Origin: Rhodosporidiobolus odoratus
Taxonomy: Eukaryota > Basidiomycota > Microbotryomycetes > Sporidiobolales > Sporidiobolaceae
Assembly (NCBI GenBank): GCA_034387635.1
Contig: JAOANU010000029.1
Coordinates: 62,001 to 126,000, forward strand
DNA length: 64,000 bases
Direction of reading: 5' to 3'
Positions 1 through 64,000 of this stretch are shown in pieces (within the stretch, counting starts at the first letter, position 1; every line of letters starts with the position of its first letter). The notes beneath the pieces were generated by a model that saw only the letters and a program-made list of their open reading frames with translations, made no database searches and was not told the DNA's origin. The translations under genes and the position numbers were made by a program.

Positions 1-2574
1 GAGGTGCTCCTGCCAGCGGAACAAGCGATGGGCGGCTTCGAGTTTCTGCAGCTCAAGAGGTGTAACGGTACCGTGCTCAGCTTTCTGCTCCATGAGCGCA
101 GATTAATCAAGCCTGCCAGAGCTGAGTTTGACAAGACCAACGCAGAACCAAGAGGGAGGAGAATCAGTCGTATGCTTCTGGACACCCGTGCAAAGACAAG
201 GCACAAACTTGCCGAGAACGTCTTGTAGGAGCTTGGCAATCCTGTCAAGGCTGAACAGGCGGCTGAACGCATTTTTGAGACAACAGTGGAGGATGGCAAG
301 CTTGACTGGAGAAGCATGAAGCGGAAGAGGAACGCCTGTTGGCGGAGTATACTTCTTGCGGAGGGTAGAAGAAGGGAGGCTGGGCAGAGAGAGGAAGTGT
401 AGGAGGGCAGCACGTTTGTTGACTGTTGTCGAGTCTTTGGACAGAGCGGTGACGCGGGAACACATTGTGAGTAGGCGGTCAGCGCCCCCTTTGGCTTCAC
501 AAGAGAGAAGTTGAAGACTGTTGGTGATGCAGTTGCAAGGAGCAAAGATGAGAAGGGCTGTCTGTATTTGTATAAGCATATGGTCAGCTACCAGTGAATG
601 GTGAATTGACTGTGAGGAAATGGGAATGCAGGTACGAGAATATTTGGCACCTTTCCAGGTGCAAGACAACCGCTCTCGCACCTTGCCTCATCCAGAGCTA
701 AGTCCCTTTTTCTCTTCCCTCGTCTCTTTCCTTCCTTCCGTCTTACCGTCTTCCCAGGTGTAGGCTCATAATTCCAACCTCTACGGACAAGACCGGTCGA
801 CCAGGGAGCAGCGGCGAGACGTCATTAATAGAGGTTCTGTACATTGAAGACATTGTCAGTTATGTAGCAGCAAAGGCAGCTTCGAGCAATGCAAGGATAG
901 AAACCGGACTCAGCTAGTTTGACCCTCTGAAGCTTGTTCAGCTGGCATAGTGCCGTCCCTGGTGGTACTTTGTCTTGCCTATTCCCTCCAAGCTACCAAT
1001 TGTGTCTCCACAGGTAGATTTCTTTTCAGGCTCTGTTCTTGTAGATGCCGCCATCAAGATTCTTTGGCTTCCGGGGCATGGGGCATGGCAAGGGAAGCAG
1101 AGAGCTGATGCCCTCAACCCATCACATGCCAAGGCCGGGTGTCCAATCCACCCTGCGAGCACGCGAAATTTATGCACCTTGCGCAGCTTTGCTGAAAAGC
1201 AGTTACCGGATCATTTCACTGTTGTTACCTTACACTCATATACACCTTCCTATAGAGGTCATGTGATTTTCCACCCTGCAGACAACGTCGTGCCCACGCT
1301 GCAACAGTGACAGTGTCCACAGCTGCGGCAGCGCCCGAACTGTACAATAGCTAAACCTGATTCCGGGCATTTCCGCCCTGACCATTCTGGAAAAGATGCA
1401 TTTACACAAACTTGTATATAGTAAAGGACAAACATTGCAGATGCAGCCACCAGACTAAATACAGCTGCAGGACTGTTTCCAGTCCTCATGCCAGGATCTG
1501 TATCTGGCAGCTTTCTGATTGAGACAGACAAGCACTTGAGAAGTATGGTTGGGCATTTTGTTGACCTGGCTTGAAGCAGACAGTGGCCATTGTTGAAGAA
1601 AATGCTTACTGGACTGTGAAAGTCAAGAATGTCGCTGAGTGAACCAATATTGACTGTAGGAGAGGTCAGGGTCTCAGCAGGTCAGAGGGATGATCCGAGT
1701 GGGCAATAATAGGAGAGTGCAATCGACAAGCGTAACAGTGAATTAACCCTTGTCATGGGTGCTGAAGAAAAGGAAGAAGAAGGAGAATCTACGTGAGTTG
1801 TGTCCAGTTGATCTATAACTCCACACTAGCCTTGCTCCACGATCAACTTGCCTAGGATGAGGTGGCGAGGCTGTGGAGCCAACACTGGCAGAAGATAGAA
1901 GAGAGCCGGAGACAATCAAGGCGAAGGATCTGACATACAGTAGGATATAACAGCCAATGGTGATCCTAGCAAGTGTGCAAGCTAGCCCCCAACATGACCA
2001 GGTCAAGGTAGTGTTTGCACTGAATTTCGCGCATGTTCCATTTAGAACAGGGAAGCAGGCTGTTTCAGGCGGTGAGCACCAACCCAGTTGATCTGCAGAC
2101 CCTACTGCCGAATGGACTGTCAGCTCAGCTAGCTGTAGCACTCAAGGCCCCCTGCATGACCTGCAGAAAGATCAAGTGAGAGGGAAAGCTTGACAGTTGT
2201 AACCAATGCTGCATCTATCCAACCTCACATTCCATTCTTACCAGCCTATTCAAGCTTGGTACATTGACCATATAAGCTCAAAGCCTCTTGCGCAGGAACG
2301 AAAGCAATGGTGTTCAGGGAAGTGGAGGACAAGAAGCGAAAAGAGTCACTTGAGAAGGTCAAAAGAGAAAGTCAATAAGGCCATATGTGAGTCTGCATTA
2401 CAACACCAGGCCGGTCACGGGCATGCCAGATGGTGTGTCTGCAACCACAGAAGTGCCGCATGGTCCGTGTCCGGCGAGAAAAAGGAACTTTTGAGGCAAG
2501 ACATGCAGAGCAAGTCTGGAGAACCTCCGCACTTGCCACACGGGTGGTCCCGCTACTGACCGGCAGCAAAAGAA
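1..2574. other. Gene-poor block, no supported gene
   Basis: Open frames on both strands are short, lack a consistent donor/branch/acceptor pattern and match no family I recognise. GC content looks lower than in the genic part of the window. The only structure seen is a tRNA-Thr-like 3' half near 1126-1158 and the start of the repeat/tRNA-like block at about 2.6 kb. Read as intergenic DNA with relics of repeats. Confidence 0.5.
1126..1158 (+). pseudogene. tRNA-Thr-like 3' half (relic)
   Basis: The stretch reads as the 3' arm of an anticodon stem (TGCCA), a 5 nt variable loop (AGGCC) and a perfect 5 bp T-stem GGGTG/CACCC around a loop TCCAATC. It matches the 3' half of the tRNA-Thr-like sequence at 3545-3652 on the other strand. 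No matching D-arm or acceptor stem is visible upstream, so this is a broken copy. Confidence 0.4.
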
Positions 2575-2694
2575 CGAGCCGGGTGGGGGTCAGACCCACG
2601 ATCTTTGGTTGTGCCCGAGAAGCTATTTGAAGGCTGTGAAGAAACACAACCTCTGTGTCGAAAACCAACGTGTTCACCACTTTGCACCCGGCCC
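2575..2694 (-). tRNA. Intron-containing tRNA-Arg-like sequence (anticodon TCG), possibly a tRNA-derived repeat
   Basis: On the minus strand a 7 bp acceptor stem GGGCCGG/CCGGCTC (one G-U) closes the unit, with discriminator G. The anticodon stem TTGGT/ACCAA surrounds a loop whose positions 34-36 read TCG, followed by an intron of about 45 nt at the usual 37/38 site. Variable loop AGATC and T-stem GTGGG/CCCAC are typical of eukaryotic tRNA-Arg. Oddities: the D-arm is weak, and the T-loop is TCTGACC instead of TTCRANN, which would weaken the B box. It sits at one end of a repeat whose second copy (4332-4785) carries a decayed version. It may be a functional gene, a pseudogene or the head of a tRNA-derived SINE; a covariance-model scan would decide. 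Confidence 0.5.
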
Positions 2695-3045
2695 GTTGTG
2701 ATAGTTGTGCCCAGTGTGACATATGTATCCTGGTCAGGTAGGCTGTGTGACTTGCTGCCTGTCATCTCCCCAGGGTGCCTGTATCGTCTACCGAGGTATC
2801 ACCCAATGTTGTTGTTGTCATGCTCATTTGCTCTCCAATAATGAGCATCTGCTTGACCTATATCAGCTCCATGAATAGTGGCCTCCAGGGCCGGTTGATC
2901 ACTGGGCAGTGTGTGCACATTGAACTGCAAAATTCCATGGCGGCACTTATGACAGCCCAGAGATGTTGATGGTTGCACCACAGCCCTAGCTCTAGCAGCT
3001 GACCTGTGAGCTCAGCGCAAGTAAGCTGATAGGAAGCATCGAAGC
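2602..3045. repeat. Copy 1 of a ~450 bp duplicated block with tRNA-like end
   Basis: Positions about 2602-3045 align with 4332-4785. About 130 bp around 2669-2800 are nearly identical (both contain CCAACGTGTTCACCACTTTG and the run into ATCTCCCCAGGGTGCCTGT); similarity then decays but can be followed to GATAGG(A/C)AGCAT. The tRNA-Arg-like unit lies at the low-coordinate end. On the tRNA strand the conserved part is upstream of the tRNA 5' end, which differs from the usual SINE order of tRNA head first and tail after. Confidence 0.7.
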
Positions 3046-3544
3046 CTTGCCGTGCCTGGTCATGCAGCACATTTGCAGGAGCGATAAGCCCGTAAGTGTG
3101 GCCGCAAGACAATGTGTCAAGCTCTATCTTGCTGCTGCCAGAATCATTACGGGACATTTCCCCAGCTTGAAGAGCTGGTGATGGGCTTGTTGCTTGGCAG
3201 CATGTAGAGAGCAACAAGCCTGTGAAATGTGACCATGTGACCTTCTTAACCGGGATTTGCTCCCACTTTCATGCACCTGTCACAGAGGCAAGGAGACTGC
3301 TGCAGTATGACAAACGCAGATCAGACCAGACAGAAGGCAGGGACATGCTGCTGTTTGAGAGCCTTCAAGAACTGTAGAACGCAGACAGATGGGTGATAAG
3401 AAAAATTGCTCACTATGCTTCAGTCCTTCACAATGCTAATGTTGGTTGCAGGATATGACCCGCCCTGTATAGGGCTATTATCAGTGCGCAGCAGTATATA
3501 CACAGAGATTGTTTCAAAGGTTTTGCAGGCCTGCGCTTGGCTAC
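3046..3544. other. Intergenic, nothing recognised
   Basis: Between repeat copy 1 and the tRNA-Thr-like sequence no coding pattern or further repeat was recognised. Confidence 0.4.
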
Positions 3545-3652
3545 TGCCCAGGGTGGATTGAACACCCGGCCTCGGCATTTCTAACAACTCACCACTCGAA
3601 GATGTGCAGGTGTTGATACGAGTGCCGCGCTCTGCCACTGAGCTATAAGGGC
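3545..3652 (-). tRNA. Intron-containing tRNA-Thr-like sequence (anticodon CGT), acceptor stem shortened
   Basis: On the minus strand the unit starts GCCCTTA, then TA, a canonical D-arm (GCTC-AGTGGCA-GAGC with both box A Gs), anticodon stem CGGCA/TGCCG with loop CTCGTA and an intron of about 35 nt after position 37, variable loop AGGCC, and T-stem GGGTG/CACCC with loop TTCAATC. The anticodon CGT reads ACG (Thr). The 3' acceptor strand is TGGGC rather than the TAAGGGC needed, so two bases seem to be missing. Internal promoter boxes look intact. It could be a decayed gene or an unusual functional one. Confidence 0.55.
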
Positions 3653-4331
3653 TAGCTGTGCCACCAAGACCTGGGCATAGTCTATATGAATACCCAGAAA
3701 GTAGTGCAGTATAAAGTGCAGTAGATTGGCTAGTACATACCGACACTCTGTATATCTGCTCGACTATTGACGTGGGTCAGTCACCTGAAGCTCTCAGGTG
3801 GTATGTCTCCTCTTGTACAGGACGCTTGAGCTCCTGGCGCTGCTGTAAAATTGCTACAATGAGCCCTTATGAAACCTGCTTTCAGCTGTTCCTTGCCAAG
3901 ATGCATGTACCGTCTGTAAGGCTTTTCTGGCTGGACCACTCAGTGCTCTGTGGTGCTCAGGGGGGACTGGAGACAGGCAGATGACAGGACGGGACAAACA
4001 GACAGTATAGGGAACCCTGACTGAGAAGGTTAACCTGGCTTGCACCACACAGCTGCAGGTGGTTTTTGCAAGAGGACAAGCCTTGGGTGCTGCAAAGGTG
4101 CACTGTACTATGTAGATGCCAGGTATGACAAGCTTTGAGAGTTTCAGAATCAGGGAAATTGGCATGCAGAGATGGCTTGAAAAACACATTCTGTCACATA
4201 CATACCTGCTAAGTCTCCTAGCATGACTCTGTTGGTGAAGCTGATCTACCTGTATCTAGGCAGGAGATGTGAGCCAAACCTATGCTAGCAATCGTGTATG
4301 AGAAGGTCTCCACTGCCTTTGGTCAAGGTCA
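3653..4331. other. Intergenic, nothing recognised
   Basis: Short frames only, without intron signals or family motifs. It separates the tRNA-Thr-like unit from repeat copy 2. Confidence 0.4.
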
Positions 4332-4785
4332 TAATCTTTGGTTGTGCTTGAGAAGCTGATTCGAAGGCTGTGAATGAACACAACCTCTTCTCTAAAGACC
4401 AACGTGTTCACCACTTTGCACCCGGCCCGTTGTGATAGTTGTGCCCAGTGTGACATATGTATCCTGGTCAGGTAGGCTGTGTGACTTGCTGCCTGTCATC
4501 TCCCCAGGGTGCCTGTTTCGTCTACCGAGGGTGTCACCCAATGTTGTAGTTGTCATACTCATTTACTCTTTGACAAGGAGCATCTGCCTAACTTATAACA
4601 GCTCACAGGGTCGCCTACAAGGCCGCATGATTCCTGGGCAGTATGTACACGTTGAAATGCAAAAGCACTTGGCAAGACATGCGGCAGCCCACAGACACCA
4701 TGTTATTGCACTGCACTGCACGCCTAGCTTCCCCACCTTATCTCTTGAAATTGCGCACGTGGGTTGATAGGCAGCATTGACCCAG
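4332..4785. repeat. Copy 2 of the ~450 bp duplicated block, with a decayed tRNA
   Basis: Same order of blocks as 2602-3045. The tRNA-like part (minus strand, 5' end at 4430) keeps the 5' half and the anticodon stem TTGGT/ACCAA. Its T-arm has lost stem pairing and the 3' acceptor strand is gone, so it is a pseudogene. Its anticodon loop has changed so that positions 34-36 would read TTA. The flanking half shows substitutions and small indels against copy 1. Confidence 0.7.
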
Positions 4786-5034
4786 CAGAGGGCAACAAAC
4801 ACCACGCTGAAAACCAGTTTGAAAAGGTCCCTCTGGCTTTCCGCTCTGTTCATGTTGCCCACGCTACATCTCTTGCCATGTGGTCAATGACAGGCTTACA
4901 GAGACCTGCACACTTACGGCTATAGAGACTGCAGACTTGCCTCCGAACTTACGTAGCTGGTTGGCCTCGAGAATTTTCCCCCCTCATCCTCCTGCCCTTT
5001 TTAGCAGCCAAGACTGACAGCATGAGCAAATATA
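4786..5034. other. Intergenic, nothing recognised
   Basis: A short non-coding stretch between the repeat block and the hypothetical gene that follows. It includes a small C/T-rich run near 4975. Confidence 0.4.
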
Positions 5035-5546
5035 TCAACCACTGAAATTGCAAAACAAAGCTGACAATCCTGTGCATCCCTCATGCGCTTCAAACAACAA
5101 CCCCCCCAAGCCCCCCCTCACTTGCACTCCACCCAGAATACGCAGGCGGCGATCCCGGCCCCTCACAGCATACAAAGGGGGGTTCTCAACCTTTGACAAC
5201 AACGAACGAATACTCTTGACCTCCTCAAAGCGTTTCCTGGCTTCGTCTGCCTCGGGCAAATGAGGGTAGGGCAGGAGGAATTGGTTGATGGTAGAGGTGG
5301 TGAATGTGAGGAGGGAGAAGAGACGGGAGTAGAAGGAGGTGGAGGTGGGGTAGATGAAGACTCTGGTTGGGTTCGGGCTGGGAGGTGACGGAAGGCGGAA
5401 CGGCCTGACTGGAGTCTGAGGTGGATGGAAGGAAAGAAGAAGAGTGAAGACAGGATTGGTGTCACGGTCCTGTGAGAGATGCTGAATAGTTAAGTCGTCA
5501 ATCCGAGTGTCGATGTAGCGAACTCGAGTTTTCCTTGATTCCTGGG
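5035..5546 (-). CDS. Hypothetical protein, 3' exon only
   Basis: An open frame of about 170 codons runs from a plausible acceptor (TTGCTAG ending at 5547) to a stop at 5035. The product is rich in Pro/Ser/Thr in its first half and has a charged helix-like stretch (EADEARKRFEEVKSIRSLL) in the second. No family is recognised. The 5' exon is not resolved: the same frame meets a TAG just upstream, and the region up to 5707 offers a start codon but no clean donor in the right phase. It lies 3' of ESF2 on the same strand with little room for a separate promoter, so it may be a misread of a downstream untranslated region. Confidence 0.3.
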
Positions 5547-5724
5547 GCTAGCAAGGGTCCCCTCCGAGACGCTGCGAAGTCGAGACGAGCAAGAATGCGA
5601 GCCCGCGATCCCTCGTTTTTGTTTTCTCCTGCCACTGCGACAGTAGGTAAATCGGTTTCTCCCGCTTGAACATAATCCTGGTCTAGTGGGTTGTGACCTG
5701 TGGACATGCACTCGACTGGAACGA

Positions 5725-7210
5725 CTAGAACAACCTCCCCAAAACGTTATCCAACGTCTTGCCCGCATCCTCCCCCCTCTTCAATTTCTTACTAGTATCC
5801 ACCACCTCCCTCTGCCTAAACCTCTTCTTCGCCTCCCCATGACCCTGACCCTCCCTCTCTCCCTCTCCCTCTGCCGAACGCTTCTTGGGAAGCTTCCCTC
5901 GAGCTGCAGATTTTTCTTCAATTTTGGAATGGGTTCGGGCGCGTTCGACGGCGGAGAGGTAGGATTCTTGTTCAGATTTTGAGTGGGTTAGGTGGAAGCG
6001 GAGGAGGGAGGTTGTGGTGGCTCGCTCGAGGGCTGAGGGGAAAGTACAACACAGCGTCAGTCAGTTCAACTCGATGGTGATGGACAAGGCAGGAAGTGAG
6101 AGGAAAGAAGGCAAGGCTGGGTAATTGACTGAGAGTTTGACAGGGACGCACCAACTTGTTCACTAAGCTGATCCCATCTGAACCTGGGCAAGTACTTCAT
6201 AGTCCAAACATCATCGTGCCACCTATCGCTCTTCTTGCCGCCTAAGAATCGAGAAATCCACCCTAAACAAAGTCAGCTACTCCTCTTTCTGTCCGGGGAA
6301 GAAGGCGACAAGAGACGCACCAATTGTCTGAGCGTTCAACATCTCGGCCACGGAGCGAGCGACGCGCTTGTCGAGGTATTCCACCCAACCTTCCTTGAAA
6401 TTGTGCGATTGGTGGCGTTCTTTCTGTTTACGTTGCTTGGCGATCGACACCTCTGCAGACATTGACCGTTCATCAGCCGCCGCAAGGAAAGTAAGTACTG
6501 AGGGAAGGTGGGTATGCCGGACCTTTTCCCTTGTCCGCCCTAGCCAAGTAAATCCTCCCGACCTCTCCAAACTGACTCAACAAGTGCTTGACCTTGCCTG
6601 GACCCATGCCTGGAGGAATTCGACTGAGGTAGATCAGACCGGGAGTTTTGCCATTTTTACCGGCGGTGGCAGAGCGAGGAAGGAGGTGGGCGGGGAGGGA
6701 AGTGCGAGCGAGGAGTTCCTTCTCGGTCAGCTCGGCTTCGTCGGCGCCATCGTCGTCGGCGGGAGGGAAGGTGAATCGTGAGTCGGGCTGGAAAGGGTCG
6801 TTTTCTCCGACGGCGTCTCGAAGGGGTTCATCGCCGTCGAATGCAGGTTCATCGCCCTGTTCCCCGCTCTCTTGCCCTGCCAAGTCTTCGCCGTCTTGCA
6901 CACTTGCGTCTAACCCGTCCGCCTCAGCGTCAGCCAAGAAGCTGGCGAACCGATCATCCTTATTCCCCTCGTCCAGCTCCTTCTCCGTTTCTACCTGATC
7001 GACGACTTGTGGCTCGAGACGGGCAGGCAAGCTCTTCCTACCTTTCTTGTTCGCCTTGTTGCGTTTGTTTGTAGTGGATGCGGGGCTGTCTAGGGTGGTT
7101 TGAGAGGTAGAGGCGAGGGGAGAGGCAGTTGAAGGAGTCGAGAGGGAAGAGGGAAGCGAAGCACGGCGGTTCCCCTTGGTGGTTGCAGACTTGCGGGGAG
7201 TGGGCGCCAT
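5725..7210 (-). CDS. ESF2: Pre-rRNA-processing protein ESF2 (ABT1 family)
   Basis: Four exons (7210-6523, 6452-6321, 6241-6152, 6032-5725) give 405 residues. Residues 1-190 are a low-complexity acidic/Ser-rich leader. The RRM starts near residue 191 ([12 protein letters not shown]) and continues across intron 1 into [20 protein letters not shown]. The family block [19 protein letters not shown] and the following WDQLSEQ and ERA helices are typical of ESF2/ABT1, as is the basic C-terminal tail. The family acts in the nucleolus in early 18S rRNA processing as a small-subunit processome factor that stimulates the helicase Dbp8. The intron 1 donor, GTCCGG, is weak; introns 2 and 3 use GTGCGT. Divergent from RAT1, with 370 bp between the start codons. 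Family assignment is firm; the exon 1 end is less so. Confidence 0.9.
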
Positions 7211-7580
7211 GTTCAGTGTGTATCGTGTGGACTCTAGAAGGTGGTCGCTTGTACCAGCCTGGCTTTGGGGTTGAGTGGGAATGAGGAGAGAGTGAGGACG
7301 AGCTGAAACACAACACGCGACGATGAGAGGTTGAGATCAAGCAATCCGCTCAAACAGCGGTCGATCAACTCTTTATAGTACTGTAAGCACACGGTCATAC
7401 TCTAGACCGTCCTATCTGTCCTCACAGACTACTCTGACCCGCTTCCATTCCCGTCTTCCTCGTCTCGCTTCATCAGTGGCTCCACCAGACACTTACACTC
7501 AGTCTACAACTACTCGAATAGCCTACTGGACCCGCACACAGCCATCTACTACACCCAGCCACCCTACCACACCGACCACC
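7211..7580. promoter_or_regulatory. Divergent promoter region ESF2/RAT1
   Basis: The 370 bp between two start codons on opposite strands must hold both promoters and 5' leaders. Pyrimidine-rich stretches and a TTTATAGTA box-like run near 7371 are visible; no specific factor site can be assigned. Confidence 0.5.
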
Positions 7581-10500
7581 ATGGGCGTGTAAGCTCTCCT
7601 CTCGGTCTCACACTCCCCCGCTTCATCCTGCCGCTGACCATCGCCACCCTGAATCAGTCCCGCCCTCTTCCGATGGCTCTCCCGCAAGTACCCCAAGATA
7701 GTCCTCCCCGTCGTCGAGGACCAACCCGTCACCCTGCCCGGAGGCCCAGATTCAGAGGGAGAAGTCATTGTGGGTGCCGTTTTTCTTTTCTACTAGGCGC
7801 CCTTGCTGCTACCGAGCGTCGTCGCCTGCGGTATCGATATACACCCGCCCGCGTCGTCCGCTGCGTCAAAGGTGCAGCGGATGAGCGGGCGAGCTTAGGA
7901 CTCCCCCGCCGGGAGGCGGGTGACTGGCGCCTGCGGCAGTATACCCTCTCTCGCGCCTGCGGCACCATCGGACTCTGGCGCCTGCGGCACTATCGGACTC
8001 TGGCGCCTACGGCACTATACACTCTGTGTGTCGTCCGCCACGAGTGAAGCGGGAGCGAGCGAGCCGTGGTTCCTGCTGGCGCCCGGGGCAATATCCCCTT
8101 TAGCGCCCGCTGCGATATCGAAGTCTGGCGCATCGAGACAGCCTCCCCTCGAGCGTATCGTACTGACTCATTCGACGATCCTACAGCCCGTCGATATGTC
8201 TGGTCCTAATCCGAATGGAGAAGAGTTTGACTGCTTATATTTGGACATGAATGGTATCGTGCACCCATGTACGCATCCAGAGGGCAAGGTGCGTCTGTTT
8301 GTGCTGTGTCTCCATCTTCAGGCTTACTAACTAAATTCTTCCCTTCCGTAGCCCGCCCCGAAAACCGAAGAAGATATGATGCGCGAAGTCTTCCTCTACA
8401 CCGATCGTGTCGTCTCCATGGTTCGACCCCGCAAGCTTCTCATGATGGCCATCGACGGTGTCGCCCCCCGTGCCAAGATGAACCAGCAGCGTTCGCGTCG
8501 GTTCCGTGCGGCTCAGGAAGCGAAGCAAAAGGAGGAAGATCGTCAGAATGCCATCAAGGAATGGGAGGCCATGGGTAAGGAGGTTAGCGATGAGTTTAGG
8601 AATGAGAAGGGATGGGATTCGAATGCTATCACGCCTGGCACGCCGTTTATGGATTTATTGGCCAAGAGTCTGAGGTATTGGGTTAGGAAGAAGATCAACG
8701 AGGACCCGGGATGGGCTGGAGTACGTTCTACCTCTCTGCCTCAGCTCTTCATATACATCAGCTGACGAGTCGCGTCGTTCCAGCTCGAGGTCATCATTTC
8801 CGACGCCTCAGTACCGGGAGAAGGAGAGCACAAGATCATGGACTTTATCCGTCGTCAACGAGCTCATCCTTCCCACGACCCCAACACGAAACACGTCATC
8901 TACGGTCTCGACGCCGATCTGATCATGCTTTCGCTCGCCACGCACGAGCCGCACTTCCGTGTCCTGCGTGAGGATGTGTTTGCAGACGAGAAGAAGAAGC
9001 GAGGATGTCACCGATGCGGGCAGCCGGGTCATCACTCGAGTCAGTGTACTGGTACGTCTCGATCTCTTGTACCCTTGACAAGACGAGCCGCTGACATTGC
9101 TGCAGGCGAAGTGAAGAAACCCGAAGCCGATTTGACCCCGAAAGGCGGTTCCCCGCTCAAACCCTTCATCTTCCTTGACGTCGCCATCCTGCGCGAATAC
9201 CTCGCCGTCGAACTCTCAGCTCCCGTTCATTCGTTCCCCTTCTCACTCGAACGTGCACTGGACGACTGGGTCTTCCTCATCTTCTTTGTCGGAAACGATT
9301 TCTTACCTCACCTCCCTTCTCTCGAGATTAGGGAAGGTGCGATTGATACGCTCATGACGATATGGAAGAGTAGCTTGGATAGGATGGGGGGATACTTGAC
9401 TGAGCATGGAAAGGTCAGGTTGGAGAGGGCGCAGGTTATTCTGGAACAGTTGGCGATGAGGGAGGATGAGATCTTTAGGAAGAGGCGTGAGGGTACGTTT
9501 TGCGACCGATATCCATACTCCTCCGTTCGCTAGATGCTCACTCCCCTTTTCTTACTGGGCAACCTCAACAGCTGAGGAACGTCAAGACCGCTCCGAAAAG
9601 CGTCGTCGCATCGATCGAGAACAGCAACAACAACCTCATTCGATGCGCAACTCGGCTCAAAATCACTCTCAACTCTCTTCGGGTTCCGGTCAGACTCACC
9701 GCAACGGCATCGATTATGTCGAAGTCAACGCGAACGGATCGGCCGCTACCACGGCCTCGAATGGGCCGGGTGGACTGCCGAACAAGCCAACCTGGGCGGC
9801 GGGTGAGGCGGACAAGGAGGCGGACAAGGGCAAGGAGCAGGAGCAGGAAAAGGGTAAGGGAGCGGTCGGTCTGGTCGGAAGCAACGCCAGTATCGTGGCG
9901 AATCGCAAAGCGCTCCGTATGGCCAATCTGAGCGCGGCGGACATGCTCAAGGCTGAGTTGGCGGGCGGCGAAGCTCCGGTAGTTGAAGAGGGCGAAGGTG
10001 AGAAGGATGAGCCGGCGGTGGTGGAGGAGAAAAAGGCGGAGGAAGCGGGTGAAGCTGAGGCGAAGAAGAATGCGGAGGCGGCCGCGGCGCTCAAGGCTCA
10101 GTTACTGGCGGGAGATGGTGAGGATTCGGCGGAAGAGGTTACGTCGCCGAGAGGAACCAAGCGGCCTGCGCCGCCTGAGCCGGCGGATGCGGAGATGCAG
10201 GAGGCAATTAAGGAAGAAGCGGACGATGCGCAGGAGGATGCCGAGGTCAATGCCTTCTTGCAGAACTCGTTGCTGCCGCCCAAGCCGGCCACGGTTGCTG
10301 GACTCGGGGTGGATCTGCCGCCGCCTCTGAAGATGCTTGGCAACAATGTGGTCGAGCAGGATGACACTGTCAAGTGAGCGCAATTTCGATTTCTCCGTGT
10401 CTCAGTCAGCACACTTACCTCTTTCGCACTCTCCTCGCAGGCTCTGGGAACCGGGCTACAAGGAGCGATACTACCGTCAAAAATTTGGCGTCGAGTTGAG

Positions 10501-12277
10501 CGATGTCGAGTTCCGCAAAGAGTGCGTGCTATGACCCCATCCCGTTGTTCGACCTGCGCTGACCGCTGTCTACCTTCGCTTTTGCCCATCTGCGCTCACC
10601 CTTCGCGCCGTGTCACCGATTTGACAGGGTCGTCAAGCACTACGTCGAGGGTCTCTGCTGGGTGCTCGAGTACTACTACCAGGGCACGCCGTCCTGGCAG
10701 TGGTACTACCCGTACCACTTCTCGCCGTTTGCCAGCGACTTTGTCGAACTCGCCAAGCTTGACATCAAGTTTGACAAGGGTCAGCCGTTCAAGCCGTACG
10801 AGCAGTTGATGGGTGTCTTCCCTGCTGCGAGGTGCGTTTCCTTTCTTACCACGATTCGAATGTGGTGCTGAATCGTCTTCTACTCGCAGTCGCATCCACC
10901 TCCCTGAACCTTTCCAGCAGCTCATGATCCAGGAAGATTCTCCCATTCTCGACTTCTACCCCGAAGAATTTCACATCGACATGAACGGCAAGAAGATGCT
11001 CTGGCAAGGTGTCGCCCTCCTTCCCTTCATCGACCAGACTCGCCTGCTTGATGCGATGGCGACCAAGTACCCTCAGTTAACGGACTACGAAAACTCGAGG
11101 AACTCGATGGGCAAAGACGTCATGCTCGTGGGAAACAAGCACCCGTTGTATGACTATCTCGAAGGATTGTATGGCAAGAAAAAGGTCAAAGACGTACGTC
11201 TTCCTCCGCGGCGGTTCTCCTTTTTGTCTGGATCTGACGCGTTCGGCACGTGTAGCACATCCCCATCGACACCAAGCGTAGCAAGGGCATCTCCGGTTCC
11301 GTCATTCCCGACGAGGACAACGTCCCCAGCGCAACCTTCGACTCCCCCCTCCCTTCCATGCCCGACATTGTCAACGACGAGTCCATCTCTGCCGGTTTCG
11401 CCTTCCCCCCTCAGACCACTCCTCACCGCTCCGTTCTTCTCCCCGGCGTCAAGCTCGAACGTGCCGTCTTGACGCCCTACGACAAGGACCAAGTCCGTCG
11501 AGGTGGAGGTGAGCGTGTCGAATCAAACGGCTTCCACGCTATGAACTCTAGAGGTGGAGGACCGGGCTTCGCCAAGCTCGATCGGGGAGGTCGAGGTGGC
11601 GGTGGTGGAGGTTATGGGGGGACACCTCAGGGCGGCAGGAGCTACGGTGGCGGGCCACCAGGTCGGGATTCACCCGGAGGATCTTATGGGTATGGGTCGC
11701 AGGGTGGGTACTCGGGTGGCGGTGGAGGGGCGCCTTCTTATGGTGCAGGCGGCGCCGGTGGGTACGGGTATGGAGGCGGCGGGGGTGGCGGTGGCGGCTG
11801 TACGTTTCATTCGTCTGTATCTGGTGACAGGAAGAGGCTGACAAGTCCATCATTGTGACAGACGGCGGCCCCCCTGCTCCGTCGTATGGTCAGGGCTACG
11901 GAGGATACGGAGGCGGTGGTTGTTCGTCTTTCCACACGCGTGGTTCCTGTTCGCAATAGGGAGACTGACCTTTCCCTGATCTGACAGACGGCGGCGGCGC
12001 ACCTGCTGCATCTTACGGCCAAGCACCCGGCGGCTACATCCCGCCACCATCAGGGTACCTACAGCCCCCTCTTCCCGGCGGCTACCGACCTCCGCCGGCA
12101 CCCGCCTACGGTGGCTACGCACCTCCTGCTCCTCAGCCTGGACCCGGTGGTGTTCGTTATCCTTCTCAGCAACCACCTTCGTACGGGGGCTACGGCGGCT
12201 ACGGTGGACAAGGCGGACAAGGTGGAAGTGGATATGGTGGCTACGGCGGTCAAGGAGGAGGTGGACGAAGATACTAG
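7581..12277 (+). CDS. RAT1: Nuclear 5'-3' exoribonuclease RAT1 (XRN2)
   Basis: Thirteen exons: 7581-7588, 7658-7769, 8187-8288, 8352-8720, 8784-9051, 9106-9492, 9572-10373, 10441-10521, 10628-10831, 10890-11193, 11256-11799, 11862-11921, 11988-12277; 1176 residues. The N-terminus [11 protein letters not shown] and [17 protein letters not shown] are the XRN signature. A CCHC knuckle ([14 protein letters not shown], about residues 271-284) marks the nuclear XRN2/RAT1 branch. Metal-binding motifs [10 protein letters not shown] and [11 protein letters not shown] are present, as is [20 protein letters not shown]. The C-terminus is a Gly/Tyr-rich tail. RAT1 degrades uncapped nuclear RNA, trims 5.8S/25S 5' ends and helps terminate Pol II. 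Exon 1 carries only eight coding bases. Intron 2 (7770-8186) is a 417 bp introner-like element; [14 protein letters not shown] joins across it as in other RAT1 proteins. Confidence 0.96.
7770..8186 (+). mobile_element. Introner-like element in RAT1 intron 2
   Basis: A 417 bp intron that begins GTGGGTGCC and ends GATCCTACAG, with a TACTGAC branch site about 25 bp before the acceptor. About 37-42 bp inside the donor it shares CCCTTGCTGCTACCGAGCG with the SAD1 element. Its middle (GCTGCGTCAAAGGTGCAGCGG and CCGCCGGGAGGCGGG) matches the RRP5 element. It carries two runs of 25 bp units of the type TGGCGCCTGCGGCACTATCGGACTC, four at about 7925-8025 and three more diverged at about 8077-8132. All other introns in this gene are under about 110 bp. 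The sense orientation and match starting at the donor suggest an element that supplies its own splice site. Confidence 0.75.
7925..8025 (+). repeat. 25 bp tandem units inside the RAT1 element
   Basis: Four consecutive units of about 25 bp start at GGCGCC or CGCGCC and continue TGCGGCA; the second half alternates between TATACCCTCTC and TATCGGACTC types. GGCGCC is a palindrome, so each unit carries a small self-complementary core. A second set of three weaker units follows at about 8077-8132. Confidence 0.8.
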
Positions 12278-12857
12278 ATCGAGTGCTTTGTCATCAGAGT
12301 AAGCTACTGCGTGTCTCTCTCCCTCCTGTACACCCTTTCCTCTCAATCTCACTCGTTCACGCTTTGTATTCTGTCATCCATCGTCTTCCATGCGCCCCCC
12401 CCCTTTCGCGTTCGACGCATTACACAAAAATGGTTATCTGTAGCCTCCTCCGGAGTCGGCGGCTTATTGTACCTCGTTCCTCGCGCTGCACGCTTGTCAC
12501 CCGGTCTTCTGCCCCGCAAGTACACTGCATCTGGAGACTGTAGAATCGCGAGACATGACATTGCGAGCATACCGCGAATCGCGCGAATCACTAATCACTT
12601 CTCGTCGCCGCGAACTTCAAGTCTAGCCGTCGACTCGCCCAGCAGAGCTCGTGAAGGTCTCCTGACCGCATCTCATACCTCTTTCTCGGTCGATCGAGCA
12701 CGCTTCGCAATCCGCGCGGCCCATTCGCGGTTCTTTCGTCGAGGACATTTGACGCGTCAATCTCGCCAAGTAAGTCTCGTTCTGGCTTGTCTGCTGCGGC
12801 GTGAAGCTCACTGACACTATCGCAGACAGTAGGACTTCCAACTCGCGTCACGCATCG
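12278..12857. other. Intergenic RAT1 3' region and promoter of the F-box-like gene
   Basis: About 580 bp hold the RAT1 3' untranslated region and the 5' region of the next gene. Pyrimidine-rich runs are visible; no separate gene or repeat was recognised. Confidence 0.5.
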
Positions 12858-14099
12858 ATGGTCGTCCCCACTCTTCCGTTCGAACTCGTTCACCTCATCC
12901 TCACAGAACTTCGTCTGTCCTGCGGCAGCATCAAGGACCGACAGCAGAACGGTACCGCTGTCTCTCACGTCTGCAAAAGATGGCATCCCCTCGGGACGGC
13001 CATAGTGTGGCATCGCGTCGTCGTTTCTACTCCGGACGACGAAGCAAAACTCTCGGCGCACCTTCAGCGGTACCCTCAATTGGCACTCCACGTCCGCACC
13101 ATCAAGATCGATAGCCCGGGTGATGACGACCTGCCACTTTTCCCGTCCGACGGAGACGGCCGTGTCGCAGAGTCGACGGCGTTCAAGATCATCTTTTCCC
13201 TCTGCACTTTCACTCGAGCCATCGAGTTCAAAGCCACCTGGATCAGCCTGGCGACCGTCTTCGAGAATCTCGCCACATCTGCCATCCTCCTCAAAATCAC
13301 CCGCCTGTCTATCCAGACCACAGATGGCCTCGAAAGTTTCCTCCGCAACTTTCCCCAATTCCGAAGTCTCGACAATCTCGTCTTCGAGTTTCGGGGCTGG
13401 TACGACCCCACAGATTTCTACTACCTCCCCGCGCCCGACACAGATACGACCAAATACCCTCGCCTCACCTCTCTCAACATGTCTCTCATTCACCCCGACC
13501 ACATCGTTCTCGATCGCTCTGCCTTTCTCCGACGCTTCTTCGACCGCTGCGAATTCTCTGATCTCTCTCATCTGACCATCACTCTCGCCGCCGCCGACTC
13601 TGCCATCTTGCAGCAGATCGCCACCTTCCCCTCCCTACACCTCTTCACCGTCATAGGCGTCCAAGATTCCTTATCCACCTTTCTCACCCGTACCGTATTC
13701 CCCCTTCTTCCCTCCTTCTCTTCAGACCTCCCCCAATTCTGCGTCCAGCCCCATTACACCTTGTTCAGCCGGCCCGTTTCTCGACGTCTCTCGTTCGACG
13801 AAGTCCAGATTGGCGCCGTGAAGTTCTTCAACTCGAACCGCAACAGTGAGATACTGAGATCCATTCAGATGGTGGGCATGCAGCTCGTCTTGGAGGATGG
13901 GACCGAGATGCCCCCGCTGCTCGAGTCGGTTGACACGGGTAAATTGAGGAAGTTGAACGTGCGCGGGCTGATGGCCGGAAGCTTCGAGGCTGAGTTGTCG
14001 GTGCAGGGTGCTATGCTCTTCTTGTATTGTCAGAAGGAGGAGGGCGAAGAGTCGCATTGGGTTAGAGTACCGCGCAACGTAGCCCCGACGGCGGAATGA
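12858..14099 (+). CDS. F-box-like/LRR-type protein
   Basis: A single-exon gene of 413 codons. The first ATG in frame (12858) is chosen because it directly precedes an F-box-like opening, LPFELVHLILTELRL, followed by SHVCKRWHPLGTAIVWHRVVV, the usual order of F-box helices. The rest has weak leucine-rich periodicity (for example LTSLNMSLIHPDHI, LSHLTITLAAADS) as in fungal F-box/LRR substrate receptors of SCF ubiquitin ligases. Substrate unknown. Related sequences occur at 36.3, 51.3, 52.9 and 63 kb, all more or less damaged; this is the most intact copy. Convergent with LSG1, 162 bp apart. Family-level call by motif; no orthologue recognised. Confidence 0.75.
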   Translation: MVVPTLPFELVHLILTELRLSCGSIKDRQQNGTAVSHVCKRWHPLGTAIVWHRVVVSTPDDEAKLSAHLQRYPQLALHVRTIKIDSPGDDDLPLFPSDGDGRVAESTAFKIIFSLCTFTRAIEFKATWISLATVFENLATSAILLKITRLSIQTTDGLESFLRNFPQFRSLDNLVFEFRGWYDPTDFYYLPAPDTDTTKYPRLTSLNMSLIHPDHIVLDRSAFLRRFFDRCEFSDLSHLTITLAAADSAILQQIATFPSLHLFTVIGVQDSLSTFLTRTVFPLLPSFSSDLPQFCVQPHYTLFSRPVSRRLSFDEVQIGAVKFFNSNRNSEILRSIQMVGMQLVLEDGTEMPPLLESVDTGKLRKLNVRGLMAGSFEAELSVQGAMLFLYCQKEEGEESHWVRVPRNVAPTAE

Positions 14100-14261
14100 G
14101 TCAAATCGTGGAAACACGAATCATTGATTCGTTCTTTCTTTCTCAGCAGTAAGGAAGGAGTCGCTCTTCCTGCTGTCCGCGGTCGATTGCGACAGAGTGT
14201 TGAGGGCAAACACGTGAAGTGGCATTCCTCCCAAACCCCCTCCTACTCAACCCCACCTCAC

Positions 14262-16918
14262 CTAATCATATCCTCGCCCACTCCTTTGCTTCTCCTTCTT
14301 CTTCTTAAAATGCTGCTTCTTCTCACTCCCCGCTGTCGAGCCCTCCTTCTTCGCCCTCGTTCCCAGAATCACCGCGGCCCCATGCGCGCTCGCCTGGAAG
14401 AAGTTGGAATCCAACGCCGAGGCCCTCGCCGATTGCTGAACCGCCCCACCCCCACGCAATGCCGATCCACCTTCACCCGCTCCAGGAGCGGTAGGTTGCG
14501 GAACGTAGTAATCACTCCCTTTACCAACCCTGGTGGTAGGGGCCATCTTTTTCCTGAGCTTGTTCTGCGCGCGCAGGAGTTCGAGGTCGCGCGTTTCGGC
14601 GTTGAAGACGTCGGAGGGAGTGCCGGGGGGTGGGTGGACGTAGAGGAGTTTGCCGTTTACAAAGTCTTTGAGGACGAGGCGGGAGGCGCGAGAGTGGTCC
14701 GGGTTTCCTTGACCACCGGTGAAGAAACCGCGGGCAACTGCACAGTCGAGAGGTCAGCAGATGCAGTGAAGTCAGGAACAGAGCAGCAACGGTTGAATAG
14801 AGAGCGGGAACGTACTGCACCAGGTGGTAAGGAATTCGGCCGCAGTCGGTATACCCGTTCCCCCCTCACTTTCCGGCAAGATATGAATCCTCAACCCATA
14901 AGTCCCCTCTAGCACCTCCTGAGGAATCCTCCTAACAACCAACTCGACCGGTCCAGTAAACTCCCTCAACTGATCGATCGGCAACACACCATTACAAACC
15001 AAATCGGCTTTGGTCGCGGCGAACTGAGGGAAGACGAGACCGGGACAGTCGCACAGGAGAACGTCGGGAGAAAGGCGAATGGTCTGGAAGTGCTTGGTTT
15101 TTCCCGGGGTGGAAGAGACGGACACTTTCTTTTCGCCGATGAGGGCGTTGATGGTTGACGATTTACCGACGTTGGGGTAACCGACTAATCCGACGACGAG
15201 CTTCTCGTTACCATGTCCGGCGGCGAGGGAGACTATGCGCACCAAGGGTGAACCGGGTCAGCGGAAGAGACAGGTGAGAGACCAGGAACATGTACGCACC
15301 CTTGGGCGCATGACTCAAGAACAGATCCTCCAACTCCAGCACGCTCAAGATCCTCGTCCGTTCACTCTCATCACTTCCCGGAACCGAAATCCCTGCTCCC
15401 CTCCTCATCTTCCTCGCCAACTCATCATCCGAATCCTCATCCTCGTCATCTTCATCCGAATCTTCGTCACGTCCAACCACACGCGGTCGTGCCGGCGTCG
15501 CCGCTATAGAAGCCTTCGTAGACTTGTTGAGCCCCTTAAGTTTGTTTCCAGATTTGGGCACCTTCATCCCAGGAACGAGGTCGCCTTCATCCGAGTCGTC
15601 CTCGGAGGAAAGTTCCTCGAGAGCGGCGAGTTCTTCCTGTCGTGCGCGTTCTTCCTGCAAAGCGATCCCGTTGGCAGCAGAGAAGAAGGCGTATTGAATC
15701 CCGTGCTTGTCAAAGTAGTCGGCCCATCCTTCTCTGCGCATCACCGTAACCGGAAATCAGCAAGAAAGGATGAGAGTCTGACAAGGAGCAGGGGGAGCAC
15801 GCACCGCTGCTTCTGCGTCAACAAGTCCGACTTGTTGATCAACAGCAAATTCTTCCTCTCCGGTTTCCCCTTGCCTTCTTCCTTCTCAACCTCGTCCTCG
15901 TTTATCTCCAACACATACTTCTCGAGATCCTCCGAGCGGAACGTGAGCGGATTACGGGCGTCGACGATTTGCACGATCAAATCGGACCGTTCGAGCGTGC
16001 GCCAAAGTTGACGCCAGACTTCGAGGTTGCGTTCAAAGGGAGTGAGGAGGAGAGACTTGTTGTCTTGCAAGCTGCAAGTGGCAAAGCCTCCGTGAGCGCA
16101 GTTCCAGATACGTAGGAGCGAAGGGAGAAAGGCGATGAGAACGTACTCAGCCAACCCTCGTCGCCATTCGAGAAAAGCATCCCTCTCCTGCCTCTCCAGA
16201 TCCACCGTCGTCATCTGCCTCGTCCAAGGTGGCCTACGAGGCACCTGCAGCCGACTCGAGTTCTCTAATTGCTTGTTGGCGAGCTCTTGTTCTTCTTGCG
16301 GGGTCAGAAGGTACGGGTTGTGAGAGGCGGCGTGAAGATTGGGATCCGAGACGACTTTGATATTTTGTCGTTCTGCGCGTGCGTGAAAGCGTGTCGCGGG
16401 GTCAGCAGGGCACCGGGCGAAGTGATGGGAAAGGATTATTGGCTAGAGTGGGAACGAACCGGCGGAAAAGTCGGTTTCGGCGAGTTGAGCGGTACTCAGG
16501 AACTCGTCGAGATCGTTCTCCTGAGTCACCGAGGACAGACCAGCCTGGATCTGGGACGAGTGCTGCCGGAAGGGAAATCCAAAGGTTGGTGAGCCAGTCA
16601 ATTCTCGTCAATTCGTAAGGGAGGAAGAATCCCGATGCCGCATCTCGTTGAATTGGAGGACTTGTAGTACGCGCATGAGAGACGTGTGAGAGAGGACTAG
16701 AACGTACCTGAGTAGGGTCTGCTAAGATCTTTGCCTCCTTTGCTCGCCTGTTGATGATGGCCCGTCCCAATCCCGACTTGTCCACCTTCTTCTTCTGGTA
16801 CCCGTTCTTGCGTTCAGGTCGACCGTTAGGCCTGCAGAGAGTACTTGGAAAAGGTCAGCGACTCCATTGTGGGTATACGACGGCGTCAGAGTGAGATTAT
16901 GTCGATGAGGACTTGCAT
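14262..16918 (-). CDS. LSG1: Large subunit GTPase LSG1
   Basis: Exons 16918-16917, 16831-16708, 16562-16460, 16372-16147, 16071-15805, 15733-15300, 15232-14816 and 14737-14262 give 682 residues. The circularly permuted GTPase is clear: the G4 motif NKSD (in LLLINKSDLLT) comes before the G1 motif GYPNVGKSS and the G3 motif DCPGL. TPFERNLEVWRQLWR, QIVDARNPL and 3' LLRAQNKLRKK are LSG1 landmarks. The protein is cytoplasmic and releases the export adaptor NMD3 from the 60S subunit. The start codon appears split: exon 1 ends AT and exon 2 starts G, with an intron using a GC donor (GCAAGT) and a CTGCAG acceptor. No other start fits the reading phase of exon 2 (PNGRPERKNG), which has an in-frame TGA just upstream. 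The acidic insert (residues near 290-380) is variable in the family. Confidence 0.94.
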
Positions 16919-19900
16919 TGTAAGCTCGACGACTAGTCAACAAGGGAGAGTGAAAACGGTATAAGTCGGCTTGCAGTAGCTTGTATAGTGTACTGGGCCT
17001 GTCTGTCGAACAATAAGCAGCAGTGGCTAAGTAAGCCGTGTGTTGTCTAATAGAGAGCGAGCTCGAGTGGAGCCTTGATTTCATCATTACACCTTAACTT
17101 GCTTGGTACATCCCACGGCGCAGCGAGCCATGCTTGCGCTGCTCAGCAGTCTCGAGCAACCGCCGGCGCAAGGAGTGGTGGTCGCAACACGTCCGACGCC
17201 GCGGACATCGCCAAGAATGCGACCCCTTTTCCGTCCTTCTCCTGCTTGCTTAACCCCTTGCTACCTCTGCGATCATCCCTGTTGCCACCCGCCGCGCAGC
17301 GAACCGCTTTGCTGCTCGTGATACATCCTATTTTGTACTCGACCCCCTCGCTTCTTTTCTTCCCCTCTCCCCTCTCCCCGCTCGCCCCTCCCGCCTTGAC
17401 GCACACGCGACCTCAATTCCACGCCGCGCTACTCTACATACCTCTCGTGACCCCTCGACGGCCCATCATGCCACCCACCTCCTTTCCCTCTCCACCTTCC
17501 TAGCCGACTTCTGCGGTGCAGTGCCTCCCGAGTACAGGAGCACCATGTCTGTCCATCTGTGTCCTTTGTTGCGCACTGGATTCTACTCATCTCCTCTTCA
17601 CAAATTTTTTGTTACACAGACTTCAAAGCAAGAGCAGATGCCAGCAGTCGCATGCGGCCTACCTATGCTTTTCCTTTCGGACTCTACCTCCAAGGTATTG
17701 TCTCTGTTTTGCGAGTGTGCTATCACAGGAACAGTCCAATGTACTGCAGAAAGTCCAGAGGTTCTTCTCTTTCCGTCATGTCCCTGTTAATATCTGACAT
17801 CATTGTGTTTGCCTGCAGGTGCTTGGTCTCATGGTACTGAGCCTTGTGTAGGCCAGCGACATGCGCAAGCAAGCCGGTGACATGCAGGACGACCCTGTGA
17901 CCAGGTTCCTATCTGCGGAGCTCTCCACCTTCCAAGAACAAGCATGGCAAACCTGTCTCAGAGCATTGCCCTCTCGTTACCTCTGTCAAGCACGGACCAC
18001 AAGTGATGGACAACATCCATGACCTCGCAGTTCCCACTTAAATAGTGGTGGATGACAAGAGTGGCCACAACTTTGTTATCCCAAAGTTGACACTTAAGAG
18101 TTTGCCCAAGAACTTATCTATGATTATATCTCGACGAGGGATTGATAGTAGCTGAGCAAGAGTGGCGTCTCTGTGTCTGTGTCAATGCAGTCAGGTGTTC
18201 GTGAACTTGTAAGGTGGCTGCATTTTTGTGGATTCGCAGCTTGGGGTCAACATGAGTGGAAGGAAGGGAATACGCTAAGGTCAGTTCTTTTGTGTGGACA
18301 TGGACACTATGAGAGTCTTCAAGGGGCCCCGAATCAGCCCATGAGAGTGAAGGAGAGGAGACAGGGAACGAGAAAGATGATACACCTTAGAGAATGCATG
18401 CCAGCTCCCGATCCGCCGACAGACCGGGAATTTGTTCAGCTCGGGGCAGGTGCGGCGTGACGGGAGTCAGCTCGGGGTTTGGCGGCCCGAAGCCCGATTT
18501 TTCTCGGGAATTGGCCCGGGGCTTTCGGGGAAACGGTAAGACAGGGTATTTTATCTCGCAATAAAGACTTTGCAAGGGATGGACCGAGCATGACATGTGC
18601 TATATTGAAAGTCCACTTGTTCCTTGTCCAGGTGTATGGCTAGTAACGGAAATAGGGAGTAATAGTAGGTTTTCTGGCCTTCTCAACCGGGAAGTCCAGC
18701 TGGTACTTCGTGCTCTCCAAGGGTTCTGTGTCCTTTGAGCCTGCGAGACTTGAACTGAGGTGCTCGGAGTGAGCTCAACAAAAAGCAGCTACTGTAAGGC
18801 CGGAGACCTTACCCGCGGAGACGGACAGGGGGGACGGAAGAAGTGATGTTGAGTGATGGGAGTTGGGAACGGACGACGGCTTCTGGTTCTCTCCTTACGC
18901 ATTTGCTAACGGATTGAACCAGGTAGCTTACTCTCTCTGTAGTTAGCCTTACGCATTCGCTAACGGATTGAACCAGCAATACACCTCGGTTCTCCTTAGC
19001 GGTTGCTCAGTGTTGGCCAAGAGATTCGCCTTCCAGCTACTCACAAAGTTGCTGTGCCAGCTAGACTCGGGTCGGGTGGAAAGAACAGCTTGTCGTCTCG
19101 AGAGTCAGCTCGGGCGTGGCAGCCCAATCTCCTGGCTTTTGTCGGGGATGCGCAAGCCGACGCCAAAGATCCCCAACTCTGATTGACTCTGATCAGATGC
19201 ATTCTCTACTCACAACGCTTTCTTGCCATCTTCCCTATCCCCTTGCGCATTGTGGACTACGCACAGCATCTGCAGCTGTTTTTATCGCGCCGGAATCATT
19301 CGGTCACTGCAGACCTCACCACTCAGCTGCAAATTGTCAAACTATATCCAAACTTCCGGTTGTGGCTCATCCGGTAGGTACCGGATGCTTGCTGTGCATG
19401 ACACCTGGTCATTGGATCATACACGCTGACGATGCATTTGCAGAGATGGGAGCGTGTCCACATTTGTCCTTGCTTGCGGGGTGGGGTGCTGCTTGGTTCC
19501 TTCTCCGAGCTGCGTGATTGTGCAGCTGCTCTTGCCTTCCTCGGAGGCACTTGCCTCAGAGCGCCACGCTTGCGCACCCTTCCTGTCAGCATTTCAGACT
19601 TGTCTACGCGCCTCACCACAATCTCTGCAAAGTTTCCCGTACGCGGAGCAGGCCTCCGGATGCACCTCTGTCCTCTTCGGTGACGCCCACAGGCTACCAA
19701 GAGAGGCCTGGTTTGTGACCGACGGGGTTGGCATGTGGACTCTGTTTTCCTGTTGGAGCAAGAGAAACGGCGAACGGCGCAGGCACGGCAACGGCAAAGG
19801 TGACGAAAATTGAAACCCTGCAGGGTAACAGCAATGTACAATGGGGGCGAAGTGTCCTGAAAAAAAGTGTTGCACGTCTTGATCAGCACACGGAAGTGAC

Positions 19901-20427
19901 TGAAGGACGAGCCAGTCAAAGTAAGAAAAAAATCAAGCCCCATTTCAGCTTTCAGCGGGTCAACTACAAAGCGTCCATCTCACCTCTGCTTTACTCTACA
20001 ACTTTCTGCCCCCCCGCATCGAAGTGCTTAGCAGCCATCCAGGTACCTTCCAAGCTCTGTCGGGTTGCTTGAGAATCGTCAGGCCAGCAGTTCTGCTTGA
20101 GAAGGTCACGAGCGCTTCGCATCGTTCGGCCAGTCGCGCTTACCAGAGCCGTGGATAAAAGCCTGAGAGGGCTGAGCCACCGACAGGGAGAAGTTCCTTA
20201 TGCCGCTCCCGCCGTCGACTTCAGTGCATTTGGCCGAGAGCCCTTGTTGAGCCCTAGGGTTGTGGCCACAGCCAGAGACAGCAAGCAATACGAGCAGGAA
20301 CCAGTCGAGCCATATCAGATGCGCTCTCATCGCCTTTCACGGCCAGCTGTCACAGCCACGGATGGACCTTTGCAGAAGGCTGCCGGTTCCGCCCGCGTAC
20401 TGACTGCTTGGATGCTACCTCCTCCTA
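16919..20427. other. 3.5 kb without a recognised gene
   Basis: Contains the LSG1 promoter and then low-GC sequence with scattered short frames that lack intron signals and family motifs. A 28-30 bp direct repeat is present at 18897-18978. A tRNA-like B-box stretch (minus strand, near 18757-18815) was examined and not accepted. Related GTCAGCTCGGG-type words recur near 18430-18530 and 19090-19130. Probably intergenic DNA with old repeats. Confidence 0.45.
18897..18978. repeat. Short direct repeat pair
   Basis: CCTTACGCATTTGCTAACGG plus ATTGAACCAG occurs at about 18897-18925 and again, with one mismatch (TTT to TTC), at about 18949-18977. The gap of about 23 bp contains TTACTCTCTCTGTAG. Function unknown. 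Confidence 0.8.
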
Positions 20428-23360
20428 CTACGTATCCTGCCCGCCCACCGCCTTTACAGTACTCTTCTTCTTCGCCTTCGAGACCTCGACCACAATCTCC
20501 TCTGCGGCCTGGTCAGGAAGAGGTCGACGTTCCCAGATCTACGAGATGAGGGGAGTATGTCAGCAAGACCGCGGGAAACCAAACAACCCCAGAGCAGCAC
20601 AGGTAGAGCAGAAGAGCAGACCAGCCAGGCCACAAAAAGGGGAAGAAGCGACATAACTAAATACAGAAAGGAAAGAAAAACGCACCTGAACATAACTCTC
20701 CCCCAAACTAACCAACCCCTCCTCGACCTCCTTGACATCCAAATCGCACACCTCAAACCACTTCATCTCCTCCCCCGCCGTCGCTTCGGTTTGGTCTTGG
20801 TTGCGAAGGTGCATCTGAACTTTCCAGGCGGTTTCTTGTTTCGCCGTTCCGGCCGTTGAGGAGTGGGTCAGGTTCGAGACTAGGTCGTAAAGGGTTGACA
20901 GGGTTGGTTCCGCGTTCAAGGAGGAGGAGGAGGAGTCGACGTCTGCCGGGAGGCGAAGAACGTCAGTTAGCCGTAGGGACTTGGGACAGAGGAGAGAGAG
21001 AGAAAGTGCCATTAAGGGCAACGCACAATCCTTCATCTCGACCCCCCGAACACCAAAGTTGACAATCGTTGGGTTCTTCTCTTCCAAGAACCGATTACTC
21101 AAAAACCTCTTAAACACGCAAATCAGATACCTCGGCAACTTCTCGACTTTGTACCTCCGGACCAAACCGTTCTCTTCGCGAGCGGTTTCGCCGTCGTATT
21201 TCTGTAGGACTTGAGAGAGGGGCACTTGGGGGATGATGTTGGAGGCTTGGACGTCTTGGAAGAGCGGGGGCGGAGGGAGGTCGAGGGCTAGGAAAAGGAA
21301 GGGGGTGTGGGTGGTTTTGTTTTCTACATTGGTCGAAGCGGATGATAACAGTGACATCGGGAAATGAAGTCAGCGACTGCGGAATGACAAGCGTGGGCAG
21401 GAATATTGAGATGAGTCCGACTCACCTCGATCGACGTCGAACCTGACCCCTCCAGCACCTTCCCTCAGCTCCTTCCGATCCGTGACCTTCTGCTTCAGAA
21501 TCGTCTGATCCTCCACTCGCAGATGTCCCCGGAAGGTCGAATAGATAATGCCTGCCCACCGAGTCGGGGTCAGCCACGATTGCACGAGAGACGCAATGAG
21601 CGATGAGAGGAGGGGGGGACGCACTGCTCCGGTCCTTCTTACTTCCCCCGAGATCCCTATGCAGCGTATTCAGGATCCACCCCAAGAACTCTACCGGATC
21701 ACCCGCCTCCGTAATCCTAAACCGTCCATCACTCCTCGTCCCGACCTCTTGCAACAACTCGTGCGGACTAACCTGAGCCTTGAACAGACGGGGGTTCCAC
21801 ACTTTCCGAACAAACTCTGCGAACCGTCGGACCAGTTCTGTAGGGCCAGAAGAGGAGGCGGGATGAGGGAAGGAGGAGAGGGGAGTGAGGAGGAAGTAAT
21901 CCCTCAAAGGAGGGACGTGAACCAATGAATGAAGAATTGCGTTGAGGTAAGAATTCGACTTCATGTTGTTCAATCCGACGAATCCGGGCCAATACGCTTT
22001 ATCGTTCAGATCCCGTTTCGGGACCCTCTCGCCATCGAGTCGTTTGACGAGGTCTTTGGTGAACGTCGGGGCGAGGGCGTATTGGATATCGGCGAGGGAA
22101 GGGTCGTTTACTTCGTAGCCATCGGGAAGGACCCAGACGGTTTGGTTGACGAGACTGATGAAGACGTGGTGAGAGTCGGAGATGGCGTGCGCGTAGGCCG
22201 GGGTGGAACGCCCTCGGCCGGAGAAGTAGCGACCGCAGACGAGGCAGCAATAAATGTTGTTATGGGTGAGGGTTGTCGAGCAGAGGCGTTCAAAGTCGAA
22301 GTCGAGCAAGGGGCGGGAGATCTGCGGGGCAGCAGAAATTGTGGAGAAGGGAGGTAGTCGTAAGACGAAGACAAGACGTGTGAAAGCAAATGAGGACGTC
22401 GGAGCAGATAAGGAACAGAATCCGGGGCAGGGGAGAGGCGTGTAAGGTCAGTACAAACTACGAGGAAGGCGCGCTATGCTTGGCGGCAGACCCCAGACAG
22501 ACGACACTGCCGCGGGCGCCAGAGAGGGTATACTGCCGCGGGCGCCAGAGTCCGATACTGCCGCGGGCGCCAGCGGGAACCCTGCCTCGCTCGCTAGCGC
22601 TCGCTCGGAGCGCACATATAGAGGGCGCTGTCGCGCCCCTCGCTGATCGCCTGCGCTAGGCGATCTCGCTCGGTAGAAGCAAGGGTGCCCTTGAGAAGAA
22701 AGAAACCCACAGTATCGAGGTACAGATCCTTTGGCCGCTTGCCCTCTTGTGCATTCGCCTGCTCCTGGTGTTCCTGCCTGAGGAGAGCATCATAATCGAC
22801 CCAACCGTCGTCGTCCTCCCCTTCTCCCGCTGATGCTTCGACTTCAGCTTGAGCCTTTGCTTGGAGGTCGGTGGGGTCGGCACGGTTGGGTTGTTGGGCG
22901 GGTTGGATGGGGAGGGCTGGTTGTTGGGTTGGAGAGGCGGGAAGGTGGGGAGGGGAAGGGGCGGAGGGGAAAGAGGGAGGTTGAGGGGGTTGAGGGGACC
23001 GAGAGGTTTTTTGTCGCTTGTTGGTGTCGGCGAGTTGGTCTCCGTTCGAAGGATCCTCAGCAGGTCGTTTTCCATTTGCCGGTGGCTGTTCGGGTTGTGC
23101 AGGTGATTCGGGAGTTGGTTCGGGTTGACCTTGGACGGCCGGGGGAGCTGAAGGGAGTAGACCCTGGTCTGCTTGAATGAGACGGGCTACGAGGTCTGCC
23201 TTGAGACCAGTTATCGGCAGATGTCTCGACTGGAGAATGTCCTAGTGAGGATACAAAGTGGTGAGTGGGGATGAGGAGGAGAGAAAGAGAGAGAGAGGGA
23301 GATTGAACTGACTTTGAGATCTGCTACTTTGAGTTTAGCATAGTCGGTACCGGATGCCAT
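20428..23360 (-). CDS. SAD1: U4/U6.U5 tri-snRNP ubiquitin-protease-like factor SAD1/USP39, with N-terminal SAP domain
   Basis: Seven exons (23360-23313, 23241-22711, 22321-21625, 21551-21426, 21323-21027, 20942-20686, 20538-20428) give 688 residues. Residues about 5-45 (YAKLKVADLKDILQSRHL and GLKADLVARLI) form a SAP motif. A Pro/Gln-rich linker follows. DLYLDT|ISRPLLDFDFERLC then opens the USP39 core with its UBP zinc finger (CLVCGRYFSGRG, later HAISDSHHVF). The USP-like domain reads GLNNMKSNSYLNAILHSL, with Ser where active proteases have Cys, as expected for the inactive USP39/SAD1 group. ESYVQIWERR near the end is typical. SAD1 is needed for tri-snRNP stability and pre-mRNA splicing in the nucleus. 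Intron 2 (22710-22322) is an introner-like element. Divergent from UTP25. Confidence 0.95.
22322..22710 (-). mobile_element. Introner-like element in SAD1 intron 2
   Basis: A 389 bp intron on the coding strand, starting GTGGGTTTC and ending CTGCCCCGCAG. It shares CCCTTGCTTCTACCGAGCG with the RAT1 element and AGCGAGGGGCGCGACAGCGC with the RRP5 element. Three 25-26 bp units of the type CTGGCGCCCGCGGCAGTAT lie at about 22501-22572. It has strong self-complementarity (GATCGCCTAGCG/CGCAGGCGATC, GGGCGC/GCGCCC, GAGCGAGCGCTAGCG). The last ~140 bp before the acceptor have no match in the other two copies. The other introns of this gene are 71-102 bp. Confidence 0.75.
22501..22572 (-). repeat. 25-26 bp tandem units inside the SAD1 element
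   Basis: Three adjacent units, each with GGCGCCCGCGGCAGT, followed by ATCGGACTCT, ATACCCTCTCT or GTCGTCTGTCT. The two spacer types are the same two seen in the RAT1 element. Confidence 0.8.
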
Positions 23361-23483
23361 ACTCGATGCAAGCTAGTCTCCGAGCGCAGTAATGGCGGTA
23401 GTGACAGTTGTAACGTGAGATGAGCTGGCATGGTTGAACTTGATCAGTTGCACTTCTCCCCTCTGCTGCTGTCGCTCTTCAAG
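23361..23483. promoter_or_regulatory. Compact divergent promoter SAD1/UTP25
   Basis: Only 123 bp separate the two opposing start codons, so both leaders and core promoters overlap here. No TATA box is evident. Confidence 0.6.
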
Positions 23484-26392
23484 ATGGTAAAGCCAATGCA
23501 TGAACAAGATCCCAGAGTCAAGCTACTCACCCTCCTCAGTCAGTCCTCCCTTCCTCTCTCTCTCCTCCCTCTCACTCACTTCCCTTCCCTCCTCTCGCAG
23601 ACGTTCAATCCGCCAAACCCTCTTCAACCACGAAACGAGACTGGCACGCTCTCGCCAAAAAGGCAAACTCGGCTACCACCTCAACTGCCGGCGACGGGGA
23701 GGGAGCTGGACGAGCTAGGAAGCGACTAGGAGGAAAGTTGGAAAAGGCCGCTCAGTTGCTCGACAAGGCAGACGGGGCAGACGCTGTTAGTCCGGGAAAG
23801 GACAAGGGAAAGGTCAAGAAACGCAAGCTTGAACAGGCTGCCGGAGGGGAAGAAAAGGAGAAAAAGGAGGACGACGACAGCGAGGATGAACAAGACGGGT
23901 CGGCTGCCAGGCGAGACCCGTTCACCAAGCACTTCCTCCCCTCCGACAATCCTTTGCTCCCCAGCTCTCTCAGCTCGGAACAACTCGAAGCCGCCTCCGC
24001 CTCGGGGTCTTCTTACTGGAAGAAGGCGAGGACCAAACAGTGGAACAAGGCGATCGGGGAAGCCCAAGTGTTTACGCCTAAGGATCTGAGTGACGAGGCC
24101 GTAGAAAGGGGAGAGGGAGACCTCGAGGGGTACAGGAAGGAATTGGTCGAGAAGATGGAGAAGGGGTGTGAAAAGGATGGCGTGTGTGCGTGGATCTTCA
24201 GTCTATCCTCTCGGCTTTCCCTACATTGCGCATTTCTCTTGCCCGCCTCGTCAACACTACTGACGACGCATCATGGTACGTAGCCGCGACTTCCTCCCGC
24301 GCATGGCTGTCCCTCCTCTCGACCTACCAAGACGTCCTCTACCCTCACCTGTCGCTCGGGGATGAGCACGACTCGATCCGACGAGCCAGTGCCGTCCACA
24401 CTATCAACCATGTACTCAAGTACGTCTCACCCGTCTCCGACCCTTTCCGAGTAGTGTCCTTAACATCCTCTCTACCTCTGTGCGCGCAGGACTCGATCTA
24501 AAATCCTGAAAACCAACGACTACCTCTCCCGGGTCGCTTCCGGTCTGGCCCAACCTCAACCCAACCGCGAAACCGCCGATCAATCTTTCACCCGACCCAA
24601 AGTGCTCATCCTCGCTCCGCTCCGATCGTCCGCCTTGACCTGGATGCAACACCTCGTTTCCTCCCTCCCATCTTCCATAACCCAAGTAGAAAACTACCCT
24701 CGATTCGTTTCCGAGTATTCTCTCCCGGAAGGCGCGAGGGATAAGGTTTTGGAGGAGAGGGACAAGTACCCTAATGATCATGTCGAGATTTGGAAAGGCA
24801 ATGTGGATGATAGTTTTAGGGTTGGGGTCAAGGTCACGAGGAAGAGTGTCAAGGTTTTCAGTAACTTTTATGAGTCGGATATGCTGATTGCGAGTCCGTT
24901 GGGGTTGAGGACTAGTATCGAGAAGGATGGGTGCGTTGCCCCTTACCCCTTTCTCCTCCCTCCCTCACTCGCTTTTGCCGCTGTGGGGCGCTGTGCTGAC
25001 CTCGTCCATCCTCACTCCCCTTCAGCGATTCGGACTTCCTCTCCTCGATTGAATACCTCGTGGTGGACCAAATGGACGTGATGACGATGCAAAACTGGGA
25101 GCACGTGCAGGTTCGTTCTCTTGTTCCCTCCTGCCTCCTAGATCTGCCTCGCTAAACCCCACTTTTTTTCGAAACGCGGAATCAGTTCGTCATGTCCCGA
25201 CTGAACAAGATGCCCGAGACGGATCATGGATGCGATTTCTCGAGGGTCAAGGGGTGGTATCTCGACGGAAAGTAGGTTATTGTCTCATCCACCTTCTCCC
25301 CTTCGCCCATTGCATTCTCAATGTCTCAAAAGCTTACTCACTCGATTCCGCTTCTCTGATGCTCAGATCCGCCCACCTCCGTCAAACCCTCCTCCTCTCC
25401 ACCTACCTAACCCCCGAAATCTCGTCCCTCTTCTCTCACTCTCTCTTGAACCGAGCTGGCAAACTCAAAGCTCTAAAGACGTATGAAGGGGGGAATACGT
25501 TGAGCCGGGTACCGGAGGGGTTGAAACAGGTTTGGACGAGGTTTGAGGCGGTTGGTGTCGAGGGAGAGGAGGAGAAGAGGTGGGAGTGGTTTGTTAACAA
25601 GGTGAGCCTCGTTTCTCTGTGCTACATCGCGTGCCTGGCTGGTCCGAGTCAATACTGATGTGTTGGTTCTCGTCCTCCCTATTCACCACGTCTTCGTCAA
25701 TGTCGCTTGGTACCTTGATGAACTACCAGACCCTCCCCCTCCTCCTCCGCTCCGCCCTCTCGTCCAGCACCGGTACCCTCCTCATAATCCCCTCCTACTT
25801 CGACTTTCTCCGCCTAAAACGCCACCTCCAAACTTCTATTTCGCTTCCCTCGGATTTCTCTTTCGCGGCCATCTCGGAATACTCGGAAACGAGTGAGGTC
25901 AGTAGGGCGAGGGGGGCGTTTGTGCAAGGCAGAGTGAGGTGGTTGATCGTGACGGAGAGGTTCCATTTCTACAAGCGGTAAGCCTCCTTTCCCCCTTTCC
26001 TCGCTCTCCTTTCCCTGCCTTTTTCTGCTGCTCAAGCTGACTCTCCACTCAACTCGTGTCTGTGCTGCTTTGTATGTCGGCACAGCTACCGCCTCCGAGG
26101 CGCCAAAACCTTTGTCTTCTACGCCCCTCCTCACAACGCCTTGTACTACCCCGAAATCCTCTCCTTCCCCTTCTGCGCCCCTTCCTCCCTCTCTCTCTCC
26201 TACTCTCACCTTGTCCACCACTCGAATCCGGATCAACCCGCTGATGAAGAAGATGCGACCGAATTGACCGCTCATGTTCTTTTCAGTAAATGGGATTTTC
26301 TGAGGTTGGAGAGGATCGCGGGGAGTGGGGATGCGAGGAGGATGTGTAGGGAGGAGGAGGGGAGGGAGGGGAAGAGGTTTACGTTCTTGTAG
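23484..26392 (+). CDS. UTP25: U3 snoRNP/SSU processome protein UTP25
   Basis: Nine exons (23484-23538, 23601-24185, 24284-24419, 24490-24930, 25026-25110, 25186-25271, 25367-25601, 25730-25977, 26086-26392) give 725 residues. After an acidic and Lys-rich leader the family blocks appear in order: [123 protein letters not shown]25 resembles DEAD-box helicases but lacks their catalytic motifs and joins the nucleolar small-subunit processome needed for 18S rRNA. Intron 2 is set at 24186-24283 because GTGCGT, CTGAC and TAG line up and keep frame. The most variable part is the N-terminal 200 residues. Confidence 0.92.
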
Positions 26393-26801
26393 AACGGGGG
26401 GCAGAGGGGGAGAGGGGGGGAGGTTTGCCCTGTGCTGGAAGTAGGAGTGCAATCAACTTTTTGAGCGGAACATGCTCAAAACATCCGTTTGCCCTTTGTA
26501 GCGCTATGTCACCGGCAATCTAGTGGGGTGATTATTCCTCTATACGAAGGTGAGTATGGATCGACCGAAGTGCTTGTTGTGTAACGACGACGAGCCAGAG
26601 GGAATCTCGATGGGATTCTGGCAGTTTATCAGGAAGAAGAGGAAGGATGCTGAAGCGAGGAGGGTCTCTGGACACTAAGGGCGCGACCGAGATGCAAAAA
26701 GGTGGAAAGAAGCATGGGAGGTCGAAGATCGCTGCACGCTTTCTCGTTTCGACAACCTGACTTGGTACTACTGCTTCCCCAGCTTCCTCCCTCGCCCTAG
26801 T
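26393..26801. other. Convergent 3' regions of UTP25 and the aldo-keto reductase
   Basis: About 410 bp shared by two 3' ends. No coding pattern, repeat or RNA gene recognised. Confidence 0.5.
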
Positions 26802-28472
26802 TTACTCATCAAGCGTCCCCATGGCCTCCTCCATGTACCTCTCACCAACCACTTCGTTGTCCGCCATGACCTTCCTAACTTCGTCAACCTCTTCCTTGGT
26901 GAGGTTGATATCGGCCGAAGCAAAGTTCTCGAGCAGGTACTTCTCCGATTTGGTCTGTGTGGGTGCGTGCGGAAAAAGGGGGCGGGTCAGGCGATGAACG
27001 GAGGAGAAAAGAGGGGGAAGACGAACCCCGGGAATGGGGATGATGTTATTCCCCTGAGCGATGAGCCAGGCAAGGCAGAGCTGGCTCGAGGTGCAGTCCT
27101 TCTTCTCAGCAAGCTTCTCGAGTTCCTGCGCGCCACAGACGATCCACGCTTAGCTCGACTGACTGGGCAAGAAGTGACAAGAGATTGACGGAAGGGGAGC
27201 GGCGCACCTGAACAATCTTGTAGTTCTTGTCAAAGTTCTCCTTGGAGGTTCGGGGGAGCATACCGCGGAAATCACCATCCTTGGCGAAATCGTCGGCGCT
27301 CTTGTAACGACCAGTGAGGAAACCTATCCACCCGCGCGATTGCCGTCAGCCTCTCGAAAATCCGGAAAAAACACGGAGGGGTCGGGGGAACCAGGAAAGC
27401 TTACCGCGTCCGAGAGGAGAGTAAGCAAGAACCTTGATTCCGAGCTCTTTGCAAGCGTCGAGGACGCCGTTGCGCTCCATGACGAGTTCAAAGGGAGAGT
27501 ATTCGATTTCGACAAAGTCCATCTTGGCGATCTTCGAGGCGCGGCGGAGGGTGTTGGCCGAGCACTGCAGTCAAGGAGAAGGCGTCAGTTCACAAAGCTG
27601 AGGGGGTAAAGGGAAGACTGACTTCGGAAAGGCCAATGTACTTGCACTTGCCTTCCTTCCTCAAGGCGTCCATGGCGCGAACTGACTCTTCGATCGGGCT
27701 GCGAAGCGGAATGCATAGCGATGAGTGGTCTGAGCCGTAAACAATGGGCAAGAGTGCGAAACCTACACCTTCTTGTCAATCCTGTGCAAAAGCCACGCAT
27801 CGGGGTAAAGCCCGCCAAGGTCTTTGATGGACTGTTCGAGGGCTTCGATGGCATGCTCAGGCGAGCCTAAGCTCATTCAATCGCATTAGCGCCATGAGAC
27901 ATCACGACAAGCGCGAGAGCTTACCGTCGACAAACCAAGTCTGCGCCTCCTCGTTCCACTTGTTACCAAACTTGGTGATGAGGAAAACCTACCCAAAGTG
28001 TGAGTCGGCGTCAGTAGCAAGCTACGACACAGGAGGTGGAAGACGAACCTTTTTCCTGTTGTCTCCCTCCTTGAGAACCTCACCAATGATTTTCTCGTTG
28101 TGCCCGTTACCGTACATGTTGGCCGTGTCCCAGACGGTGCAGCCCTGCCGATTCGATTCAAGTCAGTCTTCTGAGTCAGTCAAGCGGGGATCAAGGCCAG
28201 TTGTAAGCAGTTTACCAGAAGGGGGAGAAGAAGAAGAAGAAGAAAAACGCACAATCTCGATCGCCTTCCTCAACGTCTCCTTACTCTTCTCGTCGTCCGT
28301 TTCGCCATAGAAGGCAGACATACCTGTACGCCACGCCCGTGGAGTTACCCAAATCGACCAGATCAGCGGGTTGGTGACGAGTCGACGGGAGTGCAGAATG
28401 CCATGCACCCATGCATCCGAGTCCGGGGACAGGGAGAGAGATGTCGGCGTTGAGTTGCGAGATTTCGACCAT
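26802..28472 (-). CDS. Aldo-keto reductase (AKR13/YakC-like)
   Basis: Ten exons (28472-28409, 28323-28253, 28144-28049, 27988-27925, 27866-27767, 27698-27623, 27564-27405, 27323-27208, 27125-27027, 26954-26802) give 332 residues. The catalytic tetrad is present: Asp in WDTANMYG, Tyr in the same motif, Lys in FLITKFG and His in LLHRID. The NADPH-binding end reads IPIPGTKSEKYLLEN. GLGCMGMSAFYG near the start and EIEYSPFEL plus LAYSPLGRGFLTGRY are typical of the AKR13-like group of fungal and bacterial reductases acting on aldehydes such as pyridoxal. Substrate cannot be read from sequence. Intron 2 contains a GAA-type microsatellite (28226-28245). Intron 5 uses GTAGGT as donor so that KKV|PIEESVRAM stays in frame. 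Confidence 0.93.
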
Positions 28473-29021
28473 GCTGCATCACTCGGAACAGTACGTTCCC
28501 AGGAGGGACGGGAAGGGGATTTGGGAGGGGGAAGTGGGGACTATAGCATCAGCAATGAACGGAGCTTTGCAGGGGAATTAGACGGGGACGTACGTGTGTT
28601 CAGAGGTGTAGAAGGCGGTGTATTGAGTCTTGAGATGACCGCAAGGGAGAGAGGAATTGGAGATCAAGAAGAGAACAACTAGCTCGGCAAAGTGGAGCAA
28701 GCAAAGTGGAGGCACGCATCTCCGACTCGGCAGTGCATAAAAACACTCTACATACACAGGGACTCGCAGCTGGTATACTTCCTCTCACACCTAACGAGGA
28801 ACCGAGCGCCGAGAAGCACGAATCCGATCGAGGTATTCAGTCCGAAAAAGTATCTGAATGTACAGAACACACGAGCATGGCCGGGCGAAGGGCACTAGAC
28901 AAAGAGAGGCGCCCATAGGACAGGGTATAACGGGTGACATGTCTAAAGGCAAAGGGAAGAGAGAACGAGAGAGACGGAAAGAAAGGGGTATAGAACGTCG
29001 GATACTCCTCGAGACCGCCTA
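28473..29021. other. Promoter of the aldo-keto reductase and 3' end of the TEA1-type gene
   Basis: About 550 bp between two minus-strand genes. A possible 5' leader intron (GTACGTCCCCGTC on the coding strand near 28590) is visible but not decisive. Purine-rich runs near 28970. Confidence 0.45.
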
Positions 29022-32000
29022 TCATCGCCTTTGCGGATGGTCATCATACTCGCTCCCCCCATCCGACAGCGAGTCCCGTCGTTCCCACTGGTGTTGATGC
29101 TGCTGGTGAGAGCCGTCGAATTGTCCGTCGTGTTGTTGCTGCAGGTGAGGCGAGCCGTTTTGACTGCCGCTGGCGCCGGCGCCGTAGGGATCGCTTTGGA
29201 CGCCTTCCATGTGGTCGAGGAGGATAGCAATCTTGGACTCACTGCGCGCGCGAGGGACATATCAATGCGAGTCAGTGTCAAGATGGAGAAGGCCGAGGTC
29301 GACTTACGCTGTTCGGCAACGCTGCTCGAGGGACGAGTTTTCTCGCTTGAGCCATTCCGCCTTGTTGTAGGCTCTGTGAGGCGCGAGGGGCATCAGTGTG
29401 TAGCGGAAGAGCAATGGGGGCAGGGCGAGAGCGAGACGTACTGCTCAAGTTCAGCTTGCAGGCGCGAATGGTCCTCGTTGCTCGACCCACTCCGCGGTGA
29501 AGTCGGGTTCTTGAGCGCAGTCTGCAACTCTCTGCGCGCAGGTACAAGCCCAGTTAGTCCGGATCTCGAAGGACACGAGAAGAGGAGAGAAGAAGAAGGA
29601 AGAGCTGACTTGTTAAGCGACGCATTGACTGCCAAAGTCTCCTCCAACTCCCCGTGAGCCTTCTCCAACTCCTGGTCCAAGCGACCCAACTCGTCCGAGA
29701 GCTCCCTTGCCTTGGCCTGAGCCTCACTCTGCTGTTCCCGCAGAGTGCGCTGGTATTCGGTTTGCAGATCGTCCATGCGTTGTCGCAGCTCGTCGCGCTC
29801 GCGAGTGACATCGGTCGAGGAAGTATGGAGGTCTTGGACTTGAAGGCGGAGGTTGTCGACTTCGGCTTGGCGAGCCGGGGATTCGAGCCCCTCGCACCGC
29901 TCTTTGTAGCGGGTGAGCTCCTGCGATTCCGTGACGTGAGGCAAGAGAGAGGGAGGGGGAAGAGAGGGAGAGATTGTCAGCATGGGTGAAACGTACCTGT
30001 ACGAGCCCAGGGAAAGTGCGCGCGGGAAAAGGGAGAAACGGTGAAACGCACCTCCTTCATCCTCCTCAACATCTTCTCAGTTCCCTTGACATACTGCACC
30101 GCCTTCAGATGCGTCTGCTCCAACTGCTGATGCCTCGCCTGCAGCTGCTCCAACTCCTCTCGACTCTTATCCGCCCTCTCCCGTTCCACCTGGACTCCCT
30201 CGTCCCCAGCCCGACTAGCCGCCCTGACTCTCTCAACCTCTTCCCTCAACCTCTCCGCCTCCGTATCCTGGTTTCTCAACCGCTCTTCTGCTGCCTCGCG
30301 CCCACGCTTGTGGATGTCGAGCGACCCCTCGAGCTCAGCAACCCGTCTCGACAGTTCCTCCGGCGTTTCCTCCCCCGACAAAGGCGTAAGTCTGGCCGCA
30401 AATTCATCTTCACTCGGCGCGGCGAGTCCATGATCCGCGAGGAGGGACCGAAGGAGACCAGCCTTGACTTCGGCTGCGTCCTTGGCTCGTTGCGCCGCTC
30501 GAGAGCGTGACTGGTGCTCCCCTGCGAGGGAACGGTGCCTTCCGACTTCTTCGGTCGCGCGACCGTGTTGCTCTTGTACGAGTTCGAGCTGAGAACGCAG
30601 CGTGCCGAGTTGGTGATGAAGGTCGACTTCGCGGGTTCGGGCGGCCTCGAGGTCGGCAGCGAGGACGTCGGATTTGAACTGCGCGTCCGAATGAAGTTGC
30701 TTGAGGGTCGAGAGCTCGCCGTCGAGAGCTGAGAGGCGGGCAACGTGGTGAGGCGGAAGAGGGTCGTCGAGGTCTTCACCCTCGTCGTCGTCGACACCGC
30801 GAGTCGAACGAGCCGCTTCCCTCGCGGCTTGACGCTCCTTGTGCGCCACAAGGAGTTCAGCCAATCCGCCGGTTGCGAGGATATGAGCCTTGTCCCTCGC
30901 CTCCCTCTCTCCCCCGAGCTGGCCCTGCAAGTCCTCCTTCGCCTCGACAGCTGCCTCTCGCTCCACTCTAGCCTGTTCAACCTCCTTCTCCAATTCGATC
31001 ACCTTTCGCCTCAACGCCTCAGCCTCGCCACTCGTATGCTCGAACCGAGAGGAAAGGTCCTCATTCCTCCTCTGCGCCGCGTCGAGAGCCTCTCGACTCG
31101 CCTCAAGCGTAGCAAGGTATCCCGCCAAGCTCGTCTCATGCTCGCCGACCTGCTCCTTATACCTCCGATTCTGCGCCTCCAGCGTCTCGTGCCTCCCCGA
31201 AAGACTCGCAAATCGCTCAACATGATCCGCAATAGTCCGTTCATGCCCGTGCGACCGTTTCTGCAGTTCGGCGAAATCGGAAAGGGCTTTGGCGTGTTGC
31301 TGTTCTGCGGCTGAAGCGCGGGAAGTCGCTTCTCGGTATTGGTCTTCTGCGGTAGAGCGAGCGAGGACGTGTCGCTCCCTCTCCTGTTCGAGTCGCTCGA
31401 GTTTTTCCTCCAACTCGTCGCGAGACGAGGCGGCCGAGGCGAGTTTCTTTTCGAGGTCGGCAAGGCGTTCGCGGTCGAGTTTGCTGACGGCGTCGGAGCC
31501 GGATGAGGGTGAGGATGGGGACGCTTCGAAGGCAGAAAGTTTGGCTCGGTAGTAGGCTGCTTCTTGCAGAGCGGCGGTGCGGGCTCGGTCGGCGGCGTGG
31601 AAGCGGTCATCGAGAGTATTGGCTTGGTCGGACATGAGGGTCTATAAGGATCCGAGGTATCAGTCTTCTCCTCCAGTTGACGAGACGGCGAAGATATACC
31701 GAGAAGCAAACGCACCTTGACTCTCCCGAGCTCCCCCTTCAACCCCATCACAACCTCAACCAGCCTCCTCTCCTTCTCATCCCTCTCTCCTGCCCCGGCT
31801 CCTCCGTCCAACAGCCTCTGAATCTCTTCCGTCCCGTCGCCTCCATGCCCACCGTCCATCTCAAAGCCCTTCTCCCTGGCCCCCTTCAACGCTTGAACAA
31901 TCCACCTCTGCCTCGTTTCGAGCTCTCTGATCCTCTCATCCTTCGCGGCCAGAGCGGCCTCAACCTCCGCCGACGGCGAAGCATCCGAGGGAGGAGGCAA

Positions 32001-34779
32001 AGGCGCCGACGAAGGAGGTTGAGGAGGTCCCCGAGCCGAAGCAGGCGAGTTAGTGGCAGGATGGTAAAACCCATCCTGCGGTGCTGCTGCTCCTCCCGCC
32101 AGCTGAGCCTGTTGCTGAGCTTCTTGAGCCTGTTGAGCGGCGAACCCACTCAAGCTGGTCATGAGCGGACTGGCTTGTCCTGCACCAACACCGTTGACAA
32201 GCGACGCTTGAGAAGTTTGCTGCCTCGTCTCTTGACTCGACCCCATTCCTCCTGCTCCTCCACCACCGGGTCCCTTGGGCAGACGGGTCGGACTCCTCGC
32301 CCTCGCCGCCGCCTCCTGAGCCTGATTCGTACCTGCCGTGAAAGCCTCAGCGTCATCCGGCCTAGTAGGTCTCAACGGCGCAGCTCCAGCTCCTCCCGCT
32401 CCTTGACCCGTCGTCAAAGAGCGCTTCGCGATTCGACTCCCCCCTGCTGCGCCTCCAGGTCCCGTCGGAGAAGAGGGCGCAGGAATCCCCGACCGACCAA
32501 TCGACCCCGTCGGGGAATTAGGGTTCGCGAGTACGCCGGCTACGGTTGGGGAGGAATTGGTGGGAGGGGAAGACGGTCCGACTGAGGAGGATAACATCGC
32601 TTGAGCGATGTAACCGCCTGGTGCGCCACCCGACGATGCGGCAGCAGAAGGAGGGATCGAACCGGTGAGGGAAGATTTGAGACCGCGTTGAGAGCCGGTT
32701 GGGGAGGCGGCGCGGTCTCGAAGCATTTGATCGGGAGAGACGGGGATGGAGGATTTGCGTTGGTTGTTCTGCGAAGAGGATAAGGAGGAAGTGCCGGGAA
32801 GGGGTATGGCGGATTGTTGTGTGGGGGCGGCATTGGGAGCGGGAAGTTGAGAGGCGGCTTGTTGGACTGGGCGGGTGGAATCGGGCGGGTATTTGATTTT
32901 GGCTGCAGGAGGGCGGAAGGGTAAGTCTCGCTTAGAAGGCGAAATGGAAAAGGTAGGAAGACTCACTCGTGTCCAGCACGTGCACCATAGTAGGATCGTC
33001 CGGCTTCGTGCTCGTGTAGCTTTCTCCACCGAGCACGAGTACCTTGGTTTGCCAAGTCGCCATCGCGTGTCCCGAACGTCCCGAGGGCGAAGGACCCATG
33101 TTCTGAAACATGAACCAGCGGTGATCTACGGAGAGAATCACAGTTCCGTCAGTCAGCGACTCGTAAGTGGGAGGAAACGAGGGGCGAGTAGAACGGGAAG
33201 ACGTACTGCTGATCCTGAACGCGGCCAAATCATCGAGGTCCTTCCCGTCTACTCCTCTTCCACCGAAGACATACATGACATCGTCCACCAGCGTTGCGGC
33301 GTGTCCTTCCCTCGGGACCGGGATGTAACCGATGCAGGCAAGCTCAGTCCATACGCCGGTCGTCAGGTCGTACGACCAGGTGTCGTTGTAGTGGTAGGAA
33401 CCGTCGGTACCGCCGAAGCTGTATGGTGGGTGGTTCCACGGGAAGCAAGCGGAGGAAAGGCGAAGCACATGATCAGCATCGCGGAAGGGAGACAGGCAGA
33501 AGGACACTGCGCACATGTAGAGGCAATCTCCGCTTGTTACGCAGGTGTGACCTGTCCGGGGCGGAGGGACGACCTGATTTGGGGCGTAATCGACACAAGA
33601 CCATCGAGGTTGACCTTGTTTAACTGTTGCGTTCGGAGTGACAGCGGCAGAGGTAAGAGAGAGATCGCGGAGGGAAGGTGAAGGGGAGAATATATCAGGA
33701 GGTAAACAGAGTGGCAGCATGGGAAGGATTAGAAAAATCGTTAACGCAAGGCGAGACAGGCAGAGAGACGGAAACCGCGTACGTTTCTGCAAGTCGAACC
33801 ACCACAAGTCGTTCCTGAATCCGCCATCATCCGTCTGTCCTCCGACCACAAAGAACCGACTCCCGACCATCGCCGCCGCGTGCCCATACCTCCCCTCGGG
33901 CGCCCTCCCCAAAGTCTTGACCCGAGTCCATTCCCTCGTCGAGAGGTTGAGGAGGTACAATCCATCGTCCTGTCGTTCTTCTGGACGAGTCTTAGTATCC
34001 CCACCCCAGATGATGAGGACGTTCCCAACCGAAACAGAGGCGTGTCCGACCCTGGGTCCGGGAACTTCTCCCCTCGTCTCGAGGAGGGAGACCTGCAGAG
34101 GCGTCCCAGGAAGGACGGTCTGACCCCCCGGTGCGCAATGGACGACGTACAGGTCGTTCTTGACCGTGTTTTGGACAAGACCGCCGAAGATGTAGAGGTC
34201 TCCGGTGGAGGAAGCGGCCGCGGCGAGGGGGTTGACAGAGTGGCCGTAGCGGGGAAAAGGGAGAGGGGAAAGAGGGCCGAGAAGCGGCTCGGGGGCAGTC
34301 TGGGGAGATGTGGTAGGGCTTGCTGGGGGAAGGAGCTGAGAGGGGAGAAGCTGGAAAGGACGCTGAGACCAGGGGTAGAGGACGGTATGCTGTTGCGCTT
34401 GTTGCGGGCCTTGAGACAGGTGACCGGGATGAGGGTGAGGGTGTTGGCCACCGTAGTGAGGCTGCTGAGGTTGCTGCTGCTTAAGCGAGGGAATGCCGGG
34501 TCCGAGGGGAGGAAGGCCTTGAGCGCTTCCGGTGCTCGAGTACAACCCGCTCCCTCCGCCTCCTCCCGCCGGTAGAGGGATCCCACTCCCCTCACTCCTG
34601 CCTATGCTTCCGCCCAGCGCACTTGCGCCGTTTGAACCGGATCGAGGAAATGCTCCTCCCGCTTGAGTTCCGATTGGGGGGCTGGCCGTTGACGAGGTGC
34701 CGCTGGCGGATCCGTCTGTTCCGCCGTTCTTCTTGTGCTTGGAGTCTTTGTCCTTGGATCGGGATGAGAAGATTGCCAT
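29022..34779 (-). CDS. TEA1-type kelch repeat/coiled-coil cell polarity protein
   Basis: Ten exons (34779-33783, 33623-33515, 33418-33207, 33125-32967, 32902-31716, 31641-30052, 29920-29610, 29531-29442, 29373-29308, 29241-29022) give 1646 residues. An N-terminal Gly/Ser/Pro-rich leader is followed by kelch repeats (about residues 185-500) with GG dyads and spaced aromatic residues: DLYIFGGLVQNTVKNDLYV, VLIIWGGDTKT, RFFVVGGQTDDGGFRNDLWW, IFGGTDGSYHYNDTWSYDL, MYVFGGRGVDGKDLDDL, VLVLGGESYTS. A long Ser/Pro/Gly-rich linker comes next, then about 800 residues of coiled coil and a Gln/His-rich tail. This layout is that of Tea1/Tea3/Kel1 proteins, which mark cell ends at microtubule tips and link to formin and GTPase signalling. 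Which paralogue this is cannot be told. Confidence 0.88.
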
Positions 34780-36277
34780 GTTGGCTCACTGAGGTATTGT
34801 CGAGAGGAACGGGGGATGATGAAGTGAGGGATAGGGTAGTTGTCAATAAAGGGGATAACGAGGGTGCGGGTATCTAATGTAAGGGTCGTCAAGGTGTGTA
34901 CGCTGCTTGCAATCTACTGTGTTGTGGGAACAGCGAGAGCGAGGGTCGTGGAGCCACGAGTTGAACGACGACGCTGTCCTGTAGAGTCGAGCCGTGGGCG
35001 TGGCGAGTTCGAGCTGACAGACTTGTGCTCGTCTAGAGCGTGTCCAAGTGCAGCAATGGGTGAGGAGACCCAGGGTCCTGGGTGTGTGATGGCAAGAGGA
35101 GAAGTGCGAAAACAGGGGGCGGCTTTGTTTTCTGTTTCTTGTAGGCTACGAGGACAGAGCAGTGTTCTCCTGTGGCTTTCAGCCCTGACACTCCGCGCCT
35201 ACCCACTTTCGTGTTGAAACAGGAGCATGACCACTTCTCTTGACTTCTCGCGCGAGAATTCGTTCTCTTTCTCCTCCGTCTCACTTTCCTGACTTCGCCT
35301 CGCTCCTAGCCCTCCAAAGGCGCCTCTGGGGCTTACAGTACCCTTCCAGATACATATCACAGCCGCTTCTGATCCCGCCTACGCCTCCCTCGCTTCTCCC
35401 GCCGACTCGTCACGAAAACCCATTCCATCAGCTCTCTGCCTGCCCAACCCTCTCAGCCAGGTCCTGAACATGCTCAACGCGCTATGCTTACGCTTCTGCA
35501 TTCGGGTTACTACCGCTCTCCCCGCCTACCCTCACTTCATAACTCCTTCTCACCATTACTCCCCTTTCACACTTCATCTTCTACTAGCCTCATTCTTTCC
35601 ACCCACCCTCTCGCGCACGACTACCCTTCCTCTTCTTCTCCCGAGGTAAAGGCGGGCGAAAGCGCGCGAGTCTAGCTAAGGGTGTGGGGGTCATTCAGGG
35701 GGCTTAGATACCCAAATCCATACTTTCATTGCTCAGTGCTCGTTGCTCATCGCTACCGGCTATGTCATTGCGTCCAGCCACTGCTAGCACCGTTGCTATC
35801 ATGCTTCAGCGCGTCAACGTAGACAGCACACAAGGCCCAGGCGAAGCGGGACGACGCCGCCATCAGTTCTTGCGACCTGTTTGGATGCACTCCTGCCTGA
35901 ACTGCCTGTCCCGTGCCAATGTGCGCTTACATGCAGCTGAATGAGCAGCTCTGAGCTCAAGAAGACATCAAGAAGATGCCGGTCTCAACTCTGGCATGGC
36001 CCGCAGTATGTCTCGAGGGCAAGATACCCTCCCATCGTGCTCTTCTTCCCGTACATTAACCTCGTCGGTACATGCTCTACCAGCTATTGCAATGATACGA
36101 ACCCTCTGCTTGACATGCTGACGCCTCGTCTTCTCTTCAGTGTGTAAGTATGCGCAACGGCAGTGTCAGAAGGTCCAGCTTTCTCATGCCTGTCCTGAAG
36201 GCCTGAATCAGGCGGGTCGGTCCCTCGATCTTCACCTTTTCTCCCTTACTACGCCTCTCTGGTCTCTTGCTCTGCAG
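34780..36277. other. 1.5 kb without a supported gene
   Basis: Holds the promoter of the TEA1-type gene, which starts at 34779. The rest is C/T-rich sequence without a long frame. A short possible first exon of the following F-box-like sequence (ATG at 36114) is the only coding hint. Confidence 0.45.
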
Positions 36278-36759
36278 TTTCCCCCGACGTCATCAACCTC
36301 ATTGTCAACGATCTTGAGGCTTCACTCACACAAGCACAAGCTCATCAGGAGGGCCAGCGACTCTCCCTCGTCTCGCGTGATCTCCGCGATGCCGGTCCAC
36401 GACTCGTTTTCCGCTCTGTCACCCTCAAGTCCTTCGACATCTACGCTGCACCGATGCGCCGTCTCAAGCAGCGCAAATATTGCCTTGCGAGCTTCATCCG
36501 CCAGCTCAAGGTAACTCACCTTGCGGAGGAGGACCCGACGAGCCACACCGAAATTAGGCAATTCTTGTCTTTGCTTACACAGGTGAACAAGCTACACCTG
36601 GAGACGAAGCGAAGGATCATGAGTAGAATGGGGGATCTCCTACTCAAGATCCCAATTGGGCAAAAACTTGAGGAGTTCTCACTCGAGTACGACTCCAGCC
36701 TCAACCTTTTCGACTTTGACGAGCGGGACTTCGCAAAGTCACCAAGACAAGGGCAGTTT
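36278..36759 (+). pseudogene. F-box-like protein fragment
   Basis: From a good acceptor (CTCTGCAG) the frame opens SPDVINLIVNDLEASL, followed by GQRLSLVSRDLRDAGPRLVFRSVTLKSFD, an F-box-like pattern related to the gene at 12858. It continues to FDFDERDFAKSPRQGQF and a GTACGA donor at 36760. A possible first exon at 36114-36138 would add MLTPRLLFI in phase but needs a poor GTGTAA donor. Downstream no exon continues a leucine-rich pattern; family-like pieces occur in several frames up to about 37.2 kb. Likely a decayed member; a functional gene with unusual splicing is not excluded. Confidence 0.5.
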
Positions 36760-37862
36760 GTACGACGGCTCCATCCACATCTACAAATCGGCACTCACTG
36801 CACTGCTCTACCCTTCCTCATCCTGCGCTTTTCATGCTCGGTCTCTCCTCTCTCGTTCCAGCACAATGTTCCGCCTCGGTTGGCCCATGTTTCTCCTCCT
36901 TCTGACATCCGGAGGTATTCAGAACGAGGGACTTGCAAGCACTCTTGACTTTACCACCAAGAGACGCGCATCAGTCGCCGTCCAAGATCAGCCTGACCTT
37001 TCTTCCACACCTCTGCCTTTACCTCGTTTCGCTGTCACAAGCGTAGTCTGCTTCCAGGCAGCACGACCTCGAATGGGGCCTGCATCAGACGATATAGATG
37101 TGGGGAAGATCAGCCCAGCGCAGAAGAGCTCGCCCGCCGCCTCTTTGAAGGACATCTTGCTTCTTTGGCACGAAGTGATTCCATAGCGTGCGGGCTTCAA
37201 GCGCATTGGGACATTTGACGTGGTGGTACCCGGCACGGTAGCCTGCTCCCGAAGATTCTGCAATGCTTCGCCCCATCCTCGCCAACGTTTTCTTGCGAGT
37301 CCTTGAACTCGCTTGCCGCTCTTCTTGGGCCATTTGCTTTTCCACCTTCCGTCGGCGCGACACTCCGGGTGTCAAGCTCAGATGTCGATGGCTGCACGAG
37401 ACCATCGCGGTCGCGCGCAAAAGAGGCGAAAGAAACCGACTTAAAGAAAGACGAAGAAAGGGAGAAAAGAGCGAGAAAACCTGCGCTACGTCCTCATTTA
37501 TTGGCCGGTCAATTTCTACCGAGCTGTCAATGGTATGCACAAGCCGGTCGCTGATCGGCTGTAGCTCAAGAAGAGCTGCTGGTATCAACCGACGGACGAG
37601 GAAAAAAATCGCTCATCTTGCGGCCCCCCGCCGCGGAGGAGCTAAAAGTGTGGCAGTGTAGCGAGCTTGAGGCTCGAGTGAGTGCTCGCTCGCCTTGCTG
37701 ACTTCCCTTGACGTTCAAAAGAACGACCAGAACAGACCGCCGTCATCCCTTGCCCCGCTCGCCGTACTCCACCCTCCGCACGCGTTCCCCCACACGTCGA
37801 CGTCGACTTCTCTCTCCCAAGGAATCCGGTCAACACCCTCCTCACTACACCACACACACAAC
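36760..37862. other. Intergenic/decayed F-box region and promoter of the FGGY kinase gene
   Basis: About 1.1 kb with short frames in several phases but no continuous gene. The last ~200 bp are C-rich and precede the next start codon with an ACAACATGG context. Confidence 0.4.
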
Positions 37863-40798
37863 ATGGCAGCCCAAGAACAGCAATACTACATCGGAGTGGA
37901 CGTGTAAGCCGCTTTTCTCGTACCCCCCGCCCTGCGCTCGCTCACCTTCGTCGTGCGGCTTGAATACAGCGGAACCGGCTCAGCTCGAGCGGCCCTCGTC
38001 TCGTCCAAGGGAGACGTCGTAGCCGAGTCTACTTACGCTACAAAGACCTGGCGTGACGAGAAGAACAAGGACATCTTTGAGCAATCTTCTGCCCAGAGTG
38101 CGTCGCCGACTCCTCATCATCTTCATCCGGCATTGTGCGCCTCTGCTAGCTGCGCGGCAGTCCAGTAGCGCTACAACAGCCTGCACGTGATACAAAGGAC
38201 GATCATGCGAAGCAATCGACCGGACTAATGTTACTTGCCTCTCCTTTTCTTCCCTCTCTTCCTCAATCTAAACCTACCCACGTCTTCTTCCCTCGACCTT
38301 ACCTCCTCTTTCACTTCTCCTTCACATTTACCAACTCGACTCGCATGGAATTCCGCCCCGCTACTAGTCTGGAACTGCATCTCGTCCGCCTGCAAGGACG
38401 TCCTCCGGGAATCCAAGATCTCCCCGAGCCAAGTGAAGGGTATCGGCTTCGACGCCACCTGCTCCCTCGTCGTTGCGAAGCTCGAGGACGGAACTCCTGT
38501 TTGCGTTTCGCCTGGATCGTGGGAGAGTTCGGAGGTCAAGGAGGGGGATCTGCAAGATGTGATACTCTGGGCTGATCATCGGTAATACCTCCGTCTCCCC
38601 CGGGACGATCTGCGCTGACTCTGGCTTGCAGCGCGCACGCGGAGGCGAGGAAAATTAACTCGACGAAGAGGTTCGTCCCCTCCTCCCGCTCCCGCCTCTC
38701 TTTTGGCTCGTTCTCGGTCGGAGAATGCTCATTTGTGCTCTCTTGACCCTGCAGCAAGTGGCTGAACTACGTCGGCAAGACCATTTCGCTCGAGATGGAG
38801 GTCCCGAAGGTTCGCCTGTTTCCCTTTTCCCGCGTTCTCCCTTCCCTCCCGCTCTGCGCTCCCCACTCTCTTGCCAGCACTCCCGCTCACCCTTTCTCCC
38901 GTGCGGGCAGATGCTCTGGCTCAAGAACAACATGCCTGCCTCCCTCTTCTCCCAACTCATGTTCTTCGACCTGCCCGACTGGCTCTCCTACCGCGCCACC
39001 GACGACCTCGCTCGCTCCAACTGCTCTCTCGCATGCAAGTGCTCGTACGTCCCGCCGGGCGTCGAGGGTAGTAAGGGATGGAACGATGAGTTCTTCGAGG
39101 AGATCGGGCTGGAGGAGTTTGTACGTTTTCACGTTTCTGCTTTCTGTCCTTCCATCTTGTCTTGGCCGGTAGTCTGTCTCAGCCGCTCCGCTTGCTTACT
39201 TCCGTTGTCGTATGCAGGTCAAGAACGAGTTCATCCAGGTTGGAGGTGTTCCGGGCAAGAACGGCCTCATCTTGACCGCTGGTCAGCCCGTCGGTGCGGG
39301 TCTCTCGAAGCGAGCAGCTGAGGAGCTTGGTCTCCTCGAGGGTACGGCAGTCGGTAGTGCGGTCATCGATGCGTGCGTATCCTCCCTCTAGCTTTCAGTT
39401 TTTCCCCTGACCAATAATTTTTGTCTCAACTTCGTTATTCTTCACCGCATTCTTCGACTTATACACTTCCCCGCCTCCACGATGCACTCTGTCACGTGGC
39501 AAATACAGCTACGCTGGCTGGGTCGGTACCGTCGCCGCCCCGATGGAGGGCCAAGACCACACCAACCTTTCCGACTCTCGCAACCGCCTCGCCGCTATCG
39601 CTGGCACCAGTACTTGCCACATTGTCCAGTCGGAAGACCCGGTATTCGTGCCGGGTGTGTGGGGTCCCTACAAGCACGCTGTTTACCCCGGTTGTACGTT
39701 GCAGTCTTTCCCCTTCAATATCGCCGTTCACGCTGCCAAGGCAGGGGCAGCAACGTTTCGAGAGCGCGGCTGACAGCAACATTCGCTCGCAGACTGGATG
39801 AACGAAGGTGGCCAATCCTCCACTGGTCAACTCCTCGACTTCATGGTCGAAACCCACCCGGCCTACCCTAAACTCCTCGAACTCGCCAAGGCAAAGGGCA
39901 CCAACCACTTTGTCCTCCTGACCGAGATGCTCGAAGAAATGGTCAAGGAGAAGAAGGCGCCTTTCATGAGTTGGTTGACGAGGGACATGTACCTTTACCC
40001 TGATCTCCACGGTGCGATCCCTCATTTCCTATGTTATCATATCCGACCTCGATCCCGTACTCATCTTGTCTCATCCCCGCTTTATAGGGAACCGCTCCCC
40101 CCTTGCCGACGTCGACATGCGCGGTATGCTCATCGGCATGCAACTCGACAAGACCGTTGGCGACCTTGCCCTTCGGTACTACGCCACGGGTGAAGCCATC
40201 GCGCTTCAGACGAGGCAGATCATCGACGAGATGAACGCCAAGGGTCACAAGATTACCAGTATCTTCATGTCTGGCGGTTTGGTCAAGAACAGGTTCTTGA
40301 TGAGGTGCGACTTTGCTCTTTACTCTTTCCCTCCATGAAGCTGGGTACATATGCTGACACCCCCGTCCTCTTGACCGCGTAGCCTCATCGCCGACATTTG
40401 CAACATGCCCATCCAACTCCCTTACTCCCACTCCGCTTCCGTCGTCATCGGTTCCGCCATGCTCGGCGCCGCCGCTTTCGACGAGAAGGAGCGTCTCCAA
40501 AACTCGGCGATCTCGACGCAGGACGTCGCAGAGCAGAGCAGTTTCGGTATGAAGGAGAGGTTGTGGGAGGTTATGGTGCGTTTTTTCTTTCTTTTCCTCC
40601 ATTGTCTTGAGTTCAGCTGTTGACTCTCGTGGCTATGGTTGATAGACCCGCATGTCTCGCCCCGGCACTACTGTCCGCCCCTCTGCGTCGGAAGCCGAAC
40701 TTAAACTCCTCGCCGTCAAGTACGACATCTTCAAGGAGTGCATCGACTTGCAGCGCAAGTGGCGCTCAAAGGTACGAGAGGCTTTGGGGGAGAACTAG
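37863..40798 (+). CDS. FGGY-family carbohydrate kinase (D-ribulokinase/YDR109C type)
   Basis: Twelve exons (37863-37903, 37970-38097, 38368-38581, 38632-38670, 38755-38809, 38911-39120, 39218-39372, 39509-39693, 39793-40011, 40088-40304, 40383-40575, 40646-40798) give 602 residues. The N-terminal nucleotide-fold motif YYIGVDVGTGSARAAL, VKGIGFDATCSLVV, LWADHRAHAEARKIN and WLKNNMPASLFSQLMFFDLPDWL are typical of the eukaryotic FGGY/ribulokinase branch. The C-terminal half has IAGTSTCHIVQ, LHGNRSPLADVDMRG and the signature-like FMSGGLVKN. Family members phosphorylate ribulose or related ketopentoses in the cytosol; exact substrate is inferred from family resemblance only. Intron 2 is 270 bp, longer than its other introns (about 50-110 bp), but shows none of the introner-like repeats. 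Confidence 0.92.
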
Positions 40799-41126
40799 GT
40801 GGCTACATCTACGTTGCAGGGGGTGAGATAGACATGAGGGGCGAGGGGCGGTAGATGCGTAGACCCTTTTCACTCTCCCCTTTCCTCCTTTTCTCTCTCC
40901 TCCGGCGTTTCCTGGCTGTTCCTTTCCTTTCATATCAGTTCCAGAAGTCGTGCTCTTACTACTCAGCGCTGCAACAAAAATGTACACACATATCCTCCCT
41001 CTGCGACATTCAGTTGAGAAGGCTTGCCATGTTTTCTTTTTTTTGCTGCATGCGCAGCACGTCAATTTCGCATCTTCTCCTCGCGCTCTATGCAGCAGCA
41101 CCTTGGTATGACTGACGCGAACGCAG
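40799..41126. other. Intergenic after the FGGY kinase gene
   Basis: About 330 bp with the kinase 3' region and a T-rich run near 41030. No further gene seen. Confidence 0.4.
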
Positions 41127-41895
41127 GCCAGAAAAACTTTCGTCAAGCGCCCCTAGCCGAAAGCGTCGTCGGGTCGAGCAGGATAGCGCGTTTTTGCCTG
41201 CGCTTCCAGAGATCCGATACGGTATCACCCTTCTGGGATGCTCGTCTGCGGCGTACAAAGCCGTTCTCGTCTATTTGTATACCGGAGGGATTGTCTTTGC
41301 CTGAGTGTCCTTTCATTTCCCCCCGAAGCGTCCGTTATTGACATGTCTGTCTTTTTTGACATCCACCCTCCGAAGTCCGCTCAAGATTCGTGGGACCGAG
41401 GAGCATGCCACCTTCGTCGAGGAGTATCCGAAGGAGCACCCTCGCCGACCGCGCCCTGTCTCGCCCCGCTCCATCTTGTAAGTCATATCTGGCTGTCCCC
41501 GCTATTTCCTGCTCGCTAACATGCCTTGTCTTGTGACAGCTATATCGCTAGAGAGCTCGAGCTGCCAAAATTGGAGGAGCTCGCTCTATGGGAACTGAAG
41601 AAGCAGATGACTGTCGAGATTGCCGGTGAGCACAGCTTCTTCGTGACTTGACTTGGCTAATTCCTCACATTTCTCCACATCTACAGTGCAACTCCTCCTC
41701 TCCTCATGTTCCCTCACCTGTCCTTCCTTCCAAGGCATACTTGTCACCTGCATCGTCGAGAATCACCGCACAGCGGAAAAACCGATGTGGGACCTGCACG
41801 AAGAAGGCTGGACGGGGGAGAAGGAGGCGTTAGTGGATACAGTTCAGATGGGAGCGAGGAAGCGGAGTAGTGGGCAGCCCTGGAGGAGGAGATAA
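41127..41895 (+). pseudogene. BTB-domain gene fragment, tandem paralogue of the next gene
   Basis: From the acceptor GAACGCAG the frame reads PEKLSSSAPSRKRRRVEQD and LPEIRYGITLLGCSSAAYKAVLVYLYTGGIVFA, matching the last helices of a BTB fold (A-x-VLxYLYT). Later exons (PRPVSPRSI|FYIARELELPKLEELAL, then VQLLLSS) align exon by exon with the gene at 42297-43969. Two defects: the N-terminal half of the paralogue is missing, and after TTTGC, where the paralogue has a GTACGT donor, this copy has CTGAGT, so the junction A|PLKIRGTEEH has no canonical donor. It probably arose by tandem duplication and decayed. Confidence 0.6.
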
Positions 41896-42296
41896 GGTAG
41901 AGGGGAACGCCTTTTGGATGTAGCTTGCACGAAAGAGAATTGAATATAGCTTGCATGAAAGAGGATTCTACTGCCCTTTCGGGCAGCGCCGGGGACAGCT
42001 GGGCTGAGTTAAAGACTGGCTTGTGATGGATGGTGTTCGCCGTGCCTCTGCTTCCTGGAAAGGAGATCTCTCAACAATTGCAAGGAGACGCAGTGCTTCT
42101 GTCTTTCCCTTCCTCCGCTCGTCGTCGACCCTCAATCCAGACTTTTAGGCTTGCGCGCGTCAGCAGCACTCTCACTCGAGAACCTCCTGCTGTTCGTAAA
42201 GTCGCGCACCGTACACTCGCAGAGGATCCGCGGTCAGTCAAGGTTTGCTGTCTGGTCTTTTTCTTCTGCCAGAGCGCTGACCTAGGGTCGTAGACG

Positions 42297-43969
42297 ATGT
42301 ACGAATGGCTTGAGGCCAAACACTCCGAGACTACCCTCAGCTCGACGGCTGCATGGTACTGGACGGCCGAGTACGACACTCTCAAGTACGGCGTCAACTG
42401 GTCGACCAATATTGGCATGTTTCGCGTCAAGGTCATGTCTGTCGATGCAAAGCCGGACGGTCGCAGTCTCGAACTCTCCTTCAAGCTTGAAGTTACGCCT
42501 CGCGTCGAAGTGATTGACCTGAAAGAAGCAGGGACCATCGCTCACCTGTTCCGGCTTCACGGGGTGCACATCGGAGGCACGCTAGGCCACGACGGTCGAC
42601 ACGTCAAATGGACAAACCGTAGCTTGACCGCCGCTCAAGTTGCAAACGGAAGCGTAGCGACTTTGACGACGCGGACCGATCGCCCTCTTCGCTTCAAGGT
42701 CCGGCCCAATGGAGGGGAGCACAACATCCATCTGCACCTGGTTTTCTACCCTTTAGGATCCGTGCAGGCCAATATCGAGCCGCTTCTCCCTCTCATGTAC
42801 ACTCCGAAGGAACCGCCTCCTAAGCCTTTTGCCTCGCTCGTTCCGCTTTTCTCGTCCATCTCCCTCGATCCGCCTAACCTCGCCATAGTCCTTCCCTCCA
42901 GCCAGTACGGCACGGCTCGTCGTATCTTCACGCACGAGCGCCGCCTTGTGGCCGTTTCAGCGACTCTGGGCGATATTCTGGCGGAACCTCCCTTTGACAG
43001 TGCTGTGACGGTCGCCGGTTATGAAGTCGACGATGAATCTGACGCGGAGGAGGCAGACGTGATCGTCGAGCGCCAGCCTGCTGTTCGTCGGCCGCAGGTT
43101 GCGGATGGGGAGGAAGAGCCGCCAGCGAAGCGTGCGCGGTTAGCGTTGGAAGCTTTCCATCGCTCACTCACACCCCCGCCCGAGAAACGAGATGGTAAGA
43201 TCGAAGAAGACGAAGAGGATGCGCCAGCAAGGGAGCGCGCGCCAGATCTGCCCGCCGACAAGCCGTTTGGCGGACGCGTCCTCGAGATTCCTTTCTGCCG
43301 CCTAACAACGGTCCACTCGCTCGCGACCCACCTCAACTCGCGCGATGATCTCGAGTTTGCGTACGTCTTTGTCTGTACACGCTCAAGGGCAGCTGGCAGC
43401 TAATCGATTTCAATGTCCTCGCAGGCCGATAAAGTCCGTCGATCCAAGTCACTATAACGGATTCATCAAAGACGTCAAGACCACCAAGCCCGGCTGGCCT
43501 CTGCCAGTATCCCCTCGCTCGATGTAGTGCGTACCCCGTGTATGGCCCTTTGGGTGAGCTCTGCGCTGACACTGCATGACAGTCGTCTCGCGTTCCGACT
43601 CGGGCTGGAGGAGATCCAGAAACTCGCGCTGGATGAATGGAAGAAACAGCTGACGCCTGCCCTGGTTGGTGAGTGTTTGGTCTTATGGCTGTAGCGGCCA
43701 ATAGCTGACTCGTTTCTTGTCCCGCCTCCCCACAAACTCGCGCGATTAACCTGAACCTGATTGCAGCGCAACTTCTGCTCCACCCCGACACTCATCACCT
43801 TCCCGCCGTCCGAACGATGCTCCTCGATTACATCACGAAGAACGCCTCGATGGTATGGAACTCGAGACCCTGGAAGGAGATGGCGAAAAAGGACCTGGAC
43901 GACGAGGACGAAGTACTCTTTGCCAAAGCTGCCAAGGCGATCGCCAAGAACGGTGGTTACCTATTATGA
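42297..43969 (+). CDS. BTB-type protein with MATH-like N-terminal region
   Basis: Exons 42297-43360, 43425-43526, 43583-43668 and 43767-43969 give 484 residues. Residues 1-150 resemble a MATH-like beta sandwich (FRVKVMSVDAKPDGRSLELSF, RFKVRPNGGEHNIHLHLVF). A BTB core follows: ARRIFTHERRLVAVSATLGDIL, then an acidic insert with an AKRAR nuclear-localisation-like stretch, then VHSLATHLNSRDDLEFA. The C-terminal helices include YRLAFRLGLEEIQKLALDEW. BTB proteins with such ends often act as cullin-3 adaptors; that role here is inference. An ACG|ATG acceptor context (TCGTAG before 42294) suggests a further 5' exon; an open frame from 42030 to a GTTTGC donor at 42246 would join in phase, adding about 73 residues. 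Confidence 0.7.
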
Positions 43970-45199
43970 CTTGGAGCTGGGTGTCACCTAGATGATGGTC
44001 TGACAACCCGGGTACGGGTGTATAGAGTGCTGAAGAGTCCTTTGCCGCGCGAATCTTCAGCCTGGTTGATAGACAGCAAAGCAATGGATTCATAGGTAGC
44101 GGAATGCCTTGCAAGTCAGCACTTGATTAAATCGTCGAGCGTTGTCTAGCAAGTCTGGTGAAGCGAATGCCCCAGCCCAATGCAAGGTCTCTGTTCTTGG
44201 TTGAGAAGGCCGCAGCTTCGGAGTAGATGGAAAGTACTCGTCGGACATTGCGAGCCTTGCGGTTGGCGATCCAGTCCAGTAGGTCGGCGTGTGAACTAGG
44301 CCGGACAAAGTTCTCGACGGCGCATCCCAAGGACACACCGAGAAAGGGAGGAGAGCAAGTTACCAGGTGTAACTCGTACTACTACCTAGCCAAGAAGCCA
44401 AGAGAGCACAGCACGTCCAGCGTACACTGTACTGGAGTCTGTTCTTCAGTGCACCTCGACAACACTGCTGTTGCCTGATCTATTACCTACTGCCGGTTCC
44501 CCTCCCGCTCTGCAGTTCCCCCGGACCGAGCTAAGAGATGATGAAAGCTGACGACGTTCGCCTACGTCTTCGCCTGCAGACTGCCTTCGCCGCATCGTTT
44601 CATAACTGCAACCTGTGGCGCGCAATTCGAGAGCAGCAGACCAAGGGGGAAAGGCCGTCCATCCCGGGGCAAGCTGCCGATTTCTGACCTTCTTCGCGAA
44701 AGTACGCCGTCTCTTGCTGCTGGTTTTCCATCGTTCCTCAATGTAGTACACGGTCTCCTCAGAGCGGGGGTGAACGGGCTTCGAAAGATTTCGAGCAGGA
44801 GACCGTGGGGCGACCGACGGAGGGGCTGAACAGCTGAGGGAGGATGTCGTAGCGTGAGGGACTGAGGCGTGTAGCGCGCGAAGCTCTTGCATATGGTGGC
44901 TCGCCCAGGTAGTGCATAATCAGTCAACTACTGGCGGCGAGCGGCGGCAGCTGAGGCGAGAACGGGGCGGTCGAAGACTTTGTATAACGAATGCTCATCG
45001 GGGATCGGTGGACAGTCGAATCGCAGTAAGCAGGTCGCAGTATTGGCCTATTAGCGGTAGTACAGCAAGCAGAGAAGTGGAGATTCGATAATCCGAGGCT
45101 GTGTTGTTGAGCTCGACGTTCTCGGATTCTTGTATTCAATACAACTCTCCTCGACTCTGCTCTAGTGGCACATACACCTCTGCAGTCACACTACAGACC
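43970..45199. other. 1.2 kb gap with an orphan exon-like frame
   Basis: Contains a minus-strand frame at 44127-44336 with good codon use (HADLLDWIANRKARNVRRVL, LGWGIRFTRLARQ) but no start or upstream exon that can be joined. A second weak minus-strand frame lies at 44446-44892. Either could be a remnant gene. The 45.0-45.2 kb part is the RRP5 promoter. Confidence 0.4.
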
Positions 45200-48100
45200 A
45201 TGCCAGGAAAGACCCGAACATCCACTTCGCACGGCCCGGCCCAAAACAAGAAGCAATTCAAGCACGACAAACGATCAACTCCCTCAACTTCACGTCCAAC
45301 CGCATCCTCCAGCGCCAAGCCCACCTCGCACTCCACCTCAGCCGCCACCGAAGACGTTTTCTACCGCAAGCGCAAAGCTACCGAAGATGAACCCGACAAG
45401 GTCGTCCTCGGCGCTCAATCGTCCCTCTTGAACCAGCCAGAAGAGATCGACTTTCCTCGTGGCGGAGGATCTCAGTTGACCCAGAAGGAGGTCCGGGAGG
45501 CTCAGCTGGAAGGAGAAAACGAGGCAGATCAGGTGGGGCCCGCTTTTCTTCCGACCCAGGAGGCGTTCATTCCCGAGCGTCGTCTCCTGCGCCAAGAGGC
45601 GATGAGCGAGGGGCGAGTCAGCGCCCTATATACGCATATCCCCCCCCCCGTGTCGTACGCTGCGCCGAAGGTGCACCGGATGAGCTGGCCAGTGGGGCGT
45701 CGTCGAGCGCGGGGAGCGCTCGATGACCTTTCGGCGAGCGGGCTTGGGACTCCCCCCACCGGGAGGCGGGCCACCGGCGCCTGCGGCCATACCCCTCTAT
45801 GGCGCCGGAAGCAATATATCGCTTCGTGTTCGCTACCTCGATAAAGTTCAATAACGGAAAACCCGCCGACCCTGGCAGTCATGGCCCGTCCAGACTCCTT
45901 ACTGACATACTGTTCCATCCCACAACCGCAGGAACGAGTCCGCGAGACCGAGATCGTCAAGGACAAGGGCAAGGCGAAGCGTCGGAAACTCGAGCGGGCA
46001 CTCGTAGGGAAACAGGTGGATGAGAAGAACAGGGTGCCAAAGGATGCGGTCAGGGTGGAGCACTTGAACTACAAGGTCCGTCTACGTCCCCTTACTCGTC
46101 TGTGTCCGATCCTTACTTGAAGTCTACTCTGTGCAGCGACTCATCCCTGGCACCAAAGTCCTCTCGCAAATCGTCTCCATCCGACCGCTCGAACTCATCC
46201 TCTCCCTCCCCTCCCAACTCTTCGCTCACGTCCCCATCACCAACGTCTCCACCGAGTTCACCTCGCGCCTAGAAGCTGCCGGAGCATCCTCCGATTCTGA
46301 CGAAGACTCAGACGAGGACGATCTTCCGGCGCTGAACGAGCTGTTTGAGGAGGGTCAGTGGGTCCTTGCGGTTGTGGTCAATGCGAAGGACTCGGATTCG
46401 AAGGTCAAGCTTGGAGGAAGGGAGGGCGACGAGATGGTCAGGCAAAGTCGGAGGGTCGAGATGAGTTTGGAGGTCGAAAAGGTTAACGAGGGAGTTGCAA
46501 AGGGAGACCTCAGGCGGGGTTTCGTGCGTTCTTGCCTATCATATTCCGCCTTCGCACTCTTTGACAGTCTCCTATTACGTGACTATAGGTTCTTCCCGCC
46601 GTCGTGCACGACATCGAAGACGACCGTGGCTACACCCTCTCCTTCGGCCTGCCCTCGTTCACTTCTTTCCTACCGCTCTCAGACGCCTCCAAATTCCGTT
46701 CTGCCCCTCTCGAGATTGGACAGCCACTTCTGACGCGAATCACCAAGCTTCATTCGAACGAGCGAACGTGCACTGTAGCAGTGGAGAAGTCCGACGTGGC
46801 CGCCACCACCACCGACGCAGTCTCTTCCATCACCTCCGTCTTGCCCGGTCAACTCGTCAGCGCTCTGATCACGGCTGTCATGCCCACGGGTCTCAACGTC
46901 AAACTGCACGGTTACTTCGACGGAACCCTCGATCTGTTCCACCTCCCACTTTCTCCCGGACAAAACCCTGAAGATCACTTCAAGGCGGGGCAGAAGATCA
47001 AAGCTCGAGTCATCTGGGATTCAATCGCGAGTAGCCCGAAGAAGTTTGCCCTGAGTGCGGCGCCGCAGGTGGTTGGATTGAGGGAGGAGGCGGAGAAGGT
47101 CGACTGTGAGGTTGGGAGGAAGGTTAAGTTCGAGGTGAAGGAGGTGGAAGAGGAGTGGGGATTGATTGGAGTGTTGAGCGGCGGCGAGGAAGGAGCCGAG
47201 GAAATCAGGGCTTTCGTTCACGTGCGTTCTATCGTCTTCCCGAGTCTGCTTCAGTGCTCCACGGGTGGAATTTCTCGTCTCCTCGTGTCCTTGACCGGTA
47301 CTTGTACAGATCTCCCGTATCTCCGATTCTCACCTCAACACGATCCCGAAAGCTGGACCTTGGAGGGTGGGAACGGTCCATGCTGCGAGGGTGGTAGGCT
47401 ACTCTGCAGTCGATGGACTCGTCCAGCTTTCCCTGCAAGAAAGCGTTCTTGAGCAGGCATTCTTGAGGGTTAAGGACGTGCAGGTTGGTGCCGAAGTCAA
47501 GGTGCGTCAGACGGCGTCTTGTCCTGGCTTCCTTCCTTATCTGTGGCAGCAAGAAGGAAAGACTTATTTTCCTTTCGGTTTACTTCTTTTGCAGGGTACT
47601 GTCAAGCGCCTCTCTGACTCCGCCCTCTTCATCTCGATTTCCGGTAACGTCGATGGCGTGGTCTGGCCCCTCCACTACGCCGACATCCGCCTCAAACACC
47701 CGGAAAAGAAGTTCAAGCCGGGACAGACTGTCAAGGCGCGCATCTTCTCTGCCGACGCCGAGAAGAATCGTGTTGTCCTCACCCTCAAGAAGGCGCTCCT
47801 TACCACCACCCTGCCCATCATCACCTCCTTCGAAGAGGCTCGCGTTGGCGTAGTTACCGATGCCACCGTCACCAAGGTCCTCGAGAAGAGCGTCCTCGTC
47901 GACTTCTTCGGAGGTCTTCGCGCTCTCATCCCCGCCGCCGAAGCCGCCGAGTCCTTCACCTCCGCCTCTGATCTCGCTCGTCTCTTCCCTCTCGGCAAAG
48001 TCCTCCCCGTCCGCATCATCTCGGTCGATGTCGCCTCGCAACGTATCGTCGCCTCCGTGCGACAAGCTTCGAACCCCTCCGCTGCGCTCTCATCCGCTGC

Positions 48101-51100
48101 GGATGCGTCCGCCTCGATCGAAGACCTCGACATTGGCACCGTCGCTTCCGCCTCCATCGCAGCTCTGCACGAGACCAACCTCGTCCTGTCTCTCTCGGCC
48201 CCCGCCGAGGCAAAGGGGGTCAAGGCCCTTCTCGCCTACCCCACTCTGGCAAGGCACCGTGGTGTCGCCGTTCCCGACCTCAAAGAATCCCTCCAAGTCG
48301 GTCAAACCCTCGAAGACCTCGTCGTCGTCTCCAAGAACGCCGCAAAAGGGTTCGTCATCGTCGGGTTGGTACCGTCGAAATCTGCTGCCGCGCTTAAGAA
48401 GGCTGGCGCTATAGGTGGTGGAGCTGCTGCCGGGGAGGGGGAACGCTTGACGTTTGACTCGCTTGAGTTGGGTAAGGTTTACAACGGCAAGGTCGCATCC
48501 AAACTTCCTTCGGGGGTGGTTTTGATTCAACTGGGCAAGAATGCTCAATTGAGGGGTCGGGTTGCGTTGACCGAATTGAGTGACGACTACTCCACGGTCG
48601 AAACTTCGACACTCGACGTTGGATCGCAGGTTCAAGCCGTCGTGCTGAGCAAGGATGACGAACAGAGGAGGTTGGATTTGTCGCTGAGGGCTAGTCGGAT
48701 TAAGGGAGAGGCAAGTGGGTCCTCGGAGGAGACGGATCCTAGGGTGGAGGGGGTTGAGGGGTTGAAGGCTGGGCTGAAGGTGAGGGGTTTCGTGAGGAAC
48801 GTCGCGAATGCTGGTGTCTTTGTTGAGCTCGGAAGGGAGGTCGTGGCTAGGGTTCTCATCAAGGTGCGTTTGCAGTCTCTGGTACACAGGTTACGAGGGC
48901 GTGATACGCAGTTTACGAGGGCGTGATACGCTGACCATATGGGGTACGCGTAGGAACTCTTTGATGAATACGTCAAGGATTGGAAGCCTCGCTTCAAGGT
49001 GGGGCAGCTCGTGGAGGGTAAAGTTCTCTCGTATGTCTCATTCCCTCTCCTGGGTTCCGCCTCTCGAGCTATGCTCACCCCGTTTTCTGCTGCCAGCGTC
49101 GACAAGATCACCTCTCAAGTCGAGTTCTCCCTCCGCAAGGGTGGGCAGGTCAAGAAGGATGCGGTTTCCGACCTTCCTGGTCTCGGCGAGTCGGGACTTG
49201 AGAAAGGCCAAGTCGTCCAGGGTGTCATCAAGAGTGTCCAGGATTACGGTGTGTTTGTCAAGGTGGAGGGGACTAGCGTGCAGGGATTGTGCCACAAGTC
49301 CAAGGTACGTCTTGATTTCCTCTCGTTTTTTGCGCAGTATTTTTGCCGAACGGGCCGAATACAAAAGCTTACTCTTGCTACCTGCGCAGGTCACTGACGA
49401 CGAGTCTGGCTCCTGGAAGGAGCACGTCCGAGAAGGACAGTCGGTCAAGGTGGTTGTTCTCGACGTCAACCTCGAGACCAAGAAGGTTTCGCTCGGCTTG
49501 AAGCGCTCTCTTTTCCCTGAGGGTGCTCTTCCCAGTGAAGACGAGGAGAGCGACGACGACGGAGATGAGGATGAGGATGAGGACGAGGACGAGGTGATGC
49601 AGGCAGGTGAGGAGGATGAGCTTGACAGCGATGCGGGAGAGGATGTCGACCTGGAAGCGCTGCTGAAGCAGGCCGCAGCCGGTGGTAGCGATGAGGATGA
49701 CAGCGAGGATGACGTCGAGATGCAGATCGAGGTGCGCTGATATTCTATCCTTGGGTTTTCGTCGTTCTCGCGAGGCTCACCTGCGGCCTTCATTCGAGCA
49801 GGCTCCAGTGGCCTCGACCAGCAAGCTTCCTCCTGCATCATCGACCAAGTCCGCCGCTCCTCTTGCCGTATCTGCCGGGTTCAACTGGAATGGAGATGAG
49901 CAGGACGACAAGGCCGCTTCTTCCGACGACGATTCTTCCTCTGATGAGGACGAAGCGCCGACACCGTCAGCCGTCGCGGCTGGCAAGAAAGCCTCGAAGG
50001 GGCTCTCTGCCCTCGACGACCGCACCGGCGACCTCGACACCCAGGCCCCGACCTCGGTCGCCGATTTCGAGCGTCTCCTCCTCGGTTCCCCCAACTCCTC
50101 CTACCTCTGGATCCAGTACCTCGCCTTCTTCGTCGGTCTCTCTCAGCTGGACAAGGCCCGCGAAATCGGTCAACGCGCCTTGACGAGCATTCACTTTAGG
50201 GAGGAACAGGAGAAGTTAAACGTTTGGGTTGCGTTGTTGAACTTGGAGAATACGTATGGGGATGACGAAAGCCTGGAGAAGATGTTCAAGGATGCGGCGC
50301 AGAGTAATGACGCCGAGACGGTTCATCTCAAGATGGTTGATATCTTCGAGCGCAGCGGGAAGGTCGAGGTTGGTCTTCCCATCCTTAGGGCTTGTCCTGC
50401 TGGTCTCGAGATGGTCTTGTTCGGCAGATCACTGACTATTTCGCTCTCCGCGCACAGGCCGAGGAAGAACTGTGGAAGAAGACGGTCAAGAAGTTCTCCC
50501 AGAGCCCGCAAGTTTGGCCCCTGTTTGCCCAATTCTACCTCTCCCACGGTCGCCCCACCGAAGCCCGCGAACTCCTCCCCCGGAGCTTGAAGAGTCTCGA
50601 GAAGCGTGACCGTACGTGCCATCCCGCTTCTACCTCCCAGTCGCGCAACGTCGCTCACCCTCTTTCCGATACGTGGGCAGACGTCGCAACTATCTCCAAG
50701 TTTGCCCAACTCGAGTTCAAGCTCGGAGACGCCGAACGAGGTCGAACCATCTTCGAAGGCATCGTCGATTCGTACCCGAAACGACTTGATCTCTGGTTCG
50801 TCTACGTCGACATGGAGATCAAGCAGCGGAACGTTGCTGGAGTCAGGGCGTTGTTCGATCGTGTCTTGGCGCAACGGTTGTCGAGCAGTACGTCTCCCGT
50901 TCTCTGTTGCAGTGCCAACAGGCAGTCACTGACAGGCCGACCTTTCCTTTTTTCTTTCTTTCTTTTTTCTCGCCGCGCAGAGAAGGGCAAGTCTGTCTTC
51001 AAGAAGTGGCTGTCGTTCGAGAAGGACTTTGGGGACGACGCGGGTGTCGAGGCCGTCAAGGAGCGAGCGGTCGCGTTTGTGCAGAGTCGACAGCAGGGCG

Positions 51101-51120
51101 AAGAGGAGGATGAGGAATAG
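45200..51120 (+). CDS. RRP5: rRNA biogenesis protein RRP5
   Basis: Thirteen exons (45200-45532, 45932-46075, 46137-46523, 46589-47221, 47310-47501, 47595-48863, 48954-49030, 49097-49304, 49390-49731, 49802-50368, 50458-50611, 50681-50887, 50981-51120) give 1550 residues. DFPRGG near residue 92 opens the family core, followed by a series of S1 RNA-binding repeats (for example RLIPGTKVLSQIVSIRPLEL, GTVKRLSDSALFISI, GQVVQGVIKSVQDYGVFVKV). An acidic linker and C-terminal HAT/TPR-like repeats follow (FERLLLGSPNSSYLWIQY, AQLEFKLGDAERGRTIFEG). RRP5 is a nucleolar U3 snoRNP-associated scaffold required for both 18S and 5.8S rRNA formation. Intron 1 (45533-45931) is an introner-like element; intron 6 contains a 21 bp tandem duplication. 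Frame is kept at all junctions. Confidence 0.96.
45533..45931 (+). mobile_element. Introner-like element in RRP5 intron 1
   Basis: A 399 bp intron that begins GTGGGGCCC and ends CACAACCGCAG, with a TTACTGAC branch site about 30 bp before the acceptor. It shares CCGAGCGTCGTC with the RAT1 element, AGGCGATGAGCGAGGGGCG with the SAD1 element, and CACCGGATGAGC plus GGGACTCCCCCCACCGGGAG with the RAT1 element. It therefore links the other two copies, which match each other less. Two units of the GGCGCC(T/G)G type lie at about 45776-45826. A C9 run occurs at 45642-45650. The other introns of RRP5 are about 60-95 bp. Confidence 0.75.
48890..48932 (+). repeat. 21 bp tandem duplication inside RRP5 intron 6
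   Basis: TTACGAGGGCGTGATACGC occurs at about 48891-48909 and again at 48913-48931. The first copy is followed by AG (GCAG) and the second by TG (CTGAC), so one copy provides a decoy acceptor and the other the likely branch site for the real acceptor at 48953. Confidence 0.85.
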
Positions 51121-51278
51121 GCCCCCCACGAGGGAGTGACGGAGGAATGGAAAGATAGGGTTGTACCGCAGACGCGCATTCTCTCGCATTCATCTGCTCT
51201 CTCTTTGAGGAGCATTGTAACCAGTAGTGTTACTCAGCTAAGGCGCGTCCAGGCGAAAGGTTTGGGCCTATTGCGCCG

Positions 51279-52728
51279 CTATCGGAATCCTGCAACGTCG
51301 TGCGGCCTTCCCAAGCTAAGCCACTCGCCACTCGACCCGTCCCTGCCCAACTTGTGCACATACGTGAGTGCCACAGGCTTGGCCCTCGTCGCCTCAGTAG
51401 AGTCACCGGAACCGCCTGTCACAATGCCGCCAAGGCCCAGGGGCAGTAGATCCTCCCGGTCCTTGACGTCTGCGGGGGCAGGAGCAACGACACCCGGGAC
51501 GGGTTCCAGGCGATTCAGATCCATGACCTGGAGCGGGATAGTGGGGTTGGCGGTGACGAACCGTTCGGCGAATTGGAGAGCGAAGTCGCGCGGGATGCGG
51601 ATTGGTTCCCACCGGTTCGGGACGTCGTCCCGACATAGTAAGGTAGGCAACTGAAGTAGAGGGTGTGGGGAAGGAAGGCAGAAGGGGAAAGACCTCGCTG
51701 AGGAGGAAAGCGGGGGTTCCTTCGGGATCGCACTCGAGGGTCAGAGCGACGAGGGAGGGGCATCGAGAGATTTGGTCGAGAATGGGAGAGTCGTCAGAGT
51801 CGAGGGTGATGGAGAGGTGCTCGATGATCGAAGTGTCGCAAATTGAGAAGAGCCGGTCGTAGAAAGGGTTGCGAGGTACAGGAGAATACGGAGTGTCGAG
51901 GGTCTGGATACAACGAAGCGTGGTCGGTGGGCTGAGTGGAAGATCTCCGAACTCCTCCTCGCCGTAGAATCCGTAGTAGTCGTATTTGAGCTTCTCGAGA
52001 TTGGTGAAACTGGGGAGACACTGAAGGATCGTGCCGACATCGCAGTCACCCGCTGTGGTGAGGCTCGTGAGACGCGAGGCAACTGGAGAGGTGCTGAGGG
52101 GCTCGAGTATCGTTTCGATATAGCCCCACCCGCCAGGCGACTCCACCGTCGTGACGGCGGTACAGAGTGAGAAAAGAACCTGCAGCGGCTCGGGCGGACT
52201 GGTCGGTGAGGGCTGTTCAATAGTGGAGCGCGGCACTTGTGCGCTGTTTCCCCTGAAGTGTATCTCTTTGATGAGTCCGGCTAGGTGCGGGAGGCGCTCG
52301 AGGTGCGCGGACACTGCTTCTGCGATATCAGGGTGGGAGAGGACCAATCGACGCCAGATCATGTCGGTACCTTGGGCTTGCCAGCTCTTGCAGACGAGGG
52401 AGAGAGCGAGTCCGATGCGGCGCTGTTCGTCGAGGTCGGACTGGCGGGAAGACACGGCATAGTCGAGAATGAGCTCCAGTAACTCGAGCGGGAGGGCGAG
52501 GCGGGGCGGGGCATGCTGAAGGGGAAGGCTGGTGGGGTAGGCTACGTGGGCGCACAGTCGGTGAGCATACAGGTTGCCAGACTCTGCGGAATCAGAACGT
52601 ACTGTCAGGGAGCGGGTTTTGCGCGTCGGTTGACCACCACGAGGAGAATTTGCGACCACGTCCTCGCGAATGCACGGATGACTGAGACGCTGTGCACCTG
52701 TAACGCGAGATATCGTTGGAGCTGACAC
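51279..52728 (-). CDS. F-box-like/LRR-type protein, frame interrupted near the 3' end
   Basis: The frame opens at 52728. LPLELLELILDYAVSS followed by LALSLVCKSWQAQGTDMIWRRLVL is the F-box-like pattern shared with the gene at 12858. Leucine-rich stretches follow (LTSLTTAGDCDV, IIEHLSITLDSDDSPILDQI). Near 51690-51650 the coding pattern moves to another frame: SEVFPLLPSF is also present in the paralogue (TVFPLLPSF), yet the true C-terminus (LPTLLCRDDVPNRWEPIRI to GFR) lies in another frame. A 43 bp intron (GTCTTT to TTCAG) would join them but would remove the conserved FPLLPSF block; a one-base frameshift is the alternative. Substrate unknown. Convergent with RRP5. Confidence 0.6.
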
Positions 52729-52891
52729 CGTCGCTTATCAGGCGGATCGACCGATGCTGTGAAGGGAACGAGGAATTGAGAACGGCCCGGGGGTTCTCTG
52801 ATCGGTCTTACACCTTCGTCAGACCATACGAAGCTTTACAGACTTCTACAGCGCTGTATCACAGCCTCGGAGGTGACCTGTACCCGCCATC

Positions 52892-53260
52892 ATGCTGGCC
52901 CGCCGCCTCCCTGTACTACTTGACTACATCCTCGACTTCGCCGCACCATCACTCGTCTGCATTGGCGCCAGCAGTGGACGTGAGACCGTGCTACGAGGAT
53001 CAAGCCTGACAAAGTATTCTACGTTGCGGTACACGGCATTGACTTTGCAGGCGCCATCAGCTTCATCCGACCAGGTCACATTGCAAGGCTACTCGTGGTT
53101 CGAAGAGGCGGCGCTGTTGTAGCTGCGAAGGCGCATCAAGGTCCTGAGGGTCAACATTCTCATGGGCAGCATGAAGCGAAGCGCTACGATGCATATCATC
53201 GCCTGCCCGCCCAAGGTGGAGAGTTTGCACTTTTACGACTCGGATGAGCCGCTGTGGTAA
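52892..53260 (+). pseudogene. F-box-like relic
   Basis: MLARRLPVLLDYILDFAAPS resembles the F-box opening of the gene just upstream on the other strand. A leucine-rich-like end (RRIKVLRVNILMGSM, VESLHFYDSDEPLW, stop at 53258-53260) lies about 200 bp later in another frame. The parts between do not form one continuous frame. Probably a decayed family member. Confidence 0.45.
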
Positions 53261-54065
53261 CGCAATCTAACCGCTATGCCCAGTGTGTGTGCTCTCTCTC
53301 CTCTCTGTGTGTCTCTCTCTGTCCCTTGTCGCCTGCTCTGGTGCATGCATTTGCACGTCTCAAAGCCCTCGTCCTCTGGACACTACCTCCGCTCTACCCG
53401 CAACGCTGCAGAGCCCCCAGCCCGCACGCCTGCACCTCACCGCTTCTTCGGCAGAAGGTAGAGAGGAGGCACTCGACCGACTCGTAATCACTGTCGCGAG
53501 CATTGCCAGTCGCTTGCCAATCTCGATAGAACCCTTCTATCTTCACCTCTCCTGGACCCTAGCATGTGATCTCGATACTTGATTGACGAGGACTAAACAT
53601 GACCATGACAGCCTTAGCGCATGTCCGATGGCAAAGCTCACGCAGAACGGTGTATTCTCCCGTGGGAAGACCTTCTCAAATTGCTTTTCTGCTCGTTCGG
53701 CTGGCTCGCCGCGTACCGGGGCTGATTACGGCCCCGTGCAAGCACACACGCGCTCACCCGACTAGCTCTGCGTTCAAATAAGGATGACTCGCACAAATGT
53801 GGTCACGGACGCCGGAGCGCAGGAGTGCCCGGTGTCCATCTCCCACCGATCAGACACTGGTCAGACTAAGTATTCGGGCTGCACTCGGACACCGCCTCGA
53901 GATGAGCGTCGGCAGACCTCGGACGGGCGCCGTCGCGAGCTTCGTGTGACTCCCGAGTCTTCCCCTTTACTTCCTGCCTTTTCCTCCGGGTCGATCTCAG
54001 CAAGTCTTGTCTTTCCCCCTTGGGGCTCGGACCTCAACTGACTCGTTTGAAGCACTGCAGCTCAT
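53261..54065. other. Intergenic, nothing recognised
   Basis: Contains a CT/GT-rich low-complexity run near 53290-53325 and otherwise short frames only. Confidence 0.4.
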
Positions 54066-54536
54066 GTGCTCAACCTTACCACGAGCTCTACAAGCCTCAG
54101 CAACTCGTGCACGTTTTCCTCAGACTGAAAGAAGACGCAGGATTGCGGGCACAGTTCCCGCGCCTTTTCCAGTAGCTACATGCCACCTAGGCAGCCTTGC
54201 TAGCCAAGGACAAAGTTGGATGGGGAGAGAGAGAGGGAGATGAGCGGATGGGGATGAGCAGGTCAGCCCCGCTTTTCTCGTTGTCGTGGTCGCACCACGT
54301 AATCGGGAACGACTGACCTTTCTTTGGCATCTCTAGGCTCTCTTCCTAGTGTTATCGGCATGTAGCGTTCAAGCAGGCGCCGGTTGCTCCTCCTCAACCT
54401 TCCACCGCGGTTTCCCATTAAATCCTCCCCAGTAACCGCTTCTTCACAGCCTAGTCGCCCTTCCGGTCCTTTCCCTCGCGAGCACACACGGTCCCGTTTC
54501 CCCTTGTAGCTCACCACCTTTCGGAATGTACCACGT
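54066..54536 (+). repeat. Copy A of an unclassified ~470 bp dispersed repeat
   Basis: This stretch aligns, as reverse complement, with 61799-62256. Shared words in order include CCACCTAGGCAGCCT, GGGGATGAGCAGGTCAGC, CGCACCACGTA, ACTGACCTTTCTT, CTCTAGGCTCTC, ATGTAGCGTTCAAGCAGG, CGCTTCTTCACAGCCTA and CCTTTCGGAATGTACC. I estimate roughly 70-75% identity by eye. No terminal inverted repeats, long frame or tRNA-like head was found. Confidence 0.75.
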
Positions 54537-55010
54537 CACGCAGTCTCAGCCAAAAAGAGGTTTTCGGGTGTGCGAAAGAAAAGAAAAAACAAACCGACGG
54601 AAGACAATGATCCTAGTCACCCGCGGCCCCTACGAGACCGTCTCGCGCTTTCAGTCCTCGTGGAACCATATCGACCATAGTGCTGAGCCGAGTTACCGAT
54701 ACGCACGAAGGCGAAGGAAAGTAGTCTCCTCAGCGTTTTTGCGCGCCCTCGTTTGACCACGAGGCCTGTACGCTTCTCGAGGTTAGCGCGACAGCGAGCG
54801 AACCAAGGAGATGAAGCAGTGCGCGAGACAAGCCAGACCCTCTCCGAAACCCAAGTAAGGCAAGCTATTAAGGCTAATTACACTGCTATGAGAAGAAGAG
54901 CCATTCGGCGCTCCGGATTGCGAACCCCTCCGTCAAGAAAAGGAGGAAGGGGAAACGTCTCGGTCGCTTACAACAAGGTAGGAAGGGTATGAGTGTAGAG
55001 CATGGGAAGC
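54537..55010. other. Intergenic, nothing recognised
   Basis: About 470 bp between the repeat and the 3' end of the small acidic protein gene. Short frames only. Confidence 0.4.
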
Positions 55011-55683
55011 TTAGGCGATGCGGGAGGTGCCGTCTGCGAAGGAAAAGCATGAGCTGCTGCCAAAAGGGTGTGCGGAACATGGTATTAGAGACGTACCGTT
55101 CTGCTCCTCCGTAACCTGCTCAACAAGCGCGTCCGCCTTAGCGTCGGCCTCGGCGTAGTTCTTGTTGCCGGTGTTCCTCTGTCCAACTTCGCTAAGCAGG
55201 CCAGAGTCGTCGATCACGTTGTCCTGCTTCACGCTGTCGAAAACTTCGTCGGGCTTCTCGTCGGCGTCGTCGACGATCTCTGCAAAGGAAAATGAAGGTC
55301 AGCTTCGAGTGACGCTAGGTTGGAAAACTGGCGAAGTTGAAAGAGGTGGACGAGGGCGCGCAGGAAGTAAGGCCGTAGATGACGGGGCAGGGAGTACACG
55401 TCCATGTACAGGTGACAGCCGCAAGGCACGGAGAGAGGGAGAAGTCGAAGGAAACGGAGAGAAAAGGAGGCGGGAGAGAAGAAAACCGGGAACGCACCGG
55501 CCGGCTCGCCAACATCTTCACCGTCAAGAACGCCCGCGGACTGCTGCTCAATGGCCGAGTCCTCGACCTGCAAGAAGTACAATCCGGTCAGCATCCGTCG
55601 AGGTGAACCGAGTAAAAGACATGTTCCTGCGGAATAAGACTGACGATAGCATCATCCTGCTGGAACTTGTCGGAGTTGGACAT
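55011..55683 (-). CDS. Small acidic hydrophilic protein, function unknown
   Basis: Four exons (55683-55645, 55567-55498, 55279-55097, 55033-55011) give 104 residues starting MSNSDKFQQDDAI and ending NDGTSRIA. All junctions have good signals (GTCAGT, GTGCGT, GTACGT donors; GCAG acceptors) and keep phase. The product is highly charged, rich in Asp, Glu, Lys and Ala, without hydrophobic or Cys residues, so it is probably disordered and soluble. The composition recalls stress-induced hydrophilins, but no family motif is recognised. It is preceded by a GT-rich leader near 55690-55745. Sure that it is a gene, unsure of role. Confidence 0.7.
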
Positions 55684-56106
55684 GTTGATAGTGGTGTGGA
55701 GTGGTGGTGGGTTGGTGGGTGTTTGGGTGTATGCGTGCAGGTGCAGTGGTGATCAGGAAGAGGAGCAAGAGAAGCGGGATCTTTAAAGGCTCGACGGACG
55801 AGCCCGAATGACGCCAATCTCCCTGCCACCCCCCCCCAGCCCCCGCGGCGATCCTTACGTATCATCAGAATTGCAATAGCCATCGGCCGTGGGACCAATC
55901 ACTCAACTGCAACCCTAACAAGCAGGATCTCGAGTTTGAGAAGGTCATCGCCTCTTGCAGATCGAGGTGGTTCCGATGGGAATGGTAAATTTTCTTGTTG
56001 CTACGCTTGGTGTCAACAGTGACCCTGCTCAACTCGACAAGCGAGGGTGAGCAAGCAGAGGGAAATGACAAAATACGCATCGATCCCCATAGCTGCCTGA
56101 CAACTA
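55684..56106. other. Promoter of the small acidic protein gene and 3' region of LRP1
   Basis: Holds a GTGGTGGGT-type low-complexity leader (on the plus strand about 55690-55750), a C10 run at 55829-55838 and otherwise no feature. Confidence 0.45.
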
Positions 56107-57275
56107 CTACTTGGCGCTCGTCACCTTCATTTTCAACTTCTTCTTCTTCTCCCCGCTGCCTTTCTTCCCTGCGTTCCCTCCAACTGGTGATTCAGCAGTC
56201 GCAGAAGCGTCGATGGCGTTGTTCGGGTCCGTCTGTGCTCGCCGGCGTTTTGAGCTACTGGACTGAGGGGTTGCGGTGGCGGGCGAAGAAGCGGAAGAAA
56301 CGGCGGTCGCTGATTTGGTGAACTTTGCCTTCTTGCTGGATGCGGCGGGAGTAGAAGGTTTGGGTTGGTCGTACCCTATGTAAGTGAGTAAAGGAATGTC
56401 AGCGCGCTCGGAAAGGGGAACGAAAGAGAGGAAAGGGACGCACCTGCAAAAGGATCAAACGCCGCCCTCTTCTTCTCTTCCTTGCCCGCCTTAGCCGAAG
56501 TCTCCTTCCCCTTTCCCTTGGCGTTCTCCTCTTCTGCACCCGCACTATCTCCCTCTTCGACCTCAATCTTTTCATCCTCACTTTCCTCTTCTTCGTCCTT
56601 GTCCTCCAGTAACCGATCGACTTCGGCGTCCTCGAAGCGGATATGGGTGCCCGACGGTCCGGCCTGCGCATCTTCGTCGCCCTCGCCCGGCGTGTAAGAA
56701 GGGTCGACCCTCGCTTTTCCCGAAGCAATGGCAGCGTTAATGAAACGGTTTGCGGCGGCTTTGTCGAGTTGCGGACGAGCTGCGAGAGAACCAGGGTAAG
56801 CTCGAGGAGTGTGCGGCGAGATATGAGTCGAAGAAGCACCTGTGACATGCTGCGCAGCTGGAGGTGCGCCTCCTTCTGCCTGCTTGAGTTTTCCGAAGTA
56901 GCTTTTGAGGCGTTCCTGCGAGCCCAGTACTGGTTAGTTCGAGCTGGCTCCTCGATGGTAGGCATCGACGTACTATCTCCTCCATGACTGGGTGTGTGCT
57001 AGGTTCGACTCCGGCGGTTTTGAGATAAACTGCTCGACGAAGAACGTCAGTCGAACCGCGTCAATGTCAATCAGAGAAAGGGAAGTACCCCAAATCAGAT
57101 CATGCACTACATAGCTAGCCAGCACCTGCATCCTCGCCTGCACCAAAGGCTCATTCTCACTCTGCTCGAGGAGTTGATCAAAGGGTTTCGAGAGAAGCGG
57201 TTCGAGGGCGGTTTCGAGGGCGATGAGCGAGGTAGACAGCTGAGAGAGTGTTCCGGTGGGATCTGTGTCACTCAT
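56107..57275 (-). CDS. LRP1: Exosome cofactor LRP1/RRP47 (C1D family)
   Basis: Exons 57275-57089, 57029-56974, 56915-56444 and 56375-56107 give 327 residues. The start is the ATG (MSDTDPTGTLSQL) that begins the SAS10/C1D domain: LEPLLSKPFDQLLEQSENEPLVQARMQ, SYVVHDLIW|VYLKTAGVEPSTHPVMEEI|ERLKSYFGKL. RPQLDKAAANRFINAAI is the conserved end of the domain. The remainder is acidic, then Lys-rich (KKKKLKMK), fitting an RNA-binding tail. C1D/Lrp1 partners with Rrp6 on the nuclear exosome for 3' maturation of 5.8S rRNA and snoRNAs. A stretch at 56824-56765 (GTGCTT to TCTCGCAG, 60 nt, stop-free) could be a retained intron; it is kept here as coding. Divergent from SF3B5, with 124 bp between start codons. 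Confidence 0.9.
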
Positions 57276-57399
57276 GTTACTTCTAGAGGTGTTCGAGGGC
57301 AGCACAAGGGTAACCAGATCAAGGCGGGAGACGAACAAGCTCTCGTCTCTACAGCTCGCCCTCTCGCGCCTCAATCAGCTGTCTAACCGCACGGGCAAC
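57276..57399. promoter_or_regulatory. Compact divergent promoter LRP1/SF3B5
   Basis: Only 124 bp lie between the opposing start codons of two conserved RNA-processing genes, so their core promoters must overlap. Confidence 0.6.
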
Positions 57400-58191
57400 A
57401 TGGTACGCTTCCTCTCTGACCACCCGGATTTGAGCGAGCCTGCGCTGACGCTGACTGTTTGATACTGTCCGCCATCTCATTTATTTCACCTTGTAATCGC
57501 TGGACTGGGATATACGCTGCGCTCCTGCAGTCAGAACTACGACACACGGCCAACACCCAGATTGCTCAGCTTCACGCGAGGTACACTGGTGAGTCTTCCT
57601 CGCCTCGTCCTGGAAGAGCGGATCTTGTTCTGCTCTGACTGAGACTACTCGCGCAATGGATGGTCACTCACTCTAGACGCCTTCACTAGGTACCGGTCAC
57701 GCTGATATCACCAAGTAGTAAGTCTCGCCGATGTGGTCCTTCTTTTCTTTTCTCGCCTACTTTGCCTCTGTCCCTACCGTCCGCTGGCGCACACGAGCGG
57801 TTCTACCCATACTAACGGCCTTGCGATTGCCGATGCTCCCTTCTTCCACCCACTTTGCCTTTGTCACCTCACCGTATTCGCGCCCTGCTTCCCGGTCGTT
57901 CTCCTCCTTCCCCATGCCCCCTTCTCGTCTTGCCCACAGCGAGTGGCTCACCAACCAACACCGCGACACGGCTACCTCGATTGTTGGACACCCCGCTCTC
58001 CTCCAGTATCTCTCGATTGCAGACGGCGAGTCAATCGCAAGGACTAAGTTCGAGCTGACAGAGGTGCGTCGAGTTGCCTTTGTTCAGTCCTTCGTTCTCA
58101 CCCGGGACGTCTCACTGATACTACTGTGCGCCTGTTCGCCCAGAGGATGCTTCAACCCTGCGGTCCGCCTCCAGAGAAGGAGGAAGACTAG
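57400..58191 (+). CDS. SF3B5: Splicing factor 3B subunit 5 (SF3b10/YSF3)
   Basis: Five exons (57400-57402, 57531-57588, 57690-57717, 57940-58063, 58144-58191) give 86 residues, the same length as animal SF3B5. Landmarks: AQLHARY|TGTGHADITKY|EWLTNQHRDT, a hydrophobic helix HPALLQYLSIADGES, and the end RMLQPCGPPPEKEED. It is a small structural subunit of the U2 snRNP SF3b complex, binding SF3B1/SF3B3 in branch-site recognition. The first coding exon is only the ATG, directly followed by the donor GTACGC; the next exon starts SELRHTANTQ. Four introns in a gene of 86 codons, one of 222 bp, make intron sequence the larger part of the gene. Confidence 0.95.
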
Positions 58192-59081
58192 ATTGAAGCC
58201 TTGAAGGGTCGCCTCAGCCATCTTGTTTGTCGGTACTGTCGCATTGTTGTAAACCCCTTGATCTACTTTAAAGACTCACGCCAACGCTTTCGAGGATCTC
58301 GCTCCGTTGCGTACCAAGCTTGCTGGGCTGCAGGTGAGCTATGGAGAAGTGGAGAGAAAGAAGAAAAGAAACGCTGCAACGTCTCCCGTTGCGGCGTGAT
58401 CTGCCGACTCCGTACCGAACGGACAGCCGGCACATGCTGGGCATTGGTATGCCCGCCTGCCAAAGTTGCCGTCAATGCGACTCAAGACAGCCTTAAGCAC
58501 CGCAGCATCGAGAAAAAGCCGCTAGCGTCTGTTGCTTCTCTCTGATCCGCATCTTGCGCTTCTTACATCTCCTTTTGTCACGACTCTTGGCGCAGCACCA
58601 CCACCCGCTTTCGCCAGAACCACCGCCGGCTTCCTCTGCACCCTCCTGGTGTCCCGACGCTGCCCCACCTCTGAACCCGCACCTGGAGACCCCGGAGAAT
58701 GCTGAGGAGGAGAAGTTCAAGTGGGGCAAGCGAGCGCACCTGACTTGATCAGCAGCCTGGGCTCACTCCGCCCGTTCGACGAGGACAGTGCACGCCGCCC
58801 CACCAAGAAGTACTTCATCTCATCCGCCTGCCGACTTCCCTCTTCTCCCCTGCATCGACACCTTGCACCGCCAAGAACCCATATCGACAAGTAACCAGGC
58901 TCGCCGCAGAACAAGCCTCGAACCCCGGTGAAAACGAAGTGAGACTCTCGCTTTCGAGGCCTCGACCTTTGAACTTTTTTTTTCTCCTTCCTATTGACTG
59001 ACCTCTCATCGCGTGCCCAGCTCTCGTCCTCTCTTCCTTCACTGCTATAAACTACACATACATTATCCTATACGTCACCGT
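58192..59081. other. 0.9 kb gap before the MFS gene
   Basis: Contains the SF3B5 3' region and the MFS promoter. A possible orphan exon at about 58594-58746 (after TTGGCGCAG) ends LETPENAEEEKFKWGKRAHLT, but no start or upstream exon could be joined. A T9 run occurs at 58975-58983. Confidence 0.4.
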
Positions 59082-61287
59082 ATGTCCTCTATTGAGCACG
59101 AGAAGCGCGACTCGCTTGCGCACGGAGATGAGGAGCTAGGAGGAGCGGCTGTACTCCGTTCGGATTCTGAGGTGGAGAAGGAGGGCGGCAACCTGTTGTT
59201 GCAGGTCGAAGATGCTGCTGCTGCAGGCTTGAAGACCGCTGCGGATGGCAAGGTGCGTTTCTCATCTACATCCAGCCCTTCCAACCCTTATCGCAGATTG
59301 TCGAGCTCACCAGTGCGGTTCTCCTCTAGACTGTGCTTGTCCCCCAGCCTTCTGACGACCCCCGGGATCCGCTCAACTGGCCGCAATGTGCGCTGGATAG
59401 GCTCTATCAAGTCATAGTTCATCCCTGCTGACGTTGCCTACTTCACCTCGCGCGCAGGGAAGAAGCACACTATCCTACTTATCGTTGCCCTCGCCGCGTT
59501 CGTAGGCGACTACCAGTCGGGCTCCGGTATCCCTCTCCTGTCAGCACAAGCCGAAGAATGGGGCATGACGCCGAACGAAGTCAACGAAGCCGGAAACCTC
59601 AACGTCCTCCTTCTGGGCCTCGGTGGTACGTCGGCCCTCGCCCGAGTGGCTAGCCGCCTTATTTCACTGAACCAAGTATGCTACGCTCTACAGGTCTCGT
59701 CTGGATTCCGCCTCTCTACTTCTGGGGTCGTTTGCCCGTTCTCTTCTGGACCCAAGTCTTCGGAACCGCCATGATCCTCGGCAGTGTTCTCTGCCATTCC
59801 TTCACCGCCTACTACGCCTTCCGCCCCCTTACCTCTCTCTTCTTGACTGCGGGCCAAACTATCGGGTTGACCTTTGTCAAGGACATGTTCTACTTCCATG
59901 AGCAGTACGCGCCTTTGCTCTTGCCCGTACCGTCAGCCCTGGCTCATATCCTTGTGCCTGCAGCGCTCGCAAGATCGGCATCTGGGTCTGCATCTTCCTC
60001 TGCTCGCCGTATTGCGGACCCTTCTTGTACGGACCTTCGAGTCTCCCCAGCTTCCGCAATTTGCTAACGGCAATCCTCCTACAGCGGCGGTTTCATGGTT
60101 AACGCCCTCGGTGACTGGCGCCCGGTGCTCTGGTGTGTCATCGTTTCCTCACCTCTCCCTTCCGCGCCCAAGTCCTGACCTCTCATTTTCTGCAGGCTCG
60201 TCTTCGCCGCTTCTTGCCTCGTTCTCGTTCTCATCTGCCTCTTCGGCGACGAGACGTGGTACGACCGCACCCTCACCGTTCAGCCTACTCGTCCAGGTGG
60301 CGTCTACGGCCGCGTCCTGAACCTTACCGGTGTAAGCGCCTTCAAGGAGCGCCAGTACAAGGCCAAGGTCTTCCCCTCGATCATGCGCCTTGTCGAGGTT
60401 TTCATCAAGCCCGTCTCCTGGGTCGTCTTCGTTATCTACGCTCTCTCGTTCATGTGTAAGCCTTTACGCTTGTTGTCACTCCCTCGATGCTCGAGCTGAC
60501 CCTTTTTCTCTACAGGGGCCGTCGGTATCAACATCACCTCGTCCATCCTCTTCGCCACTCCCAAGGAAGCAGGCGGCTACGGCTTCAACTTGAAGACCAT
60601 CTCCTTCTTGTACTTCACCCCGCTCGTCGCACTTATTATCGGCGAGATCATCGGTCACTTCCTTAACGACTATGTCGCAAACCGCTACATCAAGAAGCAC
60701 GCCGGTCTCTTCAAGCCCGAATGCCGTTTGCCCGTCTTCTTCGGCGCGGCTGTGCTCATGATTCCCGGATTGTGTATCGTCGGCGTCGCACTTCAGCGTC
60801 AATTGTCGGTTGCGGCTGTCATCGTGGGATGGGGCATGTATGGTGCGTGCTTCTCCGCTCAGCTTGTGCCTTCTCGACGGAATTCAGAACTGACTCTACC
60901 CTGATCGCGCGCAGTCGTCGGTGTCATGATCTCCTCCGTCGCCGTTACCGCCTTCCTCCTCGACTGTTTCCCGTCCGCCTCTGGCGAGGCCTCCAGCTTA
61001 ATCAATTTAGCCCGCACGATCAGTGGATTCGCTACTGGATACTTCAATGTACAATGGGGCATGAAGTCGGGTTACGACGTTTCGTTCGGCAGTGAGTCTC
61101 TCGTAAATGCCCCTTCTCACTCCGTCAGCGGTTCTCCGGCCTCTCTCGTCGCTGACTTGGGTATACCCCGTCCGCAGTTCAAGCCGCGATCGTTGGTTTT
61201 GCCACTCTCCTCGTCGCAGGTCTCATGATCTTCGGCGAGCGCATCCGAAAAGCCGGAGGTCCCCTCCACTTCTCTCAACATCACTAA
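59082..61287 (+). CDS. Major facilitator superfamily transporter
   Basis: Ten exons (59082-59252, 59330-59387, 59458-59625, 59694-59904, 59964-60026, 60085-60132, 60196-60455, 60516-60842, 60915-61091, 61178-61287) give 530 residues. A soluble acidic N-terminus ends DDPRDPLNWPQWKK, the usual entry into TM1 of fungal DHA1-type carriers. Hydrophobic segments follow in the 6+6 MFS pattern: HTILLIVALAAFVGDY, LNVLLLGLGGLVWIPPLYFWGR, GTAMILGSVLCHSF, IGIWVCIFLCSPYCGPFLGGF, VLWLVFAASCLVLVLICLFG; then FIKPVSWVVFVIYALSF, ISFLYFTPLVALIIGEIIG, LPVFFGAAVLMIPGLCIVGV, VVGVMISSVAVTAFLLDCF. The loop 2-3 motif is reduced to FWGRLPV. Substrate unknown; it is a plasma-membrane proton antiporter or facilitator by family inference. 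Confidence 0.9.
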
Positions 61288-61444
61288 GCCTCACCAGCAG
61301 GGGCTTAGTGCTCGACTAGCTCTCAACGAGCGCCTTTTCAACCAGGGTTTTCAATTCCAGCAACAGCATTTCTTTGAATCCATTCCGTCGCTTCACCGAA
61401 GCAGTAACCTCCTTTTGTCGTCAACACTACTACTATTACTATCG

Positions 61445-61493
61445 CATCTTCTCTTTCTCTCTTTCTCTTTCTCTTTCTCTTTCTCTTTCCCTC
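61445..61493. repeat. (TTTCTC)n microsatellite
   Basis: Six-base units TTTCTC repeated with minor interruption. Confidence 0.9.
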
Positions 61494-61680
61494 TAATCTA
61501 CCCTTACTTCGTTCATTGGCTTCGCCGGGTTTACATAGGTTTTTATCAGGAGCGGAAGGAATCTCTGTCTTTGGTTCGCAGTGGTTTCTATCGATCTATC
61601 TTTTTGAGTTTTGTTGTTGTGCCTGCTCTTCAACGGGGCGGCGATTCTGGGTACTGAAACTCAACGGTTCATGCCGACGT

Positions 61681-61711
61681 TCTATCTATCTATCTATCTA
61701 TCTATCTATCG
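61681..61711. repeat. (CTAT)n microsatellite
   Basis: CTAT repeated about seven times, just before ATCGTCTGCC. Confidence 0.9.
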
Positions 61712-61798
61712 TCTGCCTGTCAGTCTGCCGAGCTGTCGCGAGATTTGTGCGAGCGCGAGCATGAGCATCGATATAGGAAGCGTTTCTCGTAGGCTGAA

Positions 61799-62256
61799 AG
61801 CGCGGTACATTCCGAAAGGCGGTATGCTACAAGGGAGTACGGAATCGTGTATGCTCGTAGAGAGAAGAGGCGAGTAGGCTGTGAAGAAGCGGTGCAGTGG
61901 CTGAAGCCGGAGAAAACGCGGTGAAAAAGGGCAAGGAAGAGCGACCGGCGCCTGCTTGAACGCTACATGCTACAAGGGCTAACAGGAGAGAGCCTAGAGA
62001 GGCGGAAGAAAGGTCAGTGGTTTCCTCGAGGTCCCCCTACGTGGTGCGACGACGACGAGAAAAGCGATGCTGACCTGCTCATCCCCCTCCGCTCACCTCC
62101 CTTTTGTCCTCGACTAGCGAGGCTGCCTAGGTGGGATGTAACTACTCGAGAAGGCGCAAGAGCTGGACCCGCAGTCTTGCTTGGTCTTCCAGTCTGGAGA
62201 GAAAGTGCAAAAGGTGGTGAGGCTGATAGGGCAGGTGGGAAGGTGGAGCATGCGCG
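61799..62256 (-). repeat. Copy B of the unclassified ~470 bp dispersed repeat
   Basis: Reverse complement of 54066-54536, with the same order of shared blocks along the whole length and several indels. About 7.3 kb separates the copies. Neither copy overlaps a recognised gene. Confidence 0.75.
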
Positions 62257-62684
62257 CTGCAGCGGACAGGTCGATCAGTACGAGCAGCGTACGAGACTAT
62301 CGGAAGAGTAGTACTGACTTGGAGGCTGAGGACCAAAGTGTAGAGGTGGGAAAGCAAGAAAAGCCTAATTATTCCCCGTCACTCCCAGCTGAAAGCGGCT
62401 CGTCTTGCCGAGCCTGGCCCCTGTCATGGTGATCGTCCGAAGGGTGATGAAGCCCACCCTGGGAGGCGGTGTATGTGCGCAGCCCGCGACGGCTCGAAGC
62501 GTTGGAGAGGAGGCCAAAAAGCAGAAACTCCTTTCCTGGTGGCCGTTTTGCCGAGGAGGGAGGAGCGATGGATGCTGCGGGTTCTGAGCGACACGGCTAA
62601 AGCAAGAATTGAATGCGCACGGCGGCTTACCCGGACTCCAGCGAGAGAACCGGGTGAGGAAAGGGAAAGTGGATTTTGAGAAGG
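62257..62684. other. Intergenic, nothing recognised
   Basis: Short frames only between repeat copy B and the F-box-like relic. Confidence 0.4.
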
Positions 62685-63506
62685 TCATCGTGCGGCTTGC
62701 AACCTGTTATTGTCACGAGTCTCGGTAAGACTGGCCTCCTCATCTTCCCCACCCTCTTCAGAGCCCAGCAACTTAGGTCGACGTGCGAAATACCACCCAT
62801 CGCGTCCTCTTCCACCTCTGACCCTCTCCACCTCGCCGTCCTCATCGCTGACAAGGAACGACGTTGACGTTCCCTCCTTCCCTACCATTGCGTCGATGAG
62901 TGGATACCCCGGAAGCGGAAAAGTCACTCTGTCGAGGGTCATGGCTTGAATCATTTGCGGACTGGCGCTGAGGGAGTTTGAGAGCCGAAGTAGGAGGAAG
63001 ATGTGGAGTCGTAACTTCGGCAGTCCAAAAGACCAGGGTTCTTCGATGTAGCCAGTAAGGTAGTGTTTCGACAATGGCGAGATAACGCGCTATCTTCTCT
63101 GGAACGTCTCGCTGAAGACGTCGAGGCGGACAATTTTCAAGCGAGGAAAGGTGACAAGCTGACGGGAAACAGCGAGTGAGAAGATGGGGCCAGTGAAGCG
63201 CACGGAGCGGAGAATTTCCGTGTCGATGCGGCGGATAAGACGGTCAAGCTGATCTAACGCGTGCAGCTCGCTTCGGAAGTTGACAAGTAAGTGAGAGATG
63301 CGGATAATCGAGCCGCTTGTAGCTGTGGAGGGTGGGAGAGGGATTCGGGAATGGAAGAACAGGGCAAGGCGGAGGCTGTCGAGCAGAGAGAAGGAGGCAA
63401 CGGCATCGTAGAAAAGGTCAATGTCGAAGTCGAAACAATGGTCTGAGATGTGCATGGCGTTGAGTGTTTCTTCTTCAAGCGATAGTAAGAACATCACGGG
63501 TTGCAT
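62685..63506 (-). pseudogene. F-box/LRR-like 3' fragment with an in-frame stop
   Basis: The frame from 63506 (LSLLDSLRLALFFHSRIPLP, LVTFPRLKIVRLDVFSETF) has the leucine-rich style of the F-box-like family. It meets TAG at 63090-63092. Immediately after, the same frame stays open for 130 more codons, with PKLRLHIFLLLRLSNSL and a charged end DGWYFARRPKLLGSEEG that resembles the C-terminus of the gene at 12858. No F-box region is seen upstream. A truncated copy with a nonsense codon is the simplest reading; a missed short intron over the TAG is the alternative. Confidence 0.45.
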
Positions 63507-63576
63507 AGCCCCTCTATCCGGGATAAATCACAATAAGTTCCTGTACAGATCTTCCAGACCGATTATACCTTATACC

Positions 63577-64000
63577 TTATGCCCCTTCCCCTCCCCCTTC
63601 CTTCCCTTTCACCTCCGACGCCTTTCCTCCCCCTACCATCCTTTGTCTGACCCCCAACCGTCCTCCAACAAACAGGACTACAAGCGGTAACGCCAACGCG
63701 GTAAGCCCAGCAGCTATAGAAGCTATGATAGCCCAGGCTTTATGAATCGAGACGGCGGCCAGGATTTGACCGCCTATGATCGGACCCTGTACGTCGAAGA
63801 ACAAGGGAGGCGGCCAGTTGAAAGCGGTGAAGAAAGATTGGGGCGTTCCGAGGGCGATGAGGGGGGAAGATTGAGAAGGTCAGTCAAACTCATCTGCGAG
63901 GACATGGAGGAGGGGACATCCGGCTTACGACAAAGCTACCTATCGAGAAAGCGAGATTGAACATGCCGAAAACTTGAGCGGTATGAATCGAGGGGGTTTC
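63577..64000 (-). CDS. MFS transporter, C-terminal exons (continues beyond the window)
   Basis: Two exons are visible: from the window end to 63929 (ETPSIHTAQVFGMFNLAFSIGSFV) and 63786-63577 (GPIIGGQILAAVSIHKAWAII and so on). AQVFGMFNLAFSIGSFVGPIIGG is the characteristic TM11 loop of DHA1-type drug/amine antiporters. A final helix and a Lys/Gly-rich tail KGKEGGGEGA end the protein at a TAA. The intron is 142 bp with a GTAAGC donor and GTACAG acceptor. Substrate unknown. Confidence 0.82.

Follow-up and report, generated by a model that had tools for sequence, protein, structure and literature searches.

The genome of Rhodosporidiobolus odoratus (24.8 Mb, 45 contigs) contains at least 36 copies of an element that, as far as can be told by gene prediction and protein families, lies within an intron and in sense orientation in all 36 known cases. 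With a confidence only slightly above even, we read it as a sense-only, RNA-structured, intron-borne mobile family of the introner-like kind, which enters new intron positions as well as old ones. The window, that is, the whole stretch of 64,000 nucleotides analyzed here, holds three of the copies, in RAT1, SAD1, and RRP5, and a sequence-only reading had claimed that these unrelated genes carry related introns, all in sense. Reading of the sequence bore out the coordinates, lengths, and GT..AG ends given for the three introns, and blastn within the window bore out their relatedness, joining them through segments of 32–82 bp with 74–93% identity and E values down to 3e-13, all in sense orientation. 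The element is delimited below by all-against-all blastn.

7770..8186, + strand: intron 2 of RAT1 (XRN2-type 5'-3' exoribonuclease), 417 bp, phase 0, GTGGGT..CAG
7811..8119, + strand: element of the RAT1 intron, the part common to at least two other copies
7852..7886, + strand: conserved hairpin CGTCG..GAGC of the RAT1 element, 11/11 pairs including a conserved G.U
7924..8018, + strand: tandem array in the RAT1 element, 3.8 copies of the 25-bp unit CTGGCGCCTGCGGCACTATCGGACT
8163..8167, + strand: CTGAC in RAT1 intron 2, read from the sequence, which we take to be a putative branch-point motif
22322..22710, - strand: intron of SAD1 (USP39-type), intron 2 of the sequence-only reading, 389 bp, phase 0, GTGGGT..CAG
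22499..22674, - strand: element of the SAD1 intron
22493..22573, - strand: tandem array in the SAD1 intron, about 3 copies of a 26-bp form of the CTGGCGCCTGCGGCACTATCGGACT unit
45533..45931, + strand: intron 1 of RRP5, 399 bp, phase 0, GTGGGG..CAG
45570..45817, + strand: element of the RRP5 intron
45578..45607, + strand: first conserved hairpin of RRP5, degraded, 8/11 pairs
45698..45728, + strand: second conserved hairpin of RRP5, 3 mismatches to the commonest form

Similarity among the three introns is modular and does not run over their full length; it begins 36–41 nt past the donor and stops 67–177 nt short of the acceptor. The joining of the exons that had been proposed is in frame for all three introns; the alignments of spliced RAT1 with solved RAT1/XRN2 and of spliced SAD1 with the solved human SAD1/USP39 protein run unbroken over the junctions, and the junction of RRP5 is read from the frame. 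Runs of at least 10 C lie within or adjoin the element introns at window 45640–45649, at L032, and at L038 (minus).

The genome was searched with the three window introns and with sequence patterns, and nearby matches, once merged, amounted to 34 places distributed over 18 contigs, all covered by the DNA examined (20 stretches of 10 kb, six of 2.4 kb, and the window). The relatedness of the window introns goes beyond chance, given that TGGCGCCTGCGGCA occurs 28 times genome-wide vs. once for the reversed control, and that the 31-base hairpin with no more than three mismatches has 23 matches vs. none in the control. With two mismatches allowed, the pattern gives 150 sites vs. 76 for the control. 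A covariance model of one module, scanned over 282 kb, yielded the 35th copy (L038 1877–1971, minus, 45 bits), and one of five one-mismatch pattern sites outside the known copies yielded the 36th, which is degraded (L055, 31 bits); the other four of these sites contained no element and were kept out of the count. The number of 36 is a lower bound, since the model was run over 282 kb and two-mismatch sites were counted only inside known copies. Seven weak model matches with E values of 0.13 to 6 stand outside the count (L029 5350, L029 8023, L025 1205, window 29157, L028 6947, L031 8873, and L026 2431), and weak antisense matches of the model coincide with near-palindromic hairpins of known copies. 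The introner-like family thus extends well past the three introns from which it had been proposed. Rfam returned nothing in five element loci, the RAT1 intron had no match among plasmids, and the RRP5 intron had none among phages. Over the window, Rfam gave a single match, to tRNA (3545–3652, minus), spanning 108 nt for a model of 71 positions, and this is probably an intron-containing tRNA gene.

The copies are about 80% identical, their best shared segments of at least 60 bp having a median of 81% and a maximum of 95% when two segmental duplications are excluded. Because of this divergence, the family appears too decayed to be called active now, and we see no sign of current activity; near-identical copies, as in active fungal introner-like elements (ILEs), were not found. 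Of the suggestion that the family “is or was active”, the genome-wide spread stands, and the present tense seems excessive for copies so diverged. The lack of near-identity bears on activity more than on the kind of element, and the cited ILE papers, in the parts consulted, allow decayed families (PMC4457414, PMC3443670).

Contigs shorter than 200 kb carry 14 of the 34 copies as a raw count, the mean relative distance of the copies to the end on contigs longer than 500 kb is 0.32 vs. 0.5 expected if evenly spread, and several copies are paired a few kb apart (C7, C11, C14, C33). Local spread was rejected as an explanation, the ten pairs less than 30 kb apart showing no significant excess of similarity over pairs from different contigs (p = 0.33), and so was a link to the mating-type locus, with STE3 on C17, a contig without a known copy. 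The copies L044 4462–4806 and 6541–6885 (C39:4.5–6.9 kb) belong to a tandem duplication of the 5' part of a striatin-like gene, in which exon flank and element are 100% identical over 355 bp and diverge soon after the element, which places the duplication breakpoint inside the intron. L040 2711–2880 and L041 9181–9341 (C40:2.8 and 28.7 kb) are inverted duplicates, one close to each end of a 29.5-kb contig, and are 96% identical over the element.

The placement of the copies was predicted with a small gene finder trained on DNA of this assembly, the elements being replaced by stop-rich filler, and 33 of 34 copies fell within an intron of a predicted sense gene; the sole miss was RAT1, whose intron is confirmed by protein alignment. 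Masking of the BLAST core alone shifted some donors, and the donors of L025_8916, L039, L040, and L041 were set by hand, RAT1 being added by hand as well. An antisense intron model also covers the element, beside the sense model, at L031, L035, and L037, and at L029_7439, L031, L032, and L033 the stretch scores higher as an antisense gene than as a sense gene; the placement of L031, where an antisense intron fits as well, is the least certain. Introns make up about 19% of the window according to the gene finder, and therefore 34 of 34 intronic copies would be expected by chance with a probability of about 1e-24.

Protein support was sought for 33 of the 36 copies, with 31 spliced proteins compared with Pfam and RAT1 and SAD1 with the PDB, which takes in all copies but RRP5 and the second one in each of two duplications, and a protein family or solved protein backs the sense gene in 26 of these 33. 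In 15 of them, the alignment runs over the junction itself: RAT1, SAD1, a sugar-lactone oxidase/dehydrogenase-like protein, a protein kinase, an alpha/beta hydrolase, a PNP/UDP-type phosphorylase, a JAB/MPN protein taken for eIF3f, an SMC_N protein taken for SMC3, CDC37, an MFS transporter (below the cut-off), a GCD14-type tRNA methyltransferase taken for TRM61, a mitochondrial carrier, a DUF1295 protein, an ING protein, and striatin. The 35th and 36th copies split the mitochondrial carrier and GCD14-type methyltransferase genes. In eleven further cases, the sense protein has a domain to one side of the junction or to both (cullin, SEC18-like, ankyrin, NUBP, SNARE, VHS/FYVE, RPN13, EH, sortilin, and two CorA stretches at or below the cut-off), and seven cases have no Pfam family over the cut-off (L025_2110, L027, L029_5912, L031, L034, L040, L043). 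Copies without protein support are placed, as predictions, by reading frame and splice sites. The host genes belong to unrelated protein families, no intergenic or antisense copy is among the 36 found, and the expectation that genome-wide matches would coincide with introns, in sense only, agrees with the predicted placement of every copy. The element introns are presumably spliced in vivo.

Within their genes, the elements sit close to the 5' end. In the 29 element genes with a predicted start, a set that leaves out RAT1 and four copies without one, a median of 414 bp (335 coding nt) separates the element from the ATG, vs. 1966 bp for the 179 other introns of the same genes (p = 5e-10), a contrast that would be exaggerated wherever the gene finder joined neighboring genes, and the element intron ranks among the first three in 27 of the 29. 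The shared part of the element measures 83–505 bp, has a mean GC of 67%, and contains repeated CGTCG-stem-loop-stem-GAGC hairpins together with copies of CTGGCGCCTGCGGCA. It starts 5–87 nt (median 30) past the donor and ends 25–481 nt (median 115) before the predicted acceptor, some acceptors being uncertain, and the 5' side of the intron is shorter than the 3' side in 33 of 34; the 3' gap exceeds 250 nt at L033, L034, L043, L044_4462, L046, L047, and L050, where some acceptors may be wrong. The remainder of the intron without the element has a median of 158 bp, vs. 93 bp for the other introns predicted by our own gene finder.

The donors also set these introns apart. GTGGG is found in 13 of 34 element introns (two of them hand-set) vs. 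8 of 310 ordinary predicted introns of no more than 150 bp (Fisher 1e-9), and GTGAG in 10 of 34 vs. 25 of 310 (8e-4), whereas GTGCG, which together with GTACG dominates the ordinary short introns, is found in 2 of 34 vs. 97 of 310. When one copy from each of two segmental duplications is left out, the first 30 nt of the element introns have a likeness of 13.7 vs. 11.5 in ordinary introns (reached in 0 of 2000 permutations), and the last 40 nt show a slight likeness among themselves (reached in 30 of 2000). By the gap to the donor, the first 30 nt, and the donor signature, similarity therefore extends to near the 5' splice site. Target-site duplications flanking the introns, for which the sequence-only reading had proposed to look, were not seen, the mean match run being 2.82 vs. 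2.74 in permutations (reached in 270 of 1000) with some acceptors uncertain, and no terminal inverted repeats were noticed on reading the printed copies.

The hairpin stems show compensating changes. Across the 15 modules that were aligned, both sides have changed at 5 of 11 stem pairs (reached in 6 of 500 shuffles), with 15 double-change cells vs. 4.4 in shuffles (0 of 500). In a set of 36 distinct hairpin arms, which includes three mis-hit units and from which two units shorter than 27 nt were dropped, 88% of cells pair vs. 75% in shuffles, 7 pairs change on both sides (15 of 500), and there are 58 double-change cells vs. 22 (0 of 500), which fall to just 11–24 when the partner is slid by 1–3 columns. 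Further pair types are not outstanding (145 of 500 shuffles for the 36 arms, 21 of 500 for the 15 modules), and the shuffles leave the relatedness among copies in place. A separate hairpin table holds 33 distinct units with at least 7 pairs. Paired changes could also arise by palindrome repair at the DNA level; this is countered by the third stem pair, which is G.U in 31 of the 36 arms and G-C in 5, given that G.U in sense becomes C/A on the antisense strand, and this points to pairing in RNA. In 32 copies, with one copy of each of two segmental duplications left out, the sense strand folds better than the antisense strand in 23 (p = 7e-4), with a mean z of -2.43 vs. -1.72, both strands folding better than shuffles; z falls below -2 in 20 of 32 copies in sense and for the antisense strand in 12 of 32, and several copies score close to zero. 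Taken whole, the introns of SAD1 and RRP5 fold barely better than shuffles (z -0.20 and -1.67). Stable RNA secondary structure, a trait of fungal ILEs, is thus found in this family by fold z and covariation together.

The presence of introns in relatives was read from unspliced open frames among the protein matches for 3 of the 36 positions, one of which looks new (SMC3) and two of which look common to relatives (RAT1 and eIF3f). At SMC3, the closest match, P0129, runs straight over the element position, with another intron visible unspliced, and therefore has no intron there; the SMC3 intron would be either a gain here or a loss in the relative, and the creation of an intron is suggested. At RAT1 intron 2, P0012 (87% identical) starts MSQ just ahead of the junction, continues past the next exon end, and seems to have an intron at this position, and P0013, P0021, and P0023 read through. 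At eIF3f, P0127 and P0121 enter an intron at the element codon, and P0122 reads through; for P0127, a GTGGGT donor is implied, belonging to a short intron at the identical position, and thus the GTGGG-type donor may belong to the host intron. The comparison with relatives that the sequence-only reading had called for is therefore divided: the SMC3 position is empty in the closest relative, but the RAT1 and eIF3f positions appear occupied, and these count against the claim that the element creates introns, being the very observation which that reading had set against itself. RAT1 intron 3 (8289–8351), an ordinary short intron, is apparently common to P0118 and P0119 (80–85% identical), and P0012 reads through it. 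The nearest named protein relative is Leucosporidium creatinivorum, the best RAT1 match (82%), and Leucosporidium is placed in the class Microbotryomycetes in the part of PMC12093110 consulted.

The introner reading keeps its genome-wide, intronic, sense-only distribution, its own donor signature, and sharing up to the donor, but target-site duplications are absent, the acceptor side is weak, and two of the three compared positions are occupied in relatives. In the mechanism that we propose, the element would be a string of short hairpins in sense RNA with a GTGGG/GTGAG donor and a T-rich stretch of its own, and each copy would be excised as part of a spliceosomal intron. The family would most likely spread via the intron RNA: once excised, the structured intron would re-enter transcribed DNA or RNA close to gene 5' ends, always in sense, through reverse splicing or some similar event templated by RNA, either at an intron-free site (SMC3) or, for RAT1 and eIF3f, at or within an intron already present. 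The RNA intermediate, the reverse splicing, and the creation of introns are steps that we infer. More tentatively, an intron may have turned into a selfish element at the RNA level, with its hairpin array selected as sense RNA, re-entering in sense only within the first few hundred bp of genes, founding new introns and overwriting old ones at their positions.

A possible, somewhat doubtful alternative is a non-autonomous repeat that enters pre-existing introns, near the donor of 5'-proximal ones, and never makes an intron. It would suit the occupied RAT1 and eIF3f positions, a sharing that does not clearly reach the acceptor, and the long intron remainder (158 vs. 93 bp), but random entry predicts both orientations and any distance from the donor, whereas the 36 copies are all sense and, in all but one of 34, have the shorter flank on the 5' side; the donor signature with the alike first 30 nt also speaks against it, and so does the SMC3 relative without the intron, although a loss is possible there. 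That same relative, together with the unrelated families of the host genes and an element length varying from 83 to 505 bp, makes it unlikely that we are dealing with a functional RNA structure of 5' introns (e.g., a splicing or expression enhancer), selected and spread by ectopic gene conversion, even though the strong 5' bias, the compensating stem changes with sense-specific G.U pairs, and the better sense folding are all in its favor. A MITE-like DNA transposon inserted everywhere, of which the sense intronic copies survived, is disfavored and seems highly improbable: its GC-rich inverted repeats would fit, and most published introner families look DNA-based in the part of PMC9860276 consulted, but there is no target-site duplication, no terminal inverted repeat was noticed in the printed copies, and none of the 36 copies is intergenic, even though, according to the gene finder, exons and introns leave about 36% of the window uncovered.

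We compared the mobile, sense-only family that we prefer with known systems, among which the ILEs of Dothideomycetes were reportedly described by van der Burgt in 2012. As far as the excerpts consulted go, ILEs are co-linear with transcription and fold stably (PMC3443670), and the present family resembles them in that unrelated genes carry related introns that always follow the direction of transcription, and in its stable predicted RNA structure, its lack of transposon hallmarks, and its decay over time (PMC4457414, PMC3443670). It differs from them in its basidiomycete host, in its identity of about 80% vs. the near-identical active ILEs, in its variable hairpin strings with compensating changes, in its confinement to gene 5' ends, in its weak acceptor-side similarity, and in having two of three compared positions occupied in relatives. 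Introners are known from few lineages (PMC8476143, in part); a survey found them in 175 of 3325 genomes and, in its consulted part, names Pezizomycotina alone among fungi (PMC9860276). The same part describes fungal introners without target-site duplications or terminal inverted repeats, as here, where the former are absent and none of the latter were noticed, and it asks for at least four similar introns in unrelated genes, biased to genes, of which we have 36 copies. Its working definition demands similarity to near both splice sites, unlike the acceptor-side gap here, with its median of 115 nt, and its introners generally have a lower GC than exons, unlike our element with 67% (PMC9860276). 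The sister stwintrons of Hypoxylaceae, according to the excerpts consulted, likewise place similar introns at many positions in one fungus, but are nested twin introns (PMC8469720, PMC12403724), and no nesting was noticed here. Intron gain by repeat expansion in Cryptococcus also concerns similar introns in a basidiomycete, but its copies, as far as the source was seen, lie inside one repetitive gene (PMC2395259), whereas ours lie in unrelated genes. Among the listed titles and abstract openings of the open-licence literature, we found no report of introners in Basidiomycota, and one may exist elsewhere. By its sense, intron-only placement and its structure, we regard the family as introner-like, with covarying hairpin strings, a strong 5' bias, and both old and new positions as features that we did not meet in the consulted parts of the literature on known introners.

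How introns arise has long been unsettled, and the best candidates for a route through RNA are the introner-like elements of fungi. A basidiomycete family with covarying stems, sense-only placement, and a strong 5' bias provides testable features for such a route; positional biases of intron gain are mixed, and a 3' bias is the prediction of reverse transcription of mRNA, according to the part of PMC3443670 consulted. The same source discusses the proposal that reverse splicing favors existing intron positions, and this family, which may sit at new and old positions alike, bears on that proposal (PMC3443670). If the more tentative scheme were true, a selfish intron acting at the RNA level would combine, within a single family, the creation of introns with their replacement.
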